64,000 nucleotides of DNA from Bacillus gaemokensis. GTDB lineage: Bacteria; Bacillota; Bacilli; Bacillales; Bacillaceae_G. Both the position numbers and the translations under genes were made by a program. The DNA is taken from NCBI RefSeq assembly GCF_001590835.1, contig NZ_LTAQ01000012.1, positions 452,925 through 516,924 of the forward strand. Reading direction: 5' to 3'. Below the pieces are notes generated by a model. The model did no database searches, was not told the origin of the DNA, and was given only the letters and a program-made list of their open reading frames with translations. Shown here one piece after another: positions 1-64,000 of this stretch. Position 1 is the first letter of the stretch. Every line of letters begins with the position of its first letter.

Positions 1-183
1 TCAGAACTAGGTGTGAATCTTCCTGAAAAAGAGAAACAAGAAGAAATGTTTGCAAACCTTGATGATGCGGCAAAGGAAAAAGCAAAAGCGATTATGGACA
101 AAGTAAAATCACAATTAGATGAGCTAGGTGTTGATTTTCCAATTAAGGATCATAAATTTTTAATGAAGAAGGCGAGTAACTAA
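1..183 (+). CDS. C-terminal end of an unidentified protein (partial)
   Basis: An open frame enters from the left edge and ends at TAA 181-183, giving 60 residues rich in Lys, Glu, Asp and Ala. It looks helical and soluble, with the stretch DDAAKEKAKAIMDKVKSQL followed by a short ELGVDFP segment. There is no catalytic motif. The ELGV-type repeats recall small secreted Bacillus helical proteins of the YckD/DUF2680 kind, but this is only a resemblance and the N-terminus is outside the window. Confidence 0.6.
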   Translation, partial: SELGVNLPEKEKQEEMFANLDDAAKEKAKAIMDKVKSQLDELGVDFPIKDHKFLMKKASN

Positions 184-218
184 TTGAAATATAGAAAGTG
201 TAAAAACTGTTGATAGAA

Positions 219-248
219 GTTTCTTTCGTATGGGCAACCGAAAGAAAC
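219..248. terminator. Inverted repeat after the first gene, possible terminator
   Basis: Ten-base perfect arms (219-228 and 239-248) enclose a ten-base loop, 36 bases after the stop of the first gene. No T-run follows directly. A second weak hairpin with a T-rich tail lies at about 271-300, so termination may use either. Confidence 0.4.
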
Positions 249-374
249 GATATAAAGTTTGTTTAGGATAGATTTCTTCTTTGAAGAAGTTTTTCCTTTT
301 TTATAATGTTACAAATGATTGTGCTAAAAAAAGTAATGGAACGCGAGGAAGGCCAATTATAAAATGCATAGAAG

Positions 375-398
375 AAAGCCGCTCATTTGAGCGGCTTT
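375..398 (-). terminator. Terminator of the small membrane protein gene
   Basis: A GC-rich stem GCCGCTCA/TGAGCGGC sits directly after the stop codon of the minus-strand gene, with A/T tracts on both sides, so it could also stop transcription from the left. Confidence 0.7.
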
Positions 399-625
399 TA
401 TTGATTTGCCGAAATTCTTTTTAGGGTTAATAATGATGTAAAAAAGATGTATGTAATTGCAAAGCCAATAAACACTTCGGTATATTGGAATTTTCCTAAC
501 ACATAAAAGGATATGGCAGGCACAATAAAGACAACTAAAATGCTATAACCGGGATACTTATTTCGATACATGATGGCAAAGATAAAAGATAAGATCGTTG
601 TTATAATACAAATTATTGGAATCAT
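398..625 (-). CDS. Small membrane protein, unknown function
   Basis: 75 residues that are almost entirely hydrophobic, with two to three predicted membrane segments and no polar catalytic residues. The start chosen is ATG 623-625 because AAAGGAGG lies five to seven bases upstream (631-640 on the plus strand); longer in-frame extensions have no ribosome site. It stands alone, divergent from the T-box permease, with its own terminator. The family is not recognised. Confidence 0.65.
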   Translation of the reverse strand: MIPIICIITTILSFIFAIMYRNKYPGYSILVVFIVPAISFYVLGKFQYTEVFIGFAITYIFFTSLLTLKRISANQ

Positions 626-737
626 ATCGATACCTCCTTTGTGTACAGTATACCATTTTAAGGGAATTCGAAAAATAGCAATGCTTCTGTTATAATATAA
701 GAAGAAATATTTTTTATATGTTATATAAAAAAACATA

Positions 738-765
738 TTGTTTTTTTGTAAAAATTCAATATAAT
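738..765 (+). promoter_or_regulatory. Probable sigma-A promoter of the T-box transcript
   Basis: TTGTTT at 738-743 and TATAAT at 760-765 are separated by 16 bases, placing the start near 772, just ahead of the T-box stem I. Confidence 0.5.
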
Positions 766-784
766 GAACAATAACTACAAAATT

Positions 785-1047
785 CGACATCAAGAAGTGA
801 TGATGAGGACACGATCAATTTTTTACGATTCTCAGAGAGGGAGGCCTTTGGCTGTGAGCTTCCTAATACGGAAAAATGGATTACCACCTCTGAACTGCAG
901 CAGTGAACGAACAGCTAGTAATTGCTTGCCGGCAAAAACCGTTATCTAGACTTGAGAAATTGGTGAAGTGTGTAGCTTTACTAATGAAACAAGGGTGGAA
1001 CCACGAATACAACACTCGTCCCTTTTTTAGGGAGGAGTGTTTTTTTA
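785..1047 (+). promoter_or_regulatory. T-box leader (tRNA-sensing riboswitch), probably threonine
   Basis: The conserved T-box AGGGTGGAACCACG is at 992-1005, followed by a terminator stem with a T-run at 1012-1047. Upstream is a typical stem I with AGAGAGG, a GTGAG element and CTCTGAAC. The specifier triplet read from position 883-885 is ACC (Thr), followed by A as is usual. Uncharged tRNA binding would favour antitermination into the permease gene. The amino acid assignment is an inference from reading the loop by eye. Confidence 0.85.
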
Positions 1048-1091
1048 TTTCAATTTTGCATCACACTAGAATTGGAAGGAGGATACGCAGC

Positions 1092-2405
1092 ATGCATCAT
1101 GATGAGAAAAACAAAATTGGTTTAACAGTAGCACTATCTATCGTTGTAGGAACTATTATTGGATCTGGTGTATTTATGAAACCAGGGAGCGTATTAGATT
1201 ACTCAGGGAGTTCTAATATGGCAATTTTCGCTTGGGTAGTAGGTGGTCTGTTAACATTAGCTAGCGGATTAACTGTAGCTGAAATCGGAGCGCAAATACC
1301 GAAAAATGGTGGATTGTACACGTATTTAGAGGAGATTTACGGCAGTTTTTGGGGGTATTTATCCGGCTGGATGCAAACAATTGTATACGGCCCAGCTATT
1401 ATTGGAACATTAGGTTTGTATTTTAGTTCTTTAATGATTAACTTCTTCTATTTAGATAAAGTATGGAACTTACCGATTGCAATTGGAACAGTTGTGTTCC
1501 TTGGTGTTGTAAATAGTATGGGAACGAAGTATGGCGGGATTGTCCAAACAGTTACGACAGTCGGAAAGATGGTTCCTATCGTATTAATTGTTGTTTTAGG
1601 CTTTTGGAAAGGGAATAGCGACATCTTTAATGTTGTTGTACCGATATCGGAAAATCAAAGCATTGGGATGGCGATTTTAGCAACATTATTTGCTTACGAT
1701 GGCTGGATTTTACTTGCTTCTATCGGCGGTGAAATGAAGAATCCGACAAAGTTATTACCAAAGGCGATGACAGTAGGGATTTTGATTGTAACAGCTGCTT
1801 ACGTATTAATTAACTTAGCGTTGCTGAATGTATTACCAGCTGCGAAGATCGTGGATCTTGGAGAAAACGCGACAGCAACAGCCGCAGGGATGTTACTTGG
1901 AGAATACGGCGGAAAAATCATTAGTATCGGTATTATTATTTCTATTTTCGGATGCTTAAACGGAAAGATTTTAACATTTCCACGTATTCCAATGTCAATG
2001 GCAGAAAGAGGACAACTTCCATTTTCTAAGTTTATTGCAAAGGCACATGAGAAGTTTAAAACACCTGCAAATGCGATTACTTTTGAAATCATACTAGGTA
2101 TTATTTTAATGATTATTAGTGATCCAAATAAGCTTTCCGAGATTTCCGTATTTATTATTTATATTTTCTACGTGATGACATTTATCGGTGTCTTCATTTT
2201 AAGAAAACGTAATGAAGGAAAAGAGCGTGCGTATAGTGTACCGTTATTCCCGATTGTACCAATCGTAGCGATTTTAGGATCATTATTTGTAATTGGAAGT
2301 GCGATTATTAATGATCCACTAAGCTGTTTCTTATCAATTGGAATGGTATTTACAGGACTTCCGATTTACTGGTATTTAAATAGGAAAAAACAAACGCAGT
2401 CTTAA
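1092..2405 (+). CDS. steT: Serine/threonine exchanger SteT-type amino acid permease
   Basis: A 437-residue APC-superfamily permease, the length of B. subtilis SteT (YkbA), an L-amino-acid antiporter exchanging serine and threonine. Visible features are about 12 hydrophobic segments, the TM1 motif GTIIGSGVFMKPG and the GTKYGG segment. The start is ATG 1092 because GGAAGGAGGA precedes it by about eight bases; the longer frame runs back into the T-box. The T-box just upstream, read as a Thr specifier, fits a threonine or serine transporter induced by amino acid starvation. Exact substrate is inferred. Confidence 0.85.
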   Translation: MHHDEKNKIGLTVALSIVVGTIIGSGVFMKPGSVLDYSGSSNMAIFAWVVGGLLTLASGLTVAEIGAQIPKNGGLYTYLEEIYGSFWGYLSGWMQTIVYGPAIIGTLGLYFSSLMINFFYLDKVWNLPIAIGTVVFLGVVNSMGTKYGGIVQTVTTVGKMVPIVLIVVLGFWKGNSDIFNVVVPISENQSIGMAILATLFAYDGWILLASIGGEMKNPTKLLPKAMTVGILIVTAAYVLINLALLNVLPAAKIVDLGENATATAAGMLLGEYGGKIISIGIIISIFGCLNGKILTFPRIPMSMAERGQLPFSKFIAKAHEKFKTPANAITFEIILGIILMIISDPNKLSEISVFIIYIFYVMTFIGVFILRKRNEGKERAYSVPLFPIVPIVAILGSLFVIGSAIINDPLSCFLSIGMVFTGLPIYWYLNRKKQTQS

Positions 2406-2447
2406 GAAATTGTATAAATACAAATTAAAAAAACGAAATAAACCTGA

Positions 2448-2590
2448 TTTTTAGGTAGAAGAGAGCATCCACCCATACATAGAAGCGGTCAGGGCCTGTT
2501 TTAGCCTCATGCCAAGTGAAAACAAAAAGTGCAGGTCTCCTTTTGTTTTCAGAGCCGCGACTTATATGTCGGAAAATCAACAGGGATATA
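2448..2590. repeat. Intergenic repeat, short copy (family C)
   Basis: About 143 bases that match both ends of a longer copy at 45197-45450: the first 44 bases (starting TTTTAGGTAGAAGAGAG) and the last 55 or so. The element contains alternating pairs able to fold (AAGTGAAAACAAAAAG and CTTTTGTTTTC). It probably belongs to a B. cereus-group bcr-type intergenic family; I cannot name which. Confidence 0.7.
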
Positions 2591-2597
2591 TATATAA

Positions 2598-2627
2598 AGT
2601 AGGCGTATAATACGCCTGCTTTTTTTG
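2598..2627 (+). terminator. Rho-independent terminator
   Basis: AGTAGGCGTA/TACGCCTGCT stem with a three-base loop followed by seven T. It ends transcription from the permease and repeat before the MFS gene. Confidence 0.8.
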
Positions 2628-2681
2628 TTTGTAAAAATTTCCTGATGTATACGGGAGAATTTATACTTGATTGCAGTTTGT

Positions 2682-2713
2682 CTTTTGGTTACTATAGTTG
2701 TAGTAACCAAAAG
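2682..2713. promoter_or_regulatory. Perfect palindromic operator upstream of the MFS gene
   Basis: 13-base perfect arms CTTTTGGTTACTA (2682-2694) and TAGTAACCAAAAG (2701-2713) around a six-base centre. A possible -10 TATAGT (2693-2698) lies in the centre, so a bound repressor would block transcription. The cognate regulator is not next to the gene. Confidence 0.6.
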
Positions 2714-2740
2714 TGGACGAGAGAAAGTGTGGGGAAAAAC

Positions 2741-3913
2741 GTGAATTTTCGTGTATATATTTTAGCGATTGCGGCATTCGTAGTCGGAACGGTTGAGTTA
2801 ATTATTGGCGGGACGCTGGATTTAGTTGCAGACGATTTAGGTGTATCAATTAGTGCAGCGGGTCAACTTATTACAATATTCTCAGTTGTATTTGCTCTTT
2901 CAGGACCAGTTTTATTAGCAGTGACAGGGAAAATTGAACGTAAAACATTATATATCGGGGCATTATCTATTTTCTTAATTGGTAATATCATTTCAGCATT
3001 TAGTGTGAATTACGGAATGTTAATGTTCTCAAGGGTCATTTGTGCGGCGAGTGGATCGCTTATTATTGCATTATCTGTAACGTTAGCTTCTAGTGTTGTA
3101 GAACCGCATTTTCGTGCACGTGCTATCGGAATTATTTTCATGGGGATTAGTGGATCGCTTGTACTAGGTGTACCACTAGGCCTTGTACTTGGGAATGCAT
3201 ATGGATGGCGTGCACCGTTTATTTTAATTTCGGTATTAACGGTTGTCGCTATTGCTAGTATTTCATTATTTTTAACGAAAGTTCCACCAGTAGCTGTTTT
3301 GTCTATAAGAGAACAGATTGCTACATTGAAGGATAAAAAGATTGTTAGTGCTCAGCTAACATCATTCTTATTCTTAACAGGTCATTTGACGCTATATGCA
3401 TATTTAACGCCGTTTTTAAAAGATGTGATGCATGTAGAAGCAAATTGGATTAGTATATTTTACTTTATTTTCGGTATTGCGGCGGTAATCGGAGGTGGCT
3501 TTGGTGGTTGGCTCGCAGATAAATGGGGATCAAAGAAGAGTATTATCTCTATTATTATCGTCTTTGCATGTGCCATCTTTATCTTACCGATGATGACATT
3601 TTCATTCCCACTATTCATTATTATGATGGGGATTTGGAGTATGTTAAGTTGGGCCATTTCACCGGCGCAGCAAAATTATTTAATTGAAATTGCACCAGAA
3701 TCAGCTGGTATTCAGCAAGGTTTAAATAACTCTGCACTTCATTTAGGTATTGCACTTGGCTCAACTGTGGGCGGGGCTGTTATTGAAAAATCATCTGTAA
3801 TCTATAATGCATGGGTAGGCGGCGGATTTATTATTTTAGCGCTGCTTTGTGCGATCTTCTCGATTACGAGAGGACAATCTACTCGCGTAACAGAAAAAGA
3901 ATCTATCGTTTGA
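2741..3913 (+). CDS. MFS transporter, DHA1-type exporter
   Basis: 390 residues from GTG 2741, with 12 hydrophobic segments. It resembles the AraJ/YdhP/YceJ-type drug:H+ antiporters (COG2814): TM1 with VVGTVELIIGG, loop 2-3 with a GKIERKTLY variant of motif A, and a TM5 GVPLGLVLG stretch. The upstream frame to 2645 crosses the operator and promoter, so it is rejected; GGGG at 2731-2734 serves as a weak ribosome site. The operator suggests induction by a ligand. Substrate unknown. Confidence 0.75.
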   Translation: MNFRVYILAIAAFVVGTVELIIGGTLDLVADDLGVSISAAGQLITIFSVVFALSGPVLLAVTGKIERKTLYIGALSIFLIGNIISAFSVNYGMLMFSRVICAASGSLIIALSVTLASSVVEPHFRARAIGIIFMGISGSLVLGVPLGLVLGNAYGWRAPFILISVLTVVAIASISLFLTKVPPVAVLSIREQIATLKDKKIVSAQLTSFLFLTGHLTLYAYLTPFLKDVMHVEANWISIFYFIFGIAAVIGGGFGGWLADKWGSKKSIISIIIVFACAIFILPMMTFSFPLFIIMMGIWSMLSWAISPAQQNYLIEIAPESAGIQQGLNNSALHLGIALGSTVGGAVIEKSSVIYNAWVGGGFIILALLCAIFSITRGQSTRVTEKESIV

Positions 3914-3926
3914 TAGGTTCTTTTTT
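3899..3926 (+). terminator. Terminator of the MFS gene
   Basis: GAATCTATC/GATAGGTTC stem overlapping the last codons and stop, followed by six T. Confidence 0.7.
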
Positions 3927-3928
3927 GT

Positions 3929-3962
3929 TACAATAAATTGAAGTGTTTACCAATTTATTGTA
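3929..3962. repeat. 12-base inverted repeat ahead of a small gene
   Basis: TACAATAAATTG and CAATTTATTGTA are exact complements with a ten-base spacer. There is no T-run, so an operator or an mRNA 5' hairpin is more likely than a terminator. It ends 29 bases before the ATG of the following gene. Confidence 0.6.
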
Positions 3963-3991
3963 GGAGAGTACGGCGAGAGGAGTGACGTCAG

Positions 3992-4162
3992 ATGGATTTC
4001 GAATCAACGGTTGGTTTCTTTTCGATGGTTTTGCCATTCTTTATAGTTCTTTTTGTATTAAGATGGATTCGTTTTCTATATCAAAATTCCGAGAAACAAG
4101 TGAAGCAAAATGAGCAAATCATTGAGCTATTAAATGAGATAAAACAGCAAAATGAAAAGTAG
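3992..4162 (+). CDS. Small single-pass membrane protein (DUF4083-like)
   Basis: 56 residues. An N-terminal hydrophobic helix (about residues 10-30) is followed by a charged amphipathic tail with NEQIIELLNEI. This layout, one transmembrane helix then a short coiled-coil-like tail, is that of the DUF4083 small proteins of Bacillus; the assignment rests on layout only. Ribosome site GAGAGGAG lies about nine bases before ATG 3992. Confidence 0.6.
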   Translation: MDFESTVGFFSMVLPFFIVLFVLRWIRFLYQNSEKQVKQNEQIIELLNEIKQQNEK

Positions 4163-4259
4163 CAAATTTACTATGTTACTAGTCTCTACTATACTATATT
4201 TACAAATAACAATTATCCCCAAAAAACAATTACATAAAGTGAAACTAATAAAAATATAA

Positions 4260-4298
4260 AAAGAGAACGCACTCAAATATTTGAGTGCGTTCTCTTTT
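4260..4298. terminator. Strong bidirectional-looking terminator
   Basis: AAGAGAACGCACTCAAA and its complement form a 17-pair stem with almost no loop, followed by a T-rich tract. It separates the small membrane gene from basI. Confidence 0.85.
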
Positions 4299-4363
4299 CT
4301 TCATAAATAATTAAAGTGAACTTACTGAAACCAATTCAAAAAAGATTTTTTTATAGAGTATAA

Positions 4364-4398
4364 ACAAATAATCTACTCCGAATAATTAGATTATTTGT
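4364..4398. repeat. 11-base inverted repeat upstream of the basI promoter
   Basis: ACAAATAATCT (4364-4374) and AGATTATTTGT (4388-4398) with a 13-base spacer, ending ten bases before the -35 at 4408. Position suggests an operator or activator site. Confidence 0.5.
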
Positions 4399-4407
4399 AA
4401 AAAAACA

Positions 4408-4436
4408 TTGTATTTTGTAATATTTAACTGTAAAAT
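4408..4436 (+). promoter_or_regulatory. Probable sigma-A promoter of basI-srtC
   Basis: TTGTAT (4408-4413), 17-base spacer, TAAAAT (4431-4436). Confidence 0.5.
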
Positions 4437-4477
4437 ATTTCAATGTAAATACATACCAAATGGAAAAGGGGAAAATT

Positions 4478-5032
4478 ATGAAAAAATTATTGGTTTCAGT
4501 ATCTGCGTTCGCACTTTTAGCTGTAGGTTATAGCTCATCTGCATATGCTGCTAAGAGTCCTAATGACACAAAAAACTGTGGAGATTTTAAAAGTCAAAAA
4601 GCAGCACAAGAATTTTGGAATCAAAATGGATATGGTGTTGGTAATGACCCACATCGTCTAGACAATGATAAAGATGGTATTCCTTGTGAAGATTATAAAT
4701 ACCCTGTAGATACAACTGCTACAACAGAGAAAAAAGAGGAATCTAAAAAAGAAGAATCCACTAAACAAGAATCTAAACAAGAGCCTGTTAAACAAGAAGT
4801 TAAAAAGGAATCTATTAAACAAGAAAACACACAAAAAACTACTAAGCAAGAACAAACAACTAAGAAAGAAACTAAAGAAAAACCTGCTGTAAAAACTACA
4901 AAAGAAACTAAAAAACAAGGTGAGAAATTACCAAATACAGCATCAAACGGTCTTACAATGATGCTAGCAAGTGCTGGTCTTGCACTTGTAGGTTCAGTGC
5001 TAATGTTCCGTCGTAAAAAAACAAATGCATAA
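4478..5032 (+). CDS. basI: BasI-like sortase C substrate with Excalibur domain
   Basis: 184 residues from ATG 4478 (AAGGGG six bases upstream). Signal peptide 1-24 (cleavage after AYA), Excalibur calcium-binding domain at about 33-73 with DNDKDGIPCE, a Lys/Glu/Thr/Gln-rich low-complexity stalk 80-148, then LPNTA 151-155, a hydrophobic helix and an RRKK tail. LPNTA rather than LPxTG is the known signal of Bacillus anthracis sortase C, which anchors BasI and BasH to cell-wall diaminopimelate around sporulation. The adjacent class D sortase gene supports this assignment. Confidence 0.85.
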   Translation: MKKLLVSVSAFALLAVGYSSSAYAAKSPNDTKNCGDFKSQKAAQEFWNQNGYGVGNDPHRLDNDKDGIPCEDYKYPVDTTATTEKKEESKKEESTKQESKQEPVKQEVKKESIKQENTQKTTKQEQTTKKETKEKPAVKTTKETKKQGEKLPNTASNGLTMMLASAGLALVGSVLMFRRKKTNA

Positions 5033-5043
5033 TATAATTCCTT

Positions 5044-5072
5044 AAAGCGGCAGGAGAAATCCTGTCGTTTTA
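5044..5072 (+). terminator. Intercistronic hairpin between basI and srtC
   Basis: AAAGCGGCAGG and CCTGTCGTTTT pair over 11 bases including GU pairs, with a short T-run. It probably reduces, rather than blocks, expression of the sortase relative to its abundant substrate. Confidence 0.5.
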
Positions 5073-5088
5073 ACATGGGGTGAATAAC

Positions 5089-5724
5089 ATGAATAAAAAA
5101 CAATGGTTTGGTTTATGTTTAGTCATTATAGGCTTAACTACTTGTTCTTATTATTTTATAGAGTGGTATACTGCAAAGAATTCTGCTCAATCTTTGACAA
5201 AGGAGGAAGTAAAACAGTATAAAGAAATTGAACACACACCTAATACAACTCAAACAATAGAACCCTCAGCACCTGAAACTCCAATTCTACAAGTTCCATC
5301 TTCACAAGTGCAGCATCAATTAGGAGAGAAAATAGCATATTTAATTATTCCTAAAATTGAACAAAAGTACTCTGTATACTGGGGGACTGATGACAAAGTA
5401 TTGAAAAAGGGGGTTGGGATGTTTGTGAGTGAACTTACAACTACTCCTTCTGGAAATGGCCATACTGTTTTAAGCGGCCATAGAGATACTGTATTTACTG
5501 AACTTGGTGAATTACAAGAAAATGACACGGTAATTTTAAAATATGATAATAAAACTTATACATATCAAATTAATCGTCATTGGATTACTGATGCTGAAGA
5601 TCGGACGGTAATTGTACAAAAAGATCAACCAATCTTAACACTAACAACATGTTATCCTTTTGACTATATTGGAGATGCGCCAGATAGATATATAATTGAG
5701 GCAAGCTTAATCTCCACTACTTAA
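5089..5724 (+). CDS. srtC: Class D sortase (sortase C)
   Basis: 211 residues. N-terminal membrane anchor (6-24), then a sortase beta-barrel from about residue 80. Catalytic triad visible: His131 in LSGHRDTVF, Cys188 in LTTCYP and Arg200 in APDRY. The DYIGDAPDRY ending is typical of class D. Start ATG 5089 is preferred to GTG 5080 because GGGGTG then sits six bases upstream. It joins LPNTA proteins such as the preceding BasI to peptidoglycan; in B. anthracis this enzyme acts during spore formation in host-like conditions. Confidence 0.9.
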   Translation: MNKKQWFGLCLVIIGLTTCSYYFIEWYTAKNSAQSLTKEEVKQYKEIEHTPNTTQTIEPSAPETPILQVPSSQVQHQLGEKIAYLIIPKIEQKYSVYWGTDDKVLKKGVGMFVSELTTTPSGNGHTVLSGHRDTVFTELGELQENDTVILKYDNKTYTYQINRHWITDAEDRTVIVQKDQPILTLTTCYPFDYIGDAPDRYIIEASLISTT

Positions 5725-5818
5725 AGCCAAAAAGGCCACTGGATATTTCAATAAAATGCTAAAGTAGTGTAAGTTGAAGGGGAACAGTTGTGAGGGTGCT
5801 TTTTATTTTTTATAACGA

Positions 5819-5847
5819 AAAGGGAGTGTTTACGAGCACTCCCTTAA
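5819..5847. terminator. Terminator after srtC
   Basis: AAGGGAGTG/CACTCCCTT stem with a seven-base loop between two convergent genes. The rest of 5725-5920 shows no gene. Confidence 0.75.
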
Positions 5848-5920
5848 AAGTATATTTTGATTTAAACAACTATGCAGTGAAATAGATTTCATGCTAGAAA
5901 TAACTCTCCCGCCGAAAGAT

Positions 5921-6250
5921 CTATTGTTCATGCACTGAAGCAAGGATGAAATCACTAATAGGCTTACAAATTCTTTGTTGAGACAGCTGTTGTAATAAAT
6001 CATCTGTTGAAATCTTTCCCTGAAGATTTTCTTGTAATATTAAATTTAAATTATTGAATTGAAGATAGTCTATGTCTTCGCTTACTGGGAAATCTGTGAA
6101 TTGATTTTTTAGCATTGTAAAGACATTGGATCTTTTTGATTTATCTACCCATAAAGTAGATAATCCAGGTATGAGGGTTAGAAGAAAATCAATTTCTCTA
6201 TCTGTTAATCGTTTTTCTTCTAACCATTCGATTATAGTTAAATCCTTCAT
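5921..6250 (-). CDS. Hypothetical 109-residue protein in a TrmB operon
   Basis: Not recognised. Soluble, acidic and probably helical, with no cysteines beyond one and no signal peptide. It starts two bases after the stop of the TrmB regulator and lacks a good ribosome site of its own, so translation is probably coupled. It may work with the regulator, but nothing in the sequence shows how. Confidence 0.6.
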   Translation of the reverse strand: MKDLTIIEWLEEKRLTDREIDFLLTLIPGLSTLWVDKSKRSNVFTMLKNQFTDFPVSEDIDYLQFNNLNLILQENLQGKISTDDLLQQLSQQRICKPISDFILASVHEQ

Positions 6251-6252
6251 TT

Positions 6253-7011
6253 TTAATATCTCAACTTTATTAAAAGACTTCGAATTTCCTCATCTTTCAT
6301 AAAGAGATCATGATGTTTTTCGGTAATTTTTGCGAGCGCAACATCATGGTAGAAGAACTCTGTAAAGAATTTTACGAATGGTTGAGACATTGTTTTCATT
6401 GCTTGCCACGATTCTTGTTCTACCCCAGCAAATAAAATTTCACGATCATCAACGATAAGTAGTAGGTAACGTTCTAATGCGTTAGGTTCCTCCGTTGGGA
6501 TAAGAAAATGAACGTTTGTCAGTGCTGTTTCCACTTTACCAACTACAAGTGCCTCGATAGTAACGCCCTGTTTCGCCTTTTCTTCAAGTAAGGGAAGATA
6601 CTCTAAAAAAGTATCATTCCAAGCAGAAATGCGGATAGATTGTTTCGCTTCTTCTACTAACTGCTTACTTTGAATTTGAATAGAAGATTGCATTTTTAAG
6701 CTCCAAACACGGTCATCTGTAAAAGATCGTTTTGAAATATTTGTTTGGAGTTCTTTAATATGAGATTGAAATTCTGTTGTTAATTTTTGAATAGCAAGGT
6801 CTAGTGGTAAAGCGGTATATAGCTTTTTCTTTTCTGAGACGGAATCCATGACCATTCCTTTATCAATGAGCCTTGCTAATACTTCATATATTTTGGCTTT
6901 TGGAACACCTGAATGTTTCACAATCGTTGTTGCATCTAATGGTTCATCGCTTGAGACTACAACTTCATACGCCTGGCTTTCATATTGTGAGAAACCGAAT
7001 TTTTGTAACAT
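6253..7011 (-). CDS. TrmB-family transcriptional regulator
   Basis: 252 residues. Winged helix-turn-helix of the TrmB type at 1-70 (LGFSQYESQAYEV-like opening, HSGVPKAKIYEVLARL recognition part), a short coiled-coil linker at about 85-105, then the TrmB C-terminal PLD-like sensor domain (RISAWNDTFLEYLPLLEE, TIEALVVG). Family members sense sugars or other ligands. GGAGG sits five bases before ATG 7009-7011. It is divergent from the thiamine-binding protein gene. Confidence 0.8.
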   Translation of the reverse strand: MLQKFGFSQYESQAYEVVVSSDEPLDATTIVKHSGVPKAKIYEVLARLIDKGMVMDSVSEKKKLYTALPLDLAIQKLTTEFQSHIKELQTNISKRSFTDDRVWSLKMQSSIQIQSKQLVEEAKQSIRISAWNDTFLEYLPLLEEKAKQGVTIEALVVGKVETALTNVHFLIPTEEPNALERYLLLIVDDREILFAGVEQESWQAMKTMSQPFVKFFTEFFYHDVALAKITEKHHDLFMKDEEIRSLLIKLRY

Positions 7012-7277
7012 AATGCCTCCCGAACAAGTTAGATTCTATCTTTAGCATAAAGAACTATTTGTAATTATACAAGTAGCGCCGTTGTGCTTATTCTATTTCG
7101 TTCTTTGTAGAAAGTAAATTCAGTGAAAGAGAGGAGGAAGAACTTACTATTGGTTAAAGTTTTAATTCATCACAAGGGTCAACTTTGAAAAAATAGGTGG
7201 GTTTGTTAGTATATCATTAGTAAATGCACCTCTATTTTTGTACAATAGTGAATGAATCTGGATTGGAGGAAACTATC

Positions 7278-7580
7278 ATGGCAATTGTTGATGTATCGAT
7301 TATTCCAGTTGGAACTGGTAATCCAAGCGTAAGTGAATATGTAGCAGAAGTACAAAAAGTGTTAGAGAAAAACGCTGATCGCGTGAAGTACCAATTAACA
7401 CCGATGAATACAGTAATTGAGGGAGATCTTCCTGTATTACTTGAAGTGATTCAACAAATGCATGAAGTACCGTATACAAAAGGTGCGAAGCGTGTCGCAA
7501 CGACAATCCGTATTGATGATCGTCGCGATAAAGAAAGCACAATGGAGAAAAAATTAAACTCTGTTCGTTCGAAATTATAA
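7278..7580 (+). CDS. MTH1187/YkoF-type thiamine-binding protein
   Basis: 100 residues from ATG 7278 (TTGGAGGAAAC upstream). The sequence AIVDVSIIPVGTG...VSEYVAEV, then KYQLTPMNTVIEGD and TIRIDDRRDKE, matches the Thiamine_BP (DUF77/UPF0045) fold, a ferredoxin-like tetramer-forming protein that binds thiamine or related pyrimidines. Single gene with its own terminator; role in thiamine homeostasis inferred from the family. Confidence 0.85.
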   Translation: MAIVDVSIIPVGTGNPSVSEYVAEVQKVLEKNADRVKYQLTPMNTVIEGDLPVLLEVIQQMHEVPYTKGAKRVATTIRIDDRRDKESTMEKKLNSVRSKL

Positions 7581-7586
7581 GGAGGA

Positions 7587-7611
7587 AGCAGCGATTTTCG
7601 CTGCTTTTTTT
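7587..7611 (+). terminator. Terminator
   Basis: GCAGCG/CGCTGC stem followed by seven T directly after the thiamine-binding gene. Confidence 0.85.
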
Positions 7612-7695
7612 GTATGGATAAATTAGGCGAGACGACTTGATTCATGATACACTTTTTTATTATGAATGGTGAAGGTACGGGAAGGAGGAAAAGAG

Positions 7696-7941
7696 ATGAG
7701 TGACAAGTTTAATGAGCAGTTTGATGGTTTACTTGAAAAGTATACGGAATTGTTGCTAGGGGAAAGCAATGAGGAGCGAAAAGAGCAGGTACAAAAGTGG
7801 GCGTTATATTCTTACATTGCGAAAACAATGCCAGCACTTGTGAAACATTGGAATGAAACGTATCCCGAGGGAAAAGAAGAGATTGTGAAATTGATTGCTG
7901 ATATTAAAAGATTAAATGAAGAAAATCGTAATCATAAATAA
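7696..7941 (+). CDS. YusU-like (DUF2573) protein
   Basis: 81 residues from ATG 7696 with GGAAGGAGG upstream. Helical, charged, with YTELLLGES and KWALYSYIAKTMPALVKHWN. The length and this conserved core fit the DUF2573 (YusU) family, and the location near yus genes agrees. Function unknown. Confidence 0.7.
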   Translation: MSDKFNEQFDGLLEKYTELLLGESNEERKEQVQKWALYSYIAKTMPALVKHWNETYPEGKEEIVKLIADIKRLNEENRNHK

Positions 7942-7944
7942 GAA

Positions 7945-7973
7945 AAGGCCGTTCAGATGAACGGCTTTTTCTT
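7945..7973 (+). terminator. Terminator
   Basis: GCCGTTCA/TGAACGGC stem followed by five T. The remaining intergenic sequence to 8277 holds only the fadM promoter. Confidence 0.85.
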
Positions 7974-8218
7974 ATTTATGTGGATGACTGCGGGCATGTG
8001 ATTAATATCTTTATATAATTTGAAGAGAAAGGTAAGAGGTGTGACGAGTATTGTCGAATTTTTATTTTAGGCTAGTTATTCACCTGTTTTTCTAGTTTCT
8101 TTTTAGATGTCGAAAAATTTTTATGAATATTTGAAAGCGATAAATCAAGATTTTGAACATTATTATAGTATTTTATAAATTATCTAAATAATTATTTGTA
8201 TCAAATAATTTTAAACAG

Positions 8219-8227
8219 TGATATAAT
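8219..8227 (+). promoter_or_regulatory. Extended -10 promoter of fadM
   Basis: TGATATAAT is a consensus extended -10; no good -35 lies at 16-18 bases. The mRNA start would be near 8234. Confidence 0.55.
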
Positions 8228-8277
8228 TTTGAAGAGGGGTAAAAAACAGACAAAGAACAGTCATAGGGGTGAATTAC

Positions 8278-9195
8278 ATGGAACAATTAATGCGCAATTC
8301 GTTTCTTTTTTTGTCAAAAAATAAAGCGCTAACAAAATTAGCTAAAAAATACGGTTTACGCTTTGGTGCCGGCCGCTTTGTCGCAGGGGAGACAATCGAT
8401 TTAGCAGCAGCAGCTATTAAGCAATTAAACAAGCAAGGTCTTTGTGTGACAATCGATTATTTAGGTGAGTTCGTTGATAATGAAGCAGAAGCAAATGAAA
8501 TGGCAAACCAATCGATTGAAGCAATTCGTGCAATCGGACGCGAAAACCTTGATTCACAGCTTTCTCTAAAAATGACTTCTATGGGGCTAGATATCTCAGA
8601 TGATATCGTAATGAATAATATGCGTCGCATTTTAGAAGCTGCAAAAGAAAACGGTGTGTTTGTTACTATTGATATGGAAGACTATACACGATGTGGGAAA
8701 ACAATTGAGATCTTTAAGCAATTAAAATCTGAATACGATAATATCGGTACTGTTATTCAAGCTTACCTATATCGTACAGAAAAAGACATCGAGGATTTAA
8801 ATGCATATAGTCCTAATTTACGTCTTGTAAAAGGGGCTTATAAAGAACCAGAAGAAGTTGCGTTCCCAGACAAGAAAGATGTAGATGACAATTATAAAAA
8901 AATTATTAAAATGCACTTATTAAATGGAAATTATACTGCAATCGCTTCACATGATGAGGCTATTATTGAATATACGAAGAAACTTGCTGAGGAACATAAT
9001 ATTTCACGTGATCAATTTGAATTCCAAATGTTATATGGCATTCGTACAGAACGCCAACTTGAGCTTGTAAAAGAAGGATATAAAATGCGTGTTTATGTAC
9101 CGTATGGAAATGACTGGTATGGCTATTTCATGCGCCGCCTAGCAGAACGTCCAGCAAACGTTGCGTTCGTTTTAAAAGGAATGGTAAAAAAATAA
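8278..9195 (+). CDS. fadM: Proline dehydrogenase (FadM/PutB type)
   Basis: 305 residues, a short monofunctional FAD-dependent proline dehydrogenase (L-proline to pyrroline-5-carboxylate). Conserved barrel elements seen: KMTSMGLD, VTIDMEDY, VIQAYLYRT, LRLVKGAYKEPEE, ASHD, FEFQMLYGIR, and the terminal YVPYGNDWYGYFMRRLAERP with the substrate-binding arginines. ATG 8278 is chosen over GTG 8269 because AGGGGTG precedes it. B. subtilis keeps the orthologue yusM beside fadNAE, as here. No P5C dehydrogenase is adjacent. Confidence 0.9.
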   Translation: MEQLMRNSFLFLSKNKALTKLAKKYGLRFGAGRFVAGETIDLAAAAIKQLNKQGLCVTIDYLGEFVDNEAEANEMANQSIEAIRAIGRENLDSQLSLKMTSMGLDISDDIVMNNMRRILEAAKENGVFVTIDMEDYTRCGKTIEIFKQLKSEYDNIGTVIQAYLYRTEKDIEDLNAYSPNLRLVKGAYKEPEEVAFPDKKDVDDNYKKIIKMHLLNGNYTAIASHDEAIIEYTKKLAEEHNISRDQFEFQMLYGIRTERQLELVKEGYKMRVYVPYGNDWYGYFMRRLAERPANVAFVLKGMVKK

Positions 9196-9223
9196 CCAAG
9201 GAGGAAAAACTCCTTGGTTATTT
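9192..9223. terminator. Shared terminator between convergent genes
   Basis: AACCAAGGAG/CTCCTTGGTT with a short loop and T-tracts; it overlaps the last codons of the minus-strand carboxypeptidase gene. Confidence 0.8.
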
Positions 9224-10060
9224 TAATTGCTGAAATGCGTAATTAGCCATCTTTTTCGTATCAGGATATAGCTGAGTACGAGTAGAAGAAAGTACAACGT
9301 TAATAACACGCTTGCCGTTTTTCTCGTCAACTGTTACGACCGTATATTTTCCTAAAGCAGATAAACCGCTTTTACTTCCAATTGCATATGGATCATTATA
9401 AAGCTCTTCGCGACCATAGTTTGCAATTTTTTTTGTTCGCTCTGAAGTATGTAATGTTGTACGCGTTGTGTTCATATAATCTAGCACAATTGGATATTTT
9501 AATGCTTCTTTTGTAATAATCGCGATGTCGTAAGGGGAGGCCTTATTGCCAAGCGCATCAGCACCGCTCGCATTTTTAAAGGTTGCATGCTTTGTTCCAA
9601 GTTCTTTTGCCCTTGCATTCATCATTTTTACAAACTTCTCTTTCGATCCTGCGATATGTTCCGCAATCGACTCAGCAATCGGATCCGCACTAATGATTAG
9701 CATTAGCTTTAATGCCTCATCCCTTTTTAACTTTTCACCGGCGCGAAGTTTAATCTTTTTACTTTGACTCTCTGTTTTTACCGCATTTTCTGTAATCGTA
9801 ATTTCTTCATCTTCTTTTATATTCTCTAGTAAGAGAAGCGTCGTTATCATTTTGGCTACACTTGCTGGATAAGAGCGTTCTTGTTCTCGTTTTCCATATA
9901 AAATTTCACCTGTGTTTGCATCAATTGTAATGCCGTATTGCCCTGTGATAGGAGGTTGATTCATTCTTACGTCTTTTTGCCTTTTTGCGTAGGAAAAGAA
10001 AATCATACTGGTAAACAGTGTGGCAATCATTACAATCATGATTATTGTTCGTTTCATCAT
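9218..10060 (-). CDS. D-alanyl-D-alanine carboxypeptidase (S11 family), variant SxN motif
   Basis: 280 residues. N-terminal membrane segment 5-24, then a serine DD-peptidase domain: SVAK at 67-70 (nucleophile Ser67, Lys70), KSG at 230-232 as the KTG box. The middle motif, normally SxN (SAN or SGN), reads SAD at 124-126. The C-terminal extension of DacA/DacF is missing. It trims pentapeptide stems of peptidoglycan outside the membrane if active. Two ATGs at 10060 and 10057 share AGAGGG; the second has better spacing. Confidence 0.8.
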   Translation of the reverse strand: MMKRTIIMIVMIATLFTSMIFFSYAKRQKDVRMNQPPITGQYGITIDANTGEILYGKREQERSYPASVAKMITTLLLLENIKEDEEITITENAVKTESQSKKIKLRAGEKLKRDEALKLMLIISADPIAESIAEHIAGSKEKFVKMMNARAKELGTKHATFKNASGADALGNKASPYDIAIITKEALKYPIVLDYMNTTRTTLHTSERTKKIANYGREELYNDPYAIGSKSGLSALGKYTVVTVDEKNGKRVINVVLSSTRTQLYPDTKKMANYAFQQLK

Positions 10061-10154
10061 CGTTCCCTCTTTTGTCTTTCCTTATGTACAAATAAATTGG
10101 GCAGAAAAGCGGCCCAATACTCATTATGCCACGTTCTCTGCCCAAAAATATAGC

Positions 10155-10306
10155 GGAAGTTCAAAAAGTCCGGTAAAGATGGCCGCCCGCTTTCTTCGTT
10201 ACGTCGCCAGTCCGGTACTCATGTAGTTCCACCTACACTCCGTATCCTCCCGGCTTCCGCGCCTCGAACTGCTCGGCTCTCTTTATCTTCCTTTTTGAAC
10301 AAACAC
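10155..10306. repeat. bcr1-like palindromic intergenic element
   Basis: About 150 bases with terminal inverted repeats GTTCAAAAAG (10159-10168) and CTTTTTGAAC (10291-10300), and a GC-rich interior unlike its surroundings. Length, structure and GC contrast fit the bcr1 repeat of the B. cereus group. The same 7 bases ATATAGC occur on both sides (10148-10154 and 10307-10313), which may be a target duplication. It lies between two minus-strand genes. Confidence 0.65.
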
Positions 10307-10314
10307 ATATAGCA

Positions 10315-10461
10315 TTATTTTTCGCCTGTGTTGTGCTTTTTGTATTGTTGATTGTTACCTTGACGGCCCTTTTCAATACCGCGATCAACCGGACCTGCAT
10401 TTCCTGTTACACTCGCTGCACTAACGCCTGCTTTTGATGGATCTTTCTTAAGTCTTCCCAT
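10315..10461 (-). CDS. yuzL: YuzL-like small protein
   Basis: 48 residues, basic and Gly/Asn/Gln-rich, beginning MGRLKKDPSKAGVSAASV and containing TGNAGP. This matches the YuzL family of very small Bacillus proteins, which look like small spore proteins; B. subtilis also has yuzL next to fadN. ATG 10459-10461 is preceded by GGAGG eight bases upstream. The bcr1-like element begins two bases past the stop and may act as its transcript end. Confidence 0.75.
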   Translation of the reverse strand: MGRLKKDPSKAGVSAASVTGNAGPVDRGIEKGRQGNNQQYKKHNTGEK

Positions 10462-10661
10462 ATATATTCCTCCGTTTTCGTCATATTTTAAGAAGGGAAA
10501 AGTGTATTCTAACAAAGAAAATACACAATTATAGGGTGACCAAATAAAAGAAATATATTTATTTCAGAAAATTTTATCAATAAATATATTGCGAAAATTT
10601 AAACAGTGTCATATATTTATTAGTAGAGGCTCACTCATTGATTGCGACGTATGTCGAAAAA

Positions 10662-10681
10662 TTGAATGAGCATTCATTCAA
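10662..10681. promoter_or_regulatory. FadR operator of the fadNAE operon
   Basis: TTGAATGA and TCATTCAA flank GCAT, matching the known Bacillus FadR (YsiA) box TGAATGAxTAxTCATTCA. It ends 18 bases before the fadN start. Long-chain acyl-CoA would release the repressor. Confidence 0.85.
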
Positions 10682-10699
10682 GAATAGGGGGAGAAATGG

Positions 10700-13081
10700 A
10701 TGTTCCAAATTAAAAAGGCTGCTGTTCTCGGTTCTGGTGTAATGGGCTCAGGAATTGCTGCACATTTAGCTAATATTGGTATACCAACATTATTGCTTGA
10801 TATTGTACCTGGGGCGCTTACAAAAGAAGAAGAAGCGAAGGGACTTACATTAGAACATAAAAGTGTGAGAAATCGTTTTAGTAATGGGGCATTGCAAAAA
10901 TTAGTAAAGCAAAAGCCAGCTCCTCTTACGGTTAAAGGTAACCTGGCATTGATCGAGGCGGGTAATTTAGAGGATGATCTTGAGCGTCTTGCGGATGTAG
11001 ATTGGATTATCGAAGTTGTTGTTGAAAACTTAGATGTTAAAAAGAAACTATTTGAAAAAGTAGATGCTGTTCGTAAAGCTGGCTCTATTGTGAGCTCAAA
11101 TACATCAGGTATTTCCGTTGAGAAAATGGCAGAAGGGCGTTCAGATGACTTCAAAAAACATTTCTTAGGAACGCATTTCTTTAACCCACCACGATATTTA
11201 AAACTTCTAGAGATTATACCGACAAAAGAAACAGATCCACAAGTGTTAAACTTCATGAAATTATTTGGCGAAGATGTTCTTGGAAAAGGCGTTGTTGTCG
11301 CGAAAGATACACCAAACTTTATTGGAAACCGCATCGGTACGTATGGCTTACTTGTAACGTTACAAGAAATGATCAAGCGTGGTTATAGCGTTGGAGAAGT
11401 TGACTCTGTAACAGGTCCATTAATTGGTCGACCAAAGAGCGCAACGTTCCGCACATTAGATGTTGTTGGTTTAGACACATTCGTTCACGTTGCCAACAAT
11501 GTATATGAAAATGTACAGGAAGAAGAACGCAACGTATTTAAAGTACCAGCTTTCATGCATGACATGCTGGATAAAAAATGGCTTGGAAGTAAAACAGGTC
11601 AAGGTTTCTTCTTAAAACAAGGAAAAGAAATTTTAGAGTTAAATCCTGAAACGATGGAATATGGGGCTCGTAAAAAATTAAGAGCTGCTTCCGTAGAGCT
11701 AAGTAAACAAGAAAAAGGATTAGCGAATAAATTGAAAGCGCTTGTATATGCGAAAGATCGTGCGGGAGAGTTATTATGGAACATTATCACGCCAACTCTT
11801 TTATACTCAGCGAAGCTTCATAAAGAAATCGCAGATGATATTGTTGCGATTGACCAAGCGATGAAGTGGGGATTTGGCTGGGAGCAAGGACCGTTTGAAA
11901 TTTGGGATGCAATTGGCGTAGAAAAATCTGTTCAGAAGATGGAAGAGAACGGCCGAGTTGTTCCAGCGTGGGTAAAAGACATGTTAGAGAAAGGATTTAA
12001 CTCTTTCTATAAACATGATAATGGTGAAAGCTATTACTATGATAACGGTGAATACAAACTTATCCGACGCAATAAAAAAGCAATTTCTTTGAAACAATTA
12101 AAAGAGAAAAATGGTGTGTTAAAGAAAAACAGTGGAGCGAGCTTAATTGACTTAGGTGATGGCATCCTTTGCTTAGAATTCCATTCGAAGAGCAATGCAA
12201 TTGGTATGGATATTACACAAATGATTAATTACGCTGTTGATGAAGTAGAAAAAAATTATAAAGGTCTTGTTATCGGTAACCAATCGAAGAACTTCTGCGT
12301 AGGTGCAAACCTTGCGATGATCTTAATGGAAGCGCAAGATGATAACTACTTTGAAATTGAGTGGGTCGTGAAAAACTTCCAAGATGCAATGATGAAAATT
12401 AAGTACAGCTCTAAACCAGTTGTTGCAGCGCCATATGGTATGACGCTTGGCGGAGGTACAGAAGTTTGTTTACCAGCAGCTAGCATTCAAGCTTCTAGCG
12501 AAACGTATATGGGATTAGTAGAAGTAGGTGTTGGTTTAATCCCTGGCGGTGGTGGTAACAAAGAACTATATATTAAACATTTAAATAAAATGGCAAACGG
12601 TGTAGAGTTTGACCTACAAAAAGTTGCAAATAAAGTGTTCGAATCAGTTGCGATGGCGAAAGTATCTACATCAGCGCAAGAAGCTGTTTCTCGTAATTTC
12701 TTAGGCGATAAAGATGGTATTAGTGTGAATGGTGATCACTTACTATATGATGCGAAACAAAAAGCACTTGCTTTATATGAAGCTGGTTATAAAGCACCGA
12801 TTCGTAAAAAGATACCGGTTGTTGGTGAAACAGGATATGCAACGCTTTTACTTGGAGCAGAAGCAATGCATCTATCAGGTTACATTTCCGAATACGACTT
12901 ACACATTGCGAAAAAGCTCGCATATGTCATTGCCGGCGGAAAAGTACCATACGGAACAGAAGTTGATGAGCAGTATTTATTAGATGTGGAACGTGAAGCA
13001 TTTATCAGTTTAGTAAGTGAGATGAAATCACAAGCAAGAATGCAGCACATGCTTGTAAAAGGAAAGCCATTACGTAACTAA
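10700..13081 (+). CDS. fadN: 3-hydroxyacyl-CoA dehydrogenase / enoyl-CoA hydratase
   Basis: 793 residues. NAD-binding fold with GSGVMGSGIA at 11-20 and 3-hydroxyacyl-CoA dehydrogenase domains in the first part (THFFNPPRYLKLLEI, DTPNFIGNRIG), then a crotonase-type hydratase half from about residue 460 (ILCLEFHSKSNAIGMDI, KPVVAAPYGMTLGGGTEV). The order dehydrogenase then hydratase is the FadN type, reverse of E. coli FadB. It catalyses steps two and three of beta-oxidation. First gene of the operon, GGGGGAG before ATG 10700. Confidence 0.95.
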   Translation: MFQIKKAAVLGSGVMGSGIAAHLANIGIPTLLLDIVPGALTKEEEAKGLTLEHKSVRNRFSNGALQKLVKQKPAPLTVKGNLALIEAGNLEDDLERLADVDWIIEVVVENLDVKKKLFEKVDAVRKAGSIVSSNTSGISVEKMAEGRSDDFKKHFLGTHFFNPPRYLKLLEIIPTKETDPQVLNFMKLFGEDVLGKGVVVAKDTPNFIGNRIGTYGLLVTLQEMIKRGYSVGEVDSVTGPLIGRPKSATFRTLDVVGLDTFVHVANNVYENVQEEERNVFKVPAFMHDMLDKKWLGSKTGQGFFLKQGKEILELNPETMEYGARKKLRAASVELSKQEKGLANKLKALVYAKDRAGELLWNIITPTLLYSAKLHKEIADDIVAIDQAMKWGFGWEQGPFEIWDAIGVEKSVQKMEENGRVVPAWVKDMLEKGFNSFYKHDNGESYYYDNGEYKLIRRNKKAISLKQLKEKNGVLKKNSGASLIDLGDGILCLEFHSKSNAIGMDITQMINYAVDEVEKNYKGLVIGNQSKNFCVGANLAMILMEAQDDNYFEIEWVVKNFQDAMMKIKYSSKPVVAAPYGMTLGGGTEVCLPAASIQASSETYMGLVEVGVGLIPGGGGNKELYIKHLNKMANGVEFDLQKVANKVFESVAMAKVSTSAQEAVSRNFLGDKDGISVNGDHLLYDAKQKALALYEAGYKAPIRKKIPVVGETGYATLLLGAEAMHLSGYISEYDLHIAKKLAYVIAGGKVPYGTEVDEQYLLDVEREAFISLVSEMKSQARMQHMLVKGKPLRN

Positions 13082-13102
13082 TAACGAGGGGAGATATCGT
13101 TC

Positions 13103-14278
13103 ATGAGAGAAGCTGTCATTGTTGCGGGAGCAAGAACGCCAATTGGTAAGGCAAAGAGAGGTTCATTAAAAACAGTTCGTCCAGATGATTTAGGAGCATT
13201 AGTAGTAAAGGAAACATTGAAACGTGCGAATAACTATGAAGGGCCAATTGATGATTTAATTTTTGGCTGTGCGATGCCAGAAGCAGAACAAGGCTTAAAT
13301 ATGGCACGTAATATCGGCGGATTAGCGGGACTTTCTTATGATGTTCCAGCTATTACAATTAACCGTTACTGTTCTTCAGGGTTACAAAGTATCGCTTACG
13401 GTGCAGAACGCATTATGCTTGGTCATTCCGAAGCTGTATTATCTGGCGGAGCAGAATCGATGAGTTTAGTTCCAATGATGGGTCACGTCGTTCGTCCAAA
13501 TAGCCGCCTTGTAGAAGGGGCTCCAGAATACTATATGGGTATGGGACATACAGCGGAGCAAGTTGCTGTGAAATATGGAATTTCTCGCGCAGAGCAAGAT
13601 GCATTTGCGGTAAGAAGTCATCAGCGTGCAGCAAAGGCTTTGGCTGAAGGGAAATTTGCTGACGAAACAGTACCTGTTGATGTAACGCTTCGCACTGTTT
13701 CAGCGAATAATAAAATCCAAGAAGAAACAATTATCTTCGCGCAAGATGAAGGAGTAAGAGCGGACACAACATTAGACATCTTAGGGAAATTACGTCCAGC
13801 ATTTAACGTTCGCGGTTCTGTAACTGCTGGTAACTCTTCACAAATGAGTGACGGGGCAGCATCTGTTCTTCTGATGGATCGTGAAAAAGCAGTGAGCGAT
13901 GGCATGAAGCCACTTGCGAAATTCCGCTCGTTTGCAGTAGCTGGTGTACCACCAGAAGTAATGGGAATTGGGCCAATCGCAGCAATTCCAAAAGCATTAA
14001 AATTAGCAGGGTTAGAACTATCTGATATCGGCTTATTTGAGCTAAATGAAGCATTCGCATCTCAATCGATTCAAGTTATTCGTGAACTTGGCTTAGACGA
14101 AGAAAAAGTAAATGTAAACGGCGGTGCAATTGCACTTGGTCATCCGCTTGGCTGTACAGGAGCGAAACTAACATTATCTCTTATCCATGAAATGAAACGC
14201 CGCAATCAGCAATTCGGTATTGTAACAATGTGTATCGGCGGCGGTATGGGAGCTGCTGGGGTGTTTGAATTATTATAA
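13103..14278 (+). CDS. fadA: Acetyl-CoA C-acyltransferase (3-ketoacyl-CoA thiolase)
   Basis: 391 residues, the usual thiolase length. Nucleophile Cys90 in NRYCSSGLQS, the NEAFASQ loop, His in ALGHPLGCTGAK and the second Cys in TMCIGGGMG near the end. It cleaves 3-ketoacyl-CoA in the last step of beta-oxidation. It follows fadN by 21 bases with GAGGGGAG as the ribosome site. Confidence 0.95.
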   Translation: MREAVIVAGARTPIGKAKRGSLKTVRPDDLGALVVKETLKRANNYEGPIDDLIFGCAMPEAEQGLNMARNIGGLAGLSYDVPAITINRYCSSGLQSIAYGAERIMLGHSEAVLSGGAESMSLVPMMGHVVRPNSRLVEGAPEYYMGMGHTAEQVAVKYGISRAEQDAFAVRSHQRAAKALAEGKFADETVPVDVTLRTVSANNKIQEETIIFAQDEGVRADTTLDILGKLRPAFNVRGSVTAGNSSQMSDGAASVLLMDREKAVSDGMKPLAKFRSFAVAGVPPEVMGIGPIAAIPKALKLAGLELSDIGLFELNEAFASQSIQVIRELGLDEEKVNVNGGAIALGHPLGCTGAKLTLSLIHEMKRRNQQFGIVTMCIGGGMGAAGVFELL

Positions 14279-14280
14279 AA

Positions 14281-14526
14281 AAGTGTAGGTGGCTCGTTTA
14301 GAATGCGAGGGGGATGGAGATTCAGACGAAGAGGCATTCTTTGCCTCATAGGAAGAAGTGAAGCCACCGAGTATTCTAGCCGCCGGAACTAGATGAGATA
14401 AAAAGTAGAAGCGGCTTGTCCAGAACAAGAGGACATTGGAGGCCCTGACGAAGAGGTGCTTTTTGCCTCACAGGAAGGGGTGAAATGGCCGATTGTTTTA
14501 GCCGCTGGAACTGGATTATATAAAGA
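14281..14526. repeat. Two tandem family-A repeats inside the fad operon
   Basis: Two units of about 120 bases (14281-14400 and 14401-14526) share GAcGAAGAGGyrcTyTTTGCCTCAyAGGAAG and the TAGCCGCyGGAACT end. Related copies lie in the opposite orientation at 22920-23060 and 24847-24987. The units are imperfect palindromes with a central GAGGCA...TGCCTC stem. They fill most of the 346-base gap between fadA and fadE, which is continuous elsewhere in this operon. Confidence 0.7.
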
Positions 14527-14624
14527 AGAGTGGAAGCAACAAAAGGGTATAAAAAACAAAGGGAGAGCCAGCTTCCCTCATTATGAGAGAAATGGCTTAT
14601 GAAAATATGAAGGAGGAAATTTTC

Positions 14625-16409
14625 ATGGAAAAAACAGTAGGAAGCGCAGTAAAAGGTGGTAGCTTTTTAGTTGATGATATTACGATTGATCAAGTGTTTA
14701 CGCCTGAGGATTTTTCATCAGAGCATAAAATGATTGCGAAAACGACAGAGGACTTCATCGTAAATGAAGTTTTGCCAGAACTTGAGTATTTAGAGCAACA
14801 TGAGTTTGACCGCTCTGTTCGTCTATTAAAAGAAGCTGGAGAGCTTGGTTTATTAGGTGCTGACGTACCAGAAGAGTACGGCGGAATTGGGCTTGATAAA
14901 ATTAGTTCAGCGTTAATCGCAGAGAAATTCTCTCGTGCTGGTGGCTTTGCAATTACACATGGTGCTCACGTTGGTATCGGATCATTACCAATCGTATTAT
15001 TCGGTAACGAAGAGCAAAAGAAACAATATTTACCGTTATTGGCAACAGGTGAAAAATTAGCTGCATACGCATTAACTGAGCCAGGATCTGGATCTGATGC
15101 GTTAGGTGCAAGAACGACTGCTCGTTTAAATGCAGAAGGTACGCATTACGTATTAAACGGTGAAAAGCAATGGATTACAAACTCTGCTTTCGCTGATGTA
15201 TTTATCGTATACGCAAAAGTAGATGGTGAACATTTCACAGCATTTATCGTAGAGAAAGAATATCCAGGCGTATCTACAAGCCCTGAAGAAAAGAAAATGG
15301 GTATTAAATGTTCTTCTACTCGTACATTAATTTTAGAAGATGCGTTAGTACCGAAAGAAAATGTACTTGGTGAAATTGGTAAAGGTCATGTCATTGCTTT
15401 CAACATTTTAAATATCGGCCGTTATAAATTAGGCGTTGGTACAGTTGGTTCTTCGAAACGTGCTTTAGAAATTTCAGCGGGGTATGCAAACCAGCGTCAA
15501 CAGTTTAAACAACCGATTGCTCGCTTCCCATTAATTCAAGAAAAATTAGCGAATATGGCAGCGAAAATTTATGCAGCTGAAAGCTCTGTATACCGTACAG
15601 TAGGTTTATTTGAAAGCCATATGAGTACATTAACAGAAGAGCAAGTAAAAGACGGTAAAGCTGTAGCAGCTTCTATCGCTGAATATGCAATTGAGTGCTC
15701 ATTAAATAAAGTATTTGGTTCTGAAGTATTAGACTATGTAGTAGATGAAGGTGTTCAAATTCATGGTGGCTACGGATTTATGGCAGAGTACGAGATTGAA
15801 AGAATGTACCGCGACTCTCGTATTAACCGTATTTTCGAAGGTACGAACGAAATTAACCGTTTAATCGTACCAGGAACGTTCTTACGTAAAGCGATGAAAG
15901 GTGAATTACCACTTCTTCAAAAAGCACAAAAATTACAAGAAGAGTTAATGATGATCATGCCAGAAGAAGTAGGCGACGAGCCATTAGCGCTTCAAAAACA
16001 CTTAGTAAGTAATGCGAAGAAAATCGGCTTAATGGTAGCTGGATTAGCGGTTCAAAAATACGGTAAAGGTTTAGATAAAGAACAAGAAGTTCTTGTTAAC
16101 ATTGCGGATATCGTGAGTAACTTATACGCAATGGAATCAGCTGTTCTTCGTACAGAAAAAGCAATCAAAGTAACTGGTCTTGAAAAGAATAAACAAAAAG
16201 TATTATATACAGAAGTATTCTGCCAAGAAGCATTCAACCAAATCGAAGCAGATGCAAAAGAAACAATTATCGCAGTTGAAAATGGCGATATGCTACGCAT
16301 GATGTTATCAGCTCTTCGTAAATTCACTCGTCACACGCCGCTTAATGTAATTCCGAAGAAGCGTGAAATTGCAGCGAAAATTTTAGAAGATGAGCGTTAT
16401 ACAGTTTAA
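14625..16409 (+). CDS. fadE: Acyl-CoA dehydrogenase
   Basis: 594 residues, the extended form with an extra C-terminal domain beyond the usual 380. Acyl-CoA dehydrogenase features: YALTEPGSGSDALG, GEKQWITNSAFAD, the GGYGFMAEYEIERMYRD segment and IFEGTNEINR. FAD-dependent first step of beta-oxidation. ATG 14625 has AAGGAGGA upstream; the in-frame extension to 14583 lacks one. It is separated from fadA by repeats but keeps operon orientation. Confidence 0.93.
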   Translation: MEKTVGSAVKGGSFLVDDITIDQVFTPEDFSSEHKMIAKTTEDFIVNEVLPELEYLEQHEFDRSVRLLKEAGELGLLGADVPEEYGGIGLDKISSALIAEKFSRAGGFAITHGAHVGIGSLPIVLFGNEEQKKQYLPLLATGEKLAAYALTEPGSGSDALGARTTARLNAEGTHYVLNGEKQWITNSAFADVFIVYAKVDGEHFTAFIVEKEYPGVSTSPEEKKMGIKCSSTRTLILEDALVPKENVLGEIGKGHVIAFNILNIGRYKLGVGTVGSSKRALEISAGYANQRQQFKQPIARFPLIQEKLANMAAKIYAAESSVYRTVGLFESHMSTLTEEQVKDGKAVAASIAEYAIECSLNKVFGSEVLDYVVDEGVQIHGGYGFMAEYEIERMYRDSRINRIFEGTNEINRLIVPGTFLRKAMKGELPLLQKAQKLQEELMMIMPEEVGDEPLALQKHLVSNAKKIGLMVAGLAVQKYGKGLDKEQEVLVNIADIVSNLYAMESAVLRTEKAIKVTGLEKNKQKVLYTEVFCQEAFNQIEADAKETIIAVENGDMLRMMLSALRKFTRHTPLNVIPKKREIAAKILEDERYTV

Positions 16410-16421
16410 TAAATTAATAAA

Positions 16422-16457
16422 AAAACAGTAGTCACGTTTTCTGGCTACTGTTTTTTT
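16422..16457 (+). terminator. Terminator of the fad operon
   Basis: AAAAACAGTAG/CTACTGTTTTTTT stem with interior mismatches and a T-run. Confidence 0.8.
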
Positions 16458-16476
16458 ATTAAAAATGGATGTTTGA

Positions 16477-16629
16477 AATAAATTACAATTTTTGTATTTA
16501 GTCATTTTTCCAATTGGAAACCTATATTCATTGACGAGTGAACAGTATAAATTAGCAAACGCGTTTTTATTGGCAGGGGTATTATGTTCCTACTCGTTAT
16601 CGATTTTAGTTTTGAGAAAAAGATATTAG
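16477..16629 (+). pseudogene. Remnant of a membrane protein gene (C-terminal fragment)
   Basis: An open stretch of 50 codons ending TAG 16627-16629 encodes hydrophobic sequence FLYLVIFPIGNLYSL...ANAFLLAGVLCSYSLSILVLRKRY with no plausible start or ribosome site. It has its own terminator right after it. Best read as the tail of a decayed membrane protein gene; parent family not identified. Confidence 0.4.
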
Positions 16630-16635
16630 ATGAGA

Positions 16636-16673
16636 AAGAGCTGTTTTACATATTCATTTGTAAACAGCTTTTT
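16636..16673 (+). terminator. Terminator after the gene remnant
   Basis: AGCTGTTT/AAACAGCT stem with inner TACA/TGTA pairs and seven T. Confidence 0.7.
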
Positions 16674-16717
16674 TTATTATGTTTCATTGGGACGATGAGA
16701 AGACAGGAGTGAGCGAG

Positions 16718-17434
16718 ATGCGAATGGTACGTGAAAGCACAATTTATCAATTAGCGTTTTTTCCTAATCTATTTCCGATTAACTGCTATTTAGTTGAAGA
16801 AGAAAAAGGATTAACTTTAATTGATGCAGCTTTACCTTATAGCGCAAAGACTATTTTGAAATCGGCGCAAAAAATAGGAAAACCGATTACGAATATTGTC
16901 ATAACACATGCACATGATGATCATGTTGGTGCACTTGATGCATTGAAGCGGATACTTCCTGATACTCCTGTCTATATTTCAAAAAGAGATGCCTGTTTAC
17001 TTGAGGGAGACATGACATTGCAACAAGGAGAACCAAACGTACCGATAAAAGTTGGCGTATCTAAAAGAATACAGACGATACCAGATGTTCTTTTAGAGGA
17101 GGGGGATCGAGTTGGCTCTCTTCTAGCAATTGCGGCTCCAGGGCATACACCAGGTTCTTTGGCGTTTTTTGATACAAGAAATGATGCACTAATTGCTGGA
17201 GACGCATTTCAAACACGGGGAGGAGTTGCAGTTGCAGGACAGATTAAGTGGCTCTTTCCATTTCCTGTGTTTGGAACGTGGGATGCAGAAACCGCATTAA
17301 AGAGTGCTCAGAAACTTTTGCAATATAAGCCATCTTTATTGGCAACAGGGCATGGGAAGGTGATGGAGGATCCGACGTTATGTATGAAACGAGCGATTGA
17401 AGAAGCAGAGCGAAATTTAGCAAGAAAGGGGTAA
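16718..17434 (+). CDS. MBL-fold metallo-hydrolase
   Basis: 238 residues. Metallo-beta-lactamase fold with the metal motif THAHDDHVG, later APGHTPGS and AGDAF, and a TGHGKV near the end, so all five metal-ligand blocks are present. This is the generic glyoxalase-II-like type; substrate cannot be told. ATG 16718 is preceded by AGGAG at a distance of eight bases. Solitary gene. Confidence 0.85.
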   Translation: MRMVRESTIYQLAFFPNLFPINCYLVEEEKGLTLIDAALPYSAKTILKSAQKIGKPITNIVITHAHDDHVGALDALKRILPDTPVYISKRDACLLEGDMTLQQGEPNVPIKVGVSKRIQTIPDVLLEEGDRVGSLLAIAAPGHTPGSLAFFDTRNDALIAGDAFQTRGGVAVAGQIKWLFPFPVFGTWDAETALKSAQKLLQYKPSLLATGHGKVMEDPTLCMKRAIEEAERNLARKG

Positions 17435-17567
17435 AGAAATGATTTGTTTGTTATTGCTAGTATTCAATATATAACCCTCTTTTTAAATAAATTGAGGACA
17501 TTTCAAAATAAACTATATAACTATATTTTAATGTGAAAATTAAAAGTAATAATATGCAACTTTGCGT

Positions 17568-17593
17568 ACTGAGATTTTTTTTGTGCATACAAT
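17568..17593 (+). promoter_or_regulatory. Probable sigma-K promoter of the coat gene pair
   Basis: AC (17568-17569), 16 bases, then CATACAAT (17586-17593), matching the mother-cell sigma-K pattern AC-N16-CATAnnnT. It lies about 55 bases before the first coat-like gene. Confidence 0.6.
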
Positions 17594-17648
17594 CCAAAAA
17601 GAAATAAATACTAAATGATGAATGAACAGAGAAAGGAAGGTTGTTATT

Positions 17649-17834
17649 ATGCCGAATTTAACAGAGCTTGAGCTTGAAAATTTACGACATCTTATTGGGG
17701 GACATGCGACAGTTGCGAACAAATTAGACCAGTATGCGCAGCAGTGTACAGATCCTCAATTAAAACAAATGCTACAACAAGATGCACAAGCTGCAAGAAA
17801 TACAAAACAACAATTAATGTCCTTTTTAGGCTAG
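17649..17834 (+). CDS. Small CotF-related spore protein
   Basis: 61 residues, all helical and Gln/Leu-rich (LRHLIGGHATVANKLDQYAQQ, KQMLQQDAQAARNTKQQL). Such peptides precede CotF-domain proteins in Bacillus and resemble the N-terminal half of coat F proteins. AAGGAAGG lies eight bases before ATG 17649. It is 13 bases ahead of the next gene and shares its likely sigma-K promoter. Confidence 0.7.
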   Translation: MPNLTELELENLRHLIGGHATVANKLDQYAQQCTDPQLKQMLQQDAQAARNTKQQLMSFLG

Positions 17835-17847
17835 GAGGGTATCGATT

Positions 17848-18096
17848 ATGAATGAAAAAGATATGGTAAACGATTATTTGTCGGAATTAAATGCTAGTTT
17901 GACTAGTTATGCGAATTACATAGCAGAATCGAATAACGAACAGTTACATCAAACGCTGATTCACATTCGCAATCAAGATGAAACAAGACAACGTAATGTA
18001 TATAAATATGCATTGCAAAAAGGGTATTATAAACCAGCGGCTCCTGCAAATCCAATGGTTGTTCAGCAAACGAAAAGCCAATTAAGTGCACAATAA
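17848..18096 (+). CDS. Spore coat protein, CotF family
   Basis: 82 residues with the coat F domain core: DMVNDYLSELNASLTSYANYI, ESNNEQLHQTL, RNQDETRQRNVYKYALQKGYY, then a short Pro/Gln tail. Strong AGGAGGG before ATG 17848. Mother-cell expression is inferred from the promoter. With the preceding gene it forms a two-gene operon ended by the hairpin after it. Confidence 0.85.
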   Translation: MNEKDMVNDYLSELNASLTSYANYIAESNNEQLHQTLIHIRNQDETRQRNVYKYALQKGYYKPAAPANPMVVQQTKSQLSAQ

Positions 18097-18103
18097 TCAA
18101 TAA

Positions 18104-18147
18104 AAAACGGGTGAACGTCATGAGACGTTTCACTCGTTTTTTTTTAT
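18104..18147 (+). terminator. Terminator of the coat operon
   Basis: CGGGTGAA-CGTC/GACG-TTTCACTCG stem with nine T following. Confidence 0.85.
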
Positions 18148-18356
18148 TTGTATATTTGTCAAGGCGAATATAGAAAATCATTTTTTGGATGTAACAAATA
18201 TGACGAAACTTCAGTATGGCATTTCACAAAATGTACATAAACTTTGTTCAATGTTTCGCAAAGAATCCATGGTTTCTACAGTGAAAATCTCTATAATGAA
18301 AAGTGTAAAGAAGAAATAAAAAATCAAGATTACATGATCAATTAGGAGAGATTGTT

Positions 18357-19307
18357 ATGAATAGAAACACAAGAAAAATCGCAATTATTGGTACTGGATT
18401 AGTTGGATCAAGCTGTGCGTATTCAATTGTGAATCAAGGCATCTGTGAAGAATTGGCATTAATTGATATAAATCATGAACGTGCAGTTGGCGAAGCGATG
18501 GACTTATCACACTGCATTAACTTTACTAATACAAGAACAAAAGTATATGCAGGTACTTATGAAGACTGCAAAGATATGGACATTGTGATTATTACAGCGG
18601 GTCCGGCTCCAAAGCCAGGACAAAGTCGTTTGGATACTTTAGGAGCAAGCGCAAAGATTATGGAAAGTGTTGTAGGAAGTGTAATGGAAAGCGGATTTGA
18701 TGGTATATTCTTAATCGCATCGAACCCAGTTGATATTATTACATATCAAGTTTGGAAAGTATCTGGTTTGCCAAGAAATCGTGTGATTGGTACTGGAACA
18801 TCATTAGATTCTTCCCGTTTAAGAACAATTTTATCTGAAATGTTAGAAGTTGATCCTCGAAGCATTCACGGTTACTCATTAGGTGAGCACGGTGATTCTC
18901 AAATGGTTGCTTGGTCCCATGTAACAGTTGGTGGAAAACCAATCTTACAAATTTTAGATGAGCAAAAAGAGCGTTTTGGTGAAATAGAGTTAGATGAAAT
19001 TGTAGAAAAAACTGCAAAAGCTGGTTGGGAAATTTATAAACGTAAAGGAACTACTTATTACGGTATTGGGAACTCACTTGCTTATATTGCACGATCTATC
19101 TTTAATGATGATCATCGCGTGATTGCTGTTTCAGCCATTTTAGATGGTGAATATGGCGAATATGATATTTGTACAGGTGTACCAGGAATTATTACAAGAG
19201 ATGGTGTAAAAGAAGTTGTTGAATTGAACTTATCAGAGGATGAAGAAAGCCGATTTGCAAAATCAAATGATATTTTACGTGACTACATGAAAACAATCGG
19301 TTACTAG
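18357..19307 (+). CDS. ldh: L-lactate dehydrogenase paralogue with altered specificity loop
   Basis: 316 residues. NAD-binding GTGLVGSS (12-19), Arg91 in SRLD, Asn123, Arg154 and the catalytic GEHGD (His178) are all present, so a 2-hydroxyacid dehydrogenase of the LDH/MDH family. The residue six before the loop arginine, Gln in classical LDH (Gln102) and Arg in MDH, is Pro85 here ([11 protein letters not shown]). It may prefer a different or larger 2-oxoacid. AGGAGAG precedes ATG 18357. Cotranscribed with a PTS_EIIC_2 permease. A TATAAT at 18292-18297 is the likely -10. Confidence 0.88.
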
Positions 19308-19327
19308 AATAGGAGAAGGTGAAACAG

Positions 19328-20341
19328 ATGAAGGAATATATTATGTCTCGTGTCTTTAAAGGTTCTGCCGGAATTGCACAAGGTATTTTCGTATCCCTTG
19401 GAATTGGTTTACTTATCGAAAATATAGGAAGAATTGTTGATATTCCGATGTTAATTACAATTGGGGTTGTGGCAAAATCAATGATGGCACCAGCAATTGG
19501 GGCAGGAATTGCCTTTATGCTTGGAGCAAACGGACTTGTCATTTTCTCAGCAATGGTTGCAGGGGCGATTGGAGCAGGGTCGATTTCGATTACTGAAGCT
19601 GGTTTAATTATCAAAACTGGTGAACCAATCGGTGCGTTATTAACAGCAACTTTAGCCGTTTATATTGGTAAACGATTAAGTGGAAAAACTGCTTTAGATA
19701 TGATGCTCGTTCCCTTTGCCTCAATATTAGGTTCAGGTTTAGTCGGTATTTGGTTAGCTCAAAATATTAGTCCTGTCTTAAATACAGTTGGAGCATTTAT
19801 TAAAGAGAGCTCAGCTGGCAGCCCATTTATTGCTTCTATCGTACTTGCGGTTGTTTGGGGACTATTACTTATTTCTCCAGCTTCATCAGCAGCTCTAGCA
19901 ATTGCGCTTAGCCTAGACGGCGTCGCGGGAGGTGCCGCACTTGCAGGATGCGTTGCTCAATTTATCGGGTTCTCTGTTATCTCTGCGAAAGAAAACAACT
20001 TAGGTGGTATTTTAGCACAAGCACTTTGTACGCCAAAAGTACAGTTGCCGAACATTACTAAAAATCCAATGATTCTCGTCCCAACTGTCGTTGCCAGCGC
20101 TATTGTGGGACCTGTATCTGCACTGATTTTCCAATTGGAAGCCGGTAAAGAAATTGCAGGTCTTGGATTAAGTTCTCTTATTGCACCAATTAATTTAATT
20201 TCCAGCCAAGGATTCGGTGTTGTACCAGCAATGGTCATCACTTATATCGTAATCCCGGTAGCTGTTTCTTATATATTGTACATGATACTAAAAAAAGCAG
20301 GTCGCATTCATTCTGGCGACATGACTGTACCGCAATCTTAA
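19328..20341 (+). CDS. PTS_EIIC_2-family membrane permease
   Basis: 337 residues with about nine to ten hydrophobic segments and Gly/Ala-rich helices; matches the PTS_EIIC_2 (PF13303) family, which is distant from sugar PTS IIC proteins and lacks IIA and IIB partners. ATG 19328 is preferred to GTG 19319, whose spacing to AGGAG is too short. It begins 20 bases after ldh; this pairing suggests transport of the substrate or product of the hydroxyacid dehydrogenase. That link is inferred from context. Confidence 0.75.
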   Translation: MKEYIMSRVFKGSAGIAQGIFVSLGIGLLIENIGRIVDIPMLITIGVVAKSMMAPAIGAGIAFMLGANGLVIFSAMVAGAIGAGSISITEAGLIIKTGEPIGALLTATLAVYIGKRLSGKTALDMMLVPFASILGSGLVGIWLAQNISPVLNTVGAFIKESSAGSPFIASIVLAVVWGLLLISPASSAALAIALSLDGVAGGAALAGCVAQFIGFSVISAKENNLGGILAQALCTPKVQLPNITKNPMILVPTVVASAIVGPVSALIFQLEAGKEIAGLGLSSLIAPINLISSQGFGVVPAMVITYIVIPVAVSYILYMILKKAGRIHSGDMTVPQS

Positions 20342-20387
20342 TCTTTAAACAGTGTATTGTATTGAAAATCTCCTTATATATAGATAA

Positions 20388-20421
20388 AAGCAGACTGAAG
20401 AAGCAACAGTCTGCTTTTTTT
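20388..20421. terminator. Bidirectional terminator
   Basis: AAAAGCAGACTG/CAGTCTGCTTTT between convergent genes, with A and T runs on either side. Confidence 0.85.
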
Positions 20422-21073
20422 ACATTTTGTATGTTTGTCTTGCTGGAATCATGGCAGTTTCTTTTCTGTTTACTAGTAATAATTGCACACCGAAGTAGAG
20501 TGTGCTCGCAACTGCCATACCTGAAACGGCATCTAAGAAAGCATGCTGCTTTGTAAATAGTGTCGATAAAATAATGAGTGTACCAAAGAAAGTAAGAATT
20601 AAATATTCCCATCTGTGCTGTTCTCTTCGCTTATAAGCAGCTAACATAATCACAAATGTAGTGAGAACGTGGATGCTAGGAAAACAGTTTACAGGTTGAT
20701 CAATACTATAAATATAGCGAACTAAGTCAGAAAACACGTCTGTTCCTACGACTGTAGGACGTGGCACTGTTGTTTGCCAAAAATAGTAAATAGAAAAGCA
20801 TGTAAGCTTTCCAAGGATAACACTGCTCAACGTGGCATAATATTGTTTTCGATCAGCGAAGCAGTAGTAAATGAGTGCACCGTATAAATATGGAAACCAA
20901 AGTAGATATGGAATAATAAATGCTTTTACAAATGGAATCCAATCATCAACCATGGTCGTAACATTTACAGCATGAACACCAGATTTATTAAGTACATCGT
21001 AAAGGGGACTTACGAGTACGAGTAGAAGTATATAACTTAAGGGAAGAAAAGATGAAAGTTTATATTTTTTCAT
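20420..21073 (-). CDS. PAP2-family membrane phosphatase
   Basis: 217 residues with about six membrane segments. Phosphatase motifs are recognisable: TTVPRP (motif 1 end), CFPSIHV (motif 2, PSxH) and TLFTKQHAFLDAVSG (motif 3, with catalytic His and Asp). Such proteins dephosphorylate lipid phosphates on the outer membrane face, or transfer head groups; the PSIH form occurs in the inositol-phosphorylceramide-synthase-like branch. Monocistronic. Confidence 0.8.
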   Translation of the reverse strand: MKKYKLSSFLPLSYILLLVLVSPLYDVLNKSGVHAVNVTTMVDDWIPFVKAFIIPYLLWFPYLYGALIYYCFADRKQYYATLSSVILGKLTCFSIYYFWQTTVPRPTVVGTDVFSDLVRYIYSIDQPVNCFPSIHVLTTFVIMLAAYKRREQHRWEYLILTFFGTLIILSTLFTKQHAFLDAVSGMAVASTLYFGVQLLLVNRKETAMIPARQTYKM

Positions 21074-21214
21074 AAGAATCTCCTAGGTTCCAGTAATGTA
21101 AGTAAATCCAATTGATTATAATATAGAAAATCAAAATGGGCTATCGATTTTACTTACTTTTTTCTGGATTCACCTTACATTTTTGTCACTTGACTTGGGA
21201 TGGGGGGATGAGGG

Positions 21215-21748
21215 ATGCAGCGTTCATTAAGTGTGTTGTTTCTTATATTGCTATGCTTACTAGGAGTTGGGTGTGCAAAAAATGAGAATGTACCACCTGT
21301 TTCAGAGTATAGCGGGAGGGCACTAACGATTGGCGTAGTCGGCGGGGCACCGAAGAATACGTTTAGAAATATAAAATTTGTGAAGGTAAAGTTAGACGAG
21401 ATGCAAGAGAAATCGGAGAGAGTCGACGGATTTCTCGTTATGAAAGAACATTTTGAAGAGGCATCAAAAGAAAAATATGCAGATCTATTTTTAGGGATGA
21501 AAAAGCCAGTGTTTTTTATCGGTTTAAAGGATAGACCATATATAATTTTTACTAATAAAGATTTAGATTATAACAATGCACCAAGAAATGAAGCAATGAT
21601 GTATACACAAGGTTTTGTAAATATGGGGAGTAGTGAAGGTCAGTTTTGGGGCACTGGTTTATACAATGATACGACTTCGGAGCAAAGTATTCATAATATG
21701 TATATATACGTGTTTCAAACGATTGCTGATTATTTGAGTAGACAATGA
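21215..21748 (+). CDS. Hypothetical lipoprotein
   Basis: 177 residues. Signal peptide ending in a lipobox LGVGC (Cys20), then a soluble domain of about 150 residues starting with SGRALTIGVVGGAPKNTF, which reads like the first strand and loop of a periplasmic-binding-like fold. No family recognised. GGGGGG lies seven bases ahead of ATG 21215. Confidence 0.65.
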   Translation: MQRSLSVLFLILLCLLGVGCAKNENVPPVSEYSGRALTIGVVGGAPKNTFRNIKFVKVKLDEMQEKSERVDGFLVMKEHFEEASKEKYADLFLGMKKPVFFIGLKDRPYIIFTNKDLDYNNAPRNEAMMYTQGFVNMGSSEGQFWGTGLYNDTTSEQSIHNMYIYVFQTIADYLSRQ

Positions 21749-21776
21749 GAAGCTCCAGGTTAGGGGCTTCTTATTT
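21747..21776 (+). terminator. Terminator
   Basis: AGAAGCTCC/GGGGCTTCTT stem followed by a T-rich tract. Confidence 0.7.
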
Positions 21777-22007
21777 TTTATTCAGGCTTTTCGTGCTAAA
21801 TCTCATCTTGTTACTGAATCGTTCAGGTTAAATAAACGTTTGTTTAAGAGATATGTTCGGTGCAAAGTGTACAAATTGAATCAGGTGAGAAAAAATTTTA
21901 TATATTTTTATGCTTCTTATCCGTCTGGAAATGGCGGAAAAATAAGAAAAATTTGCAGGATATAAGAAAGTTGTCACGAAATAAGTTAAAGTTCGGAGAA
22001 GAATCGT

Positions 22008-22036
22008 TTGAAATAATAAAACCTTTTCTATATGAT
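22008..22036 (+). promoter_or_regulatory. Sigma-A promoter of yusI
   Basis: TTGAAA, 17 bases, TATGAT. It places the mRNA start near 22043, which excludes the open frame seen upstream at 21860-22051. Confidence 0.65.
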
Positions 22037-22070
22037 AAAGGTAAAGGTTAGTAAAAAAGTAGGTGAATTT

Positions 22071-22436
22071 ATGACAGTAACATTTTATTCATATCCAAAG
22101 TGTGGCACATGTCAAAAAGCAAAAAAATGGTTTGAGGCAAACGATGTAGCATATGAAATGATTCATATTGTTGAAAATCCACCGTCTAAAGAAGACTTAC
22201 GTAATTTGCATACGAAAAGTGAATTACCATTAAAAAAATTCTTTAACACAAGTGGAATGCGTTACCGTGAACTTGGCTTAAAAGATAAGTTAAAGGATGC
22301 GAGCGAAGACGAAATGTTTGAGCTATTAGCATCTGATGGCATGTTGATTAAACGTCCAATCGTAACAGATGGAACGAATGTAACACTTGGTTTTAACGAA
22401 GAGCAATTTGAAAGTGTGTGGAAAAAGTACCAATAA
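22071..22436 (+). CDS. yusI: ArsC/Spx-family reductase-like protein YusI
   Basis: 121 residues. Thioredoxin-fold protein with CGTC at 11-14, the conserved RPI (KRPIVTD) and a final Gly-Phe. The pair of cysteines is as in Spx/MgsR rather than the single nucleophile of E. coli ArsC. In Bacillus it sits upstream of gcvH, as here. ATG 22071 with AGGTGA upstream; the longer frame overlaps the promoter. Function not established. Confidence 0.85.
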
Positions 22437-22477
22437 GGTATTTTTACATAATTAATACATTCACTGGAGGTACAGTC

Positions 22478-22861
22478 ATGAGCATTCCAAATCATTTACG
22501 TTACTCTGAAGAACACGAATGGGTAAAAACTGAAGGCAACCAAGTTGTTATCGGTATTACTCATTTCGCACAAAGTGAGTTAGGCGATATCGTATTCGTT
22601 GAACTTCCTGAAGTAGGTGCAACAATTGAAGCTGACGAGCCATTCGGAAGCGTAGAATCTGTTAAAACAGTTTCTGAATTATACGCACCTGTAAGTGGTA
22701 AAGTTGTAGCAGTAAACGAAGAATTAAGTGACCAACCAGAACTTGTTAACGATTCTCCATACGAAGGTGCATGGATGGTTAAAGTTGAACTTTCTGATGC
22801 AAGTGAAGTTGAAAAGTTATTATCTGCAGAAAAATACGCAGAAATGACAAACCAAGACTAA
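22478..22861 (+). CDS. gcvH: Glycine cleavage system H protein
   Basis: 127 residues, standard GcvH length. The lipoyl attachment lysine is Lys63 in ESVKTVSEL. It carries the aminomethyl group between the P, T and L proteins of glycine cleavage; in Bacillus it is also the relay for octanoyl and lipoyl transfer to other lipoate enzymes, which ties it to lipA at 41 kb. TGGAGGT before ATG 22478. Confidence 0.97.
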
Positions 22862-22874
22862 TTTGAGTCGAAAT

Positions 22875-22904
22875 AAAAAGGACAGCCTATGTGCTGTCCT
22901 TTTT
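22875..22904 (+). terminator. Terminator of gcvH
   Basis: AAAAAGGACAGC/GCTGTCCTTTTT with a six-base loop. Confidence 0.9.
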
Positions 22905-22919
22905 ATTTTGTACGAAGTG

Positions 22920-23060
22920 AGCAAGCCGCTTGCGCTTTTCTTGATCTAGCTCTAGCGGCAAGAACAGTCGGCCGTTTCACTCCTTCCTATGAGGCAAAGA
23001 GCGCCTCTACGTCAGGAGTTCCAACGTCCTCTTGTTCTGAACGAGCCGCTTGCGCTTTTC
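22920..23060. repeat. Family-A intergenic repeat (reverse orientation)
   Basis: Reverse complement of the type seen at 14401-14526: GAGGCA-AAGAGC-GCCTC core, flanked by copies of GAGCCGCTTGCGCTTTTC-type ends on both sides (about 22915 and 23042). Confidence 0.7.
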
Positions 23061-23184
23061 TTTGTCTAGCTCCGCCTCCTAGCCCCTCATGTCTAAGAAC
23101 CTTCCGCAAAAGAAGACAAAAAGCGTCTTCTATGCGAAAGAACTTTAGCCACCGGGGCTAAACAGTCGGCTCCGCTTTTCTTTG
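23056..23184. repeat. Family-B intergenic repeat
   Basis: About 125 bases whose reverse complement closely matches 33913-34035 (GCGGAGCCGACTGTTyAG, GGCTAAaGTTCTTTCGCA, GCGGAAGGTTCTTAGACATG). Palindromic, with paired AAGAAC and GTTCTT arms around an AAGACGC...GCGTCTT stem. Confidence 0.7.
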
Positions 23185-23274
23185 CAAAAATAAACAGGAA
23201 ACAACATGAAAAGAACGAATATACTATATACTAAGTTAAAGGTTGTACAGTATATGGTGATCGGGTGATGACAT

Positions 23275-23619
23275 ATGGTCTATGTAGAAAAAGTCATTAT
23301 TGTCGAAGGTAAATCAGATAGAAGAAAGATTGAATCTATTATTCGAGAACCGGTGGAAATTGTTTGTACAAATGGTACAATTGGTTTGTCGAAAATGGAT
23401 GAGCTCATTGATCAGTTTTTTGATAAAGAAGTATATGTGCTAGTAGATGCTGATGATGCAGGAGAAAAGTTAAGAAAGCAATTTCGTAAAGAGTTTCCGC
23501 AAGCCGAGCATATTTATATTGATCGTTCGTATCGTGAAGTGGCAACTGCTCCTTCTAATCATTTAGCGAATGTACTATGGGGAGCTGACATTGACGTTTA
23601 TACAGAATATTTACGGTAA
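23275..23619 (+). CDS. yusF: Toprim-domain protein YusF
   Basis: 114 residues, a minimal toprim fold: KVIIVEGKSDRRKIE (catalytic Glu), CTNGTIGLSKMDEL, and LVDADDAGEKLRKQF (the DxD metal motif). It is like the toprim of RNase M5 and primase without further domains. GGGTGATG before ATG 23275. It leads the three-gene series yusF, yusE, yusD. Confidence 0.85.
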   Translation: MVYVEKVIIVEGKSDRRKIESIIREPVEIVCTNGTIGLSKMDELIDQFFDKEVYVLVDADDAGEKLRKQFRKEFPQAEHIYIDRSYREVATAPSNHLANVLWGADIDVYTEYLR

Positions 23620-23622
23620 GGA

Positions 23623-23931
23623 ATGATAGAAGTGATTGATTGGACAGGTGCTGAAGCTACATTTGCAATAGCAAATCAAGAAAAAACAGTGTTATATGTA
23701 TATACACCAATGTGTGGAACATGCCAATTAGCAAAGAAGATGTTAACAGTTGTAGAAGTGGCTATATCAGATTTGGAAATTGGAATGTTAGATTTGAATT
23801 ATGCTCCGCATTTGGCTCGTGAATATGAGGTGGAAAGTGTACCTTGCTTACTTGTATTTGAAAATGGGACACTTACAAAGAAAATATATGCATTTCATTC
23901 GGTTGAATATTTATATACAGAATTACAGTAG
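23623..23931 (+). CDS. yusE: Thioredoxin-like protein YusE
   Basis: 102 residues with a thioredoxin fold and active site CGTC in YTPMCGTCQLAKKM, and cis-Pro in ESVPCLLVF. It starts three bases after yusF and is likely translationally coupled. A disulfide reductase of unknown partner. Confidence 0.85.
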   Translation: MIEVIDWTGAEATFAIANQEKTVLYVYTPMCGTCQLAKKMLTVVEVAISDLEIGMLDLNYAPHLAREYEVESVPCLLVFENGTLTKKIYAFHSVEYLYTELQ

Positions 23932-24042
23932 GCGGCAAAGTTTTTGCCGCCTCGACATATTTCTTGGGAAATATGTCGAGGGATAGAAGGGCTACGTTAT
24001 TTGTCGAGAGAAAGTAACAGGATTGCTCTTTGGTAGAAGGGA

Positions 24043-24426
24043 ATGGTATTAGTAGAAAGTGATATGAAGGATGTGACTGGAATGAGATTATATTCGTTGC
24101 TTCAATCATTTGTAACTTATGCTAATGGACAATATCATTTAGAGCCACTTCTAAGGCAAGGAGAAAAAATAATTAATATTCGTTTTGGAGATGAATGTTA
24201 TTCACTTCAAATTTCAAGAGAGTATATACAACTTTTGAAGGATGCAAGAGGAACAGAACAAATCGTTTGCTTACTGGAAGAAGATTTAAGACGATTAGTG
24301 ACTGGAAAAGTTCAGTTGCAAACACTAATCAATAGTGGAAGTGTTCATTATTCGGGAACATATCGCACAATGTTATTGTTGGAATCTGTATTTCATATAT
24401 GTAAACCCATGCAAGTAGGTGCTTAA
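24043..24426 (+). CDS. yusD: SCP2-like protein YusD
   Basis: 127 residues at most. The order after yusE and before metNPQ matches B. subtilis yusD, and the sequence (INIRFGDECYSLQI, ARGTEQIVCLLEEDLRRLVTGKVQLQ) fits a small SCP2-sterol-carrier-like fold. The start is uncertain: ATG 24043 has GAAGGGA too close; ATG 24064 and ATG 24082 (GAAGGA ten bases upstream) are alternatives. Confidence 0.7.
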   Translation: MVLVESDMKDVTGMRLYSLLQSFVTYANGQYHLEPLLRQGEKIINIRFGDECYSLQISREYIQLLKDARGTEQIVCLLEEDLRRLVTGKVQLQTLINSGSVHYSGTYRTMLLLESVFHICKPMQVGA

Positions 24427-24460
24427 TATTCTGAAGGTTCTTTTTTTACGAAAATTTCTG

Positions 24461-24489
24461 TTGACATAGTGAATGTATATTGATACAAT
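24461..24489 (+). promoter_or_regulatory. Sigma-A promoter of the SAM riboswitch and met operon
   Basis: Perfect TTGACA, 17 bases, TACAAT. Confidence 0.8.
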
Positions 24490-24551
24490 TCAAGTCATAA
24501 AATATAGACAATTTCATAAATTTTAAATCAGACGAAAATTGAATCTGATTT

Positions 24552-24728
24552 CTCTTATCAAGAGAGGTGGAGGGACTGAGCCCTGTGAAACCCGGCAACC
24601 GTCAACTTTTATGTTGAAATGGTGCCAATTCCTGCAAAGCGAATGCTTTGAAAGATGAGAGAAAGGGATAATGTTGATATATGCATATAAACCTTTCTGC
24701 TCATTCTAAAAGCGGAAAGGTTTTTTGT
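24552..24728 (+). promoter_or_regulatory. SAM-I (S-box) riboswitch
   Basis: CTCTTATCAAGAGAGGTGGA start, GGACTGAGCCC, GAAACCCGGCAACC, GGTGCCAATTCCTGC and the closing GATGAGAG are all present (aptamer 24552-24661). A terminator AAACCTTTC/GAAAGGTTT with a T-run is at 24689-24727. SAM binding causes premature termination, so low methionine turns on the transporter genes. Confidence 0.95.
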
Positions 24729-24752
24729 TGTTTGAATGAGGAGGACATTCGG

Positions 24753-24812
24753 ATGACGAAAGGAGCCATCAATAATTTAGCTCCAGCGGCTAGAATTTTG
24801 TATCCTGCATGA
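24753..24812 (+). CDS. Possible 19-codon leader peptide upstream of metN
   Basis: ATG 24753 follows an excellent GAGGAGGA at 24738-24745 with seven-base spacing, and the frame ends at TGA 24810. The peptide (MTKGAINNLAPAARILYPA) has no methionine codons besides the start. Its second half lies in a fragment similar to family-A repeats (CTCCAGCGGCTAGAAT). It is either a real leader ORF or the start of a gene cut off by repeat insertion. Confidence 0.35.
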   Translation: MTKGAINNLAPAARILYPA

Positions 24813-24846
24813 AAAGATAAAAAGAATGTGTAGGGGCAGAGCTAAG

Positions 24847-24987
24847 CAAGCCGCTTGCGCTTTTTAAGAAATCCAGCTTCAGCAGCTAGAATGTTCGGCG
24901 GCTTCGCTTCTTCCTACGAGGCAAAAATTGCCTCTATGTCAGAAGCTCCATCCTCCTCACATTCTGAACGAGCTACTTGCGCTTTTT
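24847..24987. repeat. Family-A intergenic repeat in the metN leader
   Basis: Reverse-orientation copy of the unit at 14281-14400: CTTCTTCCTACGAGGCAAAAATTGCCTC core and AGCCGCTTGCGCTTTTT-type end. It lies between the riboswitch terminator and the metN ribosome site, so it is in the mRNA 5' region. Confidence 0.7.
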
Positions 24988-25009
24988 AAATAAAAAGGGG
25001 TGATACACC

Positions 25010-26035
25010 ATGATTTTATTAGAGAATGTAAAGAAAATATATAAGTCAAAAAGCGGTGATGTTACTGCTGTGGATGACGCCAATTTAAAAATAGATAAAG
25101 GCGAAATCTTTGGTGTGATTGGTTATAGCGGTGCTGGGAAGAGTTCTTTAATTAGATTGTTTAACCAATTAGAGAAACCTACTTCGGGCCAAATTACGAT
25201 AGCGAATCGTGTTATTTCTGCGATTACAGGGAGTGAGCTTCGAAAGGCGAGGCAAGAAATCGGAATGATTTTTCAGCATTTCAACTTACTTTGGTCACGA
25301 ACTGTACGTGAAAATATTGCTTTTCCGCTTGAAATTGCAGGAGTGGATAAAGCGCAGCGAAGAAAGCGTGTTGATGAGCTAATTCGTCTTGTTGGATTAG
25401 AAGGAAGAGAAGAGGCATACCCATCTCAATTAAGCGGTGGTCAAAAGCAGCGCGTGGGGATTGCAAGAGCGTTAGCAAACAATCCAAAAGTACTCTTATG
25501 TGATGAAGCAACATCAGCGCTTGATCCAGAAACGACAGATCAAATTTTAGATTTACTACTAGATATTAATAAACGTCTTGGCTTAACGATTGTATTGATC
25601 ACGCATGAGATGCATGTCATTCAAAAAATCTGTAATCGTGTTGCGGTAATGGAAAAAGGAAAGATTGTAGAAAGCGGGCCTGTACTAGAGGTGTTCCGTA
25701 ATCCTAAACAAGAGATTACAAAGCGATTTGTACAACAGATAACAGATTCTGAAGATACAAATGAAACAATTGAAAGCTTGTTAGAAAAATATCCAGATGG
25801 AAAAGTCATTCGTTTACAGTTTATTGGCGATTCAGTAGAGCGTCCTGTACTGCAACAATTAATGAGACGTGATGATATAGAGGTAAGTGTATTACAAGGG
25901 AATATTGCCCAAACAAACAATGGTTCTTATGGAAGTTTAGTTGTTCACTTAAATGGTGAGGAAGCAGCGATCCAGCAAGCGATAGTAGGAATCAATCAAG
26001 AGCAAGTAGAGCTGGAGGTGATTGCACATGGATAA
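25010..26035 (+). CDS. metN: Methionine ABC transporter ATP-binding protein
   Basis: 341 residues. Walker A GYSGAGKS at 38-45, signature LSGGQKQR, Walker B VLLCDEATS, then a C-terminal NIL domain (about 260-341), the methionine-sensing domain that inhibits transport. AAAAGGGGTG before ATG 25010. First gene of metNPQ behind the S-box. Confidence 0.97.
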   Translation: MILLENVKKIYKSKSGDVTAVDDANLKIDKGEIFGVIGYSGAGKSSLIRLFNQLEKPTSGQITIANRVISAITGSELRKARQEIGMIFQHFNLLWSRTVRENIAFPLEIAGVDKAQRRKRVDELIRLVGLEGREEAYPSQLSGGQKQRVGIARALANNPKVLLCDEATSALDPETTDQILDLLLDINKRLGLTIVLITHEMHVIQKICNRVAVMEKGKIVESGPVLEVFRNPKQEITKRFVQQITDSEDTNETIESLLEKYPDGKVIRLQFIGDSVERPVLQQLMRRDDIEVSVLQGNIAQTNNGSYGSLVVHLNGEEAAIQQAIVGINQEQVELEVIAHG

Positions 26036-26693
26036 TTTATTATCTAATGTTGATTGGAATAAAATGCTAGAAGCAACAGGTGAGACATTATACATGACGG
26101 CAATTGCAGCACTTGCCACATTTGTTTTAGGTCTTATTTTAGGATTATTACTCTTTATGACATCAAAAGATAATTTATGGGAAAATAAAGCAGTGCACAC
26201 TGTGATTGGAGCGTTCGTAAATATCTTCCGTTCCATTCCGTTTATCATTTTAATCATTTTATTAATTCCATTTACGAAGATTCTTCTTGGAACAATTCTT
26301 GGGGCAAGTGCAGCACTTCCAGCTTTGATTATTGGAGCAGCACCATTTTATGCAAGGATGGTTGAAATTGCTCTTCGTGAAATTGATAAAGGGGTTATTG
26401 AAGCTTCAAAAGCAATGGGAGCAAAAACGAGCACGATTATTTTGAAGGTATTGATTCCAGAATCATTGCCGGCACTTGTTTCAGGCATTACAGTAACGAC
26501 AATTGCGCTTGTAGGTTATACAGCAATGGCAGGTGTTGTTGGTGCTGGAGGTCTTGGTACACTTGCTTATTTAGAAGGATTCCAGCGTGGAAATAACGAT
26601 GTGACAATCGTTGCGACAATTTGTGTATTGTTAGTTGTTTTCTTAATTCAATGGCTTGGGGATATTGTTACAAATCGAATTGATAAACGGTAA
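26028..26693 (+). CDS. metP: Methionine ABC transporter permease
   Basis: 221 residues with five membrane segments and the permease EAA loop EASKAMGAKTSTIILKVLIPESLP. It overlaps metN by eight bases; GGAGGTGAT inside the metN end is its ribosome site. Same role as E. coli MetI. Confidence 0.95.
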   Translation: MDNLLSNVDWNKMLEATGETLYMTAIAALATFVLGLILGLLLFMTSKDNLWENKAVHTVIGAFVNIFRSIPFIILIILLIPFTKILLGTILGASAALPALIIGAAPFYARMVEIALREIDKGVIEASKAMGAKTSTIILKVLIPESLPALVSGITVTTIALVGYTAMAGVVGAGGLGTLAYLEGFQRGNNDVTIVATICVLLVVFLIQWLGDIVTNRIDKR

Positions 26694-26730
26694 AAATATA
26701 TCTATATAAAAAGGGAAGGGTGTTTACAAC

Positions 26731-27546
26731 ATGAAAAAATTATTACTTGCAGCACTTATTACAACGTCAATTTTTGGTTTAGCTGCTTGTGGGGGAAAAA
26801 GCGACAAAGGTAACGATGAGCTTGTTGTCGGTGCTTCTAACGTGCCGCACGCTGTTATTTTAGAAAAGGCAAAGCCTTTACTTGAGAAAAAAGGTATAAC
26901 ACTAAAAGTTGAAAAGTTTCAGGATTACGTACTGCCAAATAAATCATTAGCGGATAAAGAGTTAGATGCGAACTACTTCCAGCACATTCCTTACTTAGAG
27001 AAAGAAATAAAAGATAAAAAATATGATTTTGAAGTAGCAGGGAAAATTCACTTAGAACCAATCGGTGTATATTCTCAAAAGTATAAGAATTTAAAAGACC
27101 TTCCAGATGGAGCGACAATCATCATGAGTAACTCTGTTGCGGATCATGGACGTGGTTTAGCAATCTTGCAAAAAGAAGGTATTTTAAAAATTAAATCTGG
27201 TGTGACACCTGTCAAAGCAACGACAAAAGATATTGCGGAAAATCCGAAAAACTTGAAGTTTAAAACGGATATTGAGCCTGGTTTATTACCACAAGTGTAT
27301 AACAATAAAGAAGGCGATGCGGTATTAATTAACTCAAATTATGCAATTGATGCGAAATTAAACCCGGAGAAAGATGCAATTGCTATTGAAGGAAATGATT
27401 CTCCATATGCAAACGTTGTAGCAGTTCGTAAAGGCGATAAAGACAAGAAAGAAATTAAAGCACTTGTAGAAGTGTTGCATTCGAAAGAGATTGAAGACTT
27501 CATTAATAAAGAATATAAGGGAGCGATTGTTCCTGTTAAAGAATAA
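26731..27546 (+). CDS. metQ: Methionine-binding lipoprotein
   Basis: 271 residues. Lipobox GLAAC with Cys20, then the NlpA/MetQ domain: LVVGASNVPHAVILEKAKPLL, FQDYVLPNKSLADKELDANYFQHIPYL, SNSVADHGR. It captures methionine (and possibly oxidised or D-forms) and feeds MetNP. Followed by its own terminator. Confidence 0.95.
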   Translation: MKKLLLAALITTSIFGLAACGGKSDKGNDELVVGASNVPHAVILEKAKPLLEKKGITLKVEKFQDYVLPNKSLADKELDANYFQHIPYLEKEIKDKKYDFEVAGKIHLEPIGVYSQKYKNLKDLPDGATIIMSNSVADHGRGLAILQKEGILKIKSGVTPVKATTKDIAENPKNLKFKTDIEPGLLPQVYNNKEGDAVLINSNYAIDAKLNPEKDAIAIEGNDSPYANVVAVRKGDKDKKEIKALVEVLHSKEIEDFINKEYKGAIVPVKE

Positions 27547-27556
27547 TTGCTTAAAT

Positions 27557-27588
27557 AAGGGCTGGTAAATGCCAGCTCTTATTTTTTA
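27557..27588 (+). terminator. Terminator after metQ
   Basis: GGGCTGG/CCAGCTC stem followed by a T-rich tract. Confidence 0.75.
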
Positions 27589-27687
27589 CCTATTAAAATT
27601 TGTTAAAGGTCGTAATAAGTTGAATTGTGAACCCAAGACCTGTACATAACGAGAGTTCTGAAAATTAAGAAAAAGAGGTATCATCAT

Positions 27688-28494
27688 ATGAAGAAAATCA
27701 TACTATCAATTTTTATAGCAATCTTTGTATTTGCATTAGCTGCTTGCGGCGGGAAAGATGAAAATACACTTGTTGTCGGTGCTTCGAATGTACCGCATGC
27801 TGTTATTTTAGAGAAAGCACAACCTATCTTAGAGAAAAAAGGTATAAAATTAAAAATTGAAACATTCCAAGATTATGTGTTACCAAATAAAGCATTAGCA
27901 GATAAAGACATTGATGCAAACTACTTTCAGCACATTCCATACTTAGACAAAGAGATTGAGGAAAAGGGATATAAAATTGTAAATGCAGGGAAAATCCATT
28001 TAGAGCCAATGGGAATCTATTCTAAGAAATATAAAAGCTTAAAAGACCTTCCAAATGACGGGACAGTTATTATGAGTAATAACGTGGCAGAACGTGGACG
28101 TATGCTAGCGTTATTACAAAAAGGTGGCGTCATTAAGCTTAAAGATGGTGTAGATATTGTGAAAGCGACAGTAAAAGATATTGTGGAGAATCCAAAGAAC
28201 TTGAAGTTTAAAACAGATGTAGAGCCTGGACTCACGCCGAAGTTATATGAAAATAATGAAGGTGATGCGCTATTTATTAACTCAAACTATGCGATTGATG
28301 CGAAATTAAATCCTAAAAAGGATGCAATTGCAATTGAAGGGGCAGACTCTCCATATGCAAATATTATTGCCGTTCGTAAAGGTGATGAGAAGAAAAAAGA
28401 AATTAAGGAACTAGTAGAGGTATTACATTCAAAAGAAATTCAAGATTTTATTAATAAAGAGTATAAGGGGGCTGTGCTTCCGGTAAGTGAATAA
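27688..28494 (+). CDS. metQ: Second MetQ-type lipoprotein
   Basis: 268 residues, a close paralogue of the preceding MetQ with the same blocks (LVVGASNVPHAVILEKAQPIL, LPNKALADKDIDANYFQHIPYL) and lipobox ALAAC (Cys20). A tandem duplication is the simplest origin. It follows a terminator, so it is expressed by read-through or an own promoter; AAGAGGT before ATG. It may widen substrate range of the one MetNP pair. Confidence 0.9.
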   Translation: MKKIILSIFIAIFVFALAACGGKDENTLVVGASNVPHAVILEKAQPILEKKGIKLKIETFQDYVLPNKALADKDIDANYFQHIPYLDKEIEEKGYKIVNAGKIHLEPMGIYSKKYKSLKDLPNDGTVIMSNNVAERGRMLALLQKGGVIKLKDGVDIVKATVKDIVENPKNLKFKTDVEPGLTPKLYENNEGDALFINSNYAIDAKLNPKKDAIAIEGADSPYANIIAVRKGDEKKKEIKELVEVLHSKEIQDFINKEYKGAVLPVSE

Positions 28495-28501
28495 TAGCAG
28501 G

Positions 28502-28530
28502 AAAGGGCTGGTAAATTCCCAGCCCTTTTT
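28502..28530 (+). terminator. Terminator after the second metQ
   Basis: AAAGGGCTGG/CCAGCCCTTTTT, nearly the same stem as after the first metQ, as expected if the terminator was duplicated with the gene. Confidence 0.85.
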
Positions 28531-28729
28531 CCTTTATATATAAGAAGAAAGGTGTATCGTAATAGGATGTGAGGGAAATACTTATATACATTTGTGAAAA
28601 AATTGTTACATTTTCTCAGCGTTTGCGATATCATTTTATTTGATATAAAATTAGAATGAGAATAAAATGAGAATGTGAATGTTTTAGGAATTTTTAAAAT
28701 GTATATAGAGGATTAATGGAGGTATTGAG

Positions 28730-29515
28730 ATGACTGGTTCTACATTAACGGTTAAAGACTTACATGTATCAATCGATGGTAAAGAAATCTTAAAAGGTGT
28801 AAACCTTGAAGTAAAAGGTGGAGAAATCCACGCAATTATGGGACCTAACGGAACAGGTAAATCAACTTTATCTTCTGCAATTATGGGTCACCCAAAATAT
28901 GAAGTAACAGAAGGTAGCATCATCATCGACGGTGAAGATGTATTAGAGATGGAAGTAGATGAGCGCGCACAAGCGGGTCTATTCCTAGCAATGCAATATC
29001 CAAGTGAAATTAGCGGAGTAACAAACGCTGACTTCTTACGTTCTGCAATTAATGCACGTCGTGAAGAAGGCGATGAAATTTCTCTTATGAAATTTATCCG
29101 TACATTAGATAAAAACATGGAATTCCTAGAAATGGATCCAGAAATGGCACAACGTTACTTAAACGAAGGTTTCTCTGGCGGTGAGAAAAAACGTAACGAA
29201 ATTCTTCAATTAATGATGATTGAGCCAAAAATTGCAATCTTAGATGAAATCGACTCTGGTCTTGATATCGATGCATTAAAAGTTGTATCTAAAGGTATTA
29301 ACCAAATGCGCGGCGAAGAATTCGGTTGCTTAATGATTACGCATTACCAACGTTTATTAAACTACATCACTCCAGACTTCGTTCACGTTATGATGAACGG
29401 TCGCATTGTTAAATCTGGTGGCCCTGAGCTTGCACAACGTCTAGAAGCTGAAGGTTACGACTGGATTAAAAAAGAATTAGGTATTGAAGACGAAACAACA
29501 GAGCAAGAAGCGTAA
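28730..29515 (+). CDS. sufC: Fe-S cluster assembly ATPase SufC
   Basis: 261 residues. Walker A GPNGTGKST, SufC-type signature FSGGEKKR, Walker B IAILDEIDSGLDIDAL. It drives conformational change in the SufBCD scaffold. GGAGGTATTGAG before ATG 28730. First gene of sufCDSUB. About 40-60 bases upstream two direct AATGAGAAT copies lie 11 bases apart, a possible regulatory site. Confidence 0.97.
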   Translation: MTGSTLTVKDLHVSIDGKEILKGVNLEVKGGEIHAIMGPNGTGKSTLSSAIMGHPKYEVTEGSIIIDGEDVLEMEVDERAQAGLFLAMQYPSEISGVTNADFLRSAINARREEGDEISLMKFIRTLDKNMEFLEMDPEMAQRYLNEGFSGGEKKRNEILQLMMIEPKIAILDEIDSGLDIDALKVVSKGINQMRGEEFGCLMITHYQRLLNYITPDFVHVMMNGRIVKSGGPELAQRLEAEGYDWIKKELGIEDETTEQEA

Positions 29516-29530
29516 GAGAGGAGCATAAAC

Positions 29531-32464
<2,934 letters not shown>

Positions 32465-32512
32465 TGTTAAAGGTTCCTAAACACGAGGTTATCTAAGGAG
32501 GGACATACCAAC

Positions 32513-33910
32513 ATGGCGAAGAAACTGCCAGATATCGGCGATTATAAATATGGTTTCAAGGACAAAGACGTTTCGATTTTCCGTGCTGGACGCGGTTTAA
32601 CAAAAGAAATCGTTGAAGAGATTTCACGTATGAAAGAAGAACCACAGTGGATGTTAGACTTCCGTTTAAAATCACTGGATAAGTTCTATGAAATGCCAAT
32701 GCCACAATGGGGCGGCGACTTAAATGACTTAAATTTCGATGAAATTACGTACTACGTAAAACCATCTGAGAAATCTGAGAAGTCTTGGGATGAAGTACCT
32801 GATGAAATTAAAGCTACATTTGATAAATTAGGTATTCCAGAAGCTGAGCAAAAATATTTAGCTGGTGTATCTGCACAGTACGAATCTGAAGTTGTATACC
32901 ACAACATGAAAGAAGACCTAGAAGCTCTAGGAATCGTCTTCAAAGATACAGATAGCGCATTAAAAGAGAACGAAGATATTTTCCGTGAGCATTTCGGAAA
33001 AGTAATTCCGCCAACAGACAACAAATTTTCTGCATTAAACTCTGCAGTTTGGTCTGGTGGATCATTCATCTACGTTCCAAAAGGTGTAAAAGTTGATACA
33101 CCACTTCAAGCGTATTTCCGTATTAACTCTGAGAATATGGGACAATTCGAGCGTACGCTTATTATCGTAGACGAAGGCGCACACGTACACTACGTAGAAG
33201 GTTGTACAGCACCTGTTTACACAACAAACTCACTGCACAGTGCGGTAGTAGAAATCATCATTAAGAAAGATGCATATTGCCGTTACACAACAATCCAAAA
33301 CTGGGCGAACAACGTATACAACCTAGTTACAAAACGTGCTGTTTGTGAAGAAAACGCAACGATGGAATGGATTGATGGTAACATCGGATCTAAATTAACG
33401 ATGAAATACCCAGCAGTTATCTTAAAAGGCGAAGGCGCTCGTGGTTTAACATTATCTATCGCGATTGCTGGTAAAGGCCAACACCAAGATGCTGGTGCGA
33501 AAATGATTCACTTAGCACCAAACACATCTTCAACAATCGTTTCTAAATCGATTGCGAAACATGGTGGTAAAGTAACATACCGTGGTATCGTACACTTCGG
33601 ACCAAAAGCGACAAACTCTCGCTCTAACATCGAATGTGACACGTTAATCATGGATAACCAATCTACATCTGATACAATTCCTTACAACGAGATCAAAAAC
33701 GATCACGTTTCACTTGAGCACGAAGCGAAAGTATCAAAAGTATCAGAAGAACAATTATTCTACCTAATGAGCCGTGGTATTTCTGAGCAAGAAGCTACAG
33801 AAATGATCGTAATGGGCTTCATCGAGCCATTCACTCGCGAACTTCCAATGGAGTACGCAGTAGAAATGAACCGTCTAATCAAGTTTGAGATGGAAGGTTC
33901 TATTGGTTAA
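32513..33910 (+). CDS. sufB: Fe-S cluster assembly scaffold SufB
   Basis: 465 residues, full length. Blocks seen: [78 protein letters not shown]. Scaffold subunit that builds the cluster with SufC and SufD. Last gene of the operon, AAGGAGGGACA upstream. Confidence 0.97.
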
Positions 33911-34043
33911 GTAGAAATGCGGAGCCGACTGTTCAGACCCGTTGGCTAAGGTTCTTTCGCACAGAAGATGCTTTTTATCTTCTGGTGCGGAAGGTTCTTA
34001 GACATGAGGGTCTAGGAGGCAGAGCTGGACAATAAGTAGAATT
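33911..34043. repeat. Family-B intergenic repeat after sufB
   Basis: Same element as 23056-23184 in the opposite orientation, with AAGGTTCTTTCGCA...TGCGGAAGGTTCTT arms around a GAAGATGC...ATCTTC stem. It lies between the sufB stop and the operon terminator. Confidence 0.7.
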
Positions 34044-34048
34044 AAGGA

Positions 34049-34077
34049 AGCGCCCTGCTAAGCAGGGCGCTTTTTTA
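34049..34077. terminator. Terminator of the suf operon
   Basis: GCGCCCTGCT/AGCAGGGCGC stem with six T. Nearly identical to the stem at 36358-36385. Confidence 0.9.
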
Positions 34078-34176
34078 TGTGGTGATTGGTTTTTCAGGGG
34101 CATACCTCACCGGATTTTGCACCTTTAAAAAGGGTAACATGTTCAATTTTTATTTTATAATACAGAAAATTTTGAA

Positions 34177-34782
34177 TCAAAATGCTTTACGTTGATAAAT
34201 GATTAATGATACTCCCCATGAAATGATATAAACACATACGATAATAATCATAGCTATGGCATACAAAGTAGGTATAGATAAGCTGAAAATAGCATCGGTA
34301 ACTGTACTAAACTCTGTTGCAAGAAATTGTACAGCAGGTGGACCGAGATAAACTGAAGCTAAAAATGAAACGATGACAATGGACGACATATGCTTTTGCT
34401 TAAATTGATAAAATAGTGGAAATGTAACGGCTGCAAATAGCAAAAATAGTGCATTGCCCATTACAATATGCTCTACAGTAAATGACTTTTGGAAGATGAT
34501 AAGCATGACACTTGTTACAGAAATTGCCAACAACATGTAAACAATTGCCCCAATATAGCGTGAAGCGACAATTTCCTTACGGGTATATGGTAAAGAATTT
34601 AATAAAATATTTGTTTCAGTTTTTTCGTCATAGGCATGCGTATTAAAAGGAATAAAAATACTTGTAATTGTAAAGACCAAAATAGGGTGCGTGTTCATCA
34701 CAATAAAAAAGACGATACAGCCTAAATAAATGAGCAATTGTTTTTTTTGTAAAATTAAATCGCGTTTGATTAAATTAAGCAT
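34177..34782 (-). CDS. ABC-2 type permease of a YtrA-linked cassette
   Basis: 201 residues with six membrane segments; ABC-2 permease (ABC2_membrane_5-like) with an N-terminal LNLIKRDLILQKK amphipathic start and the SLPYTRKEIVASRY loop. It overlaps the ATPase gene by eight bases. Together they form a small exporter of the type linked to cell-envelope stress or antimicrobial peptides. Confidence 0.8.
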   Translation of the reverse strand: MLNLIKRDLILQKKQLLIYLGCIVFFIVMNTHPILVFTITSIFIPFNTHAYDEKTETNILLNSLPYTRKEIVASRYIGAIVYMLLAISVTSVMLIIFQKSFTVEHIVMGNALFLLFAAVTFPLFYQFKQKHMSSIVIVSFLASVYLGPPAVQFLATEFSTVTDAIFSLSIPTLYAIAMIIIVCVYIISWGVSLIIYQRKAF

Positions 34783-35641
34783 GATGCCCTACTCCTTTCG
34801 AGTAATACATGATGTCCTCTAATGAGGCGCGTTCAATCATAACTTCATTACCAAAAATTTGTTCAACTTCAGTTACATTATTCGTTAATGCCTCAAAGCC
34901 AGTCGGTGCACGATGAACATGCACAAAGGCTTTTTCTGTATCACGGTCTAATAAATCCGTACTCCCTTTTACTAAGGCATAGTTTTCCTCTACCTCATGA
35001 ATTGAATGATTAAAGATTAATTTTCCCTTTTTTAAAAAGGCAATAAAATCAGCGATGCGATCTAAATCCGTCGTAATATGTGTAGAGAAGAAAATTGTGC
35101 GATTACCATCAAGCATTAATTCATGCAGTAAATCGAGTAACTCACGTCTAAATATTGGGTCTAAGCCCGCTGTTGGCTCATCCATAATAATCAACTCGGC
35201 ATGATGTGATAACGCAAGCGCTAATGAAGCTTTCATCTGCATCCCTTTTGAAAAAGTTTTAATCGCTTTATTCATTGGCAATTCAAACTGTTCTATATAG
35301 CGCTTAAATATCGTTTCGTCCCAATTTTTATAAGCAGGCGCGACTATACGCTTAATATCCTTTAGATTTAAGCCTTCATAAAATACGTTACTATCAAAAA
35401 CAAAACCGATGCGCTCTTTAATTTCTTTTTCGTGCGTTGCGTAGTCTAAGCCGAAAATTTTAACCTCGCCCGCATCTGGCTTTAATAAGTTCATCATCAT
35501 TTTAATGGTTGTCGATTTACCGGCACCATTTGCGCCGATGAATCCTGTTACAAATCCTTTTTTGATTTGTAAATTTAATTGCTTTATCGAAAAACCTTGA
35601 AGTGTTTTACTAACATTGTGTAGCTCTACTATATTCTCCAT
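34775..35641 (-). CDS. ABC transporter ATP-binding protein (YtrB/BcrA-like)
   Basis: 288 residues. Walker A IGANGAGKST, signature FSKGMQMK (a SKGM form common in YtrB/YxlF ATPases), Walker B LIIMDEPTAGLDP, then a C-terminal extension of about 70 residues. Five bases downstream of the GntR gene; GAGGAG eight bases before ATG. Confidence 0.88.
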   Translation of the reverse strand: MENIVELHNVSKTLQGFSIKQLNLQIKKGFVTGFIGANGAGKSTTIKMMMNLLKPDAGEVKIFGLDYATHEKEIKERIGFVFDSNVFYEGLNLKDIKRIVAPAYKNWDETIFKRYIEQFELPMNKAIKTFSKGMQMKASLALALSHHAELIIMDEPTAGLDPIFRRELLDLLHELMLDGNRTIFFSTHITTDLDRIADFIAFLKKGKLIFNHSIHEVEENYALVKGSTDLLDRDTEKAFVHVHRAPTGFEALTNNVTEVEQIFGNEVMIERASLEDIMYYSKGVGHHA

Positions 35642-35646
35642 ACATC

Positions 35647-36018
35647 TTACTCCTCATATAAAATAGTTAATAATTCCCGCAGTTCCGTTAAGGGTAGCCC
35701 AATTTCCTTACTATTAGTAATGACAGACAATAATTGTTCTTCAATCACTTTTAATTTTTTCTCACGTACTACATCTAAATTTTGTTCAGCAACAAAAGAG
35801 CCCCGACCTACAATTGAATAAATAAATCCTGCTTTTTCTAACTCCTCATATGCGCGTTTTGTCGTAATAACACTAATTTGCAAATCTTTTGCGAGTTGGC
35901 GCATTGACGGGAGGGGCGATCCCTCTTTTAAATCACCAGTTAAAATTAGCGACTTTATTTGATTTTTAATTTGTTCGTAAATTGGCTCCTTAGAACTATT
36001 TGAAATAATTATTTGCAT
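35647..36018 (-). CDS. GntR-family regulator, YtrA subfamily
   Basis: 123 residues. Winged HTH (PIYEQIKNQIKSLILTGDL, LPSMRQLAKDLQISVITTKRAYEELEKAGFI) and a short dimerising tail of about 45 residues, which defines the YtrA subfamily. These repress their own ABC exporter operon, here the two genes downstream. The palindrome over its promoter is the likely binding site. Confidence 0.9.
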   Translation of the reverse strand: MQIIISNSSKEPIYEQIKNQIKSLILTGDLKEGSPLPSMRQLAKDLQISVITTKRAYEELEKAGFIYSIVGRGSFVAEQNLDVVREKKLKVIEEQLLSVITNSKEIGLPLTELRELLTILYEE

Positions 36019-36035
36019 GCAAATCCCTCTTAGTC

Positions 36036-36068
36036 TCTATATTGTATATACACTATATGTACAATATA
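36036..36068 (-). promoter_or_regulatory. Promoter and operator of the ytrA-type cassette
   Basis: On the minus strand TTGTAC, 17 bases, TATAGA. A palindrome TATATTGTA (36038-36046) / TACAATATA (36060-36068) with 13-base centre covers it, fitting YtrA-type autorepression. Confidence 0.6.
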
Positions 36069-36354
36069 CACATTTTGTATCAGAAATGCAATGATTTTTC
36101 AGAATTTTTTATAAAGAGTATTGATGTAAATGAATAGTAGGTTTAATCATGGGAGTGGGTATAGGGATGAAAGTGTTAATATGGGATAAATCCCCTCGAA
36201 AAGAACAAGAAGGATACATAGAATTTTTAATAGTAAATATAATCTTTTAAGGATGGTTTTAATATCGTCCATTACGGGTTATGCCTAATGCACTTGACTT
36301 TGTTTCCTTTCGTTTACCAAGTGGTTTTCTGGAACTGGATAATAAAAGAAATGC
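36069..36354. other. Intergenic stretch with no clear gene
   Basis: The only open frame is 33 codons at 36149-36250 (MGVGIGMKVLIWDKSPRK...) without a ribosome site; it may be the start of a lost gene. From 36331 on, the sequence becomes similar to 34021-34048, the end of the repeat before the suf terminator. Confidence 0.4.
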
Positions 36355-36385
36355 GAAAGCGCCCTGCTCAGCAGGGCGCTTTTTT
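36355..36385. terminator. Terminator, duplicate of the suf terminator
   Basis: GCGCCCTGCT/AGCAGGGCGC with six T; differs from 34049-34077 by one loop base. It may also terminate the minus-strand gene that follows. Confidence 0.8.
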
Positions 36386-36490
36386 ATATTGTGAATAAAT
36401 ATATCGGCGATTTTCCTGATATATCGGCGGTTCGACACAACATATTGACCGTTCTACAATATACGATAAACGGAAAAGCTCTTACGGCAC

Positions 36491-36757
36491 CTAAAATCCA
36501 AAAGCCCCAATAAGAAAAGGAATAAGTAAGATGAATATAACGGCGATGAGCGGAACGAAAATACCGACAAACTTCCATTTACTCGGTTCGTTTTTTATTA
36601 TGGCGATCATGCTGAGTATGAGACCGAGGATGATGCAAGCGATGCTAGTAAAAAGGAAGATGCTATCTAAAGCGGTTGTAATGAAAAAGCTGGGTAGAAA
36701 GAAAATAAGTCCAGCTAATGTAATCGATAGAGAGAGTAAGCTATATTTGTTAGCCAA
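36491..36757 (-). CDS. Small membrane protein with TTG start
   Basis: 88 residues with three hydrophobic helices and a polar loop KNEPSKWKF. The in-frame GTG further up is part of the GGAGGTGA ribosome site, so TTG 36755-36757, seven bases downstream of GGAGG, is the likely start. The layout, including a SKW motif before the last helices, resembles the small protein at 39649; the two may be distant paralogues. Function unknown. Confidence 0.6.
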   Translation of the reverse strand: MANKYSLLSLSITLAGLIFFLPSFFITTALDSIFLFTSIACIILGLILSMIAIIKNEPSKWKFVGIFVPLIAVIFILLIPFLIGAFGF

Positions 36758-36936
36758 ATAAATCACCTCCGTACATATATTTTAGTGTAAAAATTTTCTA
36801 ATTGAAAGTTATCTTTTTGCTTTTTCTCTTAATGAGAGTACAATGTAAAATAGCAAGAAAAGGCGAAAAGTATTTACAGGATTATTGCATTCCTGTAGCG
36901 TAAAATGCAGTAAGGAACTGAGAGGAGGTTTTTTCT

Positions 36937-38352
36937 CTGAATATAAATAAAGAAGTAATTCTTCACCTTTATCATACAAACGATATACATAGCCATTTTG
37001 AAAATTGGCCACAGATTTCTCGGTTTGTACTAGAAGAGAAAAAGCGCCGGCAAGCAGCTGGAGAGGCTGTTTTTACACTAGATATTGGCGATCACGTAGA
37101 TCGTTTTCATCGTATAACGGAAGCGACAAATGGACGGGGAAATACGAAGTTATTAAATGAAGCGTTATATGATTATGTAACGATCGGAAATAATGAAGGA
37201 ATTACGTTAGCGAAAGAGCATCTAGACCACTTATATGATGAAGCGAAATTTGAAGTACTTGTAGCTAATTTATTTGAAACAAATGGAATGCGTCCGAAGT
37301 GGGCAGAAGCTTATACACTTCATACGACTGCAGACGGCATTACAATAGCCTTTATTGGTTTAACGGTGGCGTATCCTGAGTTTTATGAAATGTTAGATTG
37401 GCATATTGAAGATCCAATTGAGCATTTAGAATTGATTTTAGAAGAAGTAAAAGAGCAAGCAGATGTTACTGTCGTTCTTTCTCATCTTGGAAAGAATGCA
37501 GATGAATATATGGCAGAGCATTATGATATTGATGTGATTTTAGGAGCACATACGCATCATTTGTTTGAGCACGGTGTTCTTATGAATGGAACTCTTCTTT
37601 GTTGCGGAGAAAAGTGGGGGCACTACGTTGGTCATGTTCAGCTAACGGTAGATAGAGAGACAAAGAAAGTCGTGAAAAAAGACGGAAGAGCGATTGCTAC
37701 AAAAAGTTTGAAAGTTTCTGGAGATGCATTACCGACGATTGAAGCGTTGCAAGAAGAAAGTAAGAAAATTATGGAAGAGCCAATTATTGATTTGAAGGAG
37801 CCATTGCCGATTGATTGGTTTCAGGAGACGACATTTTCCAGTATGTTAGCAAGTGCACTTAAAAGATGGTGCAATGCTGAAATTGGGATGGTTAATGCGG
37901 GTGTGCTGTTAGACGGATTGGAAGAAGGCATTGTCACACGCGGGGATATCCACAGGGTTTGTCCACATCCTATTAATCCATGTGCTCTGCAAATGAAGGG
38001 AAAAACATTACGAGAGGTTATTTTAAAAGCACGTCGTCCAAACATGGAACAACTTGAAGTAAAAGGACTCGGTTTTCGCGGGAAAGTGATGGGGAAAATG
38101 ATCTATGCTGGTGTAGAAGTCATTCCAGATACGATTCCTGGAAATAAAATTTTACTTGAAGATGTGCTCATTAATGGGGAATCTTTAGAATTAGATCGTA
38201 TATATACTGTCGGGACAATCGATATGTTTACATTCGGTTACTTATACCCAGAGCTATCCACACTTTCTGAAAAACAATATTATATGCCAGAATTATTGCG
38301 AGATGTTTTAATGGAGATGTTGATAACTTATACATCTTCAATCAAACTATAG
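36937..38352 (+). CDS. yunD: YunD-like metallophosphatase / 5'-nucleotidase, apparent CTG start
   Basis: About 471 residues. Metallophosphatase motifs: YHTNDIHSHFENW, LDIGDHVDR, IGNNEG (GNHE variant), VLSHLGKNAD and LGAHTHHLF, followed by a C-terminal 5'-nucleotidase domain. No ATG, GTG or TTG exists in frame before residue 118, and the first metal motifs lie upstream of that. CTG 36937 is eight bases after AGAGGAGG, and a stop lies just upstream in frame, so CTG (or ATA 36943) must start the protein. Hydrolyses nucleotides or UDP-sugars by family. Next to yunC and yunB as in B. subtilis. Confidence 0.85.
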   Translation: MNINKEVILHLYHTNDIHSHFENWPQISRFVLEEKKRRQAAGEAVFTLDIGDHVDRFHRITEATNGRGNTKLLNEALYDYVTIGNNEGITLAKEHLDHLYDEAKFEVLVANLFETNGMRPKWAEAYTLHTTADGITIAFIGLTVAYPEFYEMLDWHIEDPIEHLELILEEVKEQADVTVVLSHLGKNADEYMAEHYDIDVILGAHTHHLFEHGVLMNGTLLCCGEKWGHYVGHVQLTVDRETKKVVKKDGRAIATKSLKVSGDALPTIEALQEESKKIMEEPIIDLKEPLPIDWFQETTFSSMLASALKRWCNAEIGMVNAGVLLDGLEEGIVTRGDIHRVCPHPINPCALQMKGKTLREVILKARRPNMEQLEVKGLGFRGKVMGKMIYAGVEVIPDTIPGNKILLEDVLINGESLELDRIYTVGTIDMFTFGYLYPELSTLSEKQYYMPELLRDVLMEMLITYTSSIKL

Positions 38353-38419
38353 GCTAGTTAACCTGTAACACTCATTTTTCTCTTGTCATAAAGATAAGAA
38401 AGAGAGGAGTGTAGGAACT

Positions 38420-38722
38420 ATGGTTAATGTAGAGCCAATTTTTATTGATAATCATACGTTTATAGCTGTTAGCGTAAAGCTTCCGAAAACAAATTTGCTG
38501 GCTGTTATGAGCGATAAAGGATATATTATGTGCGGAGCGTTAGATGTCGATCTATTAAACGAGAAGTTAGGGGATCGAGGAATTATTGCCGGCCGCGCAG
38601 TTGGGGTAAGAACAATTGAGCAGCTGTTAGAAGCACCTCTTGAATCGGTTACTACTGGAGCGGAGGCTTTAGGCATTCCAGCAGGAACAATTGGAAAAGA
38701 TGCGTTATTAAAAATGATATAA
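38420..38722 (+). CDS. yunC: YunC (DUF1805) protein
   Basis: 100 residues; the sequence VKLPKTNLLAVMSDKGYIMCGALDVDLLN and GRAVGVRTIEQLLEAPLESVT is typical of DUF1805, a small protein of unknown function with a conserved Cys (MCGALD). AGAGAGGAG before ATG 38420. Between yunD and yunB, conserved order. Confidence 0.88.
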   Translation: MVNVEPIFIDNHTFIAVSVKLPKTNLLAVMSDKGYIMCGALDVDLLNEKLGDRGIIAGRAVGVRTIEQLLEAPLESVTTGAEALGIPAGTIGKDALLKMI

Positions 38723-38754
38723 GTATATATCGTCCCTCTTTCTTGCATAGAAAT
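38723..38754 (+). promoter_or_regulatory. Possible sigma-E promoter of yunB
   Basis: GTATATAT and GCATAGAAAT about 15 bases apart resemble the mother-cell sigma-E pattern, which agrees with sigma-E control of yunB in B. subtilis. Confidence 0.45.
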
Positions 38755-38777
38755 GATATAAGAAGGAGGGTTTTGTT

Positions 38778-39515
38778 ATGCGCACATTTCGCCCAAAAGC
38801 TTCGCGGTTTCGAAGGGGACCGCTTCCCTTTCGGCATGTACTACTTATTTCGTTTATCATTTTTTTGCTTATGACGTTGCAGGGATTATGGCTTGTGAAT
38901 AAAAGTATTCAGCCCACATTAATAAAATATGGGGAAATGCAGACGAAGAAAATGGCAACAGTTGTAATGACAAAGGCGGTAAAGGACCGGATTAATGAAG
39001 GGTTCGATGTGGATTCATTGATGAAGGTGCAAAATGATAAGAACGGTAAAGTATCGACAATCGATTTAAATACAAAGCAAGTGAACGAGATTTTAACATC
39101 GACGACTGCATACATAGAGAAATATTTGCATCAAGTGGAGAAGGGAGATATGAAAGCGCTCGGTCTTCCGGAAGAAGGCGGAGTGTCGATGTCGGTTCCT
39201 CTTGGGCGTATAACGGATAATGCACTCCTTGGTAATTTAGGACCAGATATCCCAATTAACTTTACAACAATTGGTCATGTGGGTACAGATATTAAGCAAA
39301 ACGTGAAACCACATGGGATTAACAATACAGCGATTGAGGTCATTATGGAAGTGGATGTAACACTGCAGATTATTATTCCATTTCGTACAAAAGAAGTTAC
39401 AGTAAAACAACATATACCGATTGCGACGCGAATTGTGCAAGGTGAAGTGCCGGCGTATTATGGAAGCGGTGGTGTTGTTGTACCGGATAAAAAAGATAAA
39501 AAAGCAGATGATTAA
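38778..39515 (+). CDS. yunB: Sporulation protein YunB
   Basis: 245 residues. A basic N-terminus, one membrane helix (about 20-40), then an extracytoplasmic domain with VPLGRITDNALLGNLGPDIPI and a beta-rich part ending in a Lys/Asp tail. Matches YunB, needed for proper sporulation in Bacillus. AAGGAGGG upstream. Confidence 0.9.
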   Translation: MRTFRPKASRFRRGPLPFRHVLLISFIIFLLMTLQGLWLVNKSIQPTLIKYGEMQTKKMATVVMTKAVKDRINEGFDVDSLMKVQNDKNGKVSTIDLNTKQVNEILTSTTAYIEKYLHQVEKGDMKALGLPEEGGVSMSVPLGRITDNALLGNLGPDIPINFTTIGHVGTDIKQNVKPHGINNTAIEVIMEVDVTLQIIIPFRTKEVTVKQHIPIATRIVQGEVPAYYGSGGVVVPDKKDKKADD

Positions 39516-39648
39516 ATTGAAGTAAATGTCTGCTGTATTTCTACAATATACTTCGCTCCCCTTTTTACTACTAGATAAAAAATTATTCCTTTTATAACAA
39601 GGTAAATAATTCCTTTTTTCATAGTAGAATAAATGAAAGGGGGAGATA

Positions 39649-39927
39649 ATGATTAGCGAATCAATAAGTAAGAAAATGAATATCATATCTATTTGTTTGA
39701 GTGTAGTTCAGGCTATATTATTTTTGGTTTTATCTTTTGTTGATTTAAATATTAAAGGGGCAGTATTTGAAATATTAGTAACTACGTATTTATTACCTGC
39801 ATGTGCAATTTTGTTTGCGTTTTTAGGTATAAAACATGACTTAAGTAAATGGGCGTGGATGAGCATTGTAATGAGTTACGTATTTCAAATTATTTTAGGA
39901 ATATTAATTATGTCTGGTGGAATATAG
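39649..39927 (+). CDS. Small membrane protein, unknown
   Basis: 92 residues, three hydrophobic segments, with a KHDLSKWAW loop. GGGGGAG five bases before ATG. Similar plan to the protein at 36491-36757. No known family. Confidence 0.65.
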   Translation: MISESISKKMNIISICLSVVQAILFLVLSFVDLNIKGAVFEILVTTYLLPACAILFAFLGIKHDLSKWAWMSIVMSYVFQIILGILIMSGGI

Positions 39928-39928
39928 A

Positions 39929-39962
39929 AAATAACCGCAGCTGTTAAGCTGCGGTTATCTTT
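39929..39962. terminator. Bidirectional terminator
   Basis: ATAACCGCAGC/GCTGCGGTTAT with a six-base loop, between convergent genes. Confidence 0.9.
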
Positions 39963-40944
39963 TTAAACTCGCACGTTCTTTCCGCTCCCACAAACGTAAA
40001 TGGATATAAGGGTCAAATGCCCATTCTGTATAGCCGTTGTCTTTATACATTCCAAAGTGCAAGTGCGGAGGGAACTTCCCCGCTGTTCCAGGAGGACCGT
40101 AACCGGTGCTACCTACGAAGCCGATAGGAGTTCCAGGTTCTACAATTTGTCCAAGTTGTATATTTTTAGAAAAACCGCCTAAATGTGCATAATAATGATA
40201 GTTGTTATATAAATCACGAATTCCAATACGCCAGCCGCCAAGGCGATTCCAGCCTTTCGTTTCAATAATGCCATAGCAAGTTGATCTTACTGGTACGCCA
40301 TAACCAGCAAAAATATCGGTGCCTTCATGGATGCGTCTTCCGCCAAAGCTTCGTCCAGCGCCAAAGGTACTGCGGTAGCTATGATCACTGTGGATAGGTA
40401 GAGGAAACGCATTCCCTTCTAAGTTGATACGACCGTAGTGTTGATACAAACGGGCGTATTCCATAATCAATTCTACTGTTTTTGCACGTTTATAGTATTC
40501 CCAGAGCATAATTTTAATCCGATCTTCTATAATCCCTTGTTTCTTTATGATAGTAGACATCGTGTATAAAATATCTCGATCGTTGTTTGAGTTTGCAAAT
40601 CCGTCCTTATCACCATCTAAACCAATTCCTCCAAATAAAGAAATGGTGTGGGGCAATGTATCATTGTAAGTACCATTAGCTGGTCCAGCCCACATTTCTG
40701 GTTTAAAGTAAATGGATACGATAGCATCAGGTTTTTTGGGGATATCTCTTCTTACGCTTCGTATATTTCGTTCATACTGATCAATAGCAGCAAAATAATA
40801 CCAAGGGATGCTAGAAGATTGCTCTGTTTCTTTATAAAGTGTCATGCGTTTTTCATATATGCTTTGCTGATCGACTTCACCATAAACAATCCCTTGCTGA
40901 AGGAGAAAGCAGATAGAAAGCAAAAGAGAAATTCTTCGAAGCAT
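39955..40944 (-). CDS. lytH: M23 endopeptidase LytH
   Basis: 329 residues. Signal peptide 1-22, a specific N-terminal half, and a C-terminal LAGLIDADG-unrelated M23 domain with zinc motifs HEGTDIF and PHLHFG. LytH is the L-Ala-D-Glu endopeptidase that trims cortex stem peptides to single L-alanine during sporulation. Location beside lipA and yunB is as in B. subtilis (yunA). Confidence 0.88.
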   Translation of the reverse strand: MLRRISLLLSICFLLQQGIVYGEVDQQSIYEKRMTLYKETEQSSSIPWYYFAAIDQYERNIRSVRRDIPKKPDAIVSIYFKPEMWAGPANGTYNDTLPHTISLFGGIGLDGDKDGFANSNNDRDILYTMSTIIKKQGIIEDRIKIMLWEYYKRAKTVELIMEYARLYQHYGRINLEGNAFPLPIHSDHSYRSTFGAGRSFGGRRIHEGTDIFAGYGVPVRSTCYGIIETKGWNRLGGWRIGIRDLYNNYHYYAHLGGFSKNIQLGQIVEPGTPIGFVGSTGYGPPGTAGKFPPHLHFGMYKDNGYTEWAFDPYIHLRLWERKERASLKR

Positions 40945-41134
40945 GAAAATGGACTCCTTTCACAACATCACTCTTTTTAGTGTGGGATATACGAGATATT
41001 TCATTATAGTAAATCATTGGTAAAATTTCTGGGAATCTTCATTTGAGCAAATCGCTTTCATACGTTAGAATAGATATGTTACATTGAAAGAAGCGAACAC
41101 GGTAAACTATTTCATATTGTGCGGAGTTGATAAC

Positions 41135-42031
41135 ATGACAAAACAAACAGAATACAAGCGCAAGCCCGAATGGTTGAAAATTAAGTTAAATACAAATGAA
41201 AACTATACAGGCTTAAAGAAAATGATGCGTTCTAAGCAGCTTCATACCGTTTGTGAAGAGGCAAAATGTCCCAATATTCATGAATGCTGGGCTGTAAGAA
41301 AAACAGCAACATTCATGATCTTAGGTGCGGTTTGTACACGTGCTTGTCGTTTTTGTGCGGTTAAAACAGGCTTACCAACAGAGCTTGATTTACAAGAACC
41401 AGAACGCGTAGCAGATTCTGTTGTACAAATGGGCTTAAAACACGTTGTTATAACAGCGGTTGCACGTGATGATTTAAAAGATGGCGGAGCAGCTGTTTTT
41501 GCTGAAACAGTACGCGCTGTTCGTCGCAAAAATCCATTCACGTCCATTGAAGTTTTACCATCTGATATGGGTGGGGTAGAAGAGAACTTAAAAATGTTAA
41601 TGGATGCAAAACCTGATATTTTAAACCATAACATTGAAACAGTAAGTCGATTATCTGACCGAGTTCGCGCTAGAGCAAAATACCCTCGTTCATTAGAATT
41701 TTTACGTCGTGCAAAAGAAATGCAACCTGATATTCCAACTAAATCTAGCATTATGGTGGGATTAGGTGAAACAAGAGAAGATTTAATTGAAGCAATGGAC
41801 GACTTACGTGCGAACAATGTGGATATTTTAACGCTTGGGCAATACTTACAACCATCTAAAAAGCATTTACCAGTTATTAAATACTACACACCAGCTGAAT
41901 TTGCAGAGCTTAAAGAAATTGCACTTAGCAAAGGATTTAGCCACTGTGAAGCTGGCCCACTTGTTCGTTCTTCTTACCATGCAGATGAGCAAGTACGTTC
42001 TGCAAAAGAAAAAACAGCAGCAGCGAAATAA
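41135..42031 (+). CDS. lipA: Lipoyl synthase
   Basis: 298 residues. Auxiliary cluster motif [12 protein letters not shown] (CX4CX5C), radical-SAM motif CTRACRFC (CX3CX2C), and the terminal RSSYHA. Inserts sulfur into octanoyl groups on GcvH and on 2-oxoacid dehydrogenase E2 proteins. ATG 41135 with GCGGAG upstream; the longer frame has no ribosome site. Needs Fe-S clusters, hence depends on the suf operon. Confidence 0.97.
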
Positions 42032-42039
42032 TAGTAAAA

Positions 42040-42077
42040 AATTCTTCTTAGTGTGAATACTAAGAAGGATTTTTTTA
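42040..42077 (+). terminator. Terminator of lipA
   Basis: TTCTTCTTAGT/ACTAAGAAGGA stem with seven T. Confidence 0.85.
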
Positions 42078-42078
42078 C

Positions 42079-42108
42079 TTGAAAAACAAACCGTCCAGAC
42101 GGTATAGT
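42079..42108 (+). promoter_or_regulatory. TetR-controlled promoter
   Basis: TTGAAA (42079-42084) and TATAGT (42103-42108) are 18 bases apart. A palindrome ACCGTCCAGACGGT (42090-42103) fills the spacer and touches the -10, typical of TetR-family autorepression. Confidence 0.75.
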
Positions 42109-42125
42109 AAATGTGGGGTGAGGAA

Positions 42126-42680
42126 ATGGGAAAAGATAAAGCGAAGCAAACGCGTAAGGCAATTTTACAAGCAGCATCTAGTCTTGTGTATAAAGAAGGT
42201 GTGAATAAACTAACGCTTGAAGCGGTAGCAAAGCGAGCGGGTGTTAGTAAAGGTGGTTTGTTGTACCATTTTTCGAATAAAGATATCCTTATTGCGGAAT
42301 TAGTTAAATGTGCAAACGAAGAATATGTAAATGATATAAGAGAACTAGCAAATCAGGATATGAATCAAAGAGGAAAATGGACGCGAGCTGTCATTCAAGC
42401 TGCTACATCTGAGGAAGAATATAATCGAATAGAAAATTTTGGTTCTGGGTTGTTAGCTGCAATGGCCACCAATCCAGATTTATTAACAGAAATACAAAAG
42501 CAATATGTAAGTATTCAAAATGAAATTGAGCATGATGGATTGGATGCTGTAGAGGCGACGATTGCTCGTCTAGCGGTAGATGGGTTATATTACGCAGATA
42601 TGTTTAGCGTAGCGCCTATTCGTGGTGAATTAAGAGAAAAAGTAGTAAACAGACTGATGAAAATGACAAAGGAGGAATAG
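42126..42680 (+). CDS. TetR-family repressor of the SMR pump
   Basis: 184 residues. TetR HTH (LTLEAVAKRAGVSKGGLLYHFSNKDILIAELV) and a ligand domain of the TetR_C_6/YxaF-like type. ATG 42126 follows GGGGTGAGG. It is one base ahead of the pump gene and its operator is in its own promoter, so it likely controls both and responds to pump substrates such as cationic dyes. Confidence 0.88.
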   Translation: MGKDKAKQTRKAILQAASSLVYKEGVNKLTLEAVAKRAGVSKGGLLYHFSNKDILIAELVKCANEEYVNDIRELANQDMNQRGKWTRAVIQAATSEEEYNRIENFGSGLLAAMATNPDLLTEIQKQYVSIQNEIEHDGLDAVEATIARLAVDGLYYADMFSVAPIRGELREKVVNRLMKMTKEE

Positions 42681-42681
42681 T

Positions 42682-43011
42682 ATGAAAGCCTTTCTCTTTT
42701 TAGCGATTGCAATTGTAAGTGAAGTGTTTGGGACATCTATGCTCAAGGTATCAAATGGTTTTACGAAAGTGTTACCGAGCATCGGGGTAGTTCTAGGTTT
42801 CGCCTCAGCATTTTTCTTCCTTTCTAAATCGTTACAGCAGATACAACTTAGCACAGCGTACGCGATTTGGTCAGGAGTAGGTACAGCTTTAACAGCATTA
42901 ATTGGTGTACTTGTTTGGAAAGATGCTTTTACGTGGCAAACAGCTGTGGGATTAGTACTTATCATAGGCGGAGTAGCAGTACTAAATATGTCTGGATCGA
43001 GTGCTCATTAA
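42682..43011 (+). CDS. Small multidrug resistance (SMR) efflux protein
   Basis: 109 residues, four membrane helices, with the key glutamate in SEVFGTSMLK (Glu14 of EmrE/QacC type), and AIWSGVGTAL in helix 3. A proton-coupled exporter of quaternary ammonium compounds by family; single-gene, so homodimeric antiparallel pump. AAGGAGG of the preceding gene end gives its ribosome site. Confidence 0.92.
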   Translation: MKAFLFLAIAIVSEVFGTSMLKVSNGFTKVLPSIGVVLGFASAFFFLSKSLQQIQLSTAYAIWSGVGTALTALIGVLVWKDAFTWQTAVGLVLIIGGVAVLNMSGSSAH

Positions 43012-43042
43012 AAAGAGGGCTGAATCATCAGCTCTCTTTCCT
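43010..43042. terminator. Terminator between convergent genes
   Basis: AAAGAGGGCTGA/TCAGCTCTCTTT stem. Confidence 0.75.
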
Positions 43043-43504
43043 ATATTCTAAAACCTTATTTTGACATGTGGATAAAATCTTTTTCAATTCTTCTGTGGAT
43101 AATTCAATTGTAAATTCGGGAACACCAGGTGAAATTAAAATTTTGCCATAAGCATAGACAGAACTATCCACAATAATAGTTACATCCTGTGAATAGCCAA
43201 AAGGTGCGACGCATCCAGGAATACATCCTGTTTGTTCTCTTAGTTCATCAGGTGAACAAAGGGATAAACGCTGTCCGGTTATTTCTTTCATCTCGTTTCT
43301 ATCAAGACGAGTTCCTTCTAGTGTAAAGAACACGTAATAAGATCCAGACTTTGATTTTAAAAATAAGCTTTTACTTGGCGCACCTTGCAAACCGAGGCGC
43401 TCACGAACGATTCGATCCGTTTCGTAATCGAGAACTGGTTCGTGTTCGAATTTTTCGTAGGAAGCATTCGTTTTATGTAATAAAGAGATTATTTCTTCGT
43501 ACAT
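43028..43504 (-). CDS. YbaK/ProX-type aminoacyl-tRNA deacylase
   Basis: 158 residues. YbaK-fold: ERLGLQGAPSKSLFLKSKSG, TLEGTRLDRNEMKEITG, SLCSPDELREQTGCIPGCVAPFG and ILISPG near the end. The domain hydrolyses mischarged tRNA (Ala or Cys on tRNA-Pro by family); the active-site lysine is in the SKSLFLK segment. AAGGGG lies rather far (about 13 bases) from ATG, and an upstream small frame overlaps its start. Confidence 0.85.
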   Translation of the reverse strand: MYEEIISLLHKTNASYEKFEHEPVLDYETDRIVRERLGLQGAPSKSLFLKSKSGSYYVFFTLEGTRLDRNEMKEITGQRLSLCSPDELREQTGCIPGCVAPFGYSQDVTIIVDSSVYAYGKILISPGVPEFTIELSTEELKKILSTCQNKVLEYRKES

Positions 43505-43698
43505 ATTTTGGTGATACCCCTTTCTATATGTGGTGCATTTTTGTCATCACTTTCTTTAAATTTTTTCGCGCTTAAAATTGTATATGTTAAAAATTCTCCG
43601 TTATGAAAAACTCTGTATGTCGTAAAGGCACAAAGAGCATATTGCGTATCTTCTCGCGATGTCAACTGAATGTATTTGATAGGGATGTTCCTGTTCAA
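43489..43698 (-). CDS. Possible small protein overlapping phosphatase and deacylase genes
   Basis: 69 codons from TTG 43696-43698, which overlaps the stop of the phosphatase gene (TTGA), to a stop inside the next start. Composition looks coding (KYIQLTSREDTQYALCAFTTYRVFHNGEF). No ribosome site, so it would need coupling. Family not recognised. Confidence 0.4.
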   Translation of the reverse strand: MNRNIPIKYIQLTSREDTQYALCAFTTYRVFHNGEFLTYTILSAKKFKESDDKNAPHIERGITKICTKK

Positions 43699-44273
43699 TA
43701 TGATTTGGTGACATGATCTTGAGCAGCATTTTTCCACAATCTGTGGATTGTCGTTTGTTCATCAATTGTAATTTCATAGACGTCAGGATTGCTTAAGTTT
43801 TTCCATTCTTGAAAGCCAATCCGATCATCAAAGTACTTTAAAATAATCGCTAGTAAATTTCCATGTGTAACAAGTAATGTTACCTGATGTTCTTGTTGTA
43901 AAATATCTTGAATCAGCGACGTAGCACGGTTCATCGCTTGTTTTGTTGACTCTCCGCCTGAAAAGGCAATATCTATATTTGTAAAAGTATATTCTAGTTT
44001 GTGTAGCCAATCTTCCATTGGAACACTGCTTAATATGCGTTCCGTTAATCTTTCATCTTTTTTGATTGGTAATTTGGTTTGTAATGCAAATGGTTCAATG
44101 GATTGAATTGCTCGGGTAAAAGGGCTTGAGATAATAGACTGTATTTGCAGGTTATTATTTATGAGAAACTTAGCAAGATTGTTTGCTTGCTCTTTCCCTA
44201 GAGTCGTTAATTCTGCCTCTTGCTCTTGCCCGGTAGCTGAGCAGTGACGCACTAAAATAAGCTTTTTCAACAT
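43695..44273 (-). CDS. Histidine phosphatase family protein
   Basis: 192 residues. Phosphoglycerate-mutase-like: RHCSATGQ (RHG variant with C in place of G), SSPFTRAIQSIEP, a GESTKQAMNRA segment and VTHGNLLAI. A small-molecule phosphatase of unknown substrate. First gene of a minus-strand group with the YbaK-type gene. Confidence 0.82.
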   Translation of the reverse strand: MLKKLILVRHCSATGQEQEAELTTLGKEQANNLAKFLINNNLQIQSIISSPFTRAIQSIEPFALQTKLPIKKDERLTERILSSVPMEDWLHKLEYTFTNIDIAFSGGESTKQAMNRATSLIQDILQQEHQVTLLVTHGNLLAIILKYFDDRIGFQEWKNLSNPDVYEITIDEQTTIHRLWKNAAQDHVTKSY

Positions 44274-44337
44274 CCATCCCTCACTTTTTCAAGTTGACCA
44301 TAACATACTTCGACAAAGAGAAAATAAAGTCCTTTAT

Positions 44338-44371
44338 AAAAAAGCTAAGCCACGCGGGCTTAGCTTTTTTA
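44338..44371 (-). terminator. Terminator of the YhfC-family gene
   Basis: AAAAAGCTAAGCC/GGCTTAGCTTTTTT stem overlapping the stop codon region. Confidence 0.85.
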
Positions 44372-45139
44372 TGGCTCAATTGTCAGTTTTTCTTTCATTT
44401 TACGAATGAGAACAAAGGCGAAAATTGCAAACACAACTGTAATTCCTTCTGCGAAAAATATGTTGATAACTTGTTTTTGATAAAGACCCGCAAAGAAATC
44501 CACAAAGGTGTGGAAAAGTACAGCATACAAAACAAAAATATATTTCTTATGTTTTACGCCATATAATATAAGCATCGTAAAAGCAATTTGTAGGACAAGT
44601 GCCAGGATTCTTTCTATACTACCAAGTAAATATAGATAGGGTGGTGTGCTAATCAATAGATCTTGTACTTGGCTGAGCTGAGGAGTTTTTTCAATAAGTT
44701 TTGAAAAACTGCCATTATTAATTGAAAGCGCAAAGTAAAGAGTTTGAAGACTGGCTAGAGCTCCAATTGAAATAGATTCAATTCCTCCGTGTCCAATTCC
44801 GTATGCTAAACCATCTTTATATTCTTGGTATTTCTTAAGTAAATAGAAGAAGGCTATGAATCGTCCTGCTTCTTCAAAGATAGCAGCAGTAAGTCCACCG
44901 TAGATTGCATAAAGAAATGGATTTTTCAATAATTCGGATGTTGCCTGGTTTCCTAGCATAAATACGTGAAAAGGTGTTTCGAGAATTTGTGCAAATCCGA
45001 TAAAGATAAGAACACCAACTCCAACTACTTTCCAGTTTATATGATATTTTTTTCGGAAATAAACAAGTACAATAATTGGAACAAGAACCGAGAGTACAAG
45101 CTGTGTAATCATACTAGCAATTACTGTATTTGAAACCAT
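44369..45139 (-). CDS. YhfC-family membrane protein (putative intramembrane protease)
   Basis: 256 residues with about eight hydrophobic segments. Conserved FEEAGRFIAF, YGIGHGGIESI and HTFVDFFAGL give the Glu-Glu/Arg, His and His/Asp set of the YhfC (PF10086) family, related to CPBP/Abi-type membrane proteases. ATG 45137-45139 with GGTGA upstream; the two GTGs before it are part of the ribosome site. Confidence 0.78.
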   Translation of the reverse strand: MVSNTVIASMITQLVLSVLVPIIVLVYFRKKYHINWKVVGVGVLIFIGFAQILETPFHVFMLGNQATSELLKNPFLYAIYGGLTAAIFEEAGRFIAFFYLLKKYQEYKDGLAYGIGHGGIESISIGALASLQTLYFALSINNGSFSKLIEKTPQLSQVQDLLISTPPYLYLLGSIERILALVLQIAFTMLILYGVKHKKYIFVLYAVLFHTFVDFFAGLYQKQVINIFFAEGITVVFAIFAFVLIRKMKEKLTIEP

Positions 45140-45196
45140 ACTTTTCACCACTTTCTAATGTATGTACTTTGATATAAATCTAAATTTTACCCCTTC

Positions 45197-45450
45197 TTTT
45201 TAGGTGGAAGAGAGGATCCGACCATGTATAGAAGCGGTCAGTGCCTTTTTTCGTTCCATGCTATATAAGAACAAAAAGAGAAAATGAGTGGAAATCTGTT
45301 TTTGTTTTCATAGCCGGGAGAGAGCATACGGCCGGTCAGATCTTCTTTCTGCTCCATGCCAAGTGAAAACAGAGAGAAAAAACGAGTGTAAGTCATCTTT
45401 TTTCTTCATAGCCGCAACTTATACGCCAGCAAATCAAAATGGATTTATAT
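45197..45450. repeat. Intergenic repeat, long copy (family C) with internal duplication
   Basis: Starts and ends like 2448-2590 but is about 110 bases longer because the module CGGTCAGxxCxTT...CATGCxAxxxGAAAAC...TTTTCATAGCCG occurs twice (about 45234-45316 and 45332-45416). The full gap 45140-45573 contains this repeat and the following promoter, no gene. Confidence 0.7.
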
Positions 45451-45519
45451 ATATTATACAGGGAATTAAGGAAATCGTTTATTTAAAAAAATATAGGTAA
45501 TAAAAAAGAGTTTTTTCTA

Positions 45520-45550
45520 TTGACTCTTACGTTGCGTGATACTTTATTGT
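45520..45550 (+). promoter_or_regulatory. MerR-type promoter with 19-base spacer
   Basis: TTGACT and TATTGT are 19 bases apart, with the dyad CTTACGTTGCGTGAT between them. This is close to the known operator of B. subtilis Mta (ACGTTGCGTGAT core), so the downstream regulator very likely activates itself. Confidence 0.8.
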
Positions 45551-45573
45551 ATGTACTGAGGGAGGAGAAAGGC

Positions 45574-46308
45574 ATGACAATGAGAGTAAAAGAAGTAGCA
45601 GATTTAGTTGGTATTAGTGTGCGCACACTGCATCATTATGATGAAATTGGGTTGTTAACCCCAGACGAGACGACGGAGTCGGGTTATCGTCTGTATTCCA
45701 ATGAAAATCTGGAAACGCTGCAGCAAATTTTATTTTTTAAAGAGCTTGGCTTCCCTTTAAAGAAGATTAAAGAAATTATCATGAGTCCTTCATTTGACCG
45801 AGAAGAGGCGCTTACGTTACACCGGAAAATGCTGCTTGAGAAACGCGCTAGATTGGATAAGGTGATTGCGACGATTGATAAGACAATCAAGCATACAAAA
45901 GGAGAGATTGAAATGACGAATAAAGAGAAGTTTGAAGGATTTGATTTTAGTCATAACCCATATGAAGAGGAAACTCGCGCACGATGGGGAGATGAAGCTG
46001 TTAATACAGCAAATAAGGCGGCCGCTGGCATGTCTAAGGAGAAGCAAGAGGCATTTAATAGCATCTACCGAAATCTAGCTACGCTTCGACATCATGCGCC
46101 TGATTCTAAAGAAGCACAAGATGCTATTCAAGAATGGTACGATTACTTGCAAAACTTTGGTCAATATTCATTAGAGGCATTTAAAGGATTAGGCCAAATG
46201 TATGTGGATGATGAACGCTTTACAAAAAATATCGATCAATTTGGAGAAGGTTTAGCTAGATTTATGTGCGACGCAATGGCTATATATGCAGATAATCATA
46301 AAAAATAA
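45574..46308 (+). CDS. MerR-family regulator with TipAS domain (Mta/TipA-like)
   Basis: 244 residues. MerR HTH ([26 protein letters not shown]), coiled-coil dimer helix at about 75-120, then a TipAS antibiotic-recognition domain ([42 protein letters not shown] end). Family members bind peptide or thiopeptide drugs and activate multidrug genes. GGGAGGAGA before ATG 45574. No target pump lies next to it. Confidence 0.9.
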
Positions 46309-46354
46309 AAGATGGAGGCTGTCCATAGTGGGCAGCTTCCATCTTTTATTTTTT
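46308..46354. terminator. Terminator between convergent genes
   Basis: AAAAGATGGAGGCTG/CAGCTTCCATCTTTT long stem followed by T-run. Confidence 0.9.
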
Positions 46355-46924
46355 TATCATGTCGTTTAGCGTATCATTTTGACTATTATTCAAATGTGGA
46401 TCTTTGCTCATTTCACGTTTTAACATATCAATGCTTTGTGTATATTCTTTATTATTTAAAGTGCCAGATTGAAGACCTTGAATTTGTGAAATCAATTTTT
46501 GGTCTGTTGATACATATGCTTTATAATAACGAGGAACGATGGACAAAGCTGTTTTATATACTTGATCTGTTACAAGCTTAGGGTCATTGGTTTTTGCTCG
46601 ATATACAACAAATACTTCGTCATCGGTCACAAGTGTAGCAGCATTTGTGACGTCAGGGAGTTTTACAGTCATACTTGTAATCATTTCAGCAACCTTTTCA
46701 CGGTTAATCGCTCCTACTTGTTTGTTAGATACTTCATCTTTTTGCTTAGAAGAGTATCCGACTCTTGTAAGCCTTGTATTTGTATTTTCTGTGTGATACA
46801 TGTCATTTTTATTGGAAACCAGAACACGGCTGCCTTCTTCACGTTCCATCTCAGCTTTATTTGCCGATTGACAGCCTGCCAATAAGGAAAGAGTGAGAAG
46901 AGAGAGTATGATTTGTTTTTTCAT
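46346..46924 (-). CDS. yutC: YhcN/YlaJ-type sporulation lipoprotein (YutC)
   Basis: 192 residues. Lipobox LLAGC (Cys18), then a YhcN/YlaJ domain (KVAEMITSMTVKLPDVTNAATLVTDDEVFVVYRA). Such lipoproteins accumulate in the spore inner membrane. GGAGGTGATCC before the ATG. Conserved neighbour of lipA and yutD in Bacillus, here separated from lipA by accessory genes. Confidence 0.85.
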   Translation of the reverse strand: MKKQIILSLLTLSLLAGCQSANKAEMEREEGSRVLVSNKNDMYHTENTNTRLTRVGYSSKQKDEVSNKQVGAINREKVAEMITSMTVKLPDVTNAATLVTDDEVFVVYRAKTNDPKLVTDQVYKTALSIVPRYYKAYVSTDQKLISQIQGLQSGTLNNKEYTQSIDMLKREMSKDPHLNNSQNDTLNDMIKK

Positions 46925-47039
46925 GATGGATCACCTCCTTCTTCATAGCATTTACTACTTTTCAATTTTTTGTATTTGAAATTGTTGGTTGTTGGGCTTT
47001 GTGATACGATAAAAAGAAGAATGCTTAGAGAGGAAGTTA

Positions 47040-47351
47040 ATGATGGAGCAAAAGCAAGAGCAAGAAATTCATGCTACGGTGAGCATTAATAATGTGCAGT
47101 ACGAAGTAATTAAAAACTATCGTGAAGCTTTTCGTGAAGAAGCATTTAAAGAGCGCTATGCAGAAATTTTAAATAAATATGATTATATCGTAGGTGACTG
47201 GGGATATGATCAGCTTAGATTGCGCGGCTTTTTTGATGATAGTAATCAACGTGCGACGTATGATACAAAAATTAGTACGTTATCGGAGTACTTATATGAG
47301 TATTGTAATTTTGGATGTGCACACTTTGTATTACGAAAAGTGAAGAAATAA
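47040..47351 (+). CDS. yutD: YutD (DUF1027) protein
   Basis: 103 residues with the DUF1027 core: VIKNYREAFREEAFKERYAEILNKYDYIVGDWGYDQLRLRGFF and a C-terminal HFVLR. Function unknown. Two adjacent ATGs (47040 and 47043) both fit the AGAGAGGA ribosome site. Confidence 0.9.
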   Translation: MMEQKQEQEIHATVSINNVQYEVIKNYREAFREEAFKERYAEILNKYDYIVGDWGYDQLRLRGFFDDSNQRATYDTKISTLSEYLYEYCNFGCAHFVLRKVKK

Positions 47352-47393
47352 AAAAGAATCCCTCTTACGTAGGTGTAAGAGGGATTCTTTTTT
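47351..47393. terminator. Bidirectional terminator
   Basis: AAAAAGAATCCCTCTTAC/GTAAGAGGGATTCTTTTTT between yutD and the broken acetyltransferase. Confidence 0.9.
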
Positions 47394-47907
47394 AGTCTAA
47401 TATCTTTTCATAGCAGTTATACCAATTGTAAGGTTCAGGTTTGCTGGCGAAATAAACAGCACCTCGGCATATATAGTCGTTTTTCTCATATAGACCTAAG
47501 GAAATAGGATTACCTGTAAAGGCATCTAATCGTATTCCGGTATAGTTCTTTTACCTAGCTTCATTTTCCCAAAAGGATAATAAGGCTTTGCTATATCCTT
47601 TTCCTTGGGAGTTAGGATGGATGACAAAAGAGTGGACAATGAGAAAACGTCCTTCCGTTTTTGACCAGTCAATAAGCGTATACTCTGGGGACTGCCAATC
47701 GTTCAAAACGACGGCACCGATGATTAAATCATCTACACATAGACAATAGAGTTCGTTATTTTCTAAGTGATAAGAAATTGTTTCACGCGTCGGATAAGAG
47801 TCATCCCATTGGTAAATGTGCTTCTGTAATAGGTCTTCTTTACACTGCCCGTACATAACATCTAAATGATCTAATAGGTCAAGCGTACCTTGTATTATTT
47901 TTAGCAT
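47392..47907 (-). pseudogene. GNAT acetyltransferase with in-frame stop
   Basis: ATG 47905-47907 (AAAGGAG upstream) opens a GNAT domain: VIGAVVLND-like strand, VHSFVIHPNSQGKGYSKALLSF (acetyl-CoA loop). A TAA at 47551-47553 stops it after NEAR. The same frame continues with KNYTGIRLDAFTGNPISLGLYEKNDY, the normal end of a GNAT protein, to TAA at 47392. So one codon is mutated (AAA or CAA to TAA would do). The intact product would be 171 residues. Overlap with the gene upstream suggests an operon. Confidence 0.85.
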
Positions 47908-47918
47908 ATGTGTCTCCT

Positions 47919-48419
47919 TTACAAGCAAATTGAAATAGAATCCCCTTCAGAAAGTGTTGTATTTGGTTTCATCTGTTGTCCATTCAACTGAATGTGTCCG
48001 TTTTTTATTCTTTCTACAATTGTGGTGCGGCTCCAATCTGAAATATATGTTGATAGCGCTTTGTCAAAGCGGTGGGAACCACAGACTGTTTCTAATACAA
48101 TCGTTATCTCTGTAGTACCATTTTCTTTATATTGCATAATTGAAATAGTAGTTGTTGTTTCATTTTGTTCTTTCTGAAACACATCAAGCGTTTCTACATG
48201 ATCAGAAAACGACTTGTAAATTCGAAGCTTTTTGTTCCACGTATGACCTTTAGGACACTTATAAATGGCAAATCGGTAAATGTTTTTTCCGTTTGCGTTA
48301 TGTCTGCGAATATTTGTATCGGCAAAAAGGGTGATATGCCCACAATTTTTACAATGTTTCTCAATTGTTGTTTCAAATTCATTTTTATATAAATTCCAAG
48401 AAAGTTGTACTTTCTGCAT
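47919..48419 (-). CDS. Zinc-ribbon plus S4 RNA-binding domain protein
   Basis: 166 residues. N-terminal zinc-ribbon-like part with HCKNCGH (Cys22 region) and YKCPKGHTW, a middle beta-rich segment, then a C-terminal S4 domain (FDKALSTYISDWSRTTIVERIKNGHIQLNGQQMKPNTTLSEGDSI) like the S4 of RluA-type pseudouridine synthases, but with no synthase domain. It probably binds RNA. GAGGTGAAGG before ATG 48419. It lies behind a long structured leader. Confidence 0.75.
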   Translation of the reverse strand: MQKVQLSWNLYKNEFETTIEKHCKNCGHITLFADTNIRRHNANGKNIYRFAIYKCPKGHTWNKKLRIYKSFSDHVETLDVFQKEQNETTTTISIMQYKENGTTEITIVLETVCGSHRFDKALSTYISDWSRTTIVERIKNGHIQLNGQQMKPNTTLSEGDSISICL

Positions 48420-48745
48420 TTTCCTTCACCTCGTTTGATGGTAAAGGAACGTAATACAGCTATTTGGACGTCTTGTAGTATGAATGAGAAGGAAATCGAC
48501 AAAAATAAAAAGAGGTTCCCTAATAGGACCTCCGTAAAACATCATACTACAGATGTGCTACGTTCCTTTGTAATGGGAATGGGCAGACTACTCCCTTGAA
48601 AAAGCACATTGCTTTTTTGAGAATAATGCTATCCAGTTGCTGATCCATTACAAAGTAAATGTTGGCATACGTAGTAGACGTCCTTTCTTTCCAAATAGAT
48701 TTTCTTTTTAGTATAACACAAAAGATTGAAAATTCAAAACTTAAT
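48420..48745 (-). promoter_or_regulatory. Structured attenuator-like leader of the zinc-ribbon/S4 gene
   Basis: On the minus strand an extended -10 promoter (TGTTATACT near 48717-48709, TTGAAT about 16 bases upstream) starts a leader of about 280 bases. It contains a stem TTTGTAATGG/CCATTACAAA (48656-48645 and 48574-48565) enclosing an AAAAAGC/GCTTTTT hairpin, then a terminator GGAGGTCC...GGGAACCTC plus T-run (48534-48505). Competing long pairings exist: AAAGGAACGTA with TACGTTCCTTT, CTGTAGTATGA with TCATACTACA, and GGACGTC with GACGTCC. No known riboswitch signature was recognised. Confidence 0.6.
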
Positions 48746-48757
48746 ATGTAAAAAAAA

Positions 48758-48780
48758 ACCAGCTAAAATGATAGCTGGTG
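48758..48780 (-). terminator. Terminator of the DUF3055 gene
   Basis: ACCAGCTA/TAGCTGGT stem followed on the minus strand by nine T. Confidence 0.8.
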
Positions 48781-48787
48781 CATAAAT

Positions 48788-49054
48788 TTATATAAGTTCA
48801 AATAAAAATGAGCGTAGTTCTTCTGCAATTTCTTCAGACATAGAAAATGCATGCTCTAAGTAGCCGGGTTCGTTTAAGTCGTCAGTGCCGATGATTGCAA
48901 ATTTATTGCGCTGCATATCAAGGACAATGGTTTTACCATAATGACGATCGGAATATAAAAGCGCTAAATCGTGGCGCTCATTTTCTCCCATAAAGCTAAC
49001 GAAACGCGTTTTTGTATCGACTGTATCGTCGTACAGAAAGAAACGTTCTTCCAT
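48788..49054 (-). CDS. DUF3055-type protein
   Basis: 88 residues: ERFFLYDDTVDTKTRFVSFMGENERHDLALLYSDRHYGKTIVLDMQ, then GYLEHAF. This is the small conserved Bacillus DUF3055 family; function unknown. ATG 49052-49054 has AAGGAG eight bases upstream, better than the ATG at 49060. It follows glpX by 16 bases and is probably cotranscribed. Confidence 0.8.
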   Translation of the reverse strand: MEERFFLYDDTVDTKTRFVSFMGENERHDLALLYSDRHYGKTIVLDMQRNKFAIIGTDDLNEPGYLEHAFSMSEEIAEELRSFLFELI

Positions 49055-49070
49055 ACACATGGCTCCTTTT

Positions 49071-50042
49071 TTAAATATCTAAGTTTAAATGAGGCTTATG
49101 ATCTAAATGGTGATGCGTTTTAATAAAGCGTACCGTTCTTGTTTTGTAGCGCATAACGATAGAATACGTTTCTGCTAAATCTCCGCCTAGGAATTTAACA
49201 CCATCTAATAGCTCACCAGCAGATACACCTGTTGCTGAGAAGATTGCATCATCGCCAGATACTAAGTCATCTAACATAAGAAGTTGACGAGGATCTTCTA
49301 ATCCCATTTTGCGACAACGTGCTTCTTCTTCTTCGTTCATTGGAACTAAGCGTGCTTGCATTTCGCCTTCAAGACATTTTAGTGCTGCTGCAGAAATAAC
49401 GCCTTCTGGAGCGCCACCAACACCAACGAATAAATCGATGCCTGTTCCTGGAAGAGCTGTTGCGATTGACGCACCAACATCGCCATCACCGAATAGTTTT
49501 ACACGTGCACCTTTTGCACGTACACGGTCGATAATATCTTGATGACGTTCACGTTCTTGGACGATAACCGTTAGGTCACGAATTTTTTTATTGTTTGCTT
49601 CTGCTACAATTTCAATTGTTTTTTCAATTGGATCATCTAAGCTAATTTTACCAGCTGCTTTTGGACCAACCGCGATTTTTTCCATGTACATATCCGGAGC
49701 ATGAAGAAGGTTTCCTTTATCTGCGATTGCGATAACTGCCATTGCATTTGCAAGACCTTTGGCAACAATGTTTGTACCTTCTAATGGATCAACGGCGATA
49801 TCAACGTCTGGACCATTACCTGTTCCTAGTTTTTCACCAATATACAACATTGGCGCTTCATCAAGTTCTCCTTCACCAATTACAACAGTACCGGCCATGT
49901 TTACTGAATCAAACATATCACGCATAGCTGTAGTTGCTGCATCATCTGCTTCGTTTTTCTTTCCGCGGCCCATCCACTGTGCGGATGCTAAGGCTGCTGC
50001 TTCTGTTACACGGACAATTTCTAATGCGAGTTCACGTTCCAA
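49071..50042 (-). CDS. glpX: Fructose-1,6-bisphosphatase class II
   Basis: 323 residues. GlpX motifs: [28 protein letters not shown] and [30 protein letters not shown]. Mn-dependent gluconeogenic phosphatase. Starts at TTG 50040-50042, nine bases after GGAGG; no ATG is available in frame nearby. Confidence 0.93.
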
Positions 50043-50189
50043 GGTGACATTCCTCCAATTTCAAAAATCATACAAATATAACTATAACAAATAACGAGGA
50101 AAAGGTGAATTCGAAAAATTGTCGATTTTTTCAGAAGAAACGGTTACAATGAAAATGTAAATGCTTTTATTTCCAGGTAGGTGACATTC

Positions 50190-50630
50190 ATGTACTTTGT
50201 AGACAGAAGAAAAATAGAACAAATGTTAACATGTTTAGAACAAGCAGTAGATACATTTCAAGAGAAGCAGCAATATGAAACTCCTTTTGAATATTACGCA
50301 TTAGAGCGTATGTCGCATCTCATCATCGATTGCATATTAGATGTTGGAAATGCAATGATTGATGGATTTATTATGCGTGATCCGGGAAGTTATGAAGATA
50401 TTATCGATATTTTAATGGATGAAAAAGTCATAAGTGAGGAAGAAGGAAAAGGGATAAAAGAAGTGATTCTCCTTCGAAAAATGCTTATGCAAGATTATAT
50501 TAGAATGAATCATGAAGAATTATATAAAACGATTCAAAAACAAATCGCTGTGGTACAGAAATACCCTGCGAACATTCGCCGTTACTTAGAAAAGGAATTA
50601 GGACCTGTATCTGCATTTGTAGCAGAATAA
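50190..50630 (+). CDS. yutE: YutE, HepT-like (DUF86) protein
   Basis: 146 residues, a helical DUF86/HepT fold (LERMSHLIIDCILDVGNAMI, LLRKMLMQDYIRMN). In HepT toxins the RNase motif is RxxxxH followed by xY; here R96KMLMQ101DY has Gln instead of His. No MNT antitoxin gene is next to it. Probably not an active toxin. ATG 50190 with GGTAGGTGA upstream. Confidence 0.8.
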   Translation: MYFVDRRKIEQMLTCLEQAVDTFQEKQQYETPFEYYALERMSHLIIDCILDVGNAMIDGFIMRDPGSYEDIIDILMDEKVISEEEGKGIKEVILLRKMLMQDYIRMNHEELYKTIQKQIAVVQKYPANIRRYLEKELGPVSAFVAE

Positions 50631-50640
50631 GTGTATGGAC

Positions 50641-50675
50641 AAGATCCCCATTAACCTTTTTGGGGATCTTTTTTG
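50641..50675 (+). terminator. Terminator of yutE
   Basis: AAGATCCCCA/TGGGGATCTT stem followed by T-run. Confidence 0.9.
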
Positions 50676-50708
50676 TCTATAGGGCGGCTAAAGGGAGAAG
50701 GATGAGAA

Positions 50709-51341
50709 ATGGGGGAAGCACGTACAACAAAGGAAGAAATTGTACAGCTTTTAAAAATAAATGGAGAACAAACAGTTGGCACGCTAGCTGAATCTCTAGA
50801 GATTACAGAAATGGCAGTACGAAGGCATTTAAGTAAGCTTGAGAAAGAGCAAGTGATTCAATCGAAAATGGTGCGTCAACATGTCGGACGCCCAACATAT
50901 GTATACGCTTTAAGCCAAAAAGGGGAAGATTCATTTCCGAAAGACTATAAGCAGTTTGCATTAGGTTTACTAGAGGATTTAGAGGGAATTGGTGATGAGA
51001 CGCTTGTAAATGCAGTCTTAGAAGCAAGGACGAAGCGAATGGAGGAGCAATTACAAAAACGAATAAGTCGCCAAGAAAATGTATTGCATAAACTTAGGGA
51101 AGTTGCTGCTATGCAAGAGAAGAATGGATATATGGTTCAAGTGAAGCAAGAGGGAGACGGCTCGTACGTATTACAAAAACAAAATTGTCCTTTAAAGGCT
51201 GTTGCTGAAAAATATCCACAGCTTTGTTTGGATGAAGAAAATATGTATAAGCGGTTATTTTCGGATGGAAATGTGAAGGTGTTGTCAAATATGTGCAATG
51301 GTGATTGTCATTGTTCGTATCATATAAAAGAGAAAAAATGA
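50709..51341 (+). CDS. SufR-like transcriptional regulator with cysteine cluster
   Basis: 210 residues. DeoR/ArsR-type winged HTH at 8-70 (VGTLAESLEITEMAVRRHLSKLEKEQVI, GRPTYVY wing), a helical region with a coiled coil at 105-140, and a C-terminal domain with Cys160, Cys173, Cys196, Cys200 and Cys202 (NCPLKAVAEKYPQLC, MCNGDCHCSY). This pattern is that of SufR-type regulators that carry an Fe-S cluster. Possible control of the suf operon at 28.7-33.9 kb is inferred only. Confidence 0.82.
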   Translation: MGEARTTKEEIVQLLKINGEQTVGTLAESLEITEMAVRRHLSKLEKEQVIQSKMVRQHVGRPTYVYALSQKGEDSFPKDYKQFALGLLEDLEGIGDETLVNAVLEARTKRMEEQLQKRISRQENVLHKLREVAAMQEKNGYMVQVKQEGDGSYVLQKQNCPLKAVAEKYPQLCLDEENMYKRLFSDGNVKVLSNMCNGDCHCSYHIKEKK

Positions 51342-51351
51342 ACGTTATGGG

Positions 51352-51378
51352 GCGCTTTGAGACGAAGCGTTTTTTTCT
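51352..51378 (+). terminator. Terminator
   Basis: GCGCTT/AAGCGT stem followed by seven T. Confidence 0.7.
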
Positions 51379-51450
51379 TTGGCAAAAACGGTTAATATAA
51401 GAAGGGTATTGTAGGTGGGGAACTCTAGGATAAAAGGAGAGACATTATAG

Positions 51451-52215
51451 ATGTATAAAGGCTATTTAATCGACTTAGACGGTACAATGTACCGCGGCGA
51501 AGAACAAATTGAAGAAGCGAGCGACTTTGTAAAGGCATTAGAGGAACGTGGTATTCCATATTTATTTGTAACAAATAACTCAACGCGTAAGCCAGAACAA
51601 GTGGCAGAAAAACTTGTTCGTTTCGATATTCCTGCTAAGCCAGAGCAAGTATTTACAACGAGTATGGCAACAGCGAACTTTATTTATGAGCGTAAGCAAG
51701 ATGCGACTGTATATATAATTGGTGAAGAAGGATTGCATGACGCACTTGTGGAAAAAGGCTTTGAACTTGTAGATGAAAACCCTGATTTCGTTGTTGTTGG
51801 ATTAGATCGCGACATTACATATGAAAAGCTGGCAAAAGCATGTCTGGCAGTACGTAACGGTGCGACATTCATTTCTACAAATGGGGATATTGCGATTCCA
51901 ACTGAGCGCGGCTTACTACCTGGAAACGGTTCATTAACATCTGTTGTTGCAGTATCCACAGGTGTGGATCCAATTTTCATCGGTAAACCAGAATCCATTA
52001 TTATGGAACAAGCATTGAAGGTACTTGGTATGGCGAAAGAAGAAGCATTAATGGTTGGGGATAACTATGATACTGACATTTTAGCGGGGATAAATGCTGG
52101 TATGCATACGCTTCTTGTCCACACTGGAGTCACAACTGTGGAGAAGTTAACAGAGTATGATGTGCAGCCAACAGGGGTTGTGCATAACTTGACGGAGTGG
52201 ATTGAGAAGATGTAA
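51451..52215 (+). CDS. yutF: HAD phosphatase of the NagD family (YutF)
   Basis: 254 residues. HAD motif I LIDLDGTMYRG, motif II FVTNNST, motif III GKP, motif IV VGDNYDTDI, with the type IIA cap between. Bacillus members are called p-nitrophenyl phosphatases; physiological substrate not fixed. AAAAGGAGAG before ATG 51451. Confidence 0.92.
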   Translation: MYKGYLIDLDGTMYRGEEQIEEASDFVKALEERGIPYLFVTNNSTRKPEQVAEKLVRFDIPAKPEQVFTTSMATANFIYERKQDATVYIIGEEGLHDALVEKGFELVDENPDFVVVGLDRDITYEKLAKACLAVRNGATFISTNGDIAIPTERGLLPGNGSLTSVVAVSTGVDPIFIGKPESIIMEQALKVLGMAKEEALMVGDNYDTDILAGINAGMHTLLVHTGVTTVEKLTEYDVQPTGVVHNLTEWIEKM

Positions 52216-52218
52216 AGA

Positions 52219-52252
52219 TAAACAGGCAATCGTTTCGATTGCCTGTTTTTTT
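52219..52252 (+). terminator. Terminator of yutF
   Basis: AACAGGCAATCG/CGATTGCCTGTT with three-base loop and seven T. Confidence 0.9.
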
Positions 52253-52292
52253 GGCTGAATAACAACATGAAATATCTCCTGTATCCACAATT

Positions 52293-52885
52293 TCAACGAT
52301 AAGATTTCACTCTTGTAACCATTCCAAATCCATTGTTATTTACAGTAGGGTCATTTTGGGAGACAAAATTGTTTAATTTCTCTAACGCAAGAACCAATTC
52401 ACCATTTGTTTCCTCGAAATACTGTGTGAAAAGAGATTCTAAATTACTCTTTATATGTTTATCTAGTTTGTCGCTTGATAGGCTAATAAATGTTAAATGA
52501 TCTGTCTCGTTCTGAGGTGCAATACATATAGGCGGCTGATTGTTATTTTGTATGATATAAGCAACGGTGTTATTATAATCCACACCTCCTACAATAAATT
52601 GGATTATATTTTCTTCCTGACTATAGTGTAATAATTTTTTCTCGATTTCATAAGCTAATTCTTTTAAATTGTAAGGCTTTCTTGTATATCGTTTCTTTGT
52701 ATATCGATATTTTTACATACTTCATATGGTCCTAAAAATGCAATAAATTGGTTAGTTGAAATTTGTTCGAAGTGTTTATAATCTGATTTTATTTCTACAA
52801 GACTACCATTTTCCTCTTTAGTAATCATACCATCAGTGTGTATAATCATATTTTCTGCATCTGCTACAACACAAACAAAACCCAT
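52293..52885 (-). pseudogene. Frameshifted Ntn-hydrolase-like gene
   Basis: Two frames on the minus strand make one protein. The first (52885 down to 52664) starts MGFVCVVADAENMIIHTDG with AAGGAGAG upstream and stops early. A second frame, open from about 52720, continues with NLKELAYEIEKKLL, IQFIVGGVDYNNTVAYIIQN and runs to 52293. The break lies at a near-perfect 15-base tandem repeat (CGATATACAAAGAAA then CGATATACAAGAAA); one missing A in the second copy explains it. The restored protein of about 197 residues resembles a proteasome-like Ntn-hydrolase fold. Confidence 0.7.
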
Positions 52886-53267
52886 AATTGTACTCTCCTT
52901 ATAATTGTATTGATTATTTTTTTGTAAATGTAAAGATGAAAGTTTAATCTGCTCTACATACAGCTTAAACTTTCATGTTACTTGAAGGTCAATAGTGATT
53001 TTTCCTATAGATATAGTGGAAAATATCTATACTAAACATTAATAATATTCTGTTCAAATATTCTCAATTTACTGTTTTTTGTTTAGGTGTTAATCTATGA
53101 GTGTAGTAAAAATTTGTCAGAACCAGGTCCCCAAGTCACGGTTTTGAATGAGTCATCTCAATACGCGAGAACAAAAAAGTGCTCAATTAGAGCACTTTTT
53201 TGTTCTCATACATATAAAGTTTCACTTTATATGAAGCCACATAACATGATATAGAGGGGGACTTCAA
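52886..53267. other. Intergenic region with three hairpins, no gene seen
   Basis: Contains a 12-base inverted repeat ATGAAAGTTTAA/TTAAACTTTCAT (52936-52976), a 9-base inverted repeat TATAGATAT/ATATCTATA (53006-53031) and a strong terminator (53168-53208). No open frame with a ribosome site was found. Confidence 0.6.
53168..53208. terminator. Strong symmetric terminator
   Basis: GAGAACAAAAAAGTGCTC and its exact complement, 18 pairs, five-base loop. Works in either direction by sequence. Confidence 0.8.
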
Positions 53268-53456
53268 ATGATCACTTATGCGAAAGTAATAAGATGGAGA
53301 AAACATGAAGATACAATCATTCTTGAGTGTGTATCAGATGGAAAGCAATTTGAAATACCAACTTATAAAAGTCGTATATATAATGCTCACCTTCTAAATG
53401 GAGAAGTATATATAAGGTTAGATTCAAACGGAAATATAATTGGTATAGATGTATGA
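53268..53456 (+). CDS. Small hypothetical protein
   Basis: 62 residues, beta-rich with VIRWRKHEDTIILECVSDGKQFEIP and a Gly-Asn-Gly turn near the end. GAGGGGG upstream of ATG 53268. Family not recognised; looks like a small SH3-like or OB-like fold. Confidence 0.55.
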   Translation: MITYAKVIRWRKHEDTIILECVSDGKQFEIPTYKSRIYNAHLLNGEVYIRLDSNGNIIGIDV

Positions 53457-53581
53457 TAATAAAGTTAATAAATTACAGAAAGGGACCTGCTCATTCAGCG
53501 TCAATCAGCATAAAGTAATGTAGATCCGTTCAAACATCCACACCCCACTGTTTTGACCCCCTAATAAAAGAAGGAGTTCAT

Positions 53582-53677
53582 ATGGGGTATGAAGCTGGCT
53601 GTGGTGGCTTCGGTGGCGGATTCACTTTACTAATCGTGATGTTCATCCTATTAATCATCATTGGGTGGAGCTGTTAG
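53582..53677 (+). CDS. YjcZ-type small hydrophobic spore protein
   Basis: 31 residues: Gly-rich start MGYEAGCGGFGGGF followed by one membrane helix LLIVMFILLIIIGW. This matches the very short YjcZ-family sporulation peptides of Bacillus. AAGGAG five bases before ATG. Followed directly by a terminator. Confidence 0.75.
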   Translation: MGYEAGCGGFGGGFTLLIVMFILLIIIGWSC

Positions 53678-53696
53678 GGCGGCGGGTTCGGTTACT

Positions 53697-53730
53697 AAAA
53701 AGGCACTCATCCCGAGTGTCTTTTTTATTT
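53697..53730 (+). terminator. Terminator after the YjcZ-type gene
   Basis: AAAAAGGCACTC/GAGTGTCTTTTTT stem with a T-run. Confidence 0.8.
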
Positions 53731-53766
53731 TTATAGATGAATATTAGACAATATGGAGGAGAGACA

Positions 53767-53853
53767 ATGGATCAGGCAATCGCATTCAGTTTTGGGATAT
53801 CCATAGTAATTATTCTGTTGGTCTTGTTCGTACTATCTATAAGTGGATGTTAA
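53767..53853 (+). CDS. Second tiny membrane peptide
   Basis: 28 residues, single helix FSFGISIVIILLVLFVLSISGC. GGAGGAGAG before ATG 53767. A degraded-looking copy of the preceding terminator (CACCC...GAGTGCC) follows, so gene and terminator may be an old tandem duplicate of the YjcZ-type gene. Confidence 0.6.
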   Translation: MDQAIAFSFGISIVIILLVLFVLSISGC

Positions 53854-54050
53854 AAAGACACCCTTTCGAGTGCCTTCTTTGACTTGAAAACCACATATGT
53901 ATTAGGACTCCCATCCTATCGTTATTTTATCATATGTGGCCATATTTGATATTGAGAAAGTTATTATAGGAGCTACATGTTTGTTCTCTACATGTTTGTT
54001 CTTATAGTCTTCCTATGGAACAGCGATGTATCTACTTGATCATATTGGTG

Positions 54051-54635
54051 TTAGCTTAATAAGCGATTTACGACTTCTTTTACTTCTTCAAGATATTGTT
54101 TTCTCATCTCGTTATCCACAGAAGGAACACTTGTATAGAATGTATGCTCTAACGTTTCAATTCCTGTAAATTCAAAAATACCAGCATCAGTTGTTTTCTT
54201 CATTGCATCAAACATACCGCTTGCTGTATAAGCTTCTTTTGTATTCCCCATTGTGGATAATAACAATCCTTTTTTACTACTTAATAATTTTTCAATTCCA
54301 TTTTCTCTATAAGCATACGCAAAGCCATGGCTAAATACACGATCAACATATCCTTTTAAGATTGCAGGAAGACCTGCCCACCAAACTGGATAAATAAATG
54401 TGATGTTATCAGCCCAAGTGATATGTTCTTGTTCTTCTTTAATGTCATCGGGCGTATTGCCTTGAGAAAATGAAACGAAATCAGAAGCTCCTAATACGGG
54501 ATTAAAATTTAACTCATATAAATCGCGAACGCGTACGTCATGACCTTTGTCTTCTAATTCGCTTTTTACAGTTTCTAAAATTGCATGGTTAAAACTTTGT
54601 GGATTTGGATGTGCATAAACGATTAAATGTTTCAT
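54051..54635 (-). CDS. NAD(P)H oxidoreductase, flavodoxin-like (YwrO/KefG type)
   Basis: 194 residues. Flavodoxin_2 fold: LIVYAHPNPQSFNHAI, YPVWWAGLPAILKGYVDRVFSHGFAYAY, LLLSTMGNT. FMN-dependent quinone or nitro reductase by family, often tied to electrophile stress. ATG 54633-54635 follows AGGAGGAAC; the longer frame upstream is in the promoter region. Confidence 0.88.
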   Translation of the reverse strand: MKHLIVYAHPNPQSFNHAILETVKSELEDKGHDVRVRDLYELNFNPVLGASDFVSFSQGNTPDDIKEEQEHITWADNITFIYPVWWAGLPAILKGYVDRVFSHGFAYAYRENGIEKLLSSKKGLLLSTMGNTKEAYTASGMFDAMKKTTDAGIFEFTGIETLEHTFYTSVPSVDNEMRKQYLEEVKEVVNRLLS

Positions 54636-54862
54636 CTTTGTTCCTCCTATTTGTGGATATGTTGATAGTATGTACCGATGTAAAAATAAAGTTCGTGTAA
54701 CTATTATGGTTACTGTTGTGTTTGCAGTCAAATAATTTACCTTTTTTAATTGGAAGAATAATAAAAAAATAGTATATATTACATGGAAATACAAAATAGT
54801 AGGGATTTCGAGTTTCAAATAGAATATATAGATGGATAAATAGAAAAAGAAGGGAATATGAG

Positions 54863-55651
54863 ATGAATATTATTGAAATTAAGGGGTTAGAAAAATCGTT
54901 TGATCTTGGCGATAGTAAAACAAAGATATTAAAGGGGATTCATCTTCAAATTCAAAAAGGTGATTTCGTTTGTATTATGGGAGCGAGTGGATCGGGGAAA
55001 ACCACTCTTTTACAGTTGCTTGGAGGATTAGATATTCCAACAGCGGGAAGCATTCGAGTAGATGATGCAGAAATCTCATCATTAAAAGAAAAAGAACTCG
55101 CGTTGTTTCGGAGGCATAAAATCGGTTTTATTTTTCAACAGTTTAATTTAATACCAGTATTTAATGCGGAAGAAAATGTGGGACTACCGTTACTGTTAGA
55201 TAATGTCCCGCGGAAGAAGGCGACAATAGTGGCAAAGCGTTTACTAGAGCTCGTTGGCTTAAAAGGGAAAGAAAAGCATTTACCATCGCAACTATCAGGA
55301 GGTCAGCAACAAAGGGTTGCAATTGCGAGAGCTTTTGCGAATGAACCAGCTATTATATTAGCAGATGAACCGACAGGGGCATTGGACTCTGAAAATAGCA
55401 AAAATATTATTGCAGCTCTCCGGAATGCTTGTGATGAATTAGGACAAACAGCTGTCGTTGTAACGCATGACCCGTTTGTAGCAGCTCATGCGGATAAAGT
55501 TATTTTCCTACTAGATGGTGAAGTAATTCATGAACATGCTGAAAATAAAGGCTGGAAATTTCGACATATTCCGCAGCAAGTTACCCAAATTCAAGAGATT
55601 ATGAATAGGCACTTTAAGGTAGGTGATAAGAGCGATGTCTTGGATAATTAA
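54863..55651 (+). CDS. ABC transporter ATP-binding protein, MacB/LolD type
   Basis: 262 residues. Walker A GASGSGKTT, signature LSGGQQQR, Walker B IILADEPTGALD. Typical partner of FtsX-type permeases. It overlaps the permease start by 17 bases. No two-component system is adjacent, unlike BceAB-type units. Confidence 0.9.
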   Translation: MNIIEIKGLEKSFDLGDSKTKILKGIHLQIQKGDFVCIMGASGSGKTTLLQLLGGLDIPTAGSIRVDDAEISSLKEKELALFRRHKIGFIFQQFNLIPVFNAEENVGLPLLLDNVPRKKATIVAKRLLELVGLKGKEKHLPSQLSGGQQQRVAIARAFANEPAIILADEPTGALDSENSKNIIAALRNACDELGQTAVVVTHDPFVAAHADKVIFLLDGEVIHEHAENKGWKFRHIPQQVTQIQEIMNRHFKVGDKSDVLDN

Positions 55652-58211
55652 ATATGCGGCCAAGTCTATTAGACAGAATTGGCTAAGAAACATGTTAATC
55701 GCTCTTGGGGCTGCACTAGGTGTTATGTTAGCGACGATGCTTCTACTTGGGAACCAATCTGTAGAACAAAGCGTTAAAGAGCAAGTTGTAAGTCGTTACG
55801 GGGATTATAATTTGCAATTTGGTTACATCAAAAATGATATGTACTTACATAATGAGCAATTAAAAGAACTAGATGGTCTTGAATATGCCGAGAAAATATC
55901 AAAAGTACTTATCCCTTATCCGTTACCAAATCATAAAGAACTTTCTGGCAAACCATCGTATTGGGGAGTTGAACGAGATTCTCCCGATATGCATTCTTAT
56001 AAAGTTGCAGCAGGACGATATCCGAAAGAAGGAGCAGAAGTAGCACTTACGAAGGGGTATGCGGATCGAGAAAATATGAAAGTAGGAGACACGATTCATC
56101 TTCCTTTCCCTCCGTATGGTGAAAAAGCTGTTAAAGTCGTAGGGATTTTAAAGCCACCAGCGATGGCTGCGATGGGACACAGTGCATATTTCCCTATTAA
56201 TTGGATGCAAAAAGAATTAAGCCTACAAGATCAATTTAACCTTGTTCAAGTGAAAACATCCGATGCGAATATGAAGAGAATGATCGCTAGTGATGCCAAT
56301 AAGAAACTTGAAAATATAAAAATAGATCAGCGTACATATGTAGATAGAGCATTTGAAAGATTAAATGTGATGAAGCCATTGATCTTTAGTTTAGGCGGAA
56401 TTGCTCTATTTGTCGTGGCGCTTCTGATTATGGGGAGCTTCTTCTTATCGGTAAGAAGTCGTTTTAAACAATGGGCTTTATTACGTGCGCTTGGTAGTAA
56501 TCCAAACCAAGTGATTCTCGTTGTTTTATTAGAGGCATTATGTATTGGAACAATTGGTTCATTCGTAGGAGTTGTTCTTGGCGCCAGCACACATAGACTT
56601 GCAGCTTCCTTTATTAACAAGTGGGTGAATGTAGAAAGCACAGGACAAGAATCGTTTTCTATTTCAAGTGAGATTTTACTGATTACGTTTTTATTAGGGA
56701 TTATCATGTCTGTAATAGGCGCGATTATACCAGCATTTATGGTAAGAAGAATACCTCCTGTTGAAGCCTTACGACCTGGACTTCCGAGCAATCAAAAGAA
56801 AGAACGGAAATGGAGTATCTTCAGTCTTATTGTTTTAGTAATGGGGATCATAATTGGTTTAAGCGGAGCAGCTGCAGAGAAGTATATCGGCTTTAATCCA
56901 AGTGCGATTGGCGCCATTTTGTTTGCAATTGGTCTGTTGTTTACAATTCCATTATGTATTCGTATTATTACGCCAGTTATCGCTAAACCATTCCAAATGA
57001 TATTTCGCATTGAGACAACGATTAGTGGCCGAAATGTTATTCGTTATCGTAAAAAGGCGGCTGTGTCAGTTGCAATTTTGGCATTTGGATTTATGTTGTC
57101 ACTAGTTGGGACGATGTATGTAAATGCGATGTATGAAGGGATGAGACAAGGTTTACAAAGGAATTTACCAGCAGATTTAGTTATTCGTGTCCCAATGGAA
57201 GCACAAGGAATTGAAAGTTTACCATTTAATTGGTTAGAAAAAGTGCAAAAAGTTGAGGGAGTAAAAGAAATTGTCGGAGCAGCCCCTGATTTCACATCTA
57301 AACTCGTAAATTATGACTTTAAAAAGGCAAATCAAGAATGGTACGAGTTTATGAGGAAAAATAAGTATGGTTATGAAACGATGGGTGTTGTAGGTACTGA
57401 TATTACTGCTTTTCATGAAGTGACAAAAATGAAAGTCGTTTCTGGACAAAATTTGAGCACTCCATTAAAAGATGGAGAAGGAGTGATTACAAAAGATACG
57501 GCAAAAAATTTAGGGATTAAGCTGCATGATGTAATTGAAGTGCAAGGGAAGGAAAAAGAAAAACAAACGATTAAAGTTGTTTCTATTATCGAGAAAAACT
57601 TGAGAATGCAGGGTACTTCTTACGTCTTTGTAAATGAACAATGGGCGCGAAATATGTTTCATGTAAAAGGATATGAATCGATTCAAATTATGACGGACTC
57701 TAAGGTACCTTTTGAAACAATTAAGAAGAAAGTAACACAGATAACAAATGGTAAAGAAAATGTAGAGGTTATCAATAGTACTGATTTGTTAAAAGAGCAA
57801 GAGCAGTTACTAACCCAAATGGTTATGTTAATTCGGTTATTGGTGGTCATTATCTTCGTTATTTCAGGTATAGGGTTAATGAATGCGATTGTTGCAAGTT
57901 TACATGAAAGACGCGCTGAAATTAGTATGATTCGTGCAGTCGGAGCTATTCCTAAGCAAATGCGAAGAATTGTGTGGTTAGAAGGTACATTACTCGGTGC
58001 AATAGCTGGGTGTATAGGAATTGGAGGCGGTGTAATTTTCAGTTATATCGTTTTATCAAGTTTAGAATTAACCGTTATTACAATTCCTTATAATCAAGTT
58101 CTATTACTAGCAGTAGCAAGTGTTATACTCGGAACAAGTGCAGCAATAATTGCTTCATTCCAGTTAAGGAAATTTAAACTAAGTGATACGCTCAAGGAAT
58201 TATCAGCGTAA
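55635..58211 (+). CDS. FtsX-type ABC permease
   Basis: 858 residues with two FtsX modules: N-terminal helix, large extracytoplasmic domain (about 40-250), three helices, a linker, then a second helix, extracytoplasmic domain (about 500-700) and three final helices. MacB-like periplasmic-core regions suggest export or envelope work, such as lipoprotein, peptide or antibiotic extrusion. ATG 55635 with GGTGAT upstream. Second gene of a two-gene operon ending in a terminator. Confidence 0.88.
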   Translation: MSWIIKYAAKSIRQNWLRNMLIALGAALGVMLATMLLLGNQSVEQSVKEQVVSRYGDYNLQFGYIKNDMYLHNEQLKELDGLEYAEKISKVLIPYPLPNHKELSGKPSYWGVERDSPDMHSYKVAAGRYPKEGAEVALTKGYADRENMKVGDTIHLPFPPYGEKAVKVVGILKPPAMAAMGHSAYFPINWMQKELSLQDQFNLVQVKTSDANMKRMIASDANKKLENIKIDQRTYVDRAFERLNVMKPLIFSLGGIALFVVALLIMGSFFLSVRSRFKQWALLRALGSNPNQVILVVLLEALCIGTIGSFVGVVLGASTHRLAASFINKWVNVESTGQESFSISSEILLITFLLGIIMSVIGAIIPAFMVRRIPPVEALRPGLPSNQKKERKWSIFSLIVLVMGIIIGLSGAAAEKYIGFNPSAIGAILFAIGLLFTIPLCIRIITPVIAKPFQMIFRIETTISGRNVIRYRKKAAVSVAILAFGFMLSLVGTMYVNAMYEGMRQGLQRNLPADLVIRVPMEAQGIESLPFNWLEKVQKVEGVKEIVGAAPDFTSKLVNYDFKKANQEWYEFMRKNKYGYETMGVVGTDITAFHEVTKMKVVSGQNLSTPLKDGEGVITKDTAKNLGIKLHDVIEVQGKEKEKQTIKVVSIIEKNLRMQGTSYVFVNEQWARNMFHVKGYESIQIMTDSKVPFETIKKKVTQITNGKENVEVINSTDLLKEQEQLLTQMVMLIRLLVVIIFVISGIGLMNAIVASLHERRAEISMIRAVGAIPKQMRRIVWLEGTLLGAIAGCIGIGGGVIFSYIVLSSLELTVITIPYNQVLLLAVASVILGTSAAIIASFQLRKFKLSDTLKELSA

Positions 58212-58425
58212 GAAAGACCGCAATCATTGCGGTCTTTTTATTGAGGAACATAAAGTGTCCGTGCGTTAGTAAAATTAAAGAGAAATCTGTTGGTGAGATA
58301 TTTCGTTCTTTAAGTGCTCGTAAAATACGATTCTCGTTTTCAGTTCTTCCAGTATCGACAATGATGGTTTTATCACCACGAATTAGAAAGATATTAGAAA
58401 AGCCTAAGGATAGTTGTTCAATCAA
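58192..58425 (-). pseudogene. Truncated metallo-beta-lactamase-fold gene
   Basis: From TTG 58423-58425 (GAAGGTG upstream) the frame reads IEQLSLGFSNIFLIRGDKTIIVDTG and FSLILLTHGH, the normal beginning of an MBL-fold hydrolase, then breaks off in the middle of the HxHxDH metal site and runs into the ABC operon terminator and gene end. About 50 residues are authentic. The rest was deleted. Follows the vWA gene of the Ter-type operon by 17 bases, and may have been its last gene. Confidence 0.75.
58212..58245. terminator. Terminator of the ABC operon
   Basis: AAAGACCGCAAT/ATTGCGGTCTTT stem with T-run. It is also used by the truncated gene from the right. Confidence 0.85.
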
Positions 58426-58441
58426 AATAACACCTTCTATA

Positions 58442-59110
58442 TTAGAATAAAATTCGTTTCTTCTTCGCCTCTTTTATCCACAATGGAAATTCATTTAATA
58501 AATTGTCATACAACGCTTCATCTGTTGTTTTTTCGATATCTCGAATGTAGAAAAAGTTAGCATTATCGATGAAACGTCCATCCATTTCATCAAGTTTTCT
58601 TAGCACATCAAATTTGCCATTGCCAATTCCGACGAACTGCCAAAAGATTGGCTGGTTAGAAGACGTTACAACTGGTTTTTGAATTCCTTTTTTACAGCCT
58701 CCATCATTAATGAAAATGACAAAAGCAGGTTCTTCACTTTTCTCCTCAATTGTATATTTTCTAATGATATCTTCCATGACTTGTGGTTCTTCATTTCGCC
58801 CAAACTTATGAATAGAAGGGTTGTTTAAAATATGTTTATCTACATAACTAACAAAATCTTTCTCAGTAACAGCTGGTAATCGAGAAAATTCATTATCATA
58901 CACCCAAATATCTAGTGCGCCGTCATCATCAAATTGACTTGCAACGGCAAGAACGCGTTCAACTACTTCTTGTACAGTACCATTTTTGTATAATGTTCTC
59001 ATGGAACCAGAAATGTCTAATACGAGTGCCACTTTTGCGACGACTCCTGTTAATTTCTTTTTCTCTAATACAACGCGCACCGCTTCTTTTCTTAATGTAA
59101 TTGTAGTCAA
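58442..59110 (-). CDS. vWA-domain protein (TerY/TerF-like)
   Basis: 222 residues. Von Willebrand A fold with MIDAS motif LVLDISGSM (Asp32, Ser34, Ser36) and INDGGC. The sequence type VEKKKLTGVVAKVALVLDISGSM... occurs in tellurium-resistance (Ter) linked vWA proteins, which bind TerD-type proteins. TTG start 59108-59110 with GGAGCG upstream. Last intact gene of the operon. Confidence 0.82.
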   Translation of the reverse strand: MTTITLRKEAVRVVLEKKKLTGVVAKVALVLDISGSMRTLYKNGTVQEVVERVLAVASQFDDDGALDIWVYDNEFSRLPAVTEKDFVSYVDKHILNNPSIHKFGRNEEPQVMEDIIRKYTIEEKSEEPAFVIFINDGGCKKGIQKPVVTSSNQPIFWQFVGIGNGKFDVLRKLDEMDGRFIDNANFFYIRDIEKTTDEALYDNLLNEFPLWIKEAKKKRILF

Positions 59111-59169
59111 TATAATCGCTCCTTTTTTTATTATGTAACAAGGATGCCGATTCTTGAAGTATGTATAAA

Positions 59170-59985
59170 TTAGGCAGTAGGAAGAGAACTATGGATCATT
59201 TGAAGAGTCTTACTCACGATTTCCTCCGCTGCATATATACCAATTTCAGTTGTTTTTGTAATGTGAGGTAATAAACTCCTTTGCTTTGTTTCGAGTTCAC
59301 CATGAAGAGGCGCAAATGCATGATTTGCTCCTTCTAGCATGCATAGATCAAGCAAAGAGTCTCCAGCTGTAATGACGGTGCTTGCCTGGAGTTTTTCTTT
59401 TATGTATTGAACAGCATCCCATTTGTTTACTGGTTTTGGCACGAAATATAATTTTCTACCCTGTAGAGAGTGATCCCATCCTTGTTCGTCTAGCCAATCG
59501 GTAAACTCTTTTAACTCGTCATATGGAATGTTTTCACGTCTGATGATGCAATAGTGAAATAGGTGATCCGCTGTTTTTTGTGAAATGACCCAGTCCCCAT
59601 GGGCAATTCGTTGAAACTCCGTTAGTACAGCTTCTTTTTCTAAGCATTCTGCAGAAAGCTTCTTTTGGATGCTTTTTTTCCAAACGACATCTTGTTTACC
59701 GTTATGAAGAATATTGCCACCGTTGCTTGTGATCGCATATTCCGGAATGACTTCAGTTTGAAATAGTGTAATGCGCTGAAACTGCTCTATTGTTCTTGTT
59801 GTCACAGGAACGAATTGAACCTGTAATTGTAGCTGTTGTAATAATGAAATAGCCTTATGTGTCATAAAAGAGATTTCTTTGCCATCCAATGTCTCGATGA
59901 GCTGAATATCTTCATCTTCTATAATGGTGCGAAATGATTTACGAGAATAAATGAGTGTTTGATCAAGGTCACTAGCAAAAATCAT
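59170..59985 (-). CDS. HAD hydrolase of the Ter-type operon
   Basis: 271 residues. HAD motif I SDLDQTLIYS, motif IV TAGDSLLDLCML; Cof/sucrose-phosphatase-like cap. Predicted to remove a phosphate from the metabolite made by the neighbouring PRTases. ATG 59983-59985 overlaps the stop of the PELOTA gene in ATGA and has GGGAGGA upstream. Confidence 0.85.
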   Translation of the reverse strand: MIFASDLDQTLIYSRKSFRTIIEDEDIQLIETLDGKEISFMTHKAISLLQQLQLQVQFVPVTTRTIEQFQRITLFQTEVIPEYAITSNGGNILHNGKQDVVWKKSIQKKLSAECLEKEAVLTEFQRIAHGDWVISQKTADHLFHYCIIRRENIPYDELKEFTDWLDEQGWDHSLQGRKLYFVPKPVNKWDAVQYIKEKLQASTVITAGDSLLDLCMLEGANHAFAPLHGELETKQRSLLPHITKTTEIGIYAAEEIVSKTLQMIHSSLPTA

Positions 59986-61100
59986 GAATGTTTCCTCCCG
60001 ATAGGCATGATGAGCCCGCAGCACGAGTACGTCATATCTTTATAGATTTCTACGGGCACATTTTTTTCTTCTGCAAGAAGTAGGACGTGCTGTAAGTCCG
60101 GATTGTTTTTATCCCGAATTAAGATTTTCCAAGATACTCGTCTGAGTAAAACACGCGTTGTTTCCCCAACTCCGGGTTTAATTAAGTTTATATCCTCAAT
60201 TTCAAAGTGCTTTTGAATCGAGGTGATATCTTGCAATCCTTGCCAAGATGGTTCTGTATATGTCGAGATAATGTGCTCTAGTTGTTTTATTACATCGGGG
60301 CCAATGGTAGGAAACAATGCTGTGACTTCGTCGATGAAGAAGTTAGATAGGTCTTCTTTTTCTAGCTCTTTATAATATTTAACGCCGTGAAAATCATGTG
60401 GGCCAATGTATGTGTCATTTAAAATAGTACGACTAATCAATCCAGAAACGGTCGCGTTTAAACAAGCGCTTGGAATGAGAAAGTCCTCACGCGTTCCATA
60501 AATTGAAGTGCAGTAACCAGGATCAGCAAGTACAGCCATGCAGTCTGAAATGTATTCGTGGTTTTTTTCATTAAATGTACGAACGGCTTGACGCAGTTCT
60601 TTTTTGATCGCACCTTTTCCAGTCCAACCATCGATGAACTGAATGGTCTGATCTGGATGCTGCTCTAAAATGTATTGAAGCGCATTCTCATCGATTCCGC
60701 GCCCTCGAATAATAGAAATGCAATAATGTGGTAAATTAAGTTTATATTGATAACGAATGTACCGTTTTATTAAAATGCCAATTGGTGTGCCCGCTCTTGC
60801 TAGTGAGACAAGGACAAGATTTTTTCCTTTCGTCTTTATTATTTGCTCAGCTACTACCCCAGCAGCAATTGCCAGTTTCCGTTTGTATCGCTCTAGTGAA
60901 GTAAGGAATAAATCCATGTAGGACTTCGATGGCTTATATTCAATTGGAAGCATTTCAGAGTAATGTGTGCCTGATTGAATGGCTTGTTCTCTTTCTTCTG
61001 TTGAACGTTCTTCTATAACATCACTAATATTTTTTAATAGAAAAATAACATCATTGGCAGCATAACTACCAATGCGCTGTAATGTTTTTGTCTCTGTCAT
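59982..61100 (-). CDS. PRTase-like protein with C-terminal PELOTA RNA-binding domain (StiP family)
   Basis: 372 residues. N-terminal phosphoribosyltransferase-like domain, with LVSLARAGTPIGILIKRYI, YCISIIRGRGIDENAL and the PRPP-type loop FIDGWTGKGA (155-164). C-terminal domain of about 60 residues (GVGETTRVLLRRVSWKILIRD...) of the PELOTA-RNA-binding type. Annotated in databases as cysteine protease StiP, a doubtful name; Ter-system analyses predict a nucleotide-like ligand enzyme. ATGA overlap with the preceding gene. Confidence 0.83.
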   Translation of the reverse strand: MTETKTLQRIGSYAANDVIFLLKNISDVIEERSTEEREQAIQSGTHYSEMLPIEYKPSKSYMDLFLTSLERYKRKLAIAAGVVAEQIIKTKGKNLVLVSLARAGTPIGILIKRYIRYQYKLNLPHYCISIIRGRGIDENALQYILEQHPDQTIQFIDGWTGKGAIKKELRQAVRTFNEKNHEYISDCMAVLADPGYCTSIYGTREDFLIPSACLNATVSGLISRTILNDTYIGPHDFHGVKYYKELEKEDLSNFFIDEVTALFPTIGPDVIKQLEHIISTYTEPSWQGLQDITSIQKHFEIEDINLIKPGVGETTRVLLRRVSWKILIRDKNNPDLQHVLLLAEEKNVPVEIYKDMTYSCCGLIMPIGRKHS

Positions 61101-62479
61101 ATTTCTTCACCTTCGCTTTCTACTAAGCTCTTAAATGAAATGATATGAATGAGCGGAATTACAGTTTGCAATTGCGTTAAAAGGGGACGCAAGGTTTCTT
61201 CTTGCCAATCACGCTCGATAAAAAGAAAGACTTCATCATAGTCGTTAGACTCGATGTTATAAAAATAATTTGTAATGCCATCGTCTTCCGGGCTTTCATA
61301 AGAAAAACGATTGTGAATGGCGTATTGTATATCTTCGCTGTCGGGGTGAATCGGACTGCGTGTAGTCGATTGATATGAAATGTTTGTCCCCATTTCAGCA
61401 GCAATTCGCATAGGAAGATACATAAACTCGCCAGTTCCTAGGCATAGCGTCTTTTTGCCTTTTCTTTTTTTCTTTAACTCACTGCCAATCTTTCTAGCAA
61501 AAGAGTGGATATGCTTCTGTTCATCAGCTGAAATACCGAAGCGACCTGTATAGTTTATGTAGCTGACATTATGTTCTATAGATGTATACGGTGAAGCAGG
61601 ACATGAAATCATATGTTTTTGTATCCTTGATTCTATTGATTTATAAGGAGTTGCATCATGTGAAAAGGAAGTAGCGATCGGACTCCCGATTACTTTAATT
61701 GAACCGCTTAATAGAGAAATAACATGAATCGTGATACCAAGCTCTTTTTCTAAATCGGTAAATTGTTTTCGGTGTTCATCAGAACGCCAATCGAGTAAAG
61801 AAGCGATGGTGTACTCTTTTCTAGGGAATTTCTCCTGGATGGACCTGATAATATTAAGTGCCGTTTTTCCTGTTGTCATTTCATCATCGACAAGAACGAT
61901 TTGATGCTCGTTTTGAAAATAACTTTTATCCACATAGCAACGATGTGAAGTTGCATGCGAATGCTCTTCTTCAAATGTAATGATCGGTTCTATTTCGGAT
62001 ACCGTTTCCCTTGTTGTATGCACATATTTCGCATATTTAAAGCATTGAAACATAGCGTGACCTAATGCGGTAGCTGTTTCAGCAAACCCGATAAATAGAA
62101 TTTCTTTTTCTAAAGGGAATTGATACTGCAAAATTGCTTCTAGTTCATAATCGACACGACTTTTAGAAGAAAGTAAATCGAGAATTTCTTTTTGAAACGG
62201 ATGTTTTGATTTATGCAGTACCTTGATATACCTTGCTGCAAGAGCACACCCGCCAGCTAAAGAGACAGCTGGTGGGGTAGGAAGGTGTTTTCCTAAAATG
62301 GTGCTCACAAATAAGAAACCACGTTTCTTATTGATTCTTGCTGCCATTTGAAAGAGCTGATCTGGTGATAATGAATATGGATTATGAAGTATGTCTAGGT
62401 GAACTGTAATTTTATTTAAAATGTGGTACGTGCTGCTTTGATTGTTCAGTAAGGAGATCGATGAAAGTTTGTTGTTCAT
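61097..62479 (-). CDS. Phosphoribosyltransferase with TRSP domain
   Basis: 460 residues. PRTase core with the PRPP loop IVLVDDEMTTGKTA (about 195-208) and the glycine-rich SLAGGCALAARYI region. The C-terminal TRSP domain shows STTRSPI and HNRFSYESPEDDGITNYFYN. It forms, with the PELOTA protein, the predicted nucleoside-forming pair. Its ATG lies 68 bases inside the end of the lyase gene with GGGGTG just upstream. Confidence 0.83.
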   Translation of the reverse strand: MNNKLSSISLLNNQSSTYHILNKITVHLDILHNPYSLSPDQLFQMAARINKKRGFLFVSTILGKHLPTPPAVSLAGGCALAARYIKVLHKSKHPFQKEILDLLSSKSRVDYELEAILQYQFPLEKEILFIGFAETATALGHAMFQCFKYAKYVHTTRETVSEIEPIITFEEEHSHATSHRCYVDKSYFQNEHQIVLVDDEMTTGKTALNIIRSIQEKFPRKEYTIASLLDWRSDEHRKQFTDLEKELGITIHVISLLSGSIKVIGSPIATSFSHDATPYKSIESRIQKHMISCPASPYTSIEHNVSYINYTGRFGISADEQKHIHSFARKIGSELKKKRKGKKTLCLGTGEFMYLPMRIAAEMGTNISYQSTTRSPIHPDSEDIQYAIHNRFSYESPEDDGITNYFYNIESNDYDEVFLFIERDWQEETLRPLLTQLQTVIPLIHIISFKSLVESEGEEI

Positions 62480-63620
62480 GTAGCACCCCGTAAATATTAG
62501 ATTTTAGTAATGTTTTTCGCGCCCAATTATAATGGGGCTTCACTTCATTCATTTTGTTAGAGAAGCTACTTTTCATAACGCCGTTATACGTATGAGCATT
62601 TTCAAAAATAGCTTTTGCATCTAAATAATCCTCTAGCGTTACAACATGCATAGCTTGTACGAGTTTAATGTGGGAAGGGTGGATGACTGTTTTGCCAATT
62701 AACCCGTTTGCTTGATCAAGTAATACCTCATGAATCAACCCATCTTCATAACGTTGAAGCATTTCCTCTCGCATTGTGAGTCCAGCGTTGCCGAATGATT
62801 CACGAAATGGTGTTTGCCGGAGCTGTGGTTTTAATACGCGTTGTTGATTACCGAAGTACTCCCATACAGGTCCAGAGATAATATATTCATCTTTGGATCT
62901 AGAAAAAATATTGATAATATCAGAAATGCAATCGCGAATGACAGAAATATCATAGATGGTCGTATCTTTGTTGCGACGAATACTGAATATGCCTGAAAAA
63001 TCGGTAGCACCAATGCGAACATTTAAAATGGAATCGCGGTAAGAATCTAGTATCGCTTTAATTGCTAATAACGCTTCAATGCGTGTTTCTTTATACATAA
63101 TTTCAGGAGATTCTAAAATAGGCATCCCATAAAGTGAAAGGGAGTATTTTTCGTTTATATTTCTTAGTGTATGAATATAAGGCAGTCCGTTAGCTGGTGT
63201 GAACTTTGGAAGGACAAAACCACTTATACAGTGAACCGCATTTCCTAGTTCAAGAATGAGTGAACGCATTTGCTTTGGCTCACGAATTCGAATAAAGAGT
63301 AGTGGTATGTCTGATTTGTGAAGCTTGTTTGCATCAATCATATGCGCAAGTAGTTGCATTTGGATGACAACATTTTTCTCGGCAAAATTCACATCTCCAT
63401 CACTAATGGAGTCCTCTAAACAAAGTACAATTGATGTTGCACCTTTATGCTTTTGGGTAGCAATGTCGTCTGCAATGGTTTCTTTTGTTCCAGGTGTATA
63501 TAGAGTAGCACCTAATGCGTAAGCTAATTGATTTTTTGACATGTCTTTTGAAAATTCAATTGGTTCCTGATAGAAAAGTGTTTGTTTTGCTTCAAGGGAT
63601 AAATAGGAAAAATGCTTCAA
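62412..63620 (-). CDS. CitE/HpcH-like C-C bond lyase of the Ter-type operon
   Basis: 402 residues. HpcH/HpaI aldolase fold: VLCLEDSI (acidic metal residues), IRIREP, VRIGATDFSG and TVIHPSHIKLVQAMH. Longer than CitE (about 290). In Ter-linked clusters it is predicted to act in making a precursor of the nucleoside-like product. TTG start at 63618-63620 preceded by AAGGTGGTGA. First gene of the operon. Confidence 0.83.
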   Translation of the reverse strand: MKHFSYLSLEAKQTLFYQEPIEFSKDMSKNQLAYALGATLYTPGTKETIADDIATQKHKGATSIVLCLEDSISDGDVNFAEKNVVIQMQLLAHMIDANKLHKSDIPLLFIRIREPKQMRSLILELGNAVHCISGFVLPKFTPANGLPYIHTLRNINEKYSLSLYGMPILESPEIMYKETRIEALLAIKAILDSYRDSILNVRIGATDFSGIFSIRRNKDTTIYDISVIRDCISDIINIFSRSKDEYIISGPVWEYFGNQQRVLKPQLRQTPFRESFGNAGLTMREEMLQRYEDGLIHEVLLDQANGLIGKTVIHPSHIKLVQAMHVVTLEDYLDAKAIFENAHTYNGVMKSSFSNKMNEVKPHYNWARKTLLKSNIYGVLHEQQTFIDLLTEQSKQHVPHFK

Positions 63621-63683
63621 GTTGTCACCACCTTATTTATAATGGTTAATTCAATCGTAACATGATAAGAAAAATTTTCCATG

Positions 63684-63703
63684 TGTAATTTTGAAAAATT
63701 ACA
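63684..63703. promoter_or_regulatory. Palindrome between divergent genes
   Basis: TGTAATTTT and AAAATTACA with a two-base centre, in the 168-base gap between the Ter-type operon and a GNAT gene. A possible operator for one or both. Confidence 0.45.
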
Positions 63704-63788
63704 AAATTTTCAAAGAAAAAGATGGATTGTAGGATACATGTAGAATTTTGTTAGTGGATTGTTTGAAGAAATGAAAGGAAGAAGAAAA

Positions 63789-64000
63789 ATGAATATACAC
63801 AAACTAACAGAAACAGAAGCAAAAGAAATCAATACATGGAAGTATGAGGAACCTTATTCGTTATACAGTTTTTCAGGAAGTGAAGAAACAATAGAGGAAT
63901 TGTTAGATGGTACATATTATGGATGTTGTAATGTGCATGGAGAACTAATTGGTTACTTCTGTTTTGGGAGAAACGCACAAGTTCCAGGAGGAAGGAATGC
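63789..64000 (+). CDS. GNAT-family acetyltransferase (partial)
   Basis: First 70 residues of a protein that leaves the window at the right edge. Begins MNIHKLTETEAKEINTWKYEEPYSLYSF and then GYFCFG, typical of the N-terminal part of Bacillus GNAT proteins (RimJ/RimL-like). Acceptor unknown. GAAAGGAAG before ATG 63789. Confidence 0.7.
   Translation, partial: MNIHKLTETEAKEINTWKYEEPYSLYSFSGSEETIEELLDGTYYGCCNVHGELIGYFCFGRNAQVPGGRN

What the first reader, a model, noticed from the sequence alone, without database searches (positions are those of the whole stretch)
58442..63620. Five-gene Ter-type biosynthetic operon without TerD or TerC
CitE-like lyase, PRTase/TRSP, PRTase-like/PELOTA, HAD and vWA proteins are in one operon with ATGA overlaps. 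This set corresponds to the module that Anantharaman, Iyer and Aravind predicted to make a nucleoside-like metabolite in Ter stress systems. No product has been shown as far as I know, and here no TerD, TerC or TerB gene is within the window. The operon may work alone or with distant Ter proteins.
Basis: partly seen in the sequence, partly recalled or inferred. Interest (0 to 1): 0.75.

Follow-up and report, generated by a model that had tools for sequence, protein, structure and literature searches.

The report
Ter enzyme operon without nearby TerD
Five neighbouring genes of a Bacillus-like bacterium form the known but chemically unsolved enzyme set of bacterial Ter stress systems, with none of the usual TerD genes in view, which mainly offers a clean way to test what the set makes and whether it needs TerD.

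Summary
The five genes are real: lyase PF15617, PRTase_2+TRSP, StiP+PELOTA_1, a generic HAD, and TerF-type vWA. tblastn found no TerD, TerB, TerC, YceG, YceH or ATP-grasp relative elsewhere in the window. The window ends 0.38 kb upstream of the operon, and that is the side where 78 of 88 related loci carry TerD, so that side is essentially untested.

The set is the known Ter biosynthetic module. In a Bacillales sample, 61 of 397 genomes have StiP and all 61 have TerD; 30 of the other 336 have TerD. All 62 StiP copies lie 3.2-6.9 kb from a TerD. Three of the four nearest relatives read TerD(x3)-lyase-PRTase-StiP-HAD-YceG-YceH-vWA, so the window looks like that locus with TerD and YceG/H lost or moved. 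Two other separated modules have TerD elsewhere on the same record. Most likely it makes a PRPP-derived, nucleoside-like molecule that works with TerD encoded elsewhere. Product and TerD in trans are inferred, not shown. No cysteine is invariant among five divergent StiP proteins, so the 'cysteine protease' name is unsupported. New member of a known kind; moderate interest.

The parts
62412..63620 (-). CitE/HpcH-type C-C bond lyase (PF15617), TTG start with AAGGTGGTG ribosome site (by eye)
   Evidence: Pfam 1.5e-126; profile matches citrate lyase and malyl-CoA lyase structures, best 3qll E 2.2e-8; E69 D70, R111, R113, K139, E170, D207, H314 invariant in 22 sequences
61097..62479 (-). PRTase_2 domain plus C-terminal TRSP domain
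   Evidence: Pfam 2.3e-71 and 7.6e-44; D198 D199 E200 G204 T206 of the PRPP-loop region invariant in 33 sequences
59982..61100 (-). StiP domain (predicted PRTase-like) plus PELOTA_1 RNA-binding-type domain
   Evidence: Pfam 8.8e-109 and 9.5e-36; D157-G163 (DGWTGKG) and E313, T315, R316, L319, R320, R321 invariant even in 5 divergent sequences; ATGA overlap with the PRTase
59170..59985 (-). HAD-IIB phosphatase; ATG at 59985, ATGA overlap with StiP
   Evidence: Pfam Hydrolase_3 7.2e-12; D6 D8 T10, T62, K188, D209 D213 invariant in 17 sequences
58442..59110 (-). free-standing TerF-type vWA protein with DISGS metal-site motif (by eye)
   Evidence: Pfam PF10138 2.3e-77; 73% identical to a solitary copy in G001 (Metabacillus fastidiosus) and about 70% to copies that end the Ter locus in L007, L008 and L130
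58255..58428 (-). start of a metallo-beta-lactamase-like ORF (by eye) cut short after THGH, downstream of the vWA gene; not counted as a module part
   Evidence: translation; no match in the loci searched with it

Best explanation
This is the Ter-linked biosynthetic module (lyase, PRTase-TRSP, StiP-PELOTA, HAD) plus a TerF-type vWA protein. It is encoded apart from the TerD and YceG/YceH genes with which it forms one locus in near relatives. Most likely mechanism: PRTase_2 joins PRPP to a base-like acceptor; the CitE-type lyase makes or remodels the acceptor by a metal-dependent C-C bond reaction; StiP-PELOTA carries out a second ribosyl-type step in complex with the PRTase; the HAD removes phosphate to give a nucleoside-like small molecule. 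TerD-family proteins made elsewhere in the genome then bind it or depend on it under metal, oxidative or envelope stress, and the vWA protein helps to assemble the response. Shown here: genes, order, conserved family residues, co-occurrence and natural fusions. Inferred: every chemical step, the product, TerD in trans, and the stress role.
For: Domains and intact family-invariant residues. Four-gene order in 74 of 88 loci. StiP implies TerD: 61 of 61 against 30 of 336 StiP-negative genomes (Fisher p 2e-49, not corrected for kinship); 14 of 14 Actinomycetota with StiP over cut-off; 17 of 18 further loci's genomes. 62 of 62 StiP copies within 6.9 kb of TerD. Three of the four nearest relatives, L007, L008 and L130, have TerD(x3)-lyase-PRTase-StiP-HAD-YceG-YceH-vWA. 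Separated modules with TerD elsewhere on the same record: virus G400, 26 kb; Brevibacillus plasmid CP139434, 116 kb. PRTase and StiP are one open frame in 16 of 88 loci, so they probably act together. B. cereus ATCC 14579 makes a TerD, BC_0443 (PMC4162614 passage).
Against: The window's genome is not held, so TerD in trans is not seen. That the window is cereus-group DNA rests on recall only. The side on which 78 of 88 loci carry TerD is visible for only 380 bp. The single nearest locus, L006, has TerD but no YceG, YceH or vWA on its contig. No metabolite is known. One StiP-positive genome (G401, a Blastocatellia MAG) has no TerD. The sampled genomes are related, so the counts are not independent.
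Confidence: 0.7

Rival explanations
1. TerD is not distant: it lies just beyond the right edge of the window, behind the divergent ORF at 63759, so the locus is an ordinary Ter island cut by the window edge.
For: TerD lies on the lyase (5') side in 78 of 88 related loci, and the window holds only 380 bp there.
Against: In L007 the TerD match ends about 70 bp before the lyase, whereas here a divergent ORF starts 138 bp upstream of it. YceG/YceH, between HAD and vWA in L007, L008 and L130, are also missing. B. cereus TerD is BC_0443, while the BC_49xx-50xx numbering of the window's neighbourhood is recalled.
Confidence: 0.14
2. The module has become independent of TerD and its product acts through the vWA protein alone.
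For: Only the TerF-type vWA is kept in the operon; the family-invariant residues are intact.
Against: Every genome with StiP over the cut-off in the two phylum-level samples has TerD; the one TerD-less case is a MAG (G401).
Confidence: 0.07
3. The module's product is placed on an RNA instead of being released: StiP-PELOTA is an RNA-targeting ribosyl-type enzyme.
For: PELOTA_1 is present in the StiP protein, and its weak PDB matches are L7Ae/eL8 proteins (E 0.22); E313, T315, R316, R320 and R321 are invariant across five divergent sequences.
Against: No RNA substrate is known; the L7Ae similarity is below significance; the HAD phosphatase suits a free nucleotide better.
Confidence: 0.08
4. Ordinary pyrimidine or purine salvage operon.
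For: It contains a PRTase with a PRPP motif.
Against: Salvage models score far below cut-off (best 16 of 150 bits), and no salvage operon known to me (recall) has this lyase, StiP and vWA set.
Confidence: 0.01

Closest known systems
   Same: Same lyase-PRTase-StiP-HAD genes in the same order, with 58-62% (lyase), 48-53% (PRTase) and 66-68% (StiP) identity; vWA at the end of the locus in L007, L008 and L130
   Different: There TerD copies precede the lyase in all four and, in L007, L008 and L130, YceG-YceH lie between HAD and vWA; L006 shows no YceG, YceH or vWA on its contig; none of TerD, YceG, YceH is in the window
Plasmid ter locus of enterobacteria (IncHI2 p39, L002)
   Same: Lyase, PRTase, StiP, HAD-like and vWA proteins
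   Different: Order differs (ATP-grasp, PRTase, HAD, StiP, lyase), it has an added ATP-grasp, and TerZ, TerA, TerB, TerC and TerD are adjacent on the other strand; StiP only about 37% identical
B. subtilis yce (TerD/TerC/YceG/YceH) operon (gene content recalled)
   Same: Belongs to the same wider Ter network
   Different: The control B. subtilis genome has TerD but no StiP match: the reverse half of the system
Acinetobacter jumbo phage ME3 Ter genes (L004)
   Same: PRTase, HAD, StiP, TerD and vWA genes (PMC7824862 passage)
   Different: On a phage, no lyase match in the 17 kb read, and TerD adjacent

Membership tests
Ter-linked biosynthetic module | C-C_Bond_Lyase PF15617, PRTase_2+TRSP and StiP+PELOTA in one gene run | tested here: met
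Ter-linked biosynthetic module | accompanying HAD phosphatase with intact motifs | tested here: met
Ter-linked biosynthetic module | TerD within the locus (usual, not universal) | tested here: inconclusive
   none in the 64 kb seen; relatives 62 of 62 within 6.9 kb; but only 380 bp seen on the side where 78 of 88 loci carry it
Ter-linked biosynthetic module | TerD somewhere in the genome | not testable with these tools
   no genome held
Ter-linked biosynthetic module | product is a nucleoside-like metabolite | not testable with these tools
   prediction from the literature (summary passage in PMC7824862)
TerF-type vWA (PF10138) | profile score above cut-off | tested here: met
   260.2 against 29.4 bits
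HpcH/CitE lyase superfamily | sequence relation to solved CitE/malyl-CoA lyases and conserved acidic residues | tested here: met
PRTase fold for the StiP domain | detectable homology to PRTases | tested here: inconclusive
   hhalign probability 0.4%, no PRTase among PDB hits up to E 10; only the DGWTGKG motif, judged by eye
Cysteine protease (the Pfam name of StiP) | conserved catalytic cysteine | tested here: not met
   no invariant Cys column in 5 divergent StiP sequences; two Cys columns are invariant among 32 closer relatives
Pyrimidine/purine salvage PRTase | score above an NCBIfam equivalog cut-off | tested here: not met

The most novel reading that the evidence does not exclude
The separated operon is a complete, self-contained pathway in which the PRTase-StiP pair uses its PELOTA domain to attach a lyase-built base to a specific RNA under stress, with TerD reading the outcome in trans: a stress-induced RNA-modification system rather than a free nucleoside messenger.
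Probability: 0.07. Interest if true: 0.8.

Novelty: new member of a known kind. Interest (0 to 1): 0.4.

Why it matters
The Ter biosynthetic module is widespread (StiP in 61 of 397 sampled Bacillales genomes; a StiP match in 2567 of 72,556 plasmid records), yet the listings of the searches made here show no paper reporting its product, and a 2023 Klebsiella study states that the molecular mechanisms behind the ter operon's function remain unknown (PMC9933665 passage). A copy not linked to TerD would let enzyme genes and TerD genes be removed separately. The one-way dependence found here (StiP implies TerD, but not the reverse) is a concrete prediction that the product needs TerD.

Tried and rejected
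Own-genome search for TerD: no genome is held. So no close relative was available, and the cereus-group assignment rests on recall of protein similarity. Window DNA against annotated records: sufB found 6 phage records at 60-80% identity; 32-56 kb found 2 plasmid-collection records, best 81% over 12%; 40-64 kb in phages and 1-24 kb in plasmids found nothing. An L-lactate dehydrogenase of the window was compared with solved structures to find the species; that did not settle it.

TRSP as a second PRTase-like repeat (suggested by eye from GFAET..TTRE against GTGEF..TTRSP): hhalign probability 1.1%, P 0.047; not supported.

A known RNA family at the operon: none; the two Rfam matches of the window lie elsewhere. 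Promoter scan 19 sites against 19.4 expected, terminator scan 3 against 3.9. Defence-system library: only weak matches of the PRTase to PRTase_III-A and ShosT models.

Anantharaman et al. 2012 (PMC4104200) is not held; its content was seen only through a summary passage in PMC7824862. Of the seven papers opened (PMC8425097, PMC4162614, PMC7824862, PMC9604106, PMC4595770, PMC9933665, PMC3912134) only passages were read; all others were seen as search listings.
Full report
OBSERVATION. Five - strand ORFs fill 58442-63620. Pfam places them as C-C_Bond_Lyase, PRTase_2+TRSP, StiP+PELOTA_1, a HAD hydrolase and vWA-TerF-like, with scores far above the curated cut-offs except the HAD, a generic HAD-IIB enzyme above cut-off for Hydrolase_3 and S6PP but below all NCBIfam cut-offs. 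The PRTase/StiP and StiP/HAD junctions are ATGA overlaps. The lyase and PRTase genes overlap by 68 nt, and the vWA gene follows the HAD gene after 59 nt with its own AAGGAG ribosome site (by eye). The long lyase/PRTase overlap is a family trait: 63 of 78 pairs overlap, median 59 nt; StiP/HAD overlap in 87 of 102 pairs, 43 of them by exactly 4 nt (a few automatic ORF ends are odd). tblastn at E<=1e-4 with 25 queries (TerA, B, C, D, F, X, Y, Z, PP2C, ATP-grasp, YceG, YceH and module proteins) hit only these five genes in the window. G+C of the region (0.37) does not stand out from the window (0.34-0.41).

RELATIVES. Lyase-PRTase-StiP-HAD are contiguous and co-directed in 74 of 88. TerD is present in 84 of 88 loci; of the 72 loci with at least 8 kb on both sides, 71 have TerD, at most 7.2 kb away. 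TerD lies on the 5' side of StiP in 78 of 88 and on the 3' side in 31; YceG and YceH are both present in 34 of 88, and a TerF/vWA match in 14 of 88. The four loci without TerD are L049, L072 and L079 (short on one side) and L086. L086 is a virus contig whose TerD genes lie about 26 kb away on the same contig; L079's genome has 16 TerD matches; L072's MAG has none; L049's genome is not held.

CO-OCCURRENCE. In an evenly drawn sample of 397 genomes of one order (that of G001, the genome of the Metabacillus fastidiosus locus L006), StiP is in 61 and TerD in 91; all 61 StiP genomes have TerD, and 30 genomes have TerD without StiP. All 62 StiP copies have a TerD on the same contig 3.2-6.9 kb away by start coordinate (a second StiP fragment in G109 not counted apart). 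In 296 Actinomycetota genomes, the Streptomyces seed genome included, StiP is found in 15, 14 above cut-off, two of these only as partial matches; all 14 have TerD, and the fifteenth, below cut-off, has none. Of 18 further genomes behind StiP loci (19 of the 80 named loci were asked for, one not held), 17 have TerD; the exception is again the Blastocatellia MAG. So the module is almost never without TerD, while TerD is often without the module. The sampled genomes are not independent, and the Fisher value (2e-49) ignores that.

WHAT IS DIFFERENT HERE. The four nearest StiP relatives (66-68%) are L006, L007, L008 and G347 (L090/L130). In L007, L008 and L130 TerD(x3) precedes the lyase, and YceG, YceH and the same vWA protein (about 70%) follow the HAD. 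In L006 TerD precedes the lyase but YceG, YceH and vWA are not on the contig; in that genome (G001) the vWA gene is solitary on another contig, and all five TerD matches lie on the contig of the module. The window is therefore best read as such a locus after loss or relocation of the TerD and YceG/H parts, the vWA gene being kept. A clear separated case is the Brevibacillus halotolerans plasmid CP139434: lyase, PRTase and StiP without an adjacent HAD, TerD 116 kb away on the same plasmid. The window's own TerD could not be looked for. B. cereus ATCC 14579 makes a TerD encoded as BC_0443 (PMC4162614, passage), and two TerD proteins appear in its thiol proteome (PMC8425097, passage); that the window belongs to the cereus group is my recall, not a call.

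MECHANISM. The proteins keep the invariant residues of their families: lyase E69-D70, R111, R113, K139, E170, D207, H314, related by profile to citrate lyase and malyl-CoA lyase structures; PRTase D198-D199-E200, G204, T206; StiP D157-G158-W159-T160-G161-K162-G163; HAD D6, D8, T10, T62, K188, D209, D213. That these are catalytic rests on recalled knowledge of the superfamilies. In 16 of 88 loci PRTase-TRSP and StiP-PELOTA are one open frame (10 Streptomyces; also Pelosinus, Alkaliphilus, Paenibacillus, Marinisporobacter, Lysinibacillus), so the two proteins probably work as one complex. A PRPP-dependent step, a CitE-type C-C bond step and a dephosphorylation fit a nucleoside-like product, as proposed by Anantharaman, Iyer and Aravind (recalled, and summarised in a passage of PMC7824862). 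None of these reactions is shown. The Pfam name 'cysteine protease' for StiP is not supported, because no cysteine is invariant among five divergent members, although two are among 32 closer ones. A PRTase fold for StiP is likewise not supported by the profile comparisons I could run; that point needs a structure.

VERDICT. The most likely state is a complete biosynthetic module acting with TerD encoded elsewhere. Interest is moderate: if the separation holds beyond the window edge, the arrangement is unusual (0 of 62 in the order sample) and practical for experiments, but the module itself is known.

Noticed in passing
window 37005-38352: A 5'-nucleotidase/metallophosphoesterase-type gene (NF006934 and UshA-like hits) matches only later parts of its models; the preceding sequence has no long open frame, so it looks like a broken gene.
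   Followed up: partly
window 58255-58428: Metallo-beta-lactamase-like ORF (by eye) cut short after its first THGH motif, just after the vWA gene and followed by a hairpin (by eye); no match in the loci searched with it.
   Followed up: partly
L003 (MT836648.1): A record labelled Bacteriophage sp. carries Ter genes (PRTase, StiP, lyase, YceG, YceH, three TerD; no HAD match) beside ordinary bacterial genes (TatD-, MoaC- and MogA-like by eye), so it is probably bacterial DNA.
   Followed up: no
L072 / G401: Blastocatellia MAG contig with a Bacillota-like module (57% StiP identity) and no TerD in the MAG; possibly a misbinned contig.
   Followed up: partly
window 34177-36018: GntR regulator, ABC ATPase close to the PmtA exporter model (333 of 350 bits) and ABC2 membrane protein, an exporter-like gene group.
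   Followed up: no
window 791-1026 and 24552-24661: T-box leader and SAM riboswitch above Rfam gathering scores, the latter about 350 nt upstream of the ABC-ATPase gene with a NIL domain at 25010.
   Followed up: no
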